Positions 1 to 39,779 are shown, counted from the stretch's first letter. The stretch: 39,779 nt of DNA from Arcicella sp. (GCA_014376355.1 JACMRQ010000358.1:1-39779), one strand, 5' to 3'. Made by a program: numbers and translations. Notes: generated by a model not told the origin, from the sequence alone.

Positions 1-903
1 GATGCAAGCAATTAATAAAATAATGATGCCCAAAATGCCAAAAAGTTTTACATATTTAATGTAACCGCCTGTGTTAATTCCATCGTTAAATTCACTGTAA
101 AGCCTCCATCTTTCCATTGGAAATAAAAACACCGCAGGTTTAACAACCGTTTGCATGAGTTTATTATCAGCAAAATGATTGAAAACTATATTTTTTATAG
201 AGGCATTGGTTTTTGTAAGATTTACGCCTTCTTTTAATTGCACAAATACTTGAAATGAATTATTGCCCCAAGTATTATTTTTTATTTCAGGATTAATTTT
301 TTCTTGTAGTTGCCAAGGAATCAAATAGTCAAATTGAAAGGTAGCATTTTTTGGCTGTTTGGTAACGACCGCCGTTACTTTCAAATCCACGGTATTATCC
401 ATCTTCAAAACTTTTCCAATTGGGTTTTGATTTCCAAAAAATGTTTGCGCTAATTCGTCCGTCAAAACGATTGAATAAGGGTCTTTTAGCGGGTTTTTAT
501 CACCTTTTAAAACTTGAAAAGAAAATATATCAATTCCCTGCTCACCCAAAAAATGCCCGACCTTACTAAATTTCTGATTACCCATCACCAATGAATGCCC
601 ACTTCCCCAATCGCACATGGCAACTGCCTTAAAATCAGGATATTTAGTCCGTAATTCTTCTCCCATTGGATAGGGTAGGGCATTCTGTGAACCACGATGT
701 CCATCAAAAGTTTGGTGCATCATTATTTGATAAATTGAATCGTAGTTTTTATGATGTTTGTTGGCAGAAAGTTCATCAATCATCCACAAACCAATTAGCA
801 TAGCTACCGCCATTCCAACGGCTAAACCAGCAATATTAATAAAAGAATATACCTTGTTTTTGACAAGATTCCGTAGGGCGATTTTTAGATAATTTTTTAA
901 CAT
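1..903 (-). CDS. FtsX/MacB-type ABC transporter permease, N-terminal part
   Basis: Not in the ORF track because it runs off the left edge; the minus strand is open for 301 codons from ATG at 903. The product begins MLKNYLKIALRNLVKNK and continues with a hydrophobic helix (about residues 19-41), the typical start of Bacteroidota FtsX-like permeases. A long soluble MacB periplasmic-core-like domain follows (about 45-285), and a second membrane helix (FGILGIIILLIA) is cut by the window edge. The family has four membrane helices, works with an ATPase, and usually exports antimicrobial compounds or acts mechanically; the substrate cannot be read here. The remaining C-terminal half lies outside the window. 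It is transcribed away from yceD, with a candidate promoter at 996-1003. Confidence 0.9.
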   Translation of the reverse strand, partial: MLKNYLKIALRNLVKNKVYSFINIAGLAVGMAVAMLIGLWMIDELSANKHHKNYDSIYQIMMHQTFDGHRGSQNALPYPMGEELRTKYPDFKAVAMCDWGSGHSLVMGNQKFSKVGHFLGEQGIDIFSFQVLKGDKNPLKDPYSIVLTDELAQTFFGNQNPIGKVLKMDNTVDLKVTAVVTKQPKNATFQFDYLIPWQLQEKINPEIKNNTWGNNSFQVFVQLKEGVNLTKTNASIKNIVFNHFADNKLMQTVVKPAVFLFPMERWRLYSEFNDGINTGGYIKYVKLFGILGIIILLIACI

Positions 904-995
904 GACATTTGGGGGTTGAAAGTCGAATGATTAAAGGTAAATGGTCATTACGTTACTAATCATTAACCTTGAAATGGTTATGTCTAGAATTGTTC

Positions 996-1003
996 CAAAT
1001 ATA
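996..1003 (-). promoter_or_regulatory. Candidate -7 promoter element for the FtsX-type permease
   Basis: On the minus strand this reads TATATTTG, an exact match to the Bacteroidota -7 consensus TAnnTTTG, about 90 bases before the permease ATG. I found no good TTG at the expected -33 spacing, so support is partial. Confidence 0.4.
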
Positions 1004-1056
1004 TGCCAAAGATGTAACGGTCTGATTATCAAAATTTTATAGTATTTGTAAAAATA

Positions 1057-1082
1057 GAAAGTGTGCGAAAACGGACACTTTC
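1057..1082. repeat. Short inverted repeat between the divergent permease and yceD
   Basis: GAAAGTGT at 1057-1064 pairs perfectly with ACACTTTC at 1075-1082 around a 10-base loop. It lies between two divergent genes, where an operator or a leader hairpin would be plausible. The rest of 904-1170 is AT-rich without a recognisable gene; 1111-1135 contains a word (ACAACTCATAACT) resembling the repeat words of the plsX-fabH gap. Confidence 0.4.
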
Positions 1083-1170
1083 TGTGCGTTATTAGAACAT
1101 TTACTATTACATATAATTTACAACTCATAACTAATTTTAAAATTTCCTTTTCTTTGTAAGAAAAAGTCCT

Positions 1171-1178
1171 TAATTTTG
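1171..1178 (+). promoter_or_regulatory. -7 promoter element of the yceD-accC block
   Basis: TAATTTTG matches the Bacteroidota -7 consensus TAnnTTTG. It overlaps the TTG (1176) used as a start by the ORF track, so transcription should begin around 1183-1186. This argues for the GTG at 1200 as the real start of yceD. The -33 position has only TTT. Confidence 0.5.
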
Positions 1179-1199
1179 CAGTCTTTAAAAATAAAGTCT

Positions 1200-1889
1200 G
1201 TGCAAAAAAGTATCTTAAATACGTTTAAAATTGATATCTTTCGCCTCGAAAGCAAGCAATATATGCACGAATTTGAGGGAAACGATGATTTTTTTGAAGC
1301 ACTTGACCAAAATTTAATTCAGAAAGGTCATTTTAAAGCAACAGTTTCTTTGAATAAAAATGAGACGATGATTCAGATGATTTATAAAATCTCTGGAAAC
1401 GTTGAACTAACTTGCGACCGAAGCCTTGACCTCTTTGATTTTTCAGTAGATATTACGCAGAAAATGATTTTGAAATTTTCTGACCATAATGAAGAAATCA
1501 CAGAAGAATTAATGTTGATTGACCGTAACACCCAATATATTAACGTTGCACAAGATATTTTTGACTTTATTGGCTTGCAAATTCCGATTAAAAAACTGCA
1601 TCCACGCTTCACACAAGATGAAGTTACGTATGATAGTTTAATGCAGAAGTTTGAAGAGGAATATGAAGAAGAAGATTTTGATGAGGATAATTTAGATGAC
1701 GACGATTTTGATTTTGGAGATGATGAAAATGACAATTTTGAATCAAACGATGAAGAATCAGAAGATGAGGGAGAAATAGTTTATTCAACTTTGAAAGATG
1801 TGGAAAGTGAAAGTAGTGAAACTGAAATATCTATAGAAAAGCCCATCGACCCACGTTGGGAGGCTCTAATGAAATTGAACAAAAATTAG
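1200..1889 (+). CDS. yceD: YceD/DUF177 family protein (rRNA-processing/L32-linked)
   Basis: A YceD/DUF177 protein, the family regularly encoded immediately before rpmF and implicated in 23S rRNA accumulation. The core (MHEFEGNDDFFEAL ... VELTCDRSLDLFDF) is followed by the usual pattern around residues 100-130. The C-terminal third is unusual: a long run of Asp/Glu (EEEYEEEDFDEDNLDDDDFD) makes it longer (about 229 aa) than the E. coli protein (173 aa). The ORF track begins at TTG 1176, but a promoter -7 element overlaps that codon; GTG at 1200 is the better start, as there is no ATG before the conserved region. It is the first gene of the yceD-rpmF-plsX-fabH block; rpmF follows after 41 bases. 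Confidence 0.85.
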   Translation: MQKSILNTFKIDIFRLESKQYMHEFEGNDDFFEALDQNLIQKGHFKATVSLNKNETMIQMIYKISGNVELTCDRSLDLFDFSVDITQKMILKFSDHNEEITEELMLIDRNTQYINVAQDIFDFIGLQIPIKKLHPRFTQDEVTYDSLMQKFEEEYEEEDFDEDNLDDDDFDFGDDENDNFESNDEESEDEGEIVYSTLKDVESESSETEISIEKPIDPRWEALMKLNKN

Positions 1890-1930
1890 TAAAAAATAAA
1901 TAACGAATCATAAATTAAGAAAATAAAGAT

Positions 1931-2125
1931 ATGGCGCATCCTAAACGCAGAATTTCGACATCCCGTAGAGATAAAAGACGTGCTCACGACTTCGGAACTC
2001 CAAAAACAATCACAACTGATCCAACAACTGGTGAAATCCATTTGCGTCACCGTGCTCACGTATTCGAGGGTAATTTGATGTACAAAGGTAAAATGATTGT
2101 TGAAGGTTATGCTGTTCAAGCGTAA
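1931..2125 (+). CDS. rpmF: 50S ribosomal protein L32
   Basis: A 64-residue basic protein starting MAHPKRRISTSRRDKRRAHD, the diagnostic L32 N-terminus. L32 is a late-assembling component of the large ribosomal subunit near the exit tunnel. This copy has no cysteine, so it is a zinc-independent form, as in E. coli. It sits between yceD and plsX, the classical order in which translation and membrane-lipid synthesis genes are co-expressed. Two strong hairpins follow the stop codon, suggesting partial termination or RNA processing before plsX. Confidence 0.97.
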   Translation: MAHPKRRISTSRRDKRRAHDFGTPKTITTDPTTGEIHLRHRAHVFEGNLMYKGKMIVEGYAVQA

Positions 2126-2134
2126 TTAATTGAG

Positions 2135-2197
2135 TTTTTGACATTTGGTAATAGAGACTTTTTTTTAATAATAATCTCCATTACTGGATGTCAAAAA
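2135..2197 (+). terminator. Long hairpin after rpmF
   Basis: The arm at 2135-2157 (beginning TTTTTGACAT) pairs with 2175-2197 (ending ATGTCAAAAA) over 23 positions with a few G-U or mismatched pairs; the 17-base loop contains a T-run. It begins 10 bases after the rpmF stop, fitting a terminator or processing hairpin. Confidence 0.6.
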
Positions 2198-2207
2198 TTT
2201 TACTTTT

Positions 2208-2260
2208 AAAATAGTTTCAAATTTGTTTTTTGAAGAAAAAGCAAATTTTGAAACTATTTT
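2208..2260. repeat. Second near-perfect hairpin before plsX
   Basis: AAAATAGTTTCAAATTTG at 2208-2225 pairs with CAAATTTTGAAACTATTTT at 2242-2260, with one bulged base. The right arm ends in TTTT. It lies inside the N-terminal extension that the ORF track assigns to plsX, another sign that the extension is not coding. Confidence 0.6.
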
Positions 2261-2294
2261 TACAAAAAAATACTGATTCACACTTCATACATTG

Positions 2295-2302
2295 TATTTT
2301 TG
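2295..2302 (+). promoter_or_regulatory. -7 promoter element before plsX
   Basis: TATTTTTG is an exact TAnnTTTG match, predicting a transcript start near 2307. This is upstream of ATG 2335 but downstream of the ORF-track start at 2230. It suggests plsX-fabH-efp-accBC can be transcribed separately from rpmF. No clear TTG lies at -33. Confidence 0.45.
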
Positions 2303-2334
2303 TGGTTAAATTGTTTAACCAGAAAAATAGATTA

Positions 2335-3273
2335 ATGAAGATAGGTATTGATGCAATGGGTGGAGATTTTGCTCCCAAAGCAATCGTGGAAGGAATCATC
2401 TTAGCAGCACAAGAATTACCCGCTGACATTACCATCGTATTGATTGGTAAAGTTGAGGATATTCAACAAATTATTGATAGTCAAAATTTTAAGGGATCAA
2501 ACATTGAAATCGTTGAAGCTAATGAGACTATTGAAATGGGTGAACACCCTGTTAGGGCATTACAATCTAAACCCAATTCCAGTATCGGAGTTGGGTTTAA
2601 ACTTTTAAAGACAGGTGAGATTGACGTTTTTGCTTCAGCAGGTAGTACAGGAGCAATGATGGTGGGGTCTTTATTCTCCATCAAAACTATTGAAGGCGTT
2701 CAACGTCCACCAATTGCCGGTTTTGCTCCACAAACGGACGGAAATTTAGCGGTAATTTTAGATATTGGTGCAAATGCTGATGTAAAACCCGAAATGTTAG
2801 CTCAATTTGGGGTGTTGGGGTCTATTTATGCCAAGGCAACAATGAATATTGAATCGCCAAGAGTTGGTTTAATGAATATTGGAGAGGAAGCGGAGAAAGG
2901 TTCATTGATTGCTCAACAAGCTTACAAGCTAATGAAGGAGAATAAAAAAATCAACTTTATTGGCAATATTGAAGGAAAAGATTTTTTCAAAGGTAAAGCT
3001 GATGTAATTGTTACGGATGGTTTTACTGGAAATATCCTCTTAAAAATGGGAGAGTCTCTCTACGGTATTATGAAGGATAGAGGCATTAGCGACGAATTCC
3101 TAGACAAAACAAATTACGAAGCCGTAGGTGGAAGTCCGATAATTGGGGTAAATGGAAATGTTATCATCGCACACGGTTCGTCGTCAGCAACGGCGGCAAA
3201 AAATATGGTTCATCTTTGCCGCAAGGTAGTTGAATCTAAAGTTACAGAAAAAATTAAAGAAGCATTACGTTAG
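2335..3273 (+). CDS. plsX: Phosphate acyltransferase PlsX
   Basis: PlsX converts acyl-ACP to acyl-phosphate for phospholipid synthesis by PlsY; it is a peripheral membrane enzyme. The N-terminal signature IGIDAMGGDFAPKAIVEG is present, followed by VEANETIEMGEHPV and IGANADVKPEMLAQFG, all typical of the family. The ORF track starts at TTG 2230, but the first 35 codons cover a hairpin and a promoter element. ATG 2335 gives MKIGIDAMGGD, the canonical PlsX start, and 312 aa, close to the usual 320-350. It is followed after about 90 bases by fabH, as in most bacteria. Confidence 0.95.
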   Translation: MKIGIDAMGGDFAPKAIVEGIILAAQELPADITIVLIGKVEDIQQIIDSQNFKGSNIEIVEANETIEMGEHPVRALQSKPNSSIGVGFKLLKTGEIDVFASAGSTGAMMVGSLFSIKTIEGVQRPPIAGFAPQTDGNLAVILDIGANADVKPEMLAQFGVLGSIYAKATMNIESPRVGLMNIGEEAEKGSLIAQQAYKLMKENKKINFIGNIEGKDFFKGKADVIVTDGFTGNILLKMGESLYGIMKDRGISDEFLDKTNYEAVGGSPIIGVNGNVIIAHGSSSATAAKNMVHLCRKVVESKVTEKIKEALR

Positions 3274-3279
3274 TTTTAA

Positions 3280-3360
3280 TTATGAGTTTTGAGCTATAAG
3301 TTATGAACGGTCCGCCGTAGCGGTTTTACCCATAATTTATAATTCACAACTACATCTCCA
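3280..3360. repeat. Palindromic intergenic element between plsX and fabH
   Basis: A perfect CCGC-CGTA-GCGG mini-hairpin at 3312-3323, followed by TTTTA, is nested inside a longer imperfect stem (TAAGTTATG pairing with CATAATTTA). The flanks are built from related words (TTATGAG, TTATGAA, AATTCACAACTAC). It may act as a weak terminator or as an RNA-stabilising element. Confidence 0.5.
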
Positions 3361-3362
3361 TT

Positions 3363-4352
3363 ATGACCAAAATTACAGCTGCAATTACAGGCGTACAGGG
3401 ATACGTTCCCGAGGATATTTTGACCAATGCCGACCTTGCGACGCTTGTTGATACCACAGATGAATGGATAACCTCTCGAACAGGAATCAAACAACGTCAT
3501 ATTCTGAAAGGCGAAGGTAAAGGCACGTCCGTAATGGCAATTGAGGCGGTAAAAGGTTTATTATTAAAAACAAATACGCAACCAGATGAAATAGACTTGT
3601 TGATATGTGCAACTATTTCTCCTGACCACTTTTTTCCTGCTACAGCCAATCTTATTTGTGAAGGAGCAGGTATTAAAAATGTAGGTTCTTTTGATATTGC
3701 AGCGGCTTGTTCAGGGTTTATAAACGCCTTGATAACAGGTGCAATGTTCATAGAATCAGGACGTTACAAAAAAGTTGTTGTGGTTGGAGCAGATAAAATG
3801 TCATCAATTGTTGATTATACAGACCGTACCACTTGCGTTTTATTTGGCGATGGAGCGGGAGCAGTTTTATTGGAAGCTAATTATGAAGGATTGGGTATTC
3901 AAGATTTCATTTTGAGATCAGACGGTTCGGGAGCTAATCATCTAATTCAAAAAGCGGGTGGTAGTGCTTATCCACCAACTCATGAGACGATTAATGCCAA
4001 AGAGCATTTTATTCATCAAGATGGGCAGACAGTGTATAAATTTGCGGTAACAAAAATGGCAGATGTCTCGGCGGAAATCATGGAAAGAAACAATTTGACA
4101 GGTGATGACATTTCTTTTTTAGTACCTCATCAAGCCAACAAACGTATTATTGACGCAACGGCACATCGAATGGGCATAGGAGAAGAAAAAGTAATGATGA
4201 CCATTCAAAAATATGGAAATACAACGGCAGCAACGATTCCACTTTGTTTATGGGACTACGAATCTCAATTGAAAAAGGGAGATAACTTAGTTCTTGCAGC
4301 TTTCGGAGGAGGATTTACGTGGGGAAGTATTTATTTGAAATGGGCAATTTGA
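3363..4352 (+). CDS. fabH: 3-oxoacyl-ACP synthase III (KAS III)
   Basis: FabH condenses acetyl-CoA (or branched starters) with malonyl-ACP to begin fatty-acid synthesis. The catalytic triad is visible: Cys116 in DIAAACSGF, His256 in VPHQANKRI, Asn286 in [10 protein letters not shown]. The [10 protein letters not shown] loop and the C-terminal [12 protein letters not shown] are family hallmarks. Length (329 aa) is normal. It follows plsX in the conserved plsX-fabH order and precedes efp by 30 bases, so the two are probably co-transcribed. Start ATG 3363 gives the expected N-terminus [17 protein letters not shown]. Confidence 0.97.
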
Positions 4353-4382
4353 GTTAATCAGAATACAGTAAAAAAACATAAA

Positions 4383-4949
4383 ATGGCAAATACCGCAGAC
4401 ATTAAAAACGGATTAGTAATTAAATTCAATAATGATTTATTTTCAATTATTGAATTCCTTCATGTAAAACCAGGTAAAGGTCCCGCTTTTGTGAGAACAA
4501 AATTGAAATCCTTGAATACAGGTAGAGTCATTGATAATACTTTCAACTCAGGTGTAACGATTTATCCTGTGCGTGTTGAGCGTCGTGTGTATCAATATCT
4601 TTATGCAGAAGAATTTGGGTTTACCTTTATGGATAATATCACTTTCGAGCAAGTTACGCTTAATAAAGAAATGGTGATAGCATCCGATTTGATGAAGGAA
4701 GGACAAGAAGTTGAAATTCTTATCAATACTGAAACAGATTTGCCGATTTCGTGTGAGATGCCAATGTTCGTTGAATTAGTGGTTACTTATACTGAAAATG
4801 GACTTAAAGGTGATACCGCAAATGCCCCTAAAAAACCCGCAACGGTTGAAACAGGAGCAACAATTACTGTTCCCTTATTCATACAAACAGACGAAAAAAT
4901 TAAAGTAGATACTCGTACTTATGAGTATGTTGAAAGAGTTAAAAGTTAA
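4383..4949 (+). CDS. efp: Translation elongation factor P
   Basis: EF-P relieves ribosome stalling at polyproline. All three beta-barrel domains are covered in 188 aa, the standard length. The tip loop HVKPGKGPAFVR puts Lys32 at the position that is modified in E. coli (K34). The C-terminal domain ends with VDTRTYEYVERV, the conserved EF-P signature region. No EpmA/EpmB-like genes are seen in the window, so the modification state is unknown. It sits between fabH and accB, an arrangement often seen in Bacteroidota. Confidence 0.97.
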   Translation: MANTADIKNGLVIKFNNDLFSIIEFLHVKPGKGPAFVRTKLKSLNTGRVIDNTFNSGVTIYPVRVERRVYQYLYAEEFGFTFMDNITFEQVTLNKEMVIASDLMKEGQEVEILINTETDLPISCEMPMFVELVVTYTENGLKGDTANAPKKPATVETGATITVPLFIQTDEKIKVDTRTYEYVERVKS

Positions 4950-4950
4950 C

Positions 4951-5026
4951 TAGGAAAACGGGGTTGGACTTTAGGGGTTAGATTTTATCGCCTTCAAAGC
5001 CTAACCCTCAACCCTTAATCCTAAAA
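4951..5026. repeat. GGTTAG-word palindrome between efp and accB
   Basis: GGGGTTGG and TTAGGGGTTAG on the left face CCTAACCCTCAACCC and TTAATCCTA on the right, forming an imperfect stem-loop spanning most of the gap. The same words build the accB-accC gap. Confidence 0.5.
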
Positions 5027-5031
5027 AACAC

Positions 5032-5502
5032 ATGGAAAACAAAGAAATACAAAAACTGCTTGACTTTATTGCACAGTCAAATCTTGATGAGGTAAGTATC
5101 GAAACTTCTGAATTGAAGTTATCTGTAAAAAGATATGGTGCTGCTCCCGTAGTTCAGCAAGTAATTGCTTCTGCTCCGCAAGTTGTTGCTTCAATAGCAG
5201 TTGCTCCTGTGAATCAAGCAGTTGCACCAACTTTGCCAGTGGCTGTTCCCGTTGTGGCATCGAATAGAGTTACTATCAAATCGCCAATGATTGGAACGTT
5301 CTATCGTTCAGCAAGTCCAGATAGACCTTCATTAACCGAAGTTGGTTCAGACATTTCGAAAGGTCAACCTGTGTGTATTATCGAAGCAATGAAATTATTT
5401 AACGAAATCGAATCTGAGATTTCAGGACGTATTGTTGAAGTTTTGGTAGAAAATGCCACACCCGTAGAATATGACCAACCTCTTTTTGTTGTAGAACAAT
5501 AG
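5032..5502 (+). CDS. accB: Biotin carboxyl carrier protein of acetyl-CoA carboxylase
   Basis: BCCP carries biotin between the carboxylase and transcarboxylase active sites of acetyl-CoA carboxylase. The N-terminal helix (about 1-35) and an Ala/Val/Pro-rich flexible linker (about 37-78) are followed by the biotinyl domain. Lys121 in EAMKLFNEIE is the biotinylation site (the family consensus is EAMKM, here EAMKL). Length 156 aa is normal. It is followed by accC after an 84-base palindromic gap; the carboxyltransferase subunits accA/accD are not in this window. Confidence 0.97.
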   Translation: MENKEIQKLLDFIAQSNLDEVSIETSELKLSVKRYGAAPVVQQVIASAPQVVASIAVAPVNQAVAPTLPVAVPVVASNRVTIKSPMIGTFYRSASPDRPSLTEVGSDISKGQPVCIIEAMKLFNEIESEISGRIVEVLVENATPVEYDQPLFVVEQ

Positions 5503-5583
5503 GTTAGATGTTAGATGTTTGGGGTTAGGGGTTAGGTGTACTGCCAATTTCTATCCCCTAATTCCTAACCCCTAACACCTAAA
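5503..5583. repeat. GGTTAG-word palindrome between accB and accC
   Basis: Left words GGTTAGATGTTAGATG and GGGGTTAGGGGTTAGGTG face right words CCCCTAATTCCTAACCCCTA and ACACCTA, giving a long imperfect hairpin that fills the gap. It shares its words with the efp-accB gap, so the two look like members of one element family. Confidence 0.55.
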
Positions 5584-5586
5584 AAT

Positions 5587-6930
5587 ATGTTTAAAAAAAT
5601 ACTCATTGCCAATCGTGGTGAAATTGCCCTGCGCATCATCAGAACGTGCCGAGAAATGGGCATCAGAACGGTTGCGGTTTACTCAACCGCCGATCGTGAA
5701 AGTCTCCACGTAAAATTTGCGGATGAAGCCGTTTGTATTGGACCTCCACCAAGCAGACAATCATACCTAAATATTCCTGCTATTATATCTGCTGCCGAAG
5801 TCACAGGAGCGGATGCTATTCACCCAGGTTACGGATTTTTGTCTGAAAATGCTGAATTTTCAAGAATTTGTGCTGAATATGGCATCAAATTTATTGGAGC
5901 AACTGCCGATCAAATCAATGCAATGGGCGACAAGGCAACTGCCAAATCAACTATGAAAAATTCGGGTGTTCCAGTAATTCCCGGGTCTGAAGGTTTGATT
6001 GATACAGTTGAAGAAGCAAAAATCTTAGCGAAAGAAATCAAATATCCTGTTATCATCAAAGCTACGGCTGGTGGTGGTGGCAGAGGAATGAGAATTATTC
6101 GCCACGAAGGTGAATTTGAAAAACTCTGGGATGATGCCAAAATAGAATCAGCGGCGGCTTTTGCTAATGATGGTTTATATATGGAAAAATACGTTGAAGA
6201 GCCACGTCACATCGAAATCCAAATCGTTGGCGACCAGTTCGGAACGGTTTGTCATTTGTCTGAACGTGACTGTTCAATTCAACGTCGTCATCAAAAATTA
6301 TGTGAAGAAACACCTTCGCCAGCTCTTACGCCCGAATTGCGTGAACGCATGGGTGCAGCAGCAATTAAAGGTGCAGCGGCTATCAGATATGAAGGTGCGG
6401 GTACGGTAGAGTTCCTTTTGGATAAAAACGGAGATTTCTATTTTATGGAAATGAATACCCGTATTCAAGTGGAACATCCTATTACTGAGGAAGTTACAAA
6501 CTTTGATTTAATTAAAGAACAAATAAAAGTAGCGGCAGGAATTGCGATTTCAGGACAAAATTATTTTCCAAAATTATTTGCTCTCGAATGTAGAATTAAC
6601 GCCGAAGACCCCGCTCATGGTTTCCGTCCATCGCCGGGTAAGATTACTAATTTGCATTTGCCAGGTGGTCATGGAGTTAGAATTGATAGTCATGTTTATT
6701 CAGGATATACAATTCCACCCAATTATGACTCAATGATTGCGAAGGTAATTGTAACGGGGCAAAGTAGGGAGGAAGTGTTATTGAGAATGAAGCGAGCCTT
6801 GCAAGAATTTGTGATTGAGGGCGTGAAAACCACAATCCCATTTCACATCAAATTAATGGATGATGAACGTTTTAAATCAGGAAATTTCACGACAGCATTT
6901 ATGGATGGATTTGATTTAACGAATTTGTAG
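5587..6930 (+). CDS. accC: Biotin carboxylase subunit of acetyl-CoA carboxylase
   Basis: AccC carboxylates the biotin of AccB using ATP and bicarbonate. The N-terminus [20 protein letters not shown] is diagnostic. The ATP-grasp glycine loop [12 protein letters not shown], the metal-binding [15 protein letters not shown] and the following [10 protein letters not shown] are intact. Length (447 aa) is standard for a stand-alone AccC. The gene closes the block and is followed immediately by a strong bidirectional terminator. Confidence 0.97.
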
Positions 6931-6984
6931 AAGTAATAAAAAAAGCTCTCTAAAATTGATTTTAGAGGGCTTTTTTTATTACTT
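6931..6984. terminator. Strong intrinsic terminator after accC
   Basis: The 25-base arms 6931-6955 and 6960-6984 pair with a single G-U exception around a TTGA loop. The inner GC pairs are followed by TTTTTTTATT, and the reverse strand also has a T-run. It starts at the accC stop codon and ends the yceD-accC block. Confidence 0.9.
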
Positions 6985-7008
6985 TAAATAAAATAACCAC
7001 GAAATAGT

Positions 7009-7016
7009 TATCTTCG
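7009..7016 (+). promoter_or_regulatory. Possible -7 element before the FUSC gene
   Basis: TATCTTCG matches 7 of 8 positions of TAnnTTTG and lies 28 bases before ATG 7044, just after the accC terminator. No TTG is seen at -33. Confidence 0.35.
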
Positions 7017-7043
7017 CTCTACAAACTAATTTATCTGTTGTTT

Positions 7044-9224
7044 ATGATTATTCCAATTCAAAAAACAAGTAGCGAAGTTAAAAACTTTGTTTTCAGTCCT
7101 TACTTCGGTGATGGACTACGGATAACTTTTGGCGTTGTTTTCCCAAGTTTAATTCTGGCTCAATTTAATTTACTTCAAGTTGGAATTACCGTTTCTTTAG
7201 GTGCTTTATGTGCAAGTATTGTGGATTCGCCTGGACCCATTACACATCGACGCAATGCCATGTTTTTTACCATTGCTATTGTTGCGGTCGTATCCTTACT
7301 TACAGCTTTTTGTAATTTTTCTGTATATCTTCTTGGTATGTTGATAGTTGGGTTAACATTCATATTCTCAATGCTTTATGTCTATGGAACACGAGCGGCA
7401 TCCGTAGGAATTGCAGCATTATTGATAATGATTTTAGGTATTGGAGACATTCGGCCATTACCCGAAATATTGCTTTATTCGCTCAATATTTTCGTGGGTG
7501 GATTATGGTATATTGCCCTAAGTTTATCGCTTCATCGTATCATGCCGTATCGTCAAGCACGGTTAAATTTGGGAGAATGTCTGATTGAAATTGCTGATTT
7601 TATGCGAATTAAGGCGGGTTTTTATCAAGAAGGAATGGACTATGATAAAAATTATAAGAAACTTATTGAAGCTCAAATAACGGTTAGTGAAAAAACTGAT
7701 GCTGTGAGGGAACATCTGTATAAAAGTCGGGAAATTGTGAGGGAAAACACGCAAGAGGGACGATTTTTATTAGTAATATTTGTGGATATGGTGGATTTAT
7801 ACGAACAAATTATGTCCACTTTTTATAATTATCAAAACCTTCATAAACAGTTTGATAAAACAGGCATTCTGACTGATTTTGAAAATACGCTTAATCTCTT
7901 GGCCGAACAAATTGAAGAAATTGGGGCTTCATTAAAAGATGGAACTAATCCCCATCTTTCTTTAAAATTACCCAGAAAAATAAAAGATTTGAAATTAGAA
8001 ATTGAAGCACTTGTAGCTTTGAAAGAATTGGAAAGTTCTACGGTTAATTTTTCAACGATTGGGTTACAGGCTTTAAGAAATATTGAAGTTAATGTTGAAA
8101 ATATATATTTGAGAATCAAAAAGATTCGGGAATATTTTAAAGATAAAAAGCTCAAAACTTTAGTTAAAAATGACATAAAAATTGCTTCATTTATTTCTCA
8201 TCAAGAATATGAACTTGATAATTTTACGGATAATTTAAACCTCAAATCTGAGATTTTTAGACACGCTCTTCGTGTTTCGGGCATAATGTTGGTTGGGTTT
8301 ATTATAGCTCACTCTTTCAATTTTCTTCACAGCAATTGGATTCTATTGACTATCATAGTTATTATGAAACCTGCTTACAGTCTAACAAAAGAACGGAATC
8401 TTGATCGTTTAATTGGTACAGTTGCAGGAGCTTTTATTGGTATGGTTATCCTTCATTTCGTAATGGATACCCATTTGCTCTTTGCCATTTTGTTAATTTG
8501 CATGTTAGGAACGTACAGTTTTCAACGCAAAACATATCTCGTTAGTGTAGTTTTTATGACTCCTTTTATTTTAATTCTCTTCGATTTTTTGGGTATGGGA
8601 AGCCGTGCTCTGTTTATTGAACGGGTTTATGATACGCTCATCGGTGGGGGACTTGCCTTTATCGGAAGTTATATCTTACTGCCAAATTGGGAATATGAAA
8701 AACTTAAAAAGACGCTTATTGAGATGTTGGAAGCTAATTTGGCGTATTATCATCAAGTTTCGCAAATGTATTTTGGCGTTAAATATGATAGAATTCCCTA
8801 TAAAATTATTAGAAAAGAAGTATTTGTACGAAGTGCCAATTTAGCTTCTGGATTTCAACGGATGTTCTCAGAACCTAAGCACAAACAATTAAGCATTAAT
8901 GAAATTCATGAATTTTCGGTGTTAAATCATTTATTGTCATCCTATGTTGCGACACTTGCTTTGTATGCGAGCGAACATTTTGAGAAAATTCCCGATTTTG
9001 AGGGCTTGCAAGTAATTGCCCAAAATACGGAGAATATGATGAAAGAAGCTATGAAAATTATTGAAAAAAGCGAATTTATTGATAAAGAAAGTATCCAAAT
9101 TATCAAACAAAAAATTATAGCTGACCAAGATGAAGAAAGCCAAATTGTCATACCTGAGCAGTTTATGAATATTCAAAAAGTGGCTTATGATATTTGCAAA
9201 ATTTCGGAGCGGATTCGGTTATGA
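7044..9224 (+). CDS. FUSC/YccS-like inner-membrane protein
   Basis: A 726-residue membrane protein with the two-lobe layout of the FUSC/YccS family: an N-terminal cluster of helices (about residues 20-160), a long cytoplasmic coiled segment (about 165-400), and a second helix cluster (about 410-535) containing the typical GxxLDRxxGTxxGxxxG-like stretch (ERNLDRLIGTVAGAFIG). A final cytoplasmic helical part follows. Relatives have been linked to efflux of aromatic acids, but no substrate can be inferred. The ORF track begins at TTG 7038; ATG 7044 is two codons downstream and preferred. It stands between the accC terminator and bioB. Confidence 0.85.
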   Translation: MIIPIQKTSSEVKNFVFSPYFGDGLRITFGVVFPSLILAQFNLLQVGITVSLGALCASIVDSPGPITHRRNAMFFTIAIVAVVSLLTAFCNFSVYLLGMLIVGLTFIFSMLYVYGTRAASVGIAALLIMILGIGDIRPLPEILLYSLNIFVGGLWYIALSLSLHRIMPYRQARLNLGECLIEIADFMRIKAGFYQEGMDYDKNYKKLIEAQITVSEKTDAVREHLYKSREIVRENTQEGRFLLVIFVDMVDLYEQIMSTFYNYQNLHKQFDKTGILTDFENTLNLLAEQIEEIGASLKDGTNPHLSLKLPRKIKDLKLEIEALVALKELESSTVNFSTIGLQALRNIEVNVENIYLRIKKIREYFKDKKLKTLVKNDIKIASFISHQEYELDNFTDNLNLKSEIFRHALRVSGIMLVGFIIAHSFNFLHSNWILLTIIVIMKPAYSLTKERNLDRLIGTVAGAFIGMVILHFVMDTHLLFAILLICMLGTYSFQRKTYLVSVVFMTPFILILFDFLGMGSRALFIERVYDTLIGGGLAFIGSYILLPNWEYEKLKKTLIEMLEANLAYYHQVSQMYFGVKYDRIPYKIIRKEVFVRSANLASGFQRMFSEPKHKQLSINEIHEFSVLNHLLSSYVATLALYASEHFEKIPDFEGLQVIAQNTENMMKEAMKIIEKSEFIDKESIQIIKQKIIADQDEESQIVIPEQFMNIQKVAYDICKISERIRL

Positions 9225-9225
9225 G

Positions 9226-9256
9226 TTTGGAATTTTATACTCCAAATTTGCCAAAC
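9226..9256. repeat. Small palindrome between the FUSC gene and bioB
   Basis: TTTGGA (9226-9231) pairs with TCCAAA (9241-9246), and an overlapping GTTTGG/CCAAAC pairing is also possible. It could be a weak terminator or an operator in front of bioB; no T-run follows. Confidence 0.3.
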
Positions 9257-9306
9257 CCAAAAAGCATGGTTAAATTTAGACATTCAAAGAAATAAGAAAC
9301 GACACA

Positions 9307-10329
9307 ATGATAAAAAATAACTGGACAAAAGAAGAAGTTGAAGCAATTTATAATTTGCCTTTCATGGAATTAGTCTATCGTGCTGCCACAGTTCATCGTC
9401 AGTATAATGACCCGCAGGAGGTTCAAATTAGTACTTTATTGTCAATAAAAACGGGCGGATGTCCAGAGGATTGTTCATACTGTTCACAGGCAGCACGCTA
9501 TCATACAGACGTAAAGGTGCAAAAATTGATGGAAACGCCTGAAGTTTTGGCGGCGGCTCAACGGGCTAAAGATGCAGGTTCATCCCGTTTTTGTATGGGT
9601 GCAGCTTGGCGTGAAGTACGTGATAATAAGGACTTTGATAAGGTTTTAGATATGGTGAAAGGCGTAAATGAATTAGGTTTAGAAGTATGTTGTACGCTTG
9701 GAATGTTATCAGAATCGCAGGCTGAAAAACTGAAAAATGCGGGTTTGTATGCTTATAATCATAACATTGATACCAGCGAAGAAAATTACGAAGATGTAAT
9801 ATCAACCCGTACTTTCGCTGACCGTCTGAATACGATTGATAATGTTCGCAAGGCAAAATTATCAGTTTGTTCAGGAGGAATTATTGGTTTGGGTGAAGGA
9901 GATGTTGACCGTATGGGAATGTTAAAAACTTTGGCAAATATGCCACAACATCCTGATTCTGTGCCAATTAACAACCTTGTACCTATTAAGGGAACACCTC
10001 TTGGCGAGCAAGAACCTGCTTCCATTTGGGATATGGTCAGAACAATTGCTACGGCAAGAATCTTGATGCCAAAATCAATGGTAAGACTTTCAGCAGGACG
10101 GATGGGTATGTCTTTTGAAGGACAAACTTTATGTTTTATGGCGGGTGCAAATTCTATTTTCTCAGGCGATGTACTTTTGACAACCCCTAATCCTACAGTT
10201 TCTAATGATAGAGAATTATTTCAAATCTTGAGTATTAAACCACGTGTGGCTTTTAAAGAAAACAAGCAAAAAGCAGAGGTGAATTTTATTCCGAGTGTAG
10301 TGGAAGCAATGGAAGAGGTTTTGAATTAA
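9307..10329 (+). CDS. bioB: Biotin synthase
   Basis: BioB is a radical SAM enzyme that inserts sulfur into dethiobiotin. The radical SAM cluster motif is visible as Cys52, Cys56 and Cys59 in GGCPEDCSYCSQ. The YNHNIDTS, VCSGGIIGLGE and RLSAGRMGM segments are BioB-specific. Length (340 aa) is normal. No other bio genes are adjacent, but the biotin-dependent accB/accC lie two genes upstream. A hairpin follows the stop codon at 10352-10395. Confidence 0.97.
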   Translation: MIKNNWTKEEVEAIYNLPFMELVYRAATVHRQYNDPQEVQISTLLSIKTGGCPEDCSYCSQAARYHTDVKVQKLMETPEVLAAAQRAKDAGSSRFCMGAAWREVRDNKDFDKVLDMVKGVNELGLEVCCTLGMLSESQAEKLKNAGLYAYNHNIDTSEENYEDVISTRTFADRLNTIDNVRKAKLSVCSGGIIGLGEGDVDRMGMLKTLANMPQHPDSVPINNLVPIKGTPLGEQEPASIWDMVRTIATARILMPKSMVRLSAGRMGMSFEGQTLCFMAGANSIFSGDVLLTTPNPTVSNDRELFQILSIKPRVAFKENKQKAEVNFIPSVVEAMEEVLN

Positions 10330-10351
10330 TAATAAGATAACAAAACAAATA

Positions 10352-10395
10352 TTCATGGCATGATTTAAGGATAACATCCAATTTCATGCCATGAA
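10352..10395. repeat. Perfect 12-bp hairpin after bioB with AGGATAAC loop
   Basis: TTCATGGCATGA (10352-10363) pairs exactly with TCATGCCATGAA (10384-10395). The 20-base loop contains AGGATAAC. It begins 23 bases after the bioB stop and lacks a T-run. A related hairpin follows the next gene. Confidence 0.6.
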
Positions 10396-10437
10396 TTGAT
10401 AATAATATATAATTTCAACTTAGCATAAAATAAAATA

Positions 10438-10905
10438 ATGGCATTACTAAAAGGCGATAAAGCTCCTGATTTTAAATTATATAATACTGACAAACAAGAA
10501 GTTAGCCTTTCGGATTATGAGGGTAAAAATGTAGTTATTCTGTTTTTCCCATTAGCTTTTACGAGTACTTGTACAACTGAATTATGTGAAATGAGAGATA
10601 AAATTTCGATATATTCAAACCTCAATGCGGAGATTTTGGGTATTTCGGTGGATTCACCATTTACCTTAGGAAAATATAAAGCAGAACAAAAATTGCCTTT
10701 TTATTTATTGTCAGATTTCAATAAAGATACGTCGGTTGCTTACGGTTCATTGTATGAAAACTTTATGATGGGCATGAAAGGTGTTTCAAAACGTTCGGCC
10801 TTTGTTGTTGATACAAAAGGAATAATTCAGTATGCAGAAGTGCTGGAAAATGCGGGAGATTTGCCAGATTTTGTGGCAGTTCAAAGTGTTTTAGCAAGTT
10901 TGTAA
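10438..10905 (+). CDS. Peroxiredoxin, BCP/AhpE type
   Basis: A 155-residue thioredoxin-fold peroxiredoxin that would reduce hydroperoxides in the cytoplasm. The active-site pattern PxxxTxxC is present as PLAFTSTC with peroxidatic Cys45. A second cysteine (Cys50) five residues later corresponds to the resolving cysteine spacing of atypical 2-Cys BCP proteins. The start KGDKAPDFKL and the later KRSAFVVDTKGII fit the family. It sits between two CATG-stem hairpins, one on each side. Confidence 0.9.
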   Translation: MALLKGDKAPDFKLYNTDKQEVSLSDYEGKNVVILFFPLAFTSTCTTELCEMRDKISIYSNLNAEILGISVDSPFTLGKYKAEQKLPFYLLSDFNKDTSVAYGSLYENFMMGMKGVSKRSAFVVDTKGIIQYAEVLENAGDLPDFVAVQSVLASL

Positions 10906-10922
10906 AATAACAAAATTAAATT

Positions 10923-10962
10923 TTTCATGTTGACAGGATAACTAAATTTTATCAGCATGAAA
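10923..10962 (+). promoter_or_regulatory. Hairpin that contains the start codon of the next gene
   Basis: TTTCATGTTGA (from 10923) pairs with TCAGCATGAAA (10952-10962), one pair being G-U. The right arm includes the ATG at 10957, so folding would hide the start codon. The loop carries AGGATAAC, as in the hairpin at 10352-10395. Whether it controls translation or ends the upstream transcript is inference. Confidence 0.5.
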
Positions 10963-11547
10963 ATTTTCTTATTTCTATCTCTCCTCTTTTTGTCATTTTC
11001 GACAACTATTTTTTCGCAAAATTTAACGCCATCGAACTTCAATCAAGAACGACTTGATTTGAATCGAAAAGGTCTGACCGTTTTAGGTTCATGGGCGGGG
11101 GCAAATTTAATTACTAACGGAATTTTACTGGCTAATGCGTCAGGAAGTGATAAATATTTTTATCAAATGAATGTTTATTGGAACGTCGTGAATGGTGCTT
11201 TAGCGAGTTTGGGCGTATTGCAAGCCAAGAAAACACAAGCAGATTTAAGCCCTTTTCAGACTTTAGAAGAGCAAAGTAACACCGAAAAAACCTTCTTGGT
11301 AAATACAGGATTGGATGTTGCGTATTTAATGACGGGCGTATATTTACTCGAAAAAAGTAAAAATTCAACCGATAGTCAAGAAAAACTGAAGGGCTACGGT
11401 CAATCAGTGATTTTGCAGGGTGGATTTCTTTTGCTTTTTGATGGAATTATGTATGGCGTGCATCGTTCACATCTGAAAAAAGGAAAAGCCATTTTTGAAA
11501 ATCTTACGTTTACAGGAAATCAATTGGGTTTTGTTTGGCGGTTTTAA
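10957..11547 (+). CDS. Small membrane protein, DUF6992-like
   Basis: A 196-residue protein with an N-terminal signal sequence (MKIFLFLSLLFLSFSTTIFS|QN) followed by about four hydrophobic segments, including GLTVLGSWAGANLITNGILL and SVILQGGFLLLFDGIMYGV. It resembles a Bacteroidota-restricted family of unknown function (DUF6992-like; recognised by overall pattern only). The short N-terminal part before the first helix (LTPSNFNQERLDLNRKG) is polar. It follows the peroxiredoxin gene closely, but a functional link is not evident. The start codon sits inside a hairpin arm. Confidence 0.65.
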   Translation: MKIFLFLSLLFLSFSTTIFSQNLTPSNFNQERLDLNRKGLTVLGSWAGANLITNGILLANASGSDKYFYQMNVYWNVVNGALASLGVLQAKKTQADLSPFQTLEEQSNTEKTFLVNTGLDVAYLMTGVYLLEKSKNSTDSQEKLKGYGQSVILQGGFLLLFDGIMYGVHRSHLKKGKAIFENLTFTGNQLGFVWRF

Positions 11548-11889
11548 AAATGTAGAAACCAGTAAATGTTGCCCAATAGTATTTATCCATCATTTGAAGC
11601 GTGGGAGAATGCTATTTATTTATCTCTATTAATTTTAATCTTGCCCTCAGTCCTCCTATTTCTCTGAATCTACTCACAAAATACTTACTCTCTAATTTCA
11701 ATCTTGGATATAACCTTTTGTTCTCACGAATAACCGTTTCTTACGAATGGTAGTTTAACGCCATTTATTAAACTAACTAATTCCAGAACCTTACAGTCAA
11801 ATAACATTTTTTTTATAAATTTAAGTAAAATTTAGAGATACCAACCTCTTGAGTATAGGTAATAATTTAAAAGATACCCCCTAAAACTA
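11548..11889. other. Gene-free AT-rich gap
   Basis: About 340 bases between the small membrane protein gene and the DUF1080 gene. I see no ORF with coding character, no strong hairpin and no exact TAnnTTTG promoter element. The promoter of the downstream gene is presumably here. Confidence 0.5.
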
Positions 11890-13719
11890 ATGTTTAAAAA
11901 ACTATTATTTCTTCTCATTCCTATTACAGGATTTTCCCAAACCCAAATCTCATTAAATGATTTGAGTGCCTTTAAAAATCCAAGTATTAATTGGACAATT
12001 GAAGGTGGCATTACGGGTAATTTTAACGGAGACCTGCTCAAGCCAATGCCGGGTATGGGCGTACTTTTGAGTACACTGAGAGGTCCAAAATACCAATCAA
12101 CCGATGATTTATATTCTGTTTTGGAACACGGAGATATCAAAATGTCATTGGATTTTATGATTCCAAATGGCTCAAATTCAGGACTTTACCTTCAAAGTCG
12201 TTACGAAATTCAGATTTATGATACTTGGTTGAAAAAACCGATAATAGATAACTTTTGTGGGGCTATTTATCATCGTTGGGATGAATCTCGTGGTAAAGGA
12301 AATGAAGCTTATGAAGGACATCCACCTCGCCAAAATGCAGTGAAAGCTCCGGGCCTTTGGAATCATTTGGAAGTAGATTTTAAGGCTCCAACCTTTGATG
12401 CTACGGGTAAAAAATTGACCAATGCTCGTTTTAATTCCGTTTATCTGAATGGTCTTTTAATCCATCAAAACGTTGAATTATTGGGTGTAACTCGTGGTGC
12501 TGTTTTGCAAGAAGTGGCAAAAGCTCCTTTCAGAATTCAAGGTGACCACGGGCAAGTGGCATTCAAAAATATTTTTTATGAAGTTTTTGAAAAAAGTGAC
12601 ATCAGTTTTACGCCCGTTACCTATGAAGTAACAGAAGGAGTAGTCAATAATTTTAAACAGACTAATCCTAAAATTGTTGCTTCTGGAACCCTTGCTCAAC
12701 CAACTCAAAAAATTATTAATGCCAAAAAGGATTTCTTAGCAAAATATCAAGGAAAATTTACGACAAAAGTCGCTGATAATTATACCTTTATTGGTCAGTG
12801 GGAAGCCGTAGGGGCAATGGTTGTAGATAATGACACGATTATTCAAGGTTGGCATCAACCTTCTGACTATATAAAAGGCAGAAAAAAATTAGCCGCTGGT
12901 GAACATACCTACACCATTCTTTACACCAAAGATTATAATTGGCGACCAAATTCTTTGGGTATTTTTATCCAGAAAGACCAATGGGAAAAACAAAGTATTA
13001 CTGAACGTACTTCTCTTTTGGATATGGTTCCTGTACCATTAATTGAAGTAAAAGCCGCTGACCAACCAGTCGTTCAACGTTCTTTTATTATGTATGGCAA
13101 TAAAAAAATATCGCATGGAATTAATGTAGGAATGCCTGATGGCTTGAGTTTTTCTTACGATTTGAATCAAGGAGGTTTTTTGCAATTGTGGAGAGGTAAA
13201 TTCTTAAATACTACCGATATGTGGCTTGAACGTGGTGAGCCTCAAACGTCTACTGCAATGGGTTTAACAATTAATGCAAATGATAAATTTCCGTTGGCAT
13301 ATTTGACTAATAATGAAACTGATTTTCCAGAAATTTTAACCAAAGAAGACTTAAAATTTAAAGGATATAAACTTGAAAAATATCTTAATAATGGTGGTTA
13401 TCCAAGTTTTATGTATGAATACAAGGGATTGAAAATAAAAGATTCAACTACGCCAATGGAAAAATCGGAAGGTTTAAATCGGCATTTAATTATTGATGGA
13501 GAGTTAAGTAATGCCAAACAATTATACGCCCTTATTGCCGAAGGAACTGATATTGCGGAAGTTGCCATCAATCGTTATGGTATTGATAATCAAACTTATT
13601 TTGTTGAAGTTGTCCCAACCGCAAACAACAAACCTTTCATTCGTGAAAGCAAGGGCAAAAAACAATTATTAATGCCTGTGACGGGTTTGAAAGAAATTTC
13701 TTATAACGTTATTTTTTAA
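11890..13719 (+). CDS. Secreted DUF1080 (3-keto-disaccharide hydrolase-type) protein with PA14-like domain
   Basis: A 609-residue exported protein: signal sequence MFKKLLFLLIPITGFSQ, then a DUF1080 beta-sandwich (about 20-230) with the characteristic NSGLYLQSRYEIQIYDTW and GLWNHLEVDF segments. A PA14-like region follows (about 285-365: GQWEAVGAMVVDNDTIIQGW, then GEHTYTILYTKDY), and then a C-terminal domain of about 240 residues that I do not recognise. DUF1080 members include enzymes acting on 3-keto-glycosides. The next gene encodes a periplasmic beta-propeller cytochrome c, so the pair may act on oxidised sugars. The substrate is not readable. Confidence 0.8.
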   Translation: MFKKLLFLLIPITGFSQTQISLNDLSAFKNPSINWTIEGGITGNFNGDLLKPMPGMGVLLSTLRGPKYQSTDDLYSVLEHGDIKMSLDFMIPNGSNSGLYLQSRYEIQIYDTWLKKPIIDNFCGAIYHRWDESRGKGNEAYEGHPPRQNAVKAPGLWNHLEVDFKAPTFDATGKKLTNARFNSVYLNGLLIHQNVELLGVTRGAVLQEVAKAPFRIQGDHGQVAFKNIFYEVFEKSDISFTPVTYEVTEGVVNNFKQTNPKIVASGTLAQPTQKIINAKKDFLAKYQGKFTTKVADNYTFIGQWEAVGAMVVDNDTIIQGWHQPSDYIKGRKKLAAGEHTYTILYTKDYNWRPNSLGIFIQKDQWEKQSITERTSLLDMVPVPLIEVKAADQPVVQRSFIMYGNKKISHGINVGMPDGLSFSYDLNQGGFLQLWRGKFLNTTDMWLERGEPQTSTAMGLTINANDKFPLAYLTNNETDFPEILTKEDLKFKGYKLEKYLNNGGYPSFMYEYKGLKIKDSTTPMEKSEGLNRHLIIDGELSNAKQLYALIAEGTDIAEVAINRYGIDNQTYFVEVVPTANNKPFIRESKGKKQLLMPVTGLKEISYNVIF

Positions 13720-13743
13720 CAATTAGATTTTAATAAATTGTCT

Positions 13744-13829
13744 ACCTGCTACATCCCCCTGCCCCCTTCAAAGGGGGACTTGCACTAATGGTAATCCCCC
13801 TTTGAAGGGGGCAGGGGGATGTAGCAGGT
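13744..13829. repeat. Perfect 35-bp inverted repeat (MITE/REP-like)
   Basis: Arms 13744-13778 and 13795-13829 are exact reverse complements around a 16-base loop. Each arm contains CCCCCTGCCCCCTTCAAAGG, far richer in G+C than the surroundings, and an internal small palindrome CCCCCTTCAAAGGGGG. It fills the gap between the DUF1080 and cytochrome genes and has no T-run typical of terminators. It looks like an inserted palindromic repeat. Confidence 0.9.
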
Positions 13830-13869
13830 TATATTTTAAAACATTAACTTTCATTAAGAATTTCAAAAA

Positions 13870-15765
13870 ATGAAAAACTATAAATATTTACTCATTACTA
13901 TCTTTGGTTTCTTAACACTGCAAACTTTTGCTCAACAGAAACCAAAACCTCTTACCGAGGAAGATTTTTACGAAATCAAAACCATCACAATCCCTGAAGG
14001 AATAAAGTTAGAAATTGGGGGTGTTGCACCCATGCCTGATGGGCGTGTGGCAGTATGTACTCGGAGAGGGGAAATTTGGATCATTGAAAATCCTTATATG
14101 CCTGATGGAACGCAACCAAGCTATACTTTATACGCCAGTGGTTTGCACGAATCCTTGGGTTTGGCATATCGTGAAGGCTCATTTTATTGTACGCAAAGAG
14201 GAGAATTGACCAAATTGACTGATACTGACGGCGATGATAAAGCCGATATTTATGAGTCATTTGCCAATTGGGATGTTTCAGGAAACTATCATGAATATTC
14301 TTACGGACCCGTTTTTGATAAAAATGGTGATATGTATTTGACTTTTAATGTGGCTTGGGTTGGATATGGCGAAGGTAAATTAGCGAAATGGAGAGGCTGG
14401 TTGGTTAAAATCAAGAAAGATGGAACGCTTGAACCTATTGCTACAGGTTTACGCTCGCCCGCAGGCTTTACGGTTAATTCAAACGGAGATGTTCTTTATG
14501 GTGAAAACCAAGGCGATTGGGTTGGTTCGGGACGGGTTACTCATTTAGAAAAGGGCGATTTTGCGGGAAATGCAGGCGGACTTTCATGGACAAAAGAGCC
14601 AGAATCTCCCCTTAAACCAACAACCGTAAAGGATATTCCAGATACGGGTGAACCTATGTTTGAAGCTGCCAAGAAAATGAAATCTTTGAAATTACCTGCC
14701 GTTTGGTTTCCTCATGCGTTGATGGGAATTTCAACCGCAGATGTGATTGAAGACCAAACGGGTGGTAAATTCGGACCATTTCAAGGACAATATTTTGTCT
14801 ATGACCAAGGACAATCTAAAGCGATGCGAATGACTTTGGAAAAAGTAAACGGCAAATATCAAGGAGCTTGCTATCCTTTCCGTGAGGGTTTTCAGTCGGG
14901 AACTTTGCGGGCAAGATGGGGGAATGACGGCTCAATGTTCGTTGGGCAAACTTCACGGGGTTGGGGGTCAACGGGTAAAGATTTATTTGGATTACAACGT
15001 TTGGTTTGGAATGGCAGAACACCTTTCGAAATGAAAAACGTCTCGGCTCGTCCAGATGGTTTCGAAATTGAATTCACGCAGCCAATTAGTCGCAAAAGTG
15101 CAGAAAATTTTGATAGTTATGAATTAAAAAGTTTCATTTATAAATATCAACATCAATATGGAAGTCCAATTATCAACCAAGAAGTTACGCCTTTACGGGG
15201 AATAATTGTATCAGAAGACCGTACGAAAGTGCGTTTGGTATTAGATAATATTCGTCAGGGATACATTCATCAAGTAATGGCTTCGGGCATTGTTAATGAT
15301 GAAGGACAATCTCTTTTGCATGATATAAGTTATTATACTTTGAATGAAATTCCAACGGGAGATTTGGCAAAAGTACCTCTGAGAACAATTACGCCTGCTT
15401 CCACATCTACGAAAGAAATAAAAGGCTCTTTGAAAAAAGAGAAAATTGGAGCAATAAAAGATATTATTGTGAATAGTAAGGAAGTAGCTGTGTTATTAAA
15501 AAAACACGCTTGTCTCGCCTGCCATGCCGAAGCTAATAAAGTAGTCGGACCTGCTTATACTGATATTGCTAAACGCAATTATACCAATGAGCAAATTTTG
15601 GAATTAGTCTATAGACCAAAACCTGAGAACTGGCCTGATTATGCAACTGAAATGGCCCCAATGTCGCACGTGCCAAAGACAGATGTCTTGAAAATTGCGG
15701 CTTGGATTAATACTTTGGGAAAGAAAGGCAAGGTTGATTTGAATAAAATTGAGAATAGGGACTAA
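13870..15765 (+). CDS. Secreted beta-propeller protein with C-terminal cytochrome c domain
   Basis: A 631-residue exported protein: signal sequence MKNYKYLLITIFGFLTLQTFAQ, then a beta-propeller (about 35-400) resembling sorbosone/glucose dehydrogenase-like and PVC-type heme proteins (MPDGRVAVCTRRGEIWII, ATGLRSPAGFTVNSNGDVLY). A linker of about 130 residues leads to a cytochrome c domain (about 535-625). The heme motif CLACH is near residue 548 and a candidate axial Met lies in MAPMSHVP. It probably passes electrons in the periplasm during sugar or alcohol oxidation. Its place next to the DUF1080 protein supports a sugar role. Substrate and partner are inference. Confidence 0.85.
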   Translation: MKNYKYLLITIFGFLTLQTFAQQKPKPLTEEDFYEIKTITIPEGIKLEIGGVAPMPDGRVAVCTRRGEIWIIENPYMPDGTQPSYTLYASGLHESLGLAYREGSFYCTQRGELTKLTDTDGDDKADIYESFANWDVSGNYHEYSYGPVFDKNGDMYLTFNVAWVGYGEGKLAKWRGWLVKIKKDGTLEPIATGLRSPAGFTVNSNGDVLYGENQGDWVGSGRVTHLEKGDFAGNAGGLSWTKEPESPLKPTTVKDIPDTGEPMFEAAKKMKSLKLPAVWFPHALMGISTADVIEDQTGGKFGPFQGQYFVYDQGQSKAMRMTLEKVNGKYQGACYPFREGFQSGTLRARWGNDGSMFVGQTSRGWGSTGKDLFGLQRLVWNGRTPFEMKNVSARPDGFEIEFTQPISRKSAENFDSYELKSFIYKYQHQYGSPIINQEVTPLRGIIVSEDRTKVRLVLDNIRQGYIHQVMASGIVNDEGQSLLHDISYYTLNEIPTGDLAKVPLRTITPASTSTKEIKGSLKKEKIGAIKDIIVNSKEVAVLLKKHACLACHAEANKVVGPAYTDIAKRNYTNEQILELVYRPKPENWPDYATEMAPMSHVPKTDVLKIAAWINTLGKKGKVDLNKIENRD

Positions 15766-15907
15766 GAGGTTTGAAAGTTTGAAATAATGGTTAATATTCA
15801 ATATACAAGTCATTCACTTTTATATTGAATATTATTTTTTCAGATGACTTTGATAACTTTCTCCTATCTTTACAGGAACTTCCTAATTATCTTAAAATCC
15901 ACTAATA

Positions 15908-17038
15908 ATTGAACAATTACCACTAAAAAAGAAAAGAATTTTAGGTTTAGATTTAATGCGTGCCGTTGCTATTATTTTGGTTTTATTTCATCACGGATTT
16001 ACGCTTTTTGAATTTCCATTTATACCCATTCCCGATGGGGTTGACATTTTTTTTGTATTGAGTGGATTCCTCATAGGTGGTATTCTTATCAAAACAATAG
16101 TGAAACAAAAAGGCTTATCACTCGCAGATTTGAAAGTTTTTTGGTTCAGACGATGGTTTCGTACACTTCCTGCATATTGGTTTACGTTAATCCTCAATTT
16201 AGTCTTATGTTTCTTTCTGAATCTTCAAAATATCTCCATAAAAGATACGTTGAGGCTTATGCTTTTGAAGGAAAAACTCTGGCAATATTTCTTTTTCTTA
16301 CAAAATTTAATTTCTAATATGATTGCCCAATTTTTTCCAGAATCTTGGAGTTTATCAGTTGAAGAGTGGTTTTATTTATCCTTACCAATTATTCTTTTCT
16401 TCTCGTTAAAAAGCAATTTAAAACCATATAAAGCCATTTTATTATCAATTATTATAATCATTTCCCTTCCAATCTTTGCTCGCTATTTCTTCTCAGATAT
16501 TCACTTAAAATGGAATTGGTTATTTACTCGAATGGTTGTTGTAATGCGTTTAGATAGCATCGGTTTAGGTGTTTTAATGGCGTTTATTAAATATTACAAA
16601 CCTGTTTTTTGGGATAAATTGGCTTCATTTAAAATATTAATTTATCTCGGATTTTTTATTTACTATTTCAGTTTCTATATCATCCATGAGAATTCTTACT
16701 ACTTTAATTCTTACACCGTTACTAACCTTACCTTATATATATTGATGAGTTTTGGCGTAATGATTACTTTACCACCCTTGAGCAAAATGACTGGTAATGA
16801 GACTATTTTTAATAGAGCGATAACTTTCACGAGCCTTATTTCTTATTCGCTGTATTTGCTAAACTACTCATTTATTATGAATATAATTCTTCATGTTTTA
16901 CCTAAAAATATCTCGAAGTTTGGCGAATTTATATCTTGTTTAATATTCTGGATAAGTAACTTTATTCTTGGAAATTTAATGTATAAATACGTTGAACAAC
17001 CTTTTATGAAAATAAGAGATAAACATTTTATCGAATAA
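15908..17038 (+). CDS. Acyltransferase-3 family membrane protein (OafA/NodX-like), start uncertain
   Basis: A polytopic O-acyltransferase that would modify sugars of the envelope. The family motif R-x(3)-LD-x-(L/M)RA-x-AI is present as RILGLDLMRAVAI, but the ATG used by the ORF track (15956) lies in the middle of it. The frame is open upstream to a TAA at 15893 and has no ATG, GTG or TTG; ATT 15908 or ATA 15905 are the only plausible initiation codons. Further motifs fit: HHG near the start, DIFFVLSGFLIGG, FWFRRWFRTLPAYW, SWSLSVEEWFYLSLP, and about ten hydrophobic helices. A TATCTTTA -7-like element lies at 15865-15872. Confidence 0.85.
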   Translation: MEQLPLKKKRILGLDLMRAVAIILVLFHHGFTLFEFPFIPIPDGVDIFFVLSGFLIGGILIKTIVKQKGLSLADLKVFWFRRWFRTLPAYWFTLILNLVLCFFLNLQNISIKDTLRLMLLKEKLWQYFFFLQNLISNMIAQFFPESWSLSVEEWFYLSLPIILFFSLKSNLKPYKAILLSIIIIISLPIFARYFFSDIHLKWNWLFTRMVVVMRLDSIGLGVLMAFIKYYKPVFWDKLASFKILIYLGFFIYYFSFYIIHENSYYFNSYTVTNLTLYILMSFGVMITLPPLSKMTGNETIFNRAITFTSLISYSLYLLNYSFIMNIILHVLPKNISKFGEFISCLIFWISNFILGNLMYKYVEQPFMKIRDKHFIE

Positions 17039-17265
17039 AATTAGAAAGTCAGTAACTACATAGATTATAATTTGTTGATTTGATTCAGACAAGAGAGTAA
17101 TGTTCACTTCTTTTGAGAAACATATCAATTACAGACCTCATAACTCAAAAGGCATTTTGACCAGAAAATTTATGCGTAATAACCAAAAAATACCTAATTT
17201 TCTATCAATTGAGGAATGATATAGTCACATTTCAACGGTGTTCATCCTTATTCCTAATCCATAAA

Positions 17266-17309
17266 AAAATCCACTTTTAACTATTATCTGATAGCTGAAA
17301 GTGGATTTT
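17266..17309. terminator. Bidirectional terminator between acyltransferase and M28 peptidase
   Basis: AAAATCCACTTT (17266 on) pairs with AAAGTGGATTTT (to 17309), with an extended stem of 21 positions and three imperfect pairs. T-runs follow on both strands. It serves the minus-strand peptidase gene ending at 17326 and could also stop plus-strand transcripts. The rest of 17041-17265 shows no gene. Confidence 0.8.
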
Positions 17310-17325
17310 AATTTTTTTATCGAAT

Positions 17326-18798
17326 TTATCTTTCCAATTTGAATCCTGCATCTGTTGCTGGTCGTTTCTCTGTATTCGCCACTTTCCAACCAGTTCTGTA
17401 CATCCAATCTGCCATTTTTTTCAATTTAGGATAGTTGATATTTTCGGCATTATCTTGAGGTGTGTGATAATCTGGATGCAAAAGACTGGTGTACATAATG
17501 GACGGTATGCCCAAACGTGCATAAGGCAAATGGTCGCTCCTAAAATACCAACCTTCAATGTGCATTACTTTATCCCATTCAGTATCCAACTTAAATTTTG
17601 GACCTTCTTGATTTGCTTCTAACGTCATTTTTACTAAATCTAACGAGTTTCTATGGGGAGGCATAATACCTAAAACTGCTGCACTATCAAGGTTATTTCG
17701 ACCAATCATATCACCATTCAAAACTGCCACAACATTACTGATTGGCACCGTTGGATGCGAAGAATAATACCGTGAACCCAGTAATCCACGCTCCTCAGCA
17801 CCGTGAATTACAAATAAAACCGAACGTTTAGCTGGATTTTTTACAAAAGCCCTCGCATTGGCAAGCATCGCCACATCAACGCTTCCATTATCGTCGGCTC
17901 CGTAATAAATAGAATCATTTTTAATCATATTTCTGATTCCGTGTGCATCTGTATGCCCGCTGTACAAGAGATATTCAGACTTTAATTTTGCATCCGTTCC
18001 ATCAATTTTTCCAACGATATTTACAGACGGATAAGCATATTTTGAGATAATTAAATTCGCCTTTATTACGGCATTATTTTGTTGTAATGCTTGCTTGGCG
18101 GAGGCGTGTAGCCAAATAACAGGCACTTTTGTGGTTACATTCACATTTACGCCTCCGTCAATGTCATAATTACCTCTTTCAAAGTTTTCGTTGGCATCTT
18201 CCCAGGCTTTTTCAGCAGTTTCATCGGCAATAAAAATAATGGCAATAGCTCCTCTTTTCAACATCGGTAAACCATATTTTACATAGATATAACGGCTGTA
18301 TCGCCACGTTGGTAGAGAAACATTCAAATTAACGCCCTTTGGATTGGCTTCAATGGCAATAATTTTTCCTTTTACATCAATATTGTTTGTATCAATATCT
18401 AAGGCATTTCCCAAATAAACAATCGGAGCGTTTAGACTGACATTTGCCATTTGCGAAACCGAAACGTCTTTCCAAAGGGTAAGCGGTTTATCGTTTATCT
18501 GAATAGTTGAATTATCGGCAAGGTGATTTCGCCAAAGCGTAAAATACTGAAAATAAGTACCATCATCACCCGCAGGTTTTAGTCCAATGGCTCTGTATTG
18601 CTCTCCTAACCACATTGATGCTTTCAATTCATCCAATGTTCCCGCAGACCGACCGTTGTAATGTGCATCTGCTAAGGCGTATAAATCTTTTTTTAAATCT
18701 TCCGTCCGAATGGTATTTAAGGCAGGAGGGTTATTCAACTGAGCAAACGCTGTGCTTGCTGTAAGCATTAAAAAGTAAAGGAAATTAAGTTTTTTCAT
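17326..18798 (-). CDS. Secreted M28 family metallopeptidase (aminopeptidase-like) with PA domain
   Basis: A zinc exopeptidase exported by the signal sequence MKKLNFLYFLMLTASTAFAQ; the ORF track starts five codons earlier (18813), and either ATG is possible. A protease-associated insert occupies about residues 130-260. The M28 metal ligands are all visible: YSGHTDAHG, GADDNGSVD, the general-base pair in HGAEERGLLGS, NGDMIGRN, and the final His in DYHTPQDNAENI. At about 490 residues it is typical of Bacteroidota M28 proteins. It is the last gene of a minus-strand run after doxX-like, with a terminator just downstream. Confidence 0.9.
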   Translation of the reverse strand: MKKLNFLYFLMLTASTAFAQLNNPPALNTIRTEDLKKDLYALADAHYNGRSAGTLDELKASMWLGEQYRAIGLKPAGDDGTYFQYFTLWRNHLADNSTIQINDKPLTLWKDVSVSQMANVSLNAPIVYLGNALDIDTNNIDVKGKIIAIEANPKGVNLNVSLPTWRYSRYIYVKYGLPMLKRGAIAIIFIADETAEKAWEDANENFERGNYDIDGGVNVNVTTKVPVIWLHASAKQALQQNNAVIKANLIISKYAYPSVNIVGKIDGTDAKLKSEYLLYSGHTDAHGIRNMIKNDSIYYGADDNGSVDVAMLANARAFVKNPAKRSVLFVIHGAEERGLLGSRYYSSHPTVPISNVVAVLNGDMIGRNNLDSAAVLGIMPPHRNSLDLVKMTLEANQEGPKFKLDTEWDKVMHIEGWYFRSDHLPYARLGIPSIMYTSLLHPDYHTPQDNAENINYPKLKKMADWMYRTGWKVANTEKRPATDAGFKLER

Positions 18799-18929
18799 TT
18801 GGGTATATTTCATTAAGATATTTAAAAATTCAACCGATAATTTTTCTCTTTTCTAATATACAAATATTGATTGAAATTCTGAGATTTAGATTCATTAATT
18901 TCATAAATTTTGATAAAATAAGCCAATAT

Positions 18930-19355
18930 TTATTTGTTTTTTCGCCAATATTGCCACGCTCCCGTTGACCATAATGACAAGAATATCAGGGCAGGTTGCA
19001 TAGGCAGTCTAAGCCAACGAGCAGTATCTGAATTCATACCAAAAGCATCTCTATGTTCAACTAATTGAGCAATATTTCCTGGGAAAATAACTACGAAGAA
19101 TACCGCTACTATCCATCCAACTTTTATGCGTTGTGAATAAAGGAAAAGTAAAGATAAACCAAGGATAATTTCGACGATTCCTGAAAGTAAAACTACGGTG
19201 TCGGCACTGATTGGAAACCACGGTGGAACTTGTGCTAAGAATTCTTTTCTCAAAAATGTCAAGTGACCTGTACCCGTAAAAGTAAGAAAACTACCTAATA
19301 AATATCGACCAATGTTTTGTGAAACAGATGTTGTATTGTTTTCAGAAATGTTCAT
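18930..19355 (-). CDS. DoxX family membrane protein
   Basis: A small (141-residue) four-helix DoxX-type protein. The ORF track starts at 19403, but ATG 19355 (MNISENNTTSVSQNIGRYLLG) is a better start because the longer version only adds a non-conserved leader. The conserved pattern GSFLTFTGTGHLTFLRKEF, the second helix VVLLSGIVEIILGLSLLFL and PGNIAQLVEH are visible. DoxX relatives are linked to quinone or thiosulfate metabolism and redox-linked membrane complexes. Here it follows a predicted metal-binding membrane protein and an unknown polytopic protein on the same strand, suggesting a shared role. Confidence 0.85.
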   Translation of the reverse strand: MNISENNTTSVSQNIGRYLLGSFLTFTGTGHLTFLRKEFLAQVPPWFPISADTVVLLSGIVEIILGLSLLFLYSQRIKVGWIVAVFFVVIFPGNIAQLVEHRDAFGMNSDTARWLRLPMQPALIFLSLWSTGAWQYWRKNK

Positions 19356-19435
19356 GTTGTTTAGGTTTGGCGTGAAAAAAATAAGGTAATTTATTTCTAA
19401 CAAATTGACGTTTTTTTGAGTTTTCCGTATTGTTC

Positions 19436-21034
19436 CTAAATCACCACTGCATCAAAAACCCCCGTTAAAATCTTTTCATTGCGCTTAATCTGTAACCAAA
19501 TTCTGTAATTTCCTGCCGTTGGAAAAACGTATGGAAATTTTACACTTCCACCGTGGTGTTCTTGAGTGTTGTGGTTCATGTTGGGCATCAAGAATTGGTT
19601 TCTTTGGGTTTCGGACATTGTTTGAATTTTGGTTAAAACCTTGTCGATACTATCTTTAAAAACCTTTGGCGTTGCAATAAATGGCTCAACCGAAGTTTCT
19701 TCAATTCGCTTTTGCATCACGCCCACGGACGTACTCGAAACCGTGCCAGTTGGATGTAAATGTATGTAAACCGAGCCGTCCGTTTTTACGATTGCGGCGT
19801 GTCCCATCATGCCCAAATACGGTTGCAAAATAGCCTCTTTCCCATCTGGAGAAACCACCGAAAACTTCAAGTCATATACTTGTCCTGCCATCAAGGATTT
19901 ATTGGGTTTTTCTTCCCAAACAATGCTTGAACCATCTTGGAGTTTGGTTTTTATACCTGGCGCTCCACAAATTGTAATTATTTCGTCCAATGAATTTGCT
20001 TTTTTTTCGTTCAAAGCATTTGTAATAGCATAAGTGTCATCAGGGTCTTGAACTTTAGTATTTTTAACGGCATTTTTTATTTCAATAGTATCCGTTAGTG
20101 TGTATTGAAAACCGCCAATATATCGCATAATATCGGCATACAATAAATATTTTCCTGCTGGTAAATTGGGTAAAGTTGCCTCAAAATTAAGTGTATCTAA
20201 TCTTACGGGATGCAGATGGGCAAACGCATCCATGGTTCCTTGTCGTACTAAAAATAGGTGCATCAATTTGCCGTGATCGGGTATTAGGTAGCTTAGTTTA
20301 CGATTATAAACCGAGTTACTATCAATCGTTAATTTTAAAACTGTTTGATTATTTTCTTCTACAATTTTGGTATTGGCAATGTAAGGTTTGTACATATCTT
20401 TGAGATAGTCTTTTGTGAGTCCACCCCACCAATTATTGCCAATAAATAATAATAGTCCACAAAAACTTGCTCCCACAAGTGAACCCATTATCCTTTTACG
20501 AGCAGTTTTAGGCGTTGCTTTTTCTCCTATGGGCTGCAAACTATCGCTAACACTTGCTCCAAAAATAGTCGTGAGAACACCAATCAGAAACACGCTTAAA
20601 GCTGCCAGAATCCAGCCCAAACCTACTGGCATCGAACGCTTTGCTGTAGAAACTGCCGCTACTGGAACAATCATTTTTGCGGCACCTCTTTTACCCGAAA
20701 CTTCCACCTCCACACTGGCTGGGGTGGAAGTCATAAACCATATTAAGCCTTCAAATTGACCGTTTTTCCCAGCAATCGGTAAGGCTTCATCCGATACGGG
20801 GGAGCCTTCATCACCATACCAAAAGTAAATGGGTTTGATTCTAATATGCTCAATATCACCACCATCCGTGAAGATGGTAACTTTTGCAGTACCTGGAATA
20901 ACGTCAGGTGGTTGTACATAAACCTGCAAGGCGTATTTGCCAGCTTTTCCTTCATAAACTACGCCAGGACTACCCACGTGGGCGTTGGTAAAAGATGCGT
21001 TTAGAATTAAAAACATTATGATGAAATTTTTCAA
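19436..21034 (-). CDS. Exported membrane-anchored protein with N-terminal histidine and HLHP motifs (putative metal-binding)
   Basis: A 532-residue protein I cannot assign to a named family. The signal peptide MKNFIIMFLILNASFTNA is predicted to be cut before His19, leaving an N-terminal histidine (HVGSPGVVYEG), as in CopC, YcnI and other copper 'histidine-brace' proteins; His63 in GGDIEHIRIKP could be a second ligand. Two helices (about 137-160 and 184-200) anchor it. The C-terminal 330 residues contain two periplasmic domains with similar motifs, HGKLMHLFLV...FAHLHPV and MMGHAAIV...YIHLHPTG, and a late His cluster (MNHNTQEHHGG). Copper binding is inference; it may also be a FixH- or YtkA-like chaperone. 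Confidence 0.7.
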   Translation of the reverse strand: MKNFIIMFLILNASFTNAHVGSPGVVYEGKAGKYALQVYVQPPDVIPGTAKVTIFTDGGDIEHIRIKPIYFWYGDEGSPVSDEALPIAGKNGQFEGLIWFMTSTPASVEVEVSGKRGAAKMIVPVAAVSTAKRSMPVGLGWILAALSVFLIGVLTTIFGASVSDSLQPIGEKATPKTARKRIMGSLVGASFCGLLLFIGNNWWGGLTKDYLKDMYKPYIANTKIVEENNQTVLKLTIDSNSVYNRKLSYLIPDHGKLMHLFLVRQGTMDAFAHLHPVRLDTLNFEATLPNLPAGKYLLYADIMRYIGGFQYTLTDTIEIKNAVKNTKVQDPDDTYAITNALNEKKANSLDEIITICGAPGIKTKLQDGSSIVWEEKPNKSLMAGQVYDLKFSVVSPDGKEAILQPYLGMMGHAAIVKTDGSVYIHLHPTGTVSSTSVGVMQKRIEETSVEPFIATPKVFKDSIDKVLTKIQTMSETQRNQFLMPNMNHNTQEHHGGSVKFPYVFPTAGNYRIWLQIKRNEKILTGVFDAVVI

Positions 21035-21097
21035 AGGAAGATGATTTAGAAGGGTAAATATTTTATGATGAACATTTTACAGTAAAATAATTTTCCT

Positions 21098-22327
21098 TTA
21101 TCGTTGCACTTTTTTCATCCAATTACCCCAAACTAAACCAATTCGAGCGGAGATGAAACCTAATGTGATGGATATGAAACTGGCAATTACCCATTTTTGG
21201 AATCCTTGTGTGGTATATCTATCTAAATATTTATACCGCCATTCAGTGTCAGGATTATTGTTATAACTCCAAGTATCTGACTGAAAAAACCAGTTGCGTG
21301 CCAATTCAGATTCTTTCAAAAAAGAACCCATGGGATATTGAATTATTAAAAAAGTTATGAAAAATCCAAACCCTAAAATCAAGGCAAGAATCCAATCATT
21401 TTTTTGAGAAAATTTATCCCGTAAAATATCCGTAATTAAAGCAGGAAATACCAACAACAAAGGAAATGCTGTCGTCTGAAAAAACGTGATATGATTGGAA
21501 ACGGGAGCCAAAAGTGGTTCAGCAGGAAACTGTCTAATCGTTCCGTTTATCGCAATCATCATGACCATATAAATCAAAGCAATAATCGTTGTTCCCCATT
21601 TGATATTGCTTGCCCGTGCGAAGGCAATCATAAATAAAGGAAATGCTCCGCAACCAATTTCGTAGAAAAAATCGTTGTGCATATTCCATCTACCCATGAA
21701 TTCGGTAAGGAAAGTATTGACGGTTAATAATACTAAACCCGCTGTAAACATGAAGATGTTACGCAGCCTATTCTCACGATTAATATTTTGTATATCAGAT
21801 AAATACGCTATTTTTTCTTTACGATTTAATACCGCTAAAACTGAAATCATCGCCCCAATTTGAATGGAAATTAATCCTAATGCCAAGATTGTATGAGGAG
21901 GAGAGAAAATCTTTACGTCTAATCCGTAAGTTGCGTGCCACCAATCGTCGAAAGGAGCAGAAGTTGCCGCTCCAAAGCCACCCCAAATGCAGAACATTCC
22001 TCCCAAAGAACTATAAAATATGCCCCAGAAATTCACCATTTTACCTTTCTCTTGGGTTGTTCCCCAGAATGATGTTTTCAAAACTTGATAACCCGAAATA
22101 ATGCCCGCCAAAGCTGCACCCAAATAAATGGCATTGTGAGGGGCAGAAAAAAGACCATCTCGCCCGATACTCATGTGCCAAGCAATATCCCAAAGTACAC
22201 CAATAATTACCAATGCAGAGCATATCGCCACTACATAGATTTGCGTTGGAATTCCTAACAAAAAACTTTTAGTTGGATTGTCGGTTTGTTTTAAGGAAAG
22301 ATTCGGAAGAAGAGAAGTTATTGCCAT
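21098..22327 (-). CDS. Polytopic membrane protein with duplicated DxxWH...FSxPH motif, function unknown
   Basis: A 409-residue protein with about ten hydrophobic helices and no signal peptide. A striking motif occurs twice: residues 47-64 (WDIAWHMSIGRD...FSAPH) and 127-145 (DDWWHATYGLDV...FSPPH), consensus D-x2-WH-x3-G-x-D-x(2-3)-FS-x-PH. A possible third His site is NMHNDF (about 217) with SNHITFF (about 279). Repeated Asp/His at the membrane surface suggests a metal or heme site or proton path, but no family is recognised. It is the first gene of the minus-strand run and is followed after 63 bases by the N-terminal-His protein. Confidence 0.75.
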   Translation of the reverse strand: MAITSLLPNLSLKQTDNPTKSFLLGIPTQIYVVAICSALVIIGVLWDIAWHMSIGRDGLFSAPHNAIYLGAALAGIISGYQVLKTSFWGTTQEKGKMVNFWGIFYSSLGGMFCIWGGFGAATSAPFDDWWHATYGLDVKIFSPPHTILALGLISIQIGAMISVLAVLNRKEKIAYLSDIQNINRENRLRNIFMFTAGLVLLTVNTFLTEFMGRWNMHNDFFYEIGCGAFPLFMIAFARASNIKWGTTIIALIYMVMMIAINGTIRQFPAEPLLAPVSNHITFFQTTAFPLLLVFPALITDILRDKFSQKNDWILALILGFGFFITFLIIQYPMGSFLKESELARNWFFQSDTWSYNNNPDTEWRYKYLDRYTTQGFQKWVIASFISITLGFISARIGLVWGNWMKKVQR

Positions 22328-22401
22328 GTTTTTATCGATTTAATCACAGATGCAATTTATAAAAAAAGGTTACACGATTTACTTTTTCATGTCATTATTG
22401 A

Positions 22402-22409
22402 TATTTTTG
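22402..22409 (+). promoter_or_regulatory. -7 promoter element before the DUF4494 gene
   Basis: TATTTTTG is an exact TAnnTTTG match about 100 bases before ATG 22513, in the gap between divergent genes. The -33 position has TTT rather than TTG. Confidence 0.4.
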
Positions 22410-22512
22410 TAAATAATAAAACTTGAATTAGTAGTCAATTTGGTAAGTAGTTTAAAATCAACTATTTGATAATTTTACTAATAATAATTAACCAATAATA
22501 AATAACGAAATA

Positions 22513-23016
22513 ATGGCAACTTGGTATTTGGGAAAAATACGGTATCAGAAAGAAGACGAAGCGGGTTCTTTAAAAACAATTAATGAGGCATATTTGGTTG
22601 ATGCCGTTTCGTACACCGAAGCAGAGGCAAGGATGTTTGAAATTGTAGCAAGTAATACGCCTGATTTTCAATTAACTAATCTCTCAAAAATGAAATTGAG
22701 TGAGGTGTTTTTTGAAGAAAATGGTTCTGAAATTTGGTATAAAGCGAAAGTTCAGTATATCAGTTTTGATGAGAAAACGCAGAAGGAAAAGAAAACGCCA
22801 CACATCATGTTAATCAACGCTGAAAATCCAAAAGACACTTTTGACGCTTTGACGAAGCATCTTGGAAACTTGAATGACTATCAAATTACGGATATTAATA
22901 TCACAACTATCTTAGAAGTTTGTCCTTACATTCCAGAAAATGAACTGCTGAAAAAAGGTAATTTTAGACCAGTAGCGGAAGTTCTGGCGGAACAGGAAGT
23001 TGTAGCTGAGGGATAA
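22513..23016 (+). CDS. DUF4494 family protein
   Basis: A 167-residue soluble protein beginning MATWYLGKIRYQKEDEAGSLKTINEAYLVDAVSYTEAEAR, the characteristic opening of the Bacteroidota-restricted DUF4494 family. No catalytic motif is apparent and the function is unknown. The last 20 residues (PVAEVLAEQEVVAEG) are variable. It has its own upstream promoter element and precedes polX by 50 bases on the same strand, so the two may be co-transcribed. Confidence 0.85.
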   Translation: MATWYLGKIRYQKEDEAGSLKTINEAYLVDAVSYTEAEARMFEIVASNTPDFQLTNLSKMKLSEVFFEENGSEIWYKAKVQYISFDEKTQKEKKTPHIMLINAENPKDTFDALTKHLGNLNDYQITDINITTILEVCPYIPENELLKKGNFRPVAEVLAEQEVVAEG

Positions 23017-23066
23017 TCCGAATTCAATACGTCTTTTCGTAAACTAAAAATTCAATCACAAATCCT

Positions 23067-24758
23067 ATGTCGAACGAAGAAATTGTTGCCCTTCTTGAAT
23101 TAACGGTAAAACTCCTTGAATTGCACGATGAAAATGAGTTTAAAATCAAGAATCTTAGCTTTGCAGCCCGTGCTTTAGATAAAGAAGTTGCTGATTTAAT
23201 GAGTCTTTCTTTGGAACAACTTGCTGGCTTACAGAGCGTTGGAAAAAGTGTTGCGGGTAAAATTGACGAGATGCGTAAGACAGGTACAAGTCAAGAACTT
23301 ACCGAATTATTGGCAAAAACGCCCGAAGGTTTATTGGAAATGCTTCAAATAAAAGGCATTGGACCTAAAAAAGTACGAGCCATTTGGCAAGAACTAAATA
23401 TTACTGATAACCGTGAATTACTCTTAGCTTGTGAGAACGGAGAAGTGGCGAAACTCAAAGGATTTGGTGATAAAATTCAAGCAACTATCAAAGAATCAAT
23501 TCTTTATGCCCAATCAAATACAGGAAAATTGAGAATGGAAAAGGGCGAAGAATTAGCCCAAATTCTATTTGATATATTGGAAAAACAGTTTGAGCAGGTT
23601 GAAATTGTGGGAGATGTTCGTCGTAAAAATGAAGTTGTACACTCCATTCAATTGGTTGTCGGGCATGATAAATTGTGGGAAGTGCAACAATATATTAATG
23701 GCTTGCCTAACTTAAAACAAGACGAAAAAGCGTCATCTCCTTTTGCTTGGCGGGGAAAATTTTTAGAGAAAGAAATTCCCGTAGAAATTCATATTTGTTC
23801 ACCACAACAATTTGTAAATCAGGTGTTTATCTACTCTTCGAGTGAAAAACATTTGGCTACAAATGGTATTTATAAACAGTTAAGCAAACAAGTTTTTGAA
23901 TCGGAAGAGGCGATTTATTCGAGTTTGAATATGCCTTACATCATTCCAGAAATGAGAGAAGGGAATTTTGAATTTGAATGGTCGAAAATACATCAAATTG
24001 AAGAATTAGTTACGTGGGATTCACTGAAAGGAATTTTACATAATCACTCTACTTATTCAGATGGAAAGCATACTTTAGAAGTAATGGCGCATTATTGTCG
24101 AGAATTAGGGTTTGAGTATTTAGGAATTGCTGACCACTCTAAAACTGCTTCTTATGCCAAAGGACTTTCTGAGGAAAGAATTTGGGAGCAACACGCTGAA
24201 ATTGAGAAGCTTAATCAAAAATATGCAGTTATGGCCGACCGCCCTTTTAAGATTTTAAAGGGAATCGAATCAGATATTTTGGGCGACGGCTCTTTGGATT
24301 ATGCTGACGATATTTTGAAATCTTTTGACTATATCGTGGCATCAATTCACCAAAATTTAAAGATGAATCAGGAGAAAGCAATGTCTCGAATTATTGGGGC
24401 AATTGAAAATCCTTATACCACTATTTTAGGACATCCAACTGGTCGAATTTTACTGTCTCGTGCTGGTTATCCAATTGATTATCAAAAAGTTATTGATGCT
24501 TGTGCGGCTAATGGCGTAGTGATTGAAATTAATGCAAGTCCTTACCGTTTGGATTTAGATTGGCGTTGGATTCAGTATGCTTTAGAGAAAAATGTGATGC
24601 TTTCTATCAATCCAGATGCTCATGAAAAAGAGGGATATTTTGATATGCACTATGGCGTGGCAGTGGCTCGTAAAGGTGGGCTTTTGGCAAATATGACGTT
24701 TAATTCTTTGGGTTTGGGAGAGATGGAGAGGTATTTGAAAGCGAAAAGGCAGAAATAA
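23067..24758 (+). CDS. polX: PolX-type protein: degenerate pol-beta core plus intact PHP domain
   Basis: A 563-residue PolX: N-terminal pol-beta helix-hairpin-helix region (about 1-150; QSVGKSVAGKI, IKGIGPKKVRAIW), nucleotidyltransferase core (about 155-300), and C-terminal PHP phosphoesterase (about 320-560). In the polymerase core the family GSxRR...DID pattern is GDVRR...SIQ, so the two catalytic aspartates are Ser193 and Gln195, and the third (VDxR) is Glu240. Polymerase activity is therefore unlikely. PHP metal motifs are intact: HNHSTYSDG, IADHS, GIESDI, SIHQN, GHPTGR, NPDAH. The protein is probably a 3'-5' exonuclease or AP-site nuclease in DNA repair. Confidence 0.9.
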   Translation: MSNEEIVALLELTVKLLELHDENEFKIKNLSFAARALDKEVADLMSLSLEQLAGLQSVGKSVAGKIDEMRKTGTSQELTELLAKTPEGLLEMLQIKGIGPKKVRAIWQELNITDNRELLLACENGEVAKLKGFGDKIQATIKESILYAQSNTGKLRMEKGEELAQILFDILEKQFEQVEIVGDVRRKNEVVHSIQLVVGHDKLWEVQQYINGLPNLKQDEKASSPFAWRGKFLEKEIPVEIHICSPQQFVNQVFIYSSSEKHLATNGIYKQLSKQVFESEEAIYSSLNMPYIIPEMREGNFEFEWSKIHQIEELVTWDSLKGILHNHSTYSDGKHTLEVMAHYCRELGFEYLGIADHSKTASYAKGLSEERIWEQHAEIEKLNQKYAVMADRPFKILKGIESDILGDGSLDYADDILKSFDYIVASIHQNLKMNQEKAMSRIIGAIENPYTTILGHPTGRILLSRAGYPIDYQKVIDACAANGVVIEINASPYRLDLDWRWIQYALEKNVMLSINPDAHEKEGYFDMHYGVAVARKGGLLANMTFNSLGLGEMERYLKAKRQK

Positions 24759-24831
24759 TGTAAGGACGAATAGCATTCGTCCAGCGAAGTAAAATGGCAC
24801 TCCGTTGGACGAATGCTATTCGTCCCTACAT
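24758..24831. repeat. 26-bp inverted repeat starting at the polX stop codon
   Basis: Arms 24758-24783 and 24806-24831 match at 25 of 26 positions around a 22-base loop. Each arm contains the smaller palindrome GACGAATAGCATTCGTC, so it could fold into a branched cruciform. It lies between polX and the convergent LOG-family gene and may be a terminator, but there is no clean T-run; it looks like a mobile palindromic repeat. Confidence 0.85.
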
Positions 24832-24851
24832 TTAAATAAAATAAAACCAAT

Positions 24852-25583
24852 CTAAAAATTCGGTTTCAACAAATACTTGGCATAAAAATCATCAATTACC
24901 TTTACTGCTGCCGTTGGAGTGTCAACCAACGACACTAAATTCAAATCGTCGGCACCAATATATCCCTGATCAAGCATGGTAGTTTTTACCCAATCGAATA
25001 GTCCTCCCCAATATTTTTTGCCTACTAAAACCACAGGGAAACGAGCGATTTTTTTCGTTTGCATTAAAGTTAAAGATTCAAACATTTCATCCAATGTTCC
25101 AAACCCTCCAGGCATGATAATAAATCCCTGCGAATATTTCACAAACATCACTTTACGCACAAAAAAGTAATCAAAATCGATACTTTTATCTCTATCTATA
25201 TAATCATTTGGTTTTTGTTCAAAAGGTAAATCAATGTTTAATCCTACCGATTTTCCGCCCTGCAATTTTGCCCCTTTATTACCTGCTTCCATGATTCCTG
25301 GCCCTCCGCCTGTAATAACTCCATAACCATGACGAACCAATTTTGCGGCAATTTCTTCTGCCATTAAATAATACGGATTGTCAGGCTTTGTTCTTGCCGA
25401 ACCAAAAATAGATACGCAAGGACCAATTTTTGCTAATTTATCAATCCCCTCCACAAATTCAGACATAACCTTGAAAATTCTCCAAGATTCCTCTGAATGT
25501 ATCTCAGACCAAGTATGGTCAATAAATGCTTTTTTTATTTTTTCGTCGTCACTTAATAACCTCACACTTTCTCTATCTGTCAT
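24852..25583 (-). CDS. TIGR00730/LOG family Rossmann-fold protein
   Basis: A 243-residue lysine-decarboxylase-like fold protein of the LOG family; characterised members are nucleoside 5'-monophosphate phosphoribohydrolases that release cytokinin-type bases. The signature motif PGGFGTLDEMFESLTLMQ is complete, preceded by VITGGGPGIMEAGNKGA. An N-terminal extension of about 60 residues precedes the Rossmann start (GPCVSIFGSART), as is common in Bacteroidota homologues. It is divergent from rpiB and convergent with polX, so it is probably monocistronic. Confidence 0.9.
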   Translation of the reverse strand: MTDRESVRLLSDDEKIKKAFIDHTWSEIHSEESWRIFKVMSEFVEGIDKLAKIGPCVSIFGSARTKPDNPYYLMAEEIAAKLVRHGYGVITGGGPGIMEAGNKGAKLQGGKSVGLNIDLPFEQKPNDYIDRDKSIDFDYFFVRKVMFVKYSQGFIIMPGGFGTLDEMFESLTLMQTKKIARFPVVLVGKKYWGGLFDWVKTTMLDQGYIGADDLNLVSLVDTPTAAVKVIDDFYAKYLLKPNF

Positions 25584-25688
25584 TGTTTGTTGATTTTTAT
25601 TTTAAAAAAAATAGTCCGTAACTTTACGATTATACGGCATTAAATAACAAAAAAAAACGTTCATTAGTTACAAATACTTACATTTTTT

Positions 25689-26129
25689 ATGGAATTAATC
25701 AAAAAAATAGCTATCGGAGGCGACCATGCGGGTTTTGAATATAAGGCAGAATTAATAAAATTACTAAATGCCGAAGGCTATGAAGTAAAAGATTTTGGAC
25801 CTTTTAGCACTACTTCATGCGATTACGCAGATTTTGCTCATCCAGTAGCCTTAGCAATTGAAAATCAGGAGTTTGCGTTTGGGATTCTTCTGTGTGGAAG
25901 TGCTAATGGCGTGGCAATTACTGCCAATAAACATCAACATATTCGTGCAGGCTTAGCTTGGAATACGGAAGTTGCTGCTTTGGTACGTATGCACAATGAT
26001 GCAAATATACTTTGTATTCCTGCTCGTTTCGTGACTTTGGAAGAGTCTATCGAAATTACCAATGTATTTTTAGAAACTGAATTTGAAGGAGGACGACATC
26101 AGTTGAGAATTGATAAGATTCCGTGTTAA
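25689..26129 (+). CDS. rpiB: Ribose 5-phosphate isomerase B
   Basis: RpiB interconverts ribose 5-phosphate and ribulose 5-phosphate. The N-terminal IAIGGDHAGFEYK and the catalytic Cys69 in LLCGSANGVAI are visible (the common form is CGTGIG or CGSGNG; here CGSANG), as are His102-Asn-Asp-Ala-Asn in MHNDANIL and a C-terminal FEGGRHQLRIDKI. Length 146 aa is normal. It stands alone; an unusual 115-base inverted-repeat element begins at its stop codon. Confidence 0.93.
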   Translation: MELIKKIAIGGDHAGFEYKAELIKLLNAEGYEVKDFGPFSTTSCDYADFAHPVALAIENQEFAFGILLCGSANGVAITANKHQHIRAGLAWNTEVAALVRMHNDANILCIPARFVTLEESIEITNVFLETEFEGGRHQLRIDKIPC

Positions 26130-26242
26130 AATTGTCTGAATTTGGATTCGTCGGATTTTAGGTTTGTCAGGATTAAGAAAAATGTATTCAATAAAAATCC
26201 AAATAATCCATAAATCTGACGAATCCAAATTCAAACAATTTT
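26128..26242. repeat. About 115-bp element with 31-bp terminal inverted repeats
   Basis: Arms 26128-26158 and 26212-26242 pair at 29 of 31 positions (for example TTTGGATTCGTC with GACGAATCCAAA). The middle contains further partial copies of the same word (GTTTGTCAGGATT). It fills the gap between rpiB and the convergent methyltransferase gene almost exactly, so it may have become a terminator, but its length and internal repeats suggest a MITE-like insertion. Confidence 0.8.
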
Positions 26243-26245
26243 CAA

Positions 26246-26806
26246 TCAAAGCCTTGGAATTAACATGGGTACATTTTTCTGATATTCTTCATACTTTTTT
26301 CCGAATACCTCTACTAATTTCTTCTCCTCAAAATAAATTCCAATTCTGATGTAAGTGCTAAGAAATAAGGCAGTTGTTAGATAGGATTCAGTGGTGAAAA
26401 AGCCAAAACTTCCCCAAATAAATAAGAGAATTCCTACGTATAATGGATGCCTTACATACTCCGATAATCCTTCGGTCGTTAATTCAGGCTGTTTTTTAGA
26501 CTGAAAATCTGTTCCAATAAATTCCTTCATATCATAATTTTTCAAGGAAAGATACACGACAAATATTCCAGAAAACATCATAAGTCCTCCCAACAACTGA
26601 TTGAAAAATGAATCAGGCATTAGTTTTTTTGAATCCATGAAAATCTGAAAATAGACAATGGAAATCAATAAAATAATCGCTATTAGATTATAAATCAGAC
26701 GATAATATTTTATTGGAAATGCTTTTTTGATAGTATCAGATGCCAAGACCGAATGAATAATTCCAAAGCCAATCCAAAGCAGTGCTAAAATAATTTCGTT
26801 TTTCAT
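26246..26806 (-). CDS. Isoprenylcysteine methyltransferase-like (ICMT/NnrU-type) integral membrane protein
   Basis: A 186-residue protein with about five helices. The C-terminal signature of the phospholipid/isoprenylcysteine methyltransferase superfamily is clear: YVRHPLYVGILLFIWG, then FEEKKLVEVFGKKYEEYQKNVPMLIP, in which the RHP and EE residues contact SAM in the family. The acceptor is unknown. It begins one base after the stop of the ABC permease gene, so the two are translationally coupled or at least co-transcribed. Confidence 0.85.
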   Translation of the reverse strand: MKNEIILALLWIGFGIIHSVLASDTIKKAFPIKYYRLIYNLIAIILLISIVYFQIFMDSKKLMPDSFFNQLLGGLMMFSGIFVVYLSLKNYDMKEFIGTDFQSKKQPELTTEGLSEYVRHPLYVGILLFIWGSFGFFTTESYLTTALFLSTYIRIGIYFEEKKLVEVFGKKYEEYQKNVPMLIPRL

Positions 26807-26807
26807 T

Positions 26808-28133
26808 TTATCCTTTATAAAATACCCATTTTGAAATTTCTTTCCAACTTGGTTTTTTTCCGTACATTAAAATACCTACTCTATATACTTTTCCTGCTAA
26901 CCAAGTAGTACCTAAAAAGCCCAGAACCAATAAAATAAACGACAAGGCAATTTGCCAATTTGGTACGCCAAAAGGCAAACGAACCATCATGTCGATGGGT
27001 GAAGTAAGCGGAAACATGGATGCCCAAAATGCCAATTTACTGTCAGGGTCTTGAATAATGGCTTGCCCTATGAAAAAGGAAGCCAATATCGGAATGGTAA
27101 CGGGCAATAAAAACTGTTGGGCTTCCGAAGCATTTTCAACGGCAGAACCTACGGCTGCAAAAAGAGAGGCGTAAAGCATATATCCGCCAATATAAAATAA
27201 TAGAAAACATAAAATCAATTTGCCCAATGATACATTTTCAACCGTTTGGGCAATGCCTGCCAACGGGTTTTTATCCTTAATTTCCTTTTTAAAATTATCG
27301 ATTTCGGCCTTATTTAAGCCCGTTCTTTGCATACTTTGAACCTTCTGTTCAATTTTGTTCGACATTAAAGCACTTGTTGCCGTGGAGGCAGTAAAAGTTA
27401 GAACGCCCCATAATAAAAACTGCGTAATTCCAACCAAACCAACGCCAACAATCTTACCCATCATCAACTGAAAAGGTCTTACTGATGAAATCATCACTTC
27501 AATAATACGGTTGCTTTTTTCTTCAATAACGCCATTCATTACTTGCGAGCCGTATAAGAAGGCAGAAATATATAATACCATCCCGAAGATTCCTGCCAAA
27601 ATCATTGCCCCTGTTGAACTACTACTTTGCTCTTTTCCGTCTTCTTGTAGCGTAAAAGTCTCGGCATTTACATTTACTTTATTATCTTCTAAAACTTTCA
27701 AATCTATGTTGGCATTTTTGAGTTTGATATTGCGTAATTCCTTTTCAATTGAACCTTGAATATCAAATTGAGTACCCATACCAATACTTTTTTTTCCAAC
27801 CATTTTCACGCCATTTGGATTGGTCAAAATGTCTTTTGGAATATCAACTAATATATCAGCATCACTTTTAAAAAAGTCTTTTTTTGCAATTTCAAACGAC
27901 TTATTGATGAAACTATAACTAACATCTTTCTCGGATTGTATTTTATCTTTGAATAAACCGCTTTCATCAACAATTTGAATAGTTTTTGTTTCATTTGAGT
28001 TTACAACCAAATAAATTAAAATGGCATAAACACCCGCTATCAAGAATGGAACTACAATTGAAGCAATCCAAAAAGATTTTTTTCGTACTCTTGTGAGATA
28101 TTCTCTTTGTATAATTAGTAAGATTTTGTTCAT
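26808..28133 (-). CDS. ABC-2 type transporter permease, NatB/YhaP-like
   Basis: A 441-residue exporter permease. One N-terminal helix (SFWIASIVVPFLIAGVYAIL) is followed by a soluble extracytoplasmic domain of about 130 residues, then five to six C-terminal helices, with NGVIEEKSNRIIEVMISSVRPFQLMMGKIVGVG as the typical family segment. The ORF track starts at 28142; ATG 28133 (MNKILLIIQREYLTRV) is the usual opening. It pairs with the ATPase encoded 76 bases upstream to make a NatAB-like exporter, historically associated with sodium export; the real substrate is unknown. Confidence 0.9.
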   Translation of the reverse strand: MNKILLIIQREYLTRVRKKSFWIASIVVPFLIAGVYAILIYLVVNSNETKTIQIVDESGLFKDKIQSEKDVSYSFINKSFEIAKKDFFKSDADILVDIPKDILTNPNGVKMVGKKSIGMGTQFDIQGSIEKELRNIKLKNANIDLKVLEDNKVNVNAETFTLQEDGKEQSSSSTGAMILAGIFGMVLYISAFLYGSQVMNGVIEEKSNRIIEVMISSVRPFQLMMGKIVGVGLVGITQFLLWGVLTFTASTATSALMSNKIEQKVQSMQRTGLNKAEIDNFKKEIKDKNPLAGIAQTVENVSLGKLILCFLLFYIGGYMLYASLFAAVGSAVENASEAQQFLLPVTIPILASFFIGQAIIQDPDSKLAFWASMFPLTSPIDMMVRLPFGVPNWQIALSFILLVLGFLGTTWLAGKVYRVGILMYGKKPSWKEISKWVFYKG

Positions 28134-28217
28134 GACTTTCAAGTTTAAAAGGTAAAAGTTGAAGCGTTGCCGTATTTTAATAGAAAATTATGTAAAATTA
28201 TTAATGCCTACTTTAAT

Positions 28218-29141
28218 CTATAAAATTTCATTGGCTTCTCCGCCCACAACTTTTATAAAAATCTCGTTAAATGAAGGAATGTTTTCGTTAAAAGATTTCA
28301 ATTCTACGTGCTGAATTAAATGACCAATCAACTGATTTACAGGTATTTCTTGCGTATTACGGATGTATGCTTGTAGAATGCCATCTTCTAAAACTTGTGT
28401 ATTTAGTACTTCAAAAATACCGCTTTCATTGGGTAAATTCCCCGTAAATTGTATGGTGTATGAGTTATCTTTAAAACGATTTTTTACCTCTTTTTTACCT
28501 CCATGCAACACCACCTTCGATTTATTTATCAAGGCAATATTGTCGCATAATTCCTCCACTGATTCCATTCTGTGGGTCGAGAAAATGATGGTTGTTCCTC
28601 GTTGTTTCAACTCCAAAATTTCATCTTTCAATAAATTGGCATTAATAGGGTCGAAACCAGAAAAAGGTTCATCTAAAATTATCAATTTAGGCTCATGGAC
28701 AATCGTAGCGATGAATTGCGTTTTCTGTTGCATCCCTTTTGAAAGATCTTCAACATTTTTATCCCACCAATCTTTAATGTCAAATTTAATAAACCAATGC
28801 TTCAATTTTTCAAGTGCCTCGGTTTTTTTCATGCCTTTCAGTTGGGCAAGATACAAAAGTTGTTCGCCAACTTTCATTTTTTTGTAAAGTCCACGCTCTT
28901 CGGGCAAATAGCCGATATCTTCGATGTGTTTGGGTTGCAGTCGTTCACCGTTGAGAATAATAATTCCTTCATCGGGTGCTGTAATTTGGTTAATAATGCG
29001 AATAAGAGAAGTTTTTCCTGCTCCATTGGGACCAAGCAAACCAAAAATTGAACCTTGAGGAACTTCTATACTAACATCATCTAAGGCGACATGTTCGGAG
29101 TAGCGTTTAACAACGTGTTGAGCTTCTAAGATATTTGACAT
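28218..29141 (-). CDS. ABC transporter ATP-binding protein, NatA-like
   Basis: A 307-residue ATPase with Walker A (GPNGAGKTS), signature (DLSKGMQQK), Walker B (LIILDEPFSGFDP) and the H-loop (FSTHRME), plus a C-terminal regulatory extension typical of NatA/YhaQ. The ORF track begins at 29192, but those 17 codons overlap a terminator stem; ATG 29141 (MSNILEAQHVVKRYSEHVALDD) is the real start. It is the first gene of the exporter operon with the permease and the ICMT-like protein. Confidence 0.93.
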   Translation of the reverse strand: MSNILEAQHVVKRYSEHVALDDVSIEVPQGSIFGLLGPNGAGKTSLIRIINQITAPDEGIIILNGERLQPKHIEDIGYLPEERGLYKKMKVGEQLLYLAQLKGMKKTEALEKLKHWFIKFDIKDWWDKNVEDLSKGMQQKTQFIATIVHEPKLIILDEPFSGFDPINANLLKDEILELKQRGTTIIFSTHRMESVEELCDNIALINKSKVVLHGGKKEVKNRFKDNSYTIQFTGNLPNESGIFEVLNTQVLEDGILQAYIRNTQEIPVNQLIGHLIQHVELKSFNENIPSFNEIFIKVVGGEANEIL

Positions 29142-29176
29142 AGTTATAAGTTTTGGTTTCAATAACGCTACAAAGC

Positions 29177-29223
29177 AAAGAGCGTTTGTCAAAAATGATT
29201 TAGATTTTTGACAAACGCTCTTT
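29177..29223. terminator. Perfect 20-bp terminator hairpin between the histone-like gene and natA
   Basis: Arms 29177-29196 and 29204-29223 are exact complements (AAAGAGCGTTTGTCAAAAAT on the left) around a 7-base loop. The minus-strand gene ending at 29243 lies just upstream of it in its own reading direction. The plus strand has the better T-run (CTCTTTTTAT). Confidence 0.85.
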
Positions 29224-29242
29224 TTATCTTGATAATCGGTAA

Positions 29243-29680
29243 TTATTCTGATTCTGTGGTAGGTTCAGCATCAATGACTACTGGTTTTGGAGCGGGTTTT
29301 GATGCTGATTTTGATTTTGCAACTTGCTTTTTAGAGGGTGAATTAGCTGGTTTTGAAGGAGCCGATGCTTTTGGTGAAGTAATACTGTCACTCGTTACAA
29401 TAGCAATCTTAGCACTCATAGCTGCTTTTTCAGCCGATTTATCTTTTGCTTTTGCTACTTTTTTTGCTTTTGAAACCAATTTTTTAGTTGATTTTATAGC
29501 ATCCTTCTCTTGTTCTTCCTCTTCTTCTTTGTGTAATTTTGCAAATTTCTTCACAATTTCTTTTGAACAATCATCAACGGCTTTGACTAATTTCTTAGCA
29601 CTTTTTGCGTTAAGTCCGTGTAATTTTCCTAAAATGGCTGCTGATATTTCGTTAGCGAGGCTTTTGTTATTTGATTTCAT
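29243..29680 (-). CDS. Histone-H1-like Lys/Ala/Ser-rich protein
   Basis: A 145-residue low-complexity protein. The N-terminal half (about 1-60) looks helical (ANEISAAILGKLHGLNAKSAKKLVKA) and ends in an acidic stretch (KEEEEEQEKD). From about residue 60 on it is a tail rich in Lys, Ala, Ser and Pro (KKLVSKAKKVAKAKDKSAEK, SKSASKPAPKP), recalling histone H1 tails and bacterial H1-like proteins. DNA binding is an inference from composition; no helix-turn-helix or HU fold is seen. It is monocistronic between the AT-rich divergent region and a terminator. Confidence 0.7.
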   Translation of the reverse strand: MKSNNKSLANEISAAILGKLHGLNAKSAKKLVKAVDDCSKEIVKKFAKLHKEEEEEQEKDAIKSTKKLVSKAKKVAKAKDKSAEKAAMSAKIAIVTSDSITSPKASAPSKPANSPSKKQVAKSKSASKPAPKPVVIDAEPTTESE

Positions 29681-29793
29681 ATTTAATATTAATTTAATAT
29701 TATGTAAATATTATGTTTCTGATAACGAATGTAGGAATAAGGTTTTACGCAAAAAAATTTTTCGTGTTAAGTTTTTGATAACTAATTATTTTT

Positions 29794-29826
29794 AATACTT
29801 CTAAATTTTTACAATTTAGAAGTATT
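29794..29826. repeat. Perfect 14-bp hairpin in a divergent intergenic region
   Basis: AATACTTCTAAATT (29794-29807) pairs exactly with AATTTAGAAGTATT (29813-29826) around a 5-base loop. It looks like a terminator stem although both neighbouring genes point away from it. The remaining gap 29681-29927 is AT-rich with no ORF. Confidence 0.6.
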
Positions 29827-29927
29827 TGCTCTAAAAAGGAGAGAAATTTACCAAAAAAAGAGGGCGTCATTTTAATTAATTGGCAGACAAGTTTTTATTA
29901 AAATATCATTATACTAATAAATCCATC

Positions 29928-29935
29928 TATCTTTG
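29928..29935 (+). promoter_or_regulatory. -7 promoter element of the B12 operon
   Basis: TATCTTTG is an exact TAnnTTTG match and places the transcript start near 29940, immediately before the riboswitch. The -33 position is not a clear TTG. Confidence 0.6.
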
Positions 29936-29940
29936 CATCA

Positions 29941-30145
29941 GTTCATGGTGCTTTATGTTTGAAATCATTCAAATTTAACGCTTAATAGGGAAATCGGTAA
30001 AAGCCGATACTGTCCCCGCAACTGTAAGTTTTTTAAAGTCATTACCATTCTTCAATAACCACTGATAACTAAATTATCGGGAAGGTTTAGGTAATGATAA
30101 AACGAGTCAGGAGACCTGCCATCAAATCATTCTTGGTTTTTGTTT
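29941..30145 (+). promoter_or_regulatory. Cobalamin riboswitch
   Basis: The conserved core is present: TTAATAGGGAAATCGGT, then AAGCCGATACTGTCCCCGCA with ACTGTAA, and the B12 box GAGTCAGGAGACCTGCC at 30104-30120, all in the expected order and spacing. It lies 100 bases before btuB and should switch off the operon when adenosyl- or methylcobalamin binds. Downstream, ACGG...CCGT and CTTGG...TCAAG can form an expression-platform hairpin around 30190-30230. No T-run follows, suggesting translational control. Confidence 0.95.
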
Positions 30146-30244
30146 ACGGAAGATGAACATAATCGAGCGATAGAATTCTCTTTTAAATTTTCTTGGTCAA
30201 TTTAAACGGTTTGTGCCGTCGGTCAAGGCTTAACTATTTGTGTT

Positions 30245-32206
30245 ATGTCTTCTGGTGCTGCGTATTTTATACGTTATAAAATTACACTTCTATGTTTGGG
30301 CGTGTTACTATCCATGTACAGCTACGCTCAGGAAATTCCGAATAAACAAATTGATGAAGTAAAGGTGGTTGGTTTTTCAACTGAACATTTTATGGTTGGT
30401 TTGAAAGTTCAGAAGATAGATTCTACTACTTTGGCTCGATTTCAATTTCAAACCTTAGCCGATTTTTTACAGTTTCAATCGCCTATTGCTTTAAAAAGTT
30501 ATGGATCAGGTCAGTTAACGAGTATTTCTTTCAGAGGAACATCGGCAACCCATACGGCCGTAGTTTGGAATGGTGTTAATATTAATAGTCCGATGGCAGG
30601 AGAAACCGATTTTTCAACCGTACCCGTTTTGGGTTTTGATCAATTATCTATTCAATATGGTTCAGCCGCCAGTTGTGTCGGTTCTGGAGCAGTTGGAGGA
30701 AGTATTTTATTAAGTTCCGTACCGCAATGGAAACAAAAAGGGGTGAATTTAACGGTGGGTGGACAATATGGAAGTTTTGATAATTATAATGGACAAATAG
30801 GTTTAAGATTTGCAGAAATTAGTAAAAAAGGATTACAATTTTCAGGTAAAACTTTGTTCTATGGAAGTCAATTTAACAATCATTTTAACGAAATTCAGCG
30901 AACCGACAATGACGGTAGAACTTATCTAATTCAGCCTTCTGAAACTGCACAGAAGGGTTTTATCCAAGATTTATATTTAAAAGAAAAGAATGGTAATTTA
31001 CTTTCGTTGAATATTTGGTTGACAGATAATAAACTTACTATTCAACCAGATGTACTTGATTTTCGTGAAATTACACAAAGCCAAGCATACCGTTTTTTAT
31101 CGGGGTATCAATTTGGTAATTCTACTGTGAAAATGGGATTTACCCGAGATATTATTGATTATGGAACGGGTGATTTCTCTTCTCCGAGTCATTCAGAAAC
31201 AGACCGATACCTTGTTCGTGCCGAGCACGAATTTTCAATCAAAAAACCTAATTCCTTTTGGAATACTTCTCTAAGAATGGGGGGTGAAATTGCTTACTAT
31301 GTAGCCAGAGTAGATGGTTATGGAGGAGTAGCAATTACGGAAAGTCGGCAAGATGTTTTTGCTTTATTACGACAACAATTTACACAAAAGCTAACCGCAT
31401 CATTTAATCTTCGTCAAGCATTTTCTAATCAATATATTGCTCCCTTTACACCTTCATTGGGAGCAGAATATTCAGTTATTTCTACGGTGAAAAATCAAGT
31501 AAAGTTTTCGGGAAATATTGCTAAAAGTTATCGTTTACCAACCCTCAACGAACGCTATTGGAAAGTATTAGGCAATCCAAATATTCGCCCTGAAAGTGGA
31601 TTTAACAAAGAATTAGGCATAAACTGGAAACAGATTGTTTCATCAACTACTAATACCTTTTTGGGTATAAATGTTTATCATAATTTGATTGATGATTGGA
31701 CTTACTGGAATCCTGACAAAGGCTATCGGGTAGAGAATTTGCAACAGGTACTCACCAAAGGCGTTGAAGTTTCAGGAAGTGTAAAGTATTTAAAAGACAA
31801 AAAGATAGCGGGATTATCGGCTACTTATGCTTACACCAATTCTACGCAACAAAAAATGTATAATGTTTATGCAGTCGATATTATCGGGAAACAACTCATT
31901 TATGTTCCAATACACACCCTAACAGGAACGGCATATATTGGCAGAGGTGATTGGTCTTTGAATGTACAAGGGTTTTATAACTCTGAACGCTTTATCACTT
32001 TCGACCATTCAGGGCGACCTTTTCCCCCTTATGTTTTAATTAATAGTACGCTTTCGGGAAAAATTTCTATCGGAAAAATTCAAAGTAATTTACTCGTTCA
32101 AGTCAATAATTTGACGGATACGGTTTATCCAAGTGTCCGAAGAAACGCAATGCCAGGGCGTAGTTTTTCGGTTGGTTTGGTTTTTTCAAGTGAAATTTTC
32201 CAATAA
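30245..32206 (+). CDS. btuB: TonB-dependent vitamin B12 receptor
   Basis: A 653-residue outer-membrane receptor. After a signal sequence (about residues 1-28, ending SMYSYAQ) a plug domain occupies about 35-150 (TLADFLQFQSPIALKSYGSGQLTSISFRGTSATHTAVVWNGVNIN), followed by a 22-strand barrel with the final strand GRSFSVGLVFSSEIFQ. It is the first gene behind a cobalamin riboswitch, so it is assigned as BtuB. The following lipoprotein resembles BtuG, its partner in Bacteroides. Confidence 0.92.
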   Translation: MSSGAAYFIRYKITLLCLGVLLSMYSYAQEIPNKQIDEVKVVGFSTEHFMVGLKVQKIDSTTLARFQFQTLADFLQFQSPIALKSYGSGQLTSISFRGTSATHTAVVWNGVNINSPMAGETDFSTVPVLGFDQLSIQYGSAASCVGSGAVGGSILLSSVPQWKQKGVNLTVGGQYGSFDNYNGQIGLRFAEISKKGLQFSGKTLFYGSQFNNHFNEIQRTDNDGRTYLIQPSETAQKGFIQDLYLKEKNGNLLSLNIWLTDNKLTIQPDVLDFREITQSQAYRFLSGYQFGNSTVKMGFTRDIIDYGTGDFSSPSHSETDRYLVRAEHEFSIKKPNSFWNTSLRMGGEIAYYVARVDGYGGVAITESRQDVFALLRQQFTQKLTASFNLRQAFSNQYIAPFTPSLGAEYSVISTVKNQVKFSGNIAKSYRLPTLNERYWKVLGNPNIRPESGFNKELGINWKQIVSSTTNTFLGINVYHNLIDDWTYWNPDKGYRVENLQQVLTKGVEVSGSVKYLKDKKIAGLSATYAYTNSTQQKMYNVYAVDIIGKQLIYVPIHTLTGTAYIGRGDWSLNVQGFYNSERFITFDHSGRPFPPYVLINSTLSGKISIGKIQSNLLVQVNNLTDTVYPSVRRNAMPGRSFSVGLVFSSEIFQ

Positions 32207-32276
32207 ATAAATATTTAAAAATTAATTTTCACCCAATACATTAACAGTAATTATTATTCATAAAATCAATACAACA

Positions 32277-33374
32277 ATGCAATTCAATTCAATTTTCGTT
32301 CGTTCATTAGCCGCAGGTTTTTTAATCTTAGGGCTTAACTCTTGTAATAAAACTTCTGAACCAGAGCCTTCTCAGCCGTATGATGCGGGTGTTTTTGTGA
32401 TAAATAGAGGTAATTTCTTTGATAATAATGGTTCAATTACGTTTATCAATCCAATTACTAAGATTGCAAGTTTTGATATTTTTCAAAAAGAGAACAATCG
32501 TGCTATTTCAGGAGGAATTAGTGATTATGCAGAAGTAGATGGCAAAGGCGTTATTTTAGTGGATAATTCTAATCCTGGAAAAGACCTCATCGAAATTGTA
32601 AATGCTCGTACTTTCAAAGCAGTTGCTACTATTCCTTCAACGGATTTAGAAAATCCACGTTACGTCGTTAAAGCTGGAACAAATAAGGCTTATGTAACTT
32701 GTTGGGATTCTTTCAATGCGGATTATTCATACAAAACTGGATATATCGTAGTGATTGATTTGACAACTAATAAAGTAACAAAGAAAATTCCTGTGCAAAA
32801 AGGAGCAGAAAAATTAGCAGTCATCGGTACTGATATTTATGTAGGAAGCGTTGGTGGAGAAACTTCGATTTCTATTATCAATACTTCAACGGATGTCGTT
32901 AGCCAAACGGTTGAAGTGGGTAAGAATCCCAAATTGATTGGCTTAGATGCCAATGGTAAACTATGGATTTATGCAGGAGGGGATTTCGTGAAATTTAATG
33001 TAATGACAAAAGTAGTGGAAAGTCGCACAAAAATTACCACCTCAAATACATCAAAATCTCCAGGAAGTTTCACATTAAGCAAAGACAAGACTTCAATTTT
33101 ATATGTTTTTTCATTTTACGATGCTGCCGATAGTTATAAGCAAAAAGGTGAAACGTATAGTTTTGGTATAAATGACTCAGTTATTTCAACAACCAAACCA
33201 ATTATTAATAAATTGTTTTCTGGATTAAGTACAGACCCCAATACTGGAAATATATATGCAGGTTTTTCTCCGTCACTCAAGCAATCAGGTTACGTTTTTC
33301 GTTACCAATCTAACGGCACTTTGATAGATTCTTTAAAGGCTGAAATTGGGCCAGAAGGCTTTTTATTCAAATAG
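32277..33374 (+). CDS. BtuG-like surface lipoprotein (beta-propeller)
   Basis: A 365-residue lipoprotein: lipobox LNSC with lipidated Cys23, then Ser/Glu/Pro spacer (NKTSEPEPSQ) that could serve as a surface-export signal. The rest is a YncE-like repeat fold (VVIDLTTNKVTKKIPVQKGAEKLAVIGTDIYVG, SIINTSTDVVSQTVEVGKNPK), consistent with a seven-bladed propeller. In Bacteroides, BtuG proteins of this type bind cobalamin tightly at the cell surface and hand it to BtuB. Its position directly after btuB under the riboswitch makes the same role very likely here, though propeller lipoproteins are diverse. Confidence 0.75.
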   Translation: MQFNSIFVRSLAAGFLILGLNSCNKTSEPEPSQPYDAGVFVINRGNFFDNNGSITFINPITKIASFDIFQKENNRAISGGISDYAEVDGKGVILVDNSNPGKDLIEIVNARTFKAVATIPSTDLENPRYVVKAGTNKAYVTCWDSFNADYSYKTGYIVVIDLTTNKVTKKIPVQKGAEKLAVIGTDIYVGSVGGETSISIINTSTDVVSQTVEVGKNPKLIGLDANGKLWIYAGGDFVKFNVMTKVVESRTKITTSNTSKSPGSFTLSKDKTSILYVFSFYDAADSYKQKGETYSFGINDSVISTTKPIINKLFSGLSTDPNTGNIYAGFSPSLKQSGYVFRYQSNGTLIDSLKAEIGPEGFLFK

Positions 33375-33387
33375 ATTTTAGTTAAAA

Positions 33388-33420
33388 AAGGAGGTTTCTG
33401 TCATAATCAGAGGCTTCCTT
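33388..33420 (+). terminator. Attenuator-like hairpin after the btuG-like gene
   Basis: AAGGAGGTTTCTG (33388-33400) pairs with CAGAGGCTTCCTT (33408-33420), two positions being G-U. No long T-run follows, so it may only reduce expression of the distal genes or stabilise the proximal mRNA. Confidence 0.55.
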
Positions 33421-33438
33421 CATAAATTCCAATCAACC

Positions 33439-34026
33439 ATGAAACAACCATTAAATCCTCGTTTTTTAACTTTGCTTTGCTTTATTTTGGCAATCGCTTT
33501 GTTACGAATTGCCAATGCTGCTCAACTGACACCATTTGCAAATTTTACACCAATCGGTGCTATGTGCTTATTCGGCGGAGCATATTTTCCTAATCGTTGG
33601 AAAGCATTTGCCTTCCCAATTCTTACGCTTTTAGTGAGTGATTTGGTGATTAACAAAGTGATTTTTCAGGGAAAATACGGAGCAATGTATGAAGGTTGGT
33701 ACTTGATTTATGGGATTTTTGCCCTTGTCGTATTGTTTGGAAAAGTAATATTGCAAAAAATCAATGTTCAGAATGTCGTTTTGGCGGCTATTATCGCTTC
33801 AGTTTCGCATTGGATTTTGGCAGATACAACGGTTTGGATTGGCGGAGGAACGGATTTAAGAACAATGCTTCCGTTAAGTCGTGATTTGGCTGGTTATGTT
33901 CAGTGTTTAACCCAAGGATTTCCATTTATGAAGAACTTTTTGGTAGGTACGTTAGCATACAGCGGTTTAATGTTTGGAACTTTTGAGTTATTGAAGGTGC
34001 GTTTTCCAAAATTAGCAATAGCGTAG
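33439..34026 (+). CDS. DUF6580-like integral membrane protein in the B12 operon
   Basis: A 195-residue protein with about five to six helices and a signal-anchor start (FLTLLCFILAIALLRIANA). The segment FTPIGAMCLFGGAYFPNRWKAFAFPILTLLVSDLVI, with the following YLIYGIFALVVLFG helix, resembles the DUF6580 family and, in general design, ECF-transporter S components. It lies under the cobalamin riboswitch between the btuG-like and btuF-like genes. It could be the inner-membrane route for cobalamin or a precursor; that is inference, since no EcfA/EcfT or BtuCD is seen here. Confidence 0.75.
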   Translation: MKQPLNPRFLTLLCFILAIALLRIANAAQLTPFANFTPIGAMCLFGGAYFPNRWKAFAFPILTLLVSDLVINKVIFQGKYGAMYEGWYLIYGIFALVVLFGKVILQKINVQNVVLAAIIASVSHWILADTTVWIGGGTDLRTMLPLSRDLAGYVQCLTQGFPFMKNFLVGTLAYSGLMFGTFELLKVRFPKLAIA

Positions 34027-34067
34027 ATAATTTCATTGCAATCAAATTAACCAGCTATATTTTGACA

Positions 34068-34499
34068 ATGAAAGAAGAACTAACTTTTGAAATTTTGACC
34101 GTTGAAAATATTGCCGAGATTTCTGTTTTAGGACAACAATTAAACCCTAAAATGACTTTGGAGCAAATTAAGAACCTTTTAAATGAAATGTTTACTTTGC
34201 CTACCTACAGATGTTTTGGATTATTCCTTAACAAAAAACTTGTAGGAATTTCGAGTGGTTGGATAACTGTGCGTTTTTATTCGGGCAAACAACTTGAGGT
34301 TGATAATGTTATCATTGATAGCTGTTTGCAATCAAATGGATTCGGAAAGCAGTTTTTTGACTTTATTGAAAATTGGGCTAAAGAAAATAGTTGTGAGACA
34401 ATTGAACTGAATACTTACGTACAAAATTCAAAATCTCATAAATTTTATTTTAATTTAGGGTATTCAATTTTAGGTTTCCATTTTTGGAAACACATTTAA
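34068..34499 (+). CDS. GNAT family N-acetyltransferase
   Basis: A 143-residue GNAT protein. Motif A appears as VDNVIIDSCLQSNGFGKQFFDFIENWA, with the Q-x-x-G-x-G acetyl-CoA loop, and the C-terminal NSKSHKFYFNLGYSILGFHF is typical of the fold. The ORF track starts at TTG 34062, but ATG 34068 two codons later is preferred. It sits in the middle of the B12 operon; no link to cobalamin is known for such proteins, so it may be an inserted passenger. The acceptor substrate is unknown. Confidence 0.85.
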   Translation: MKEELTFEILTVENIAEISVLGQQLNPKMTLEQIKNLLNEMFTLPTYRCFGLFLNKKLVGISSGWITVRFYSGKQLEVDNVIIDSCLQSNGFGKQFFDFIENWAKENSCETIELNTYVQNSKSHKFYFNLGYSILGFHFWKHI

Positions 34500-34556
34500 T
34501 ACGACAATTATGTTGGATACCGAAAAACATACAGCGAAAAATAAACATCAAAAACA

Positions 34557-35489
34557 ATGAAAGCCGTTTCTTTTCTTCCTGCCGCTACACAAATGATTTA
34601 CGACATGGGTTTGCAAGACCTTTTGTATGGTGTCACCTTTGAATGTTCAGAACATTCACGGACTGAAAAGCAGATTTTAGTTCGTTGCATTATGGAAGGA
34701 AAAGATTATTCGAGTGAAGAAATTGACCGTATCTTTTCAGCTTCAAAAGCACAAGGAAAAAGTCTTTACTATGTAGAAGAAGACAAATTACAAGCCATCG
34801 CTCCCGATATCGTCATCACGCAAGATGTTTGTGAGGTTTGCCAAATTGATACCAAATGCACACAGGCTGTTATTGATAATTTGGATAAAACACCCACCAT
34901 CATTACATTAACCCCCCAAAGTTTAACGGATGTATTTCAATCTGCCATCACAATTGCTACGGCTTTGGGTCGAGAAGAAGCCGCTTATCAGTATTTGGCA
35001 GGCCTTCAGAGTCGCATTGATAAGGTAATTGACAAACTCCGAGAATATCGAGCATTGCCAAAGCGAGTAATGGTAATGGAATGGATTGAACCAATTTATA
35101 ACTGTGGTCACTGGATTCCGCATCAAATTGCGTACGCTGGTGGTATTGATATGTTGGGAAATCCATCGGGAGATAGTATTGTTACGCAATGGGAAAAAGT
35201 GTTAAAATATGACCCAGAAGTTTTGGTCATCGCTCCGTGCGGTTTTGAAACCAAACGGAGTCTGGAAGAGTTACACCTATTGACTGCCAAAAATGGGTGG
35301 GAAAACCTACAAGCAGTTCAAAATAAACTGGTCTATGTGCTTGATTATGATTTGTTTACCCAGCCAAGTGCTTCAACCTTAGTAAATGGCATTGAAATTT
35401 TAGCAGCATTATTCCATCCTACACTCTTTAAGATTCCTCAATCGCTAAAACACAAAGTTCATGCAGTTTTTGAAAACATACTTGTTTAA
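34557..35489 (+). CDS. BtuF-like cobalamin-binding protein without signal peptide
   Basis: A 310-residue class III substrate-binding protein. The N-terminus is MKAVSFLPAATQMIYDMGLQDLLYGVTFEC, which corresponds to the mature start of BtuF (RVISLSPANTE...), with no signal peptide. The pattern PDIVITQDVCEVCQID and the C-terminal GWENLQAVQNKLVYVLD fit BtuF-like proteins; the CxxC in VCEVC and Cys in PCGFET are noteworthy. Without export it would be cytoplasmic and may act as a cobalamin or corrinoid carrier, or in salvage with the next gene. It ends six bases before the DUF71 gene. Confidence 0.85.
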   Translation: MKAVSFLPAATQMIYDMGLQDLLYGVTFECSEHSRTEKQILVRCIMEGKDYSSEEIDRIFSASKAQGKSLYYVEEDKLQAIAPDIVITQDVCEVCQIDTKCTQAVIDNLDKTPTIITLTPQSLTDVFQSAITIATALGREEAAYQYLAGLQSRIDKVIDKLREYRALPKRVMVMEWIEPIYNCGHWIPHQIAYAGGIDMLGNPSGDSIVTQWEKVLKYDPEVLVIAPCGFETKRSLEELHLLTAKNGWENLQAVQNKLVYVLDYDLFTQPSASTLVNGIEILAALFHPTLFKIPQSLKHKVHAVFENILV

Positions 35490-35495
35490 CCCAAT

Positions 35496-36203
35496 ATGAG
35501 AAAAAAAGCTTTAATGAATTGGTCTGGTGGCAAAGATTCTGCCTTATCCCTTCATCATATTTTACAAAATAATGAATATAAAGTTGAACATTTACTGACT
35601 TCGCTAAATGATTCTTTCAAACGAGTTTCGATGCACGGCGTTCGGGAAGAATTACTTGACCAACAAGCCGAGAATATTGGGATTAATTTAATAAAATTGC
35701 GTTTGGCTGAAACCGTTTCGATGGAAGAATACCAAGAAAAAATGGCTGAAACCATGAAACCTTTGGTGAATTCGGGAATAAAACATTCTATTTTTGGGGA
35801 TATTTTCTTGGAAGATTTACGCCAGCATCGGGAAGAAAGATTACAACAAGTTGGTATGGAAGGAGTTTTTCCCCTGTGGAAACAACCTTCTTTAGTATTA
35901 TTAGATGAATTTTGGGATTTAGGTTTTAAAACGATTGTGGTTGCCGTCAATGGAAATAATTTGGACAAATCATTTTGTGGAAGAATCCTCGACCGTGATT
36001 TTGTCAAAGATTTACCCAAAACAGTTGACCCTTGCGGAGAGAATGGAGAATTTCATACCTTCGTTTTTGAAGCTCCCTATTTCAAAAATTCCATTAAATT
36101 TGACATTGGAGAAACCGTTGATAAAACCTATAATTTCAAAAATTTAGACGGTGATGATTTAAGTTCAACCTATTTTTTTACTGATTTGATTGCCAAGGCT
36201 TAA
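35496..36203 (+). CDS. DUF71/Dph6-type ATP pyrophosphatase, predicted B12 salvage amidoligase
   Basis: A 235-residue PP-loop ATPase. The ATP-binding loop SGGKDS (residues 10-15) and the family C-terminal motif DPCGENGEFHTFVFEAP are intact, as are EDLRQHREERL and GIKHSIFGDIF. Eukaryotic relatives (Dph6) amidate diphthine, which bacteria lack. A published comparative-genomic study of DUF71/COG2102 predicted that bacterial members near B12 genes act in cobalamin salvage, and this gene sits in exactly that context. The reaction, probably amidation of a corrin side chain, is inference. Confidence 0.85.
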   Translation: MRKKALMNWSGGKDSALSLHHILQNNEYKVEHLLTSLNDSFKRVSMHGVREELLDQQAENIGINLIKLRLAETVSMEEYQEKMAETMKPLVNSGIKHSIFGDIFLEDLRQHREERLQQVGMEGVFPLWKQPSLVLLDEFWDLGFKTIVVAVNGNNLDKSFCGRILDRDFVKDLPKTVDPCGENGEFHTFVFEAPYFKNSIKFDIGETVDKTYNFKNLDGDDLSSTYFFTDLIAKA

Positions 36204-36215
36204 CGTTTAAATAAG

Positions 36216-36422
36216 ATGGAAAAACACGCTCCCGATTCATGCCCACGATGTGGCGAAATATTCGTTTGTAAGGTCAATAATATCTTGCAATGCGACTGCA
36301 TGAAAGCTGTTTTGACTAAAGCAGAAACAGCGTACATTGCCAATATTACAGAATGGGAATATGATGGTAATTGTCTGTGCAATAAGTGTTTAGAGGATTT
36401 AAAAAAGGAGATTGCCAAATAA
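36216..36422 (+). CDS. Cysteine-rich CWC family protein
   Basis: A 68-residue protein with eight cysteines: CPRC (9, 12), Cys18, CDC (26, 28) and CLCNKC (53, 55, 58), matching the cysteine-rich CWC family, with a predicted zinc or other metal site. It begins 12 bases after the DUF71 stop and ends the operon. In Bacteroidota such genes often accompany the B12 genes. Function is unknown; a role as metal or corrinoid handling protein is speculation. Confidence 0.85.
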   Translation: MEKHAPDSCPRCGEIFVCKVNNILQCDCMKAVLTKAETAYIANITEWEYDGNCLCNKCLEDLKKEIAK

Positions 36423-36444
36423 TAAAAGGCCTTTGGATTGAATT

Positions 36445-36474
36445 TTGAAGTTCATTTTTTTGTTGATATATTTG
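36445..36474 (+). promoter_or_regulatory. Near-ideal Bacteroidota promoter for the small ORF/DUF6169 pair
   Basis: TTG at 36445-36447, exactly 19 bases, then TATATTTG at 36467-36474: a full match to the TTG-N19-TAnnTTTG consensus. The expected transcript start near 36479 is 13 bases before ATG 36492. It shows that the pair is not part of the B12 operon. Confidence 0.75.
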
Positions 36475-36491
36475 TAAAAACATACATCATT

Positions 36492-36650
36492 ATGACAAAT
36501 AAAGAAAAATACGAAATGTGGCGAAATGTAGCTACTTCGATGGTGGAGGAAAAGAAAATTATTCAAGAAGTTGGTGTTGAACGTGCTAAATCCGAATATG
36601 GAATTAAATTTGAAAAACTTAGAGAGCCACGAGTACCAGAAAATAAATGA
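36492..36650 (+). CDS. Small ORF (52 aa) overlapping the DUF6169 gene
   Basis: Starts at ATG 36492 (MTNKEKYEMWRNVATSMVEEKKIIQEVGV); the longer ORF-track start at 36438 lies upstream of the promoter and is rejected. The product is charged, probably helical, has no recognisable domain and ends PRVPENK. Its 3' end overlaps the start of the DUF6169 gene by 53 bases in another frame, indicating translational coupling. It could be an antitoxin-like or leader partner. Confidence 0.6.
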   Translation: MTNKEKYEMWRNVATSMVEEKKIIQEVGVERAKSEYGIKFEKLREPRVPENK

Positions 36651-37074
36651 TGATAAATTTCGATTTACGAATAGTTCAGGTGTAGAGTACGAGGTATATT
36701 TCACAACAGGAGAGTATTATTTTCCAGAAGTTTATTATAGAAAATATCTCAAAACATTTGGATTTAGCCCTATTTCTTCTACAAATTTTGACTTTGAAAT
36801 AAAAACAGCTAACACGATAATTCTTATTCTGGCAGATTATTTTACACAAGATGATTACATTGTTATGTATGTTTGTGACCAAAGTGATAATAAACAATCC
36901 GTTAGAAACCGTCTTTTCAACTTATGGTTCAATAAGTACAATGACGGTAGTTTTGAAAAGATTGATTTATCGTACGAACAGCATACTTTTATCTCTGCAA
37001 TTATTAAGAGAAAAAATCCTTTTTATATAGATTTTAAACACAACTTTCCTGATTTGGGAGAGGAATATAAATAA
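36598..37074 (+). CDS. DUF6169 family protein
   Basis: A 158-residue soluble protein when started at ATG 36598 (MELNLKNLESHEYQKINDDKFRF); the ORF track start at 36571 adds nine residues. The pattern SGVEYEVYFTTGEYYFPEVY and RNRLFNLWFNKY fits the small Bacteroidota family DUF6169, function unknown. It overlaps the upstream 52-aa ORF and shares its promoter. Two-gene, overlapping, small and self-contained architecture is reminiscent of toxin-antitoxin or similar accessory pairs. A terminator follows at 37079-37116. Confidence 0.7.
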   Translation: MELNLKNLESHEYQKINDDKFRFTNSSGVEYEVYFTTGEYYFPEVYYRKYLKTFGFSPISSTNFDFEIKTANTIILILADYFTQDDYIVMYVCDQSDNKQSVRNRLFNLWFNKYNDGSFEKIDLSYEQHTFISAIIKRKNPFYIDFKHNFPDLGEEYK

Positions 37075-37078
37075 AAAA

Positions 37079-37116
37079 GAAAAGGAAGATGCTATTTAAT
37101 TGACATCTTCCTTTTC
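37079..37116. terminator. Bidirectional terminator between DUF6169 and mrp
   Basis: GAAAAGGAAGATG (37079-37091) pairs exactly with CATCTTCCTTTTC (37104-37116) around a 12-base loop. It separates two convergent genes. Confidence 0.85.
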
Positions 37117-37147
37117 CGTTTTATTTAGTAGGTTACTGATAATTGAC

Positions 37148-38251
37148 CTATACTCGAACTTGCACAGTCTGAGTCTTTTCTTGCGTAGCATTTCTAATGG
37201 CCACTTGTTGAGCCAATAATTCCGCTGAATTTCTAAAAATTTCTGCCACAATTCCTTCCGTCATTACTGCAGGACGACCGTCATCACCCGCCTCACGAAT
37301 GCTTTGTACAATCGGAATTTCTCCTAATAATTGCGTTTCATATTTTATCGCTAAATTCTTTCCCCCATCTTTTCCGAAAATATAATATTTGTTATCGGGT
37401 AATTCTTCGGGTGTGAAATACGCCATATTTTCAATTACACCCAAAACGGGTACATTGATTTGTGGTTGTCTAAAAAACATCAAACCTTTCGTAGCATCAG
37501 AAAGAGCCACTTTTTGTGGAGTCGTTACGATAACGGCTCCCGTTACAGGCACTAATTGCACTAAAGAAAGGTGAATGTCGGACGTTCCTGGCGGTAAATC
37601 AATCAGTAAATAATCCAATTCTCCCCAATTGGTATCGCTAAAAAATTGACGTAATGCCTGGGTTGCCATGGGTCCTCTCCAAGGCACAGGATTATCTTGT
37701 GGAGCAAGAAAACCCATAGAAATCATTTTAATTCCGTATTGCATAATTGGCTGAATCATGTTTTTGCCATCCATTTGGCTAACCATTGGCTGCATATCTT
37801 CTGCCCCAAACATCACAGGAATTGAAGGTCCTGAGATATCTGCATCAATAATTCCAACCTTAGCACCCGACTGTTTTAAAGCCATTGCCAAGTTGGCGGT
37901 AACGGTAGATTTACCAACGCCACCCTTTCCTGAGGCAATGGCAATGATATTTTTGACATTTGGCAACAACGTTCCGCCCATACGTGACGACGTAACATCA
38001 GCGGTCATATCTATAACTACGCTCAAATCTGCGTCCACGTGTGTATGAATGGCATCGGTACATTCCTTGCGGATTCTTTCTTTCAAAGGACAAGCGGGGG
38101 TTGTCAAAACTACGGTAAAACGAACTTCGCCTACACCCAATTCGATGTCCTTAATCATGTTGAGCGTTATCAAATCCTGTTTCAAATCTGGTTCTTGAAC
38201 GGTTGATAATGCACGGATAATGTCTTCTTTCTTTATTTTTAAATCACCCAT
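37148..38251 (-). CDS. mrp: Mrp/ApbC-type Fe-S cluster carrier ATPase
   Basis: A 367-residue P-loop protein. The N-terminal DUF59/MIP18 domain (about 1-85; VQEPDLKQDLITLNMIKDI, TTPACPLKERI) is followed by the deviant Walker A GKGGVGKST (about 108-116), DADISGPSIP, DLPPGTSDIHL and GVIENMAYF. The protein binds ATP and is expected to deliver Fe-S clusters. The CxxC motif found after this point in E. coli ApbC is absent; here the loop reads TPEELPDNKYYIFGKDGG. Other cysteines are Cys54 and Cys64. The upstream leader has a promoter element and a hairpin. Confidence 0.92.
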   Translation of the reverse strand: MGDLKIKKEDIIRALSTVQEPDLKQDLITLNMIKDIELGVGEVRFTVVLTTPACPLKERIRKECTDAIHTHVDADLSVVIDMTADVTSSRMGGTLLPNVKNIIAIASGKGGVGKSTVTANLAMALKQSGAKVGIIDADISGPSIPVMFGAEDMQPMVSQMDGKNMIQPIMQYGIKMISMGFLAPQDNPVPWRGPMATQALRQFFSDTNWGELDYLLIDLPPGTSDIHLSLVQLVPVTGAVIVTTPQKVALSDATKGLMFFRQPQINVPVLGVIENMAYFTPEELPDNKYYIFGKDGGKNLAIKYETQLLGEIPIVQSIREAGDDGRPAVMTEGIVAEIFRNSAELLAQQVAIRNATQEKTQTVQVRV

Positions 38252-38268
38252 ATTTTTTGCTTTTGGCT

Positions 38269-38297
38269 ATCGACTTTTACGGTCTGCAAAAGTCGAT
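38269..38297 (-). promoter_or_regulatory. Leader hairpin upstream of mrp
   Basis: ATCGACTTTT (38269-38278) pairs exactly with AAAAGTCGAT (38288-38297) around a 9-base loop. It lies between the predicted transcript start (about 38306) and the ATG of mrp, i.e. near the 5' end of the leader. It may stabilise the mRNA or mark an operator. Confidence 0.45.
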
Positions 38298-38310
38298 AAT
38301 TTTTCTGGTG

Positions 38311-38318
38311 CAAAGGTA
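38311..38318 (-). promoter_or_regulatory. -7 promoter element of mrp
   Basis: On the minus strand this reads TACCTTTG, an exact TAnnTTTG match, about 60 bases before the mrp ATG. No TTG is found at the -33 position. Confidence 0.55.
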
Positions 38319-38418
38319 CGGCTGAAATTTGTTCGAGGATAGTAAAATAAAAAACACAAGGATAAATCTTTCTATATTTTTTCCTAATTTCGTAATGTTA
38401 ATAAACTATAAATAATAC

Positions 38419-39414
38419 ATGAACATTCCGAATCCAACCCGCTGGGGCATTCTTGCCTGTGGAAAAATAGCCGAAAAATTTGCTGATGATTTAGTCGCTC
38501 ACGTACCTGATGCGGTCGTGTATGCGGTTGCTTCTCGTGATTTTATGAAAGCTCATATTTTTGGACAAAAGTATGAAGCAACCAAAATTTTTAATAGTTA
38601 TCAAGATTTGGTGGATTGCCCAGAAGTTGATGTAATTTATATTGCTTCCCCTCATGCTCTTCATTACGAACATACTTTGTTGTGTCTGAACGGTGGAAAG
38701 GCAGTTTTATGTGAAAAGGCCTTTGCTATTAATACGACGATGGTGAAGGAGATGATTGAAAAATCAAAAGAAAAAAACTTGTTTTTAATGGAGGCTATTT
38801 GGACGAGATTTCATCCTGCTATCGCTCAAACATTAGAGATTATTCAGTCGGGACAAATTGGAGATATTGTTCATATTGTAGCAGATTTTGGTTTTAAAGC
38901 AGTTTACGATGAAAATGCTCGCTTATTTAATCCTGCATTAACGGGTGGAGCGTTATATGATATTGGTATTTATCCACTCTTTATCAGCAAATTATTGTTA
39001 GGAAATCCTAAAGAAATTAAAGCCGTTGCAACCTTTGCTCCAACGGGTGTGGACACGAACACTTCTCTATCGTTAAGTTACGAAAATGGAGCAACAGCCT
39101 CATTATTTTCAACATTAAATGCTCAAACGGACACGACTTGCACAATTTATGGCTCAAAAGGGAAACTATTTCTGCACGGACGTTTTCACGAAACCAAAGG
39201 ATTAACTTTGGAAGTTTATGGAGAAGAACCTCAATTTTTTGAGACAGAAAGATTGGGTCATGGATATTCGTATGAAGCTCAAGAAGTACAGCGTTGTTTG
39301 AAATTAGGGGAAATAGAAAGCGATAAATTACCTTTACAATTTAGTTTAGAATTAATGGAAATGCTTTGCGAAATACGTCAGCAAATTGGACTGGTTTATC
39401 CGCAGGAGGTGTAA
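38419..39414 (+). CDS. Gfo/Idh/MocA family oxidoreductase
   Basis: A 331-residue NAD(P)-dependent dehydrogenase. The Rossmann loop is WGILACGKIAEKFADDL, and the conserved catalytic Lys is in LCEKAFAIN (family EKP, here EKA). The segment MEAIWTRFHPA is characteristic of the dihydrodiol/xylose dehydrogenase-like branch. The C-terminal sheet domain contains GGALYDIGIYPL with the conserved Asp and a nearby His-rich region. The substrate is likely a sugar or inositol-type polyol. It stands alone between the divergent mrp and a convergent methyltransferase. Confidence 0.9.
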   Translation: MNIPNPTRWGILACGKIAEKFADDLVAHVPDAVVYAVASRDFMKAHIFGQKYEATKIFNSYQDLVDCPEVDVIYIASPHALHYEHTLLCLNGGKAVLCEKAFAINTTMVKEMIEKSKEKNLFLMEAIWTRFHPAIAQTLEIIQSGQIGDIVHIVADFGFKAVYDENARLFNPALTGGALYDIGIYPLFISKLLLGNPKEIKAVATFAPTGVDTNTSLSLSYENGATASLFSTLNAQTDTTCTIYGSKGKLFLHGRFHETKGLTLEVYGEEPQFFETERLGHGYSYEAQEVQRCLKLGEIESDKLPLQFSLELMEMLCEIRQQIGLVYPQEV

Positions 39415-39447
39415 TAAATAATGAATAATTAAAAGTATCAGACAAAG

Positions 39448-39494
39448 AAACTTCTCGAAATTTTAACCTACACAAAGGTTGTTTCGAGGAGTTT
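39448..39494. terminator. Terminator hairpin between the oxidoreductase and the partial methyltransferase
   Basis: AAACTTCTCGAAA (39448-39460) pairs with TTTCGAGGAGTTT (39482-39494), one pair being G-U; AACC and GGTT extend the fold inside the loop. The stop codon of the minus-strand gene (39463) lies in the loop. Confidence 0.6.
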
Positions 39495-39779
39495 TGAGCA
39501 TATTATTAAACTCAAATACCACCACCCCATCATCCTTAAAATACGTTTCAATCACCTGAAAACCACAATTTTCTAAAATCTCCATTAATTCATTTTCTGT
39601 AAAAAGCTGTTTCCCACACCCTTCATGAATTTCGCCTAAGAATTTAGCATTTTGTTCTTCAATAAATAATTTACCGTTTGATTTTAGGATTTTTTGAATG
39701 TCGTGGAGGATAATTTCGGGCGTTTCAAATTCATGTAAACTGTTAATTATTAACACTTTATCGAATGTATTTTTTGGTA
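39463..39779 (-). CDS. Class I SAM-dependent methyltransferase, C-terminal part
   Basis: Runs off the right edge: the frame continues upstream of the GTG at 39756 used by the ORF track (PKNTFDKVLIINSLHEF), so the real start is outside. The visible part contains the family motif IV region (FDKVLIINSLHEF), motif V (ILKSNGKLFIEE) and a C-terminal strand pair (CGFQVIETYFKDDGVVVFEF). The substrate cannot be told. A terminator hairpin overlaps its stop codon. Confidence 0.85.
   Translation of the reverse strand, partial: PKNTFDKVLIINSLHEFETPEIILHDIQKILKSNGKLFIEEQNAKFLGEIHEGCGKQLFTENELMEILENCGFQVIETYFKDDGVVVFEFNNMLKTPRNNLCVG

Follow-up and report, generated by a model that had tools for sequence, protein, structure and literature searches.

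Copper membrane monooxygenases (CuMMOs) start the aerobic oxidation of methane, ammonia and short alkanes, and their active copper site has been disputed for decades. In pMMO the ligands are D156, H160 and H173 at CuC, N227, H231 and H245 at CuD, and H33 (plus its amino group), H137 and H139 at CuB (PMC12576850). Quantum-mechanical and product-analogue studies, as they are cited in that paper, favour CuD as the site of catalysis. The literature that we found on these enzymes spans Proteobacteria, Verrucomicrobia, Actinobacteria, NC10, Thaumarchaeota, Binatota, Thermoplasmatota and an order of the Syntropharchaeia. The divergent enzyme of the Thermoplasmatota (Angelarchaeales) keeps the A, B and C subunits and the three-His site of PmoB, and is without the D site (PMC9038741). 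In a survey of sponge genomes, with Gemmatimonadota and Bacteroidota among them, UBP10 and an unidentified group were the only bacteria with CuMMOs (PMC8163846).

We have analyzed a window of 39,779 nucleotides from an Arcicella sp. (Bacteroidota; GCA_014376355.1 JACMRQ010000358.1:1-39779). Its host is a freshwater bacterium, a relative of Arcicella. The window encodes a 409-aa polytopic protein, here termed POLY, and a 532-aa exported protein, termed HIS. In the open-licence papers on CuMMOs in Bacteroidota or Gemmatimonadota, or on PmoC- or AmoC-like proteins, this family is not described. We propose, with a probability of about 0.52, that POLY and HIS form a two-subunit inner-membrane copper complex that belongs to the CuMMO superfamily and likely is an O2-activating monooxygenase.

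A conserved two-gene module

The earlier note had described three consecutive genes on one strand, and this arrangement is found on the minus strand of the window (Table 1). HIS begins with a TTG codon here, which is ATG in one close relative. Family searches gave neither POLY nor HIS any Pfam or NCBIfam assignment. Of the proposed three-gene layout, the two-gene core is conserved, but the pair has the DoxX gene as a neighbour in just two genomes of one genus, the window's own and one more (loci L005 and L024). The gene itself is real, with a likely ATG start near 19355, but its Pfam matches are weak: neither MauE (E=4.6e-4) nor DoxX (E=0.07) reaches the cut-off. Since it is not conserved beside the pair, we rejected it as a third member of the module; it is a genus-level bystander.

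Table 1. Positions of genes, predicted segments and conserved residues in the window
Feature	Position	Strand	Description
POLY	21098..22327	(-)	409 aa, ten main membrane helices, PmoC/AmoC-like membrane subunit
CuC-like site of POLY	22136..22189	(-)	D47, H51, H64 with R56, D57; D-x3-H-x12-H, 99/99
CuD-like site of POLY	21893..21949	(-)	D127, H131, H145 with D137, P143; D-x3-H-x13-H, 99/99
HIS	19436..21034	(-)	532 aa: signal peptide, beta domain, two membrane helices, two beta domains
HIS H19	20978..20980	(-)	predicted mature N-terminal His, 107/107 relatives
HIS transmembrane helix 1	20537..20626	(-)	residues 137-166, AF2 secondary structure
HIS transmembrane helix 2	20399..20512	(-)	residues 175-212, AF2 secondary structure
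HIS motif DHGKLMH	20258..20278	(-)	D253-H259; H254, H259 107/107
HIS first HLHP	20207..20218	(-)	residues 273-276; H273, H275 107/107
HIS H412	19799..19801	(-)	before second HLHP, 106/107
HIS second HLHP	19751..19762	(-)	residues 425-428; H425, H427 105/107
DoxX/MauE-like gene	18930..19403	(-)	neighbour, outside the conserved module

POLY and HIS are one conserved two-gene module, which occurs in Bacteroidota, Gemmatimonadota and Eisenbacteria. In 46 of 49 loci POLY directly precedes HIS on the same strand, more often than chance would give; the count covers loci that were fetched by protein search and include the upstream side, after removal of six evident duplicates. In the three exceptions (L031, L032 and L051) POLY is found elsewhere in the genome. 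The idea of a copper module had been tied to the genes being regular neighbours, and the two-gene core withstood that comparison. Among 249 sampled Gemmatimonadota genomes POLY is present in 65, and all 65 also carry HIS; two further genomes have HIS without POLY, one of these HIS being merely a fragment. The distance from the POLY stop codon to the codon of the mature histidine is typically 50-75 bases in this phylum. The Eisenbacteria gave POLY in 2 of 47 genomes. Of 396 evenly sampled Bacteroidota genomes only 5 match strongly, and one of these is the window's own. A plasmid search for POLY gave none, and in the fetched loci we saw no conserved neighbours of the pair. In Siphonobacter (loci L028 and L030) a PQQ alcohol dehydrogenase adjoins the pair. 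It was considered as the next pathway step and rejected, the enzyme being widespread in the family with or without the pair.

POLY and the PmoC/AmoC subunit

The earlier note had pointed to repeated His/Asp motifs in the polytopic protein, and POLY indeed carries two of them, DIAWHMSIGRDGLFSAPH and DDWWHATYGLDVKIFSPPH. What its interpretation missed is that both are motifs of PmoC/AmoC, CuC and CuD, with identical spacing, a pointer to the copper membrane monooxygenases. Counted from the first Asp, the other ligands stand at +4 and +17 in the first site and at +4 and +18 in the second, identical to CuC and CuD of PmoC. POLY and PmoC agree in the order and the distances of all six ligand positions. 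None of these positions varies, be it within POLY (99/99 sequences, with a median pairwise identity of 43%) or within PmoC (62/62). The first site follows the CuC pattern Asp-x3-His-x12-His throughout; in the second, spacing and both histidines of CuD are kept and the Asn of PmoC is Asp in all 99. The archaeal CuMMO is a precedent for a very divergent enzyme outside the known hosts, yet it has no such site: the D-site spacing that is lost there (PMC9038741) is kept in POLY.

The likeness extends to neighbouring residues. In CuC, R165 and D166 of PmoC (+9 and +10) have counterparts in POLY, and so have W229 (+2), E237 (+10) and P243 (+16) in CuD; the acid at the E237 position is Asp in POLY. 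Invariant among the 99 sequences are D47, H51, R56, D57, H64, D127, W129, H131, D137 and H145, and the four histidines in this series are the sole invariant histidines of the protein. Of 1771 open frames, none but POLY and PmoC/AmoC had the double motif; these frames come from the fetched loci and are not a random sample.

For profile comparison, viral PmoC genes were fetched with a PmoC fragment that had been verified against chains of known structure. The set was widened with plasmid pmoCAB operons to cover bacterial diversity, and the fetched subunits were confirmed as genuine by Pfam. Both sites fell in register unguided when the profiles were aligned with hhalign. With 99 POLY sequences the score was 49.2 (probability 85%, P 6e-6), compared to 15.5 ± 2.8 and a maximum of 22.9 in 60 shuffles; with 43 sequences it was 44.5, compared to a mean of 16.3 (sd 3.0, maximum 27.8) in 150 shuffles. 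Homology of POLY to PmoC is thus strongly supported by the profiles.

Convergence on the six residues in a protein unrelated to PmoC is, in our judgement, very improbable. It would fit the very low identity outside the motifs and the failure of the HMM libraries, since Pfam, NCBIfam and PDB sequence searches with POLY gave nothing above noise. However, the profile score lies far outside the column-shuffled and reversed controls, and chains from the enzyme complex of PmoC came up in an independent search by structure. The PmoC/AmoC model PF04896 matches neither POLY nor anything else in the window's own genome, and the AmoC, AMO and Monooxygenase_B models match neither POLY nor HIS, so that standard marker tools would miss the pair.

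The AlphaFold2 model of POLY (pLDDT 90.2, pTM 0.88) predicts ten main membrane helices, whereas five are modelled in PmoC. D47 and H51 are placed at the end of helix 1 and H64 at the beginning of helix 2; D127 and H131 end helix 3 and H145 begins helix 4. The positively charged loops lie on the membrane side opposite both sites, which suggests that both probably face the periplasm, where HIS lies. A Foldseek search of the model against 350,542 PDB chains put AmoA (9cl6_B) and PmoA (9cl1_Ca) as the top two matches (prob 0.99, E 0.14-0.19), followed by a third match at prob 0.18. PmoC/AmoC chains ranked 10th and 36th (prob 0.05-0.11), and a search against viral models gave nothing. The E-values for PmoA/AmoA alone are not significant, and the profile similarity of POLY to PmoA is weak (score 24.5 compared to 15.9 +/- 2.3). 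With E-values, PmoC ranks and PmoA sequence score all weak, the models give only a hint that POLY is a combined C- and A-like subunit. A separate PmoA gene (PF02461) was found in none of 59 relatives, by a search that also gave no match in any control genome. Thus, POLY shares with PmoC/AmoC both motifs in order and the residues around them, but differs in its helix number, in the Asp at the CuD position and in having no pmoA or pmoB neighbours.

This Asp makes both POLY sites 2-His-1-carboxylate triads and therefore leaves room for another metal, such as iron or zinc, in a PmoC-like scaffold. A 2-His-1-Asp triad is the usual ligand set of non-heme iron enzymes. Zinc filled the CuC site of PmoC in the first crystal structures (PMC12576850). 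We nevertheless regard another metal as unlikely, since the mature N-terminal histidine of HIS and its copper-associated C-terminal module are typical of copper proteins.

HIS, PmoB and copper-handling proteins

The signal peptide of HIS ends ...TNA, followed by HVGS, and the residue preceding H19 is A, G or S in 107/107 relatives, as expected for signal peptidase I. The exported protein with a predicted mature N-terminal histidine, as it had been described earlier, is therefore confirmed, and conservation of this first residue, on which the copper idea had also been made to depend, holds in every relative. This supports the proposal of an uncharacterised metal system, probably for copper. The two HLHP motifs are essentially invariant (Table 1). 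H63, which the earlier note had proposed to look for next to H19, is His in only 8/107 relatives and was rejected as its partner or as a ligand; the His cluster near 488-494 is variable among the 107 and was likewise discarded as a meaningful feature. Y34 and M101 are invariant in the N-terminal domain and are possible further ligands, judging from their conservation.

In the AlphaFold2 prediction for HIS (pLDDT 85.9), a first beta domain is followed by two long helices and then by another two beta domains. This matches the layout of PmoB, in which two transmembrane helices separate two periplasmic beta domains. HIS shares with PmoB/AmoB (PF04744) the mature N-terminal histidine, the beta-TM-TM-beta order and a PmoC-like partner, but has an extra C-terminal beta domain that bears HLHP sites. 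H137 and H139 of the CuB site have no invariant counterpart in the N-terminal domain of the 107 sequences; HxH pairs are located in the C-terminal domains. The hhalign comparison with PmoB scored 29.7 compared to 17.0 +/- 2.5 (P 0.009) over 27 columns. We do not claim this match because the aligned columns do not sit at corresponding positions of the two domains. Foldseek matches of HIS are dominated by Ig-like domains, and PmoB is absent from the best 50. Homology of HIS to PmoB is unproven, and the sequence comparison is suggestive at best.

The N-terminal domain resembles by fold the copper resistance protein CrdA (Foldseek TMt 0.63, prob 1.00), and the PDB sequence search with HIS gave a weak match to CrdA alone (E 0.28), on the same chain. 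It is weakly like YtkA/CopC, with CopC found at E 0.11 in 2/51 HIS members. In contrast to CrdA, CopC and YtkA, HIS is membrane anchored and has three domains, and CrdA is without any His (PMC9182242). The C-terminal part has a free-standing double-HLHP relative, GLO7428_RS24685, on the Gloeocapsa plasmid pGLO7428.02. It shares 26% identity with HIS 254-527, with H.HP motifs at both places, but is without the N-terminal domain or membrane helices. This protein is encoded in a metal-resistance cluster, immediately preceding genes for an HMA-domain protein, a heavy-metal P-type ATPase of the copper type and a cupredoxin. Another relative of the module, in Planococcus, lies near DUF305 and DUF1541 genes. 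The gene neighbours of these free-standing relatives thus tie the C-terminal module of HIS to copper.

These resemblances open the main rival reading, to which we assign lesser, though real, weight: HIS would capture periplasmic copper with its N-terminal histidine and HLHP motifs and pass it to the two intramembrane sites of POLY, serving import or the loading of respiratory oxidases. CopC/CopD or YcnJ are thought to work in copper capture and transfer of that kind. The PmoC-like sites would then be reused for transport or storage. Beside the fold of the N-terminal domain and the cluster around the free-standing relative, the gene content near the pair is consistent with such a role, since no catabolic or electron-transfer gene is conserved beside it; in one Gemmatimonadota locus (L054) a SURF1 gene lies 3' of the pair. 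However, in the neighbourhoods examined the pair is not seen in copper operons, and its carriers are patchy, unlike what a general copper supply would call for. The CopC (PF04234) and CopD family models gave no assignment, POLY being without a CopD match in Pfam, and POLY agrees with PmoC at all metal-site positions, neighbouring residues included. The parallel that the earlier note drew to CopC and YcnI is not the best one for the whole system.

Proposed mechanism and relevance

For the monooxygenase that we favour, the fold and topology of both proteins are predicted by the models. We infer copper as the metal, a physical complex, catalysis and the substrate, and we see about even odds for monooxygenase activity. 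Among the points that speak against it, no third subunit was found, and neither an electron donor nor a dehydrogenase is a conserved neighbour of the pair. POLY would be the counterpart of PmoC, and its extra helices may stand in for PmoA. It would hold the CuC-like and the CuD-like site on the periplasmic side. HIS would correspond to PmoB in layout. It would be a copper protein of the periplasm whose N-terminal histidine is free and whose two HLHP sites may bind copper and either supply the sites of POLY or keep them stable. At the POLY sites, O2 would be activated and a small substrate, non-polar or an amine, oxidised; the electrons would come from the quinone pool. Such O2-dependent oxidation of a small substrate seems most likely because the studies mentioned above favour CuD.

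Since the CuB histidine pair and a three-gene operon with a separate PmoA subunit were looked for and neither was found, there being two genes only, we do not file the pair among the CuMMOs proper; it is best named a CuMMO-like, PmoC-homologous two-gene system. The data suggest an overlooked CuMMO branch in phyla for which we found none reported. Tentatively, this may be a further deep lineage with two subunits, in which C- and A-type parts are joined in one polypeptide with two Asp-His-His sites. It would be at work in common heterotrophs of the Bacteroidota and Gemmatimonadota, and amoA/pmoA surveys would not see it. If true, a distant two-subunit relative that has CuC and CuD, and neither the CuB His pair nor a separate PmoA, could serve as a natural experiment to show which parts of these enzymes are essential. 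About a quarter of the sampled Gemmatimonadota genomes carry the pair, in a phylum for which, as for the Bacteroidota, we found no CuMMO report. Some carriers are named strains of Emticicia, Siphonobacter and Spirosoma, and the function is therefore directly testable.

A free-standing double-HLHP protein

The double-HLHP protein encoded on a Gloeocapsa plasmid is a copper-associated domain that carries no name, and no Pfam model matches it above the cut-off.

Surroundings of the POLY-HIS pair

In a genome of the window's own family where POLY, the PmoC/AmoC-like membrane protein, is duplicated upstream of its exported partner HIS, all six candidate metal ligands are retained in each of the two copies. 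Any link of the pair to the Siphonobacter PQQ alcohol dehydrogenase is uncertain, because enzymes of this kind turn up widely across the family.

Other genes in the window

The membrane methyltransferase weakly resembles methanethiol S-methyltransferase MddA, scoring 68 bits where the cut-off is 270 bits.

Positions of features in the window and in loci from other genomes
Source	Coordinates	Feature
Gloeocapsa plasmid	L242:6839-11427	double-HLHP protein adjoining HMA, P-type ATPase and cupredoxin genes
Genome of the window's own family	L163:6061-10521	POLY-POLY-HIS in tandem
Gemmatimonadota	L054:7410-8222	gene for SURF1, a cytochrome oxidase assembly protein, which overlaps HIS at the end of the latter
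Siphonobacter	L028:2373-4514; L030:2474-4597	PQQ alcohol dehydrogenase that includes a cytochrome c domain, immediately upstream of POLY-HIS
Window	11890-15765	3-keto-disaccharide hydrolase-like protein, then protein weakly similar to PVC-type haem-binding CxxCH proteins
Window	26246-26806	membrane methyltransferase, PEMT/NnrU-like
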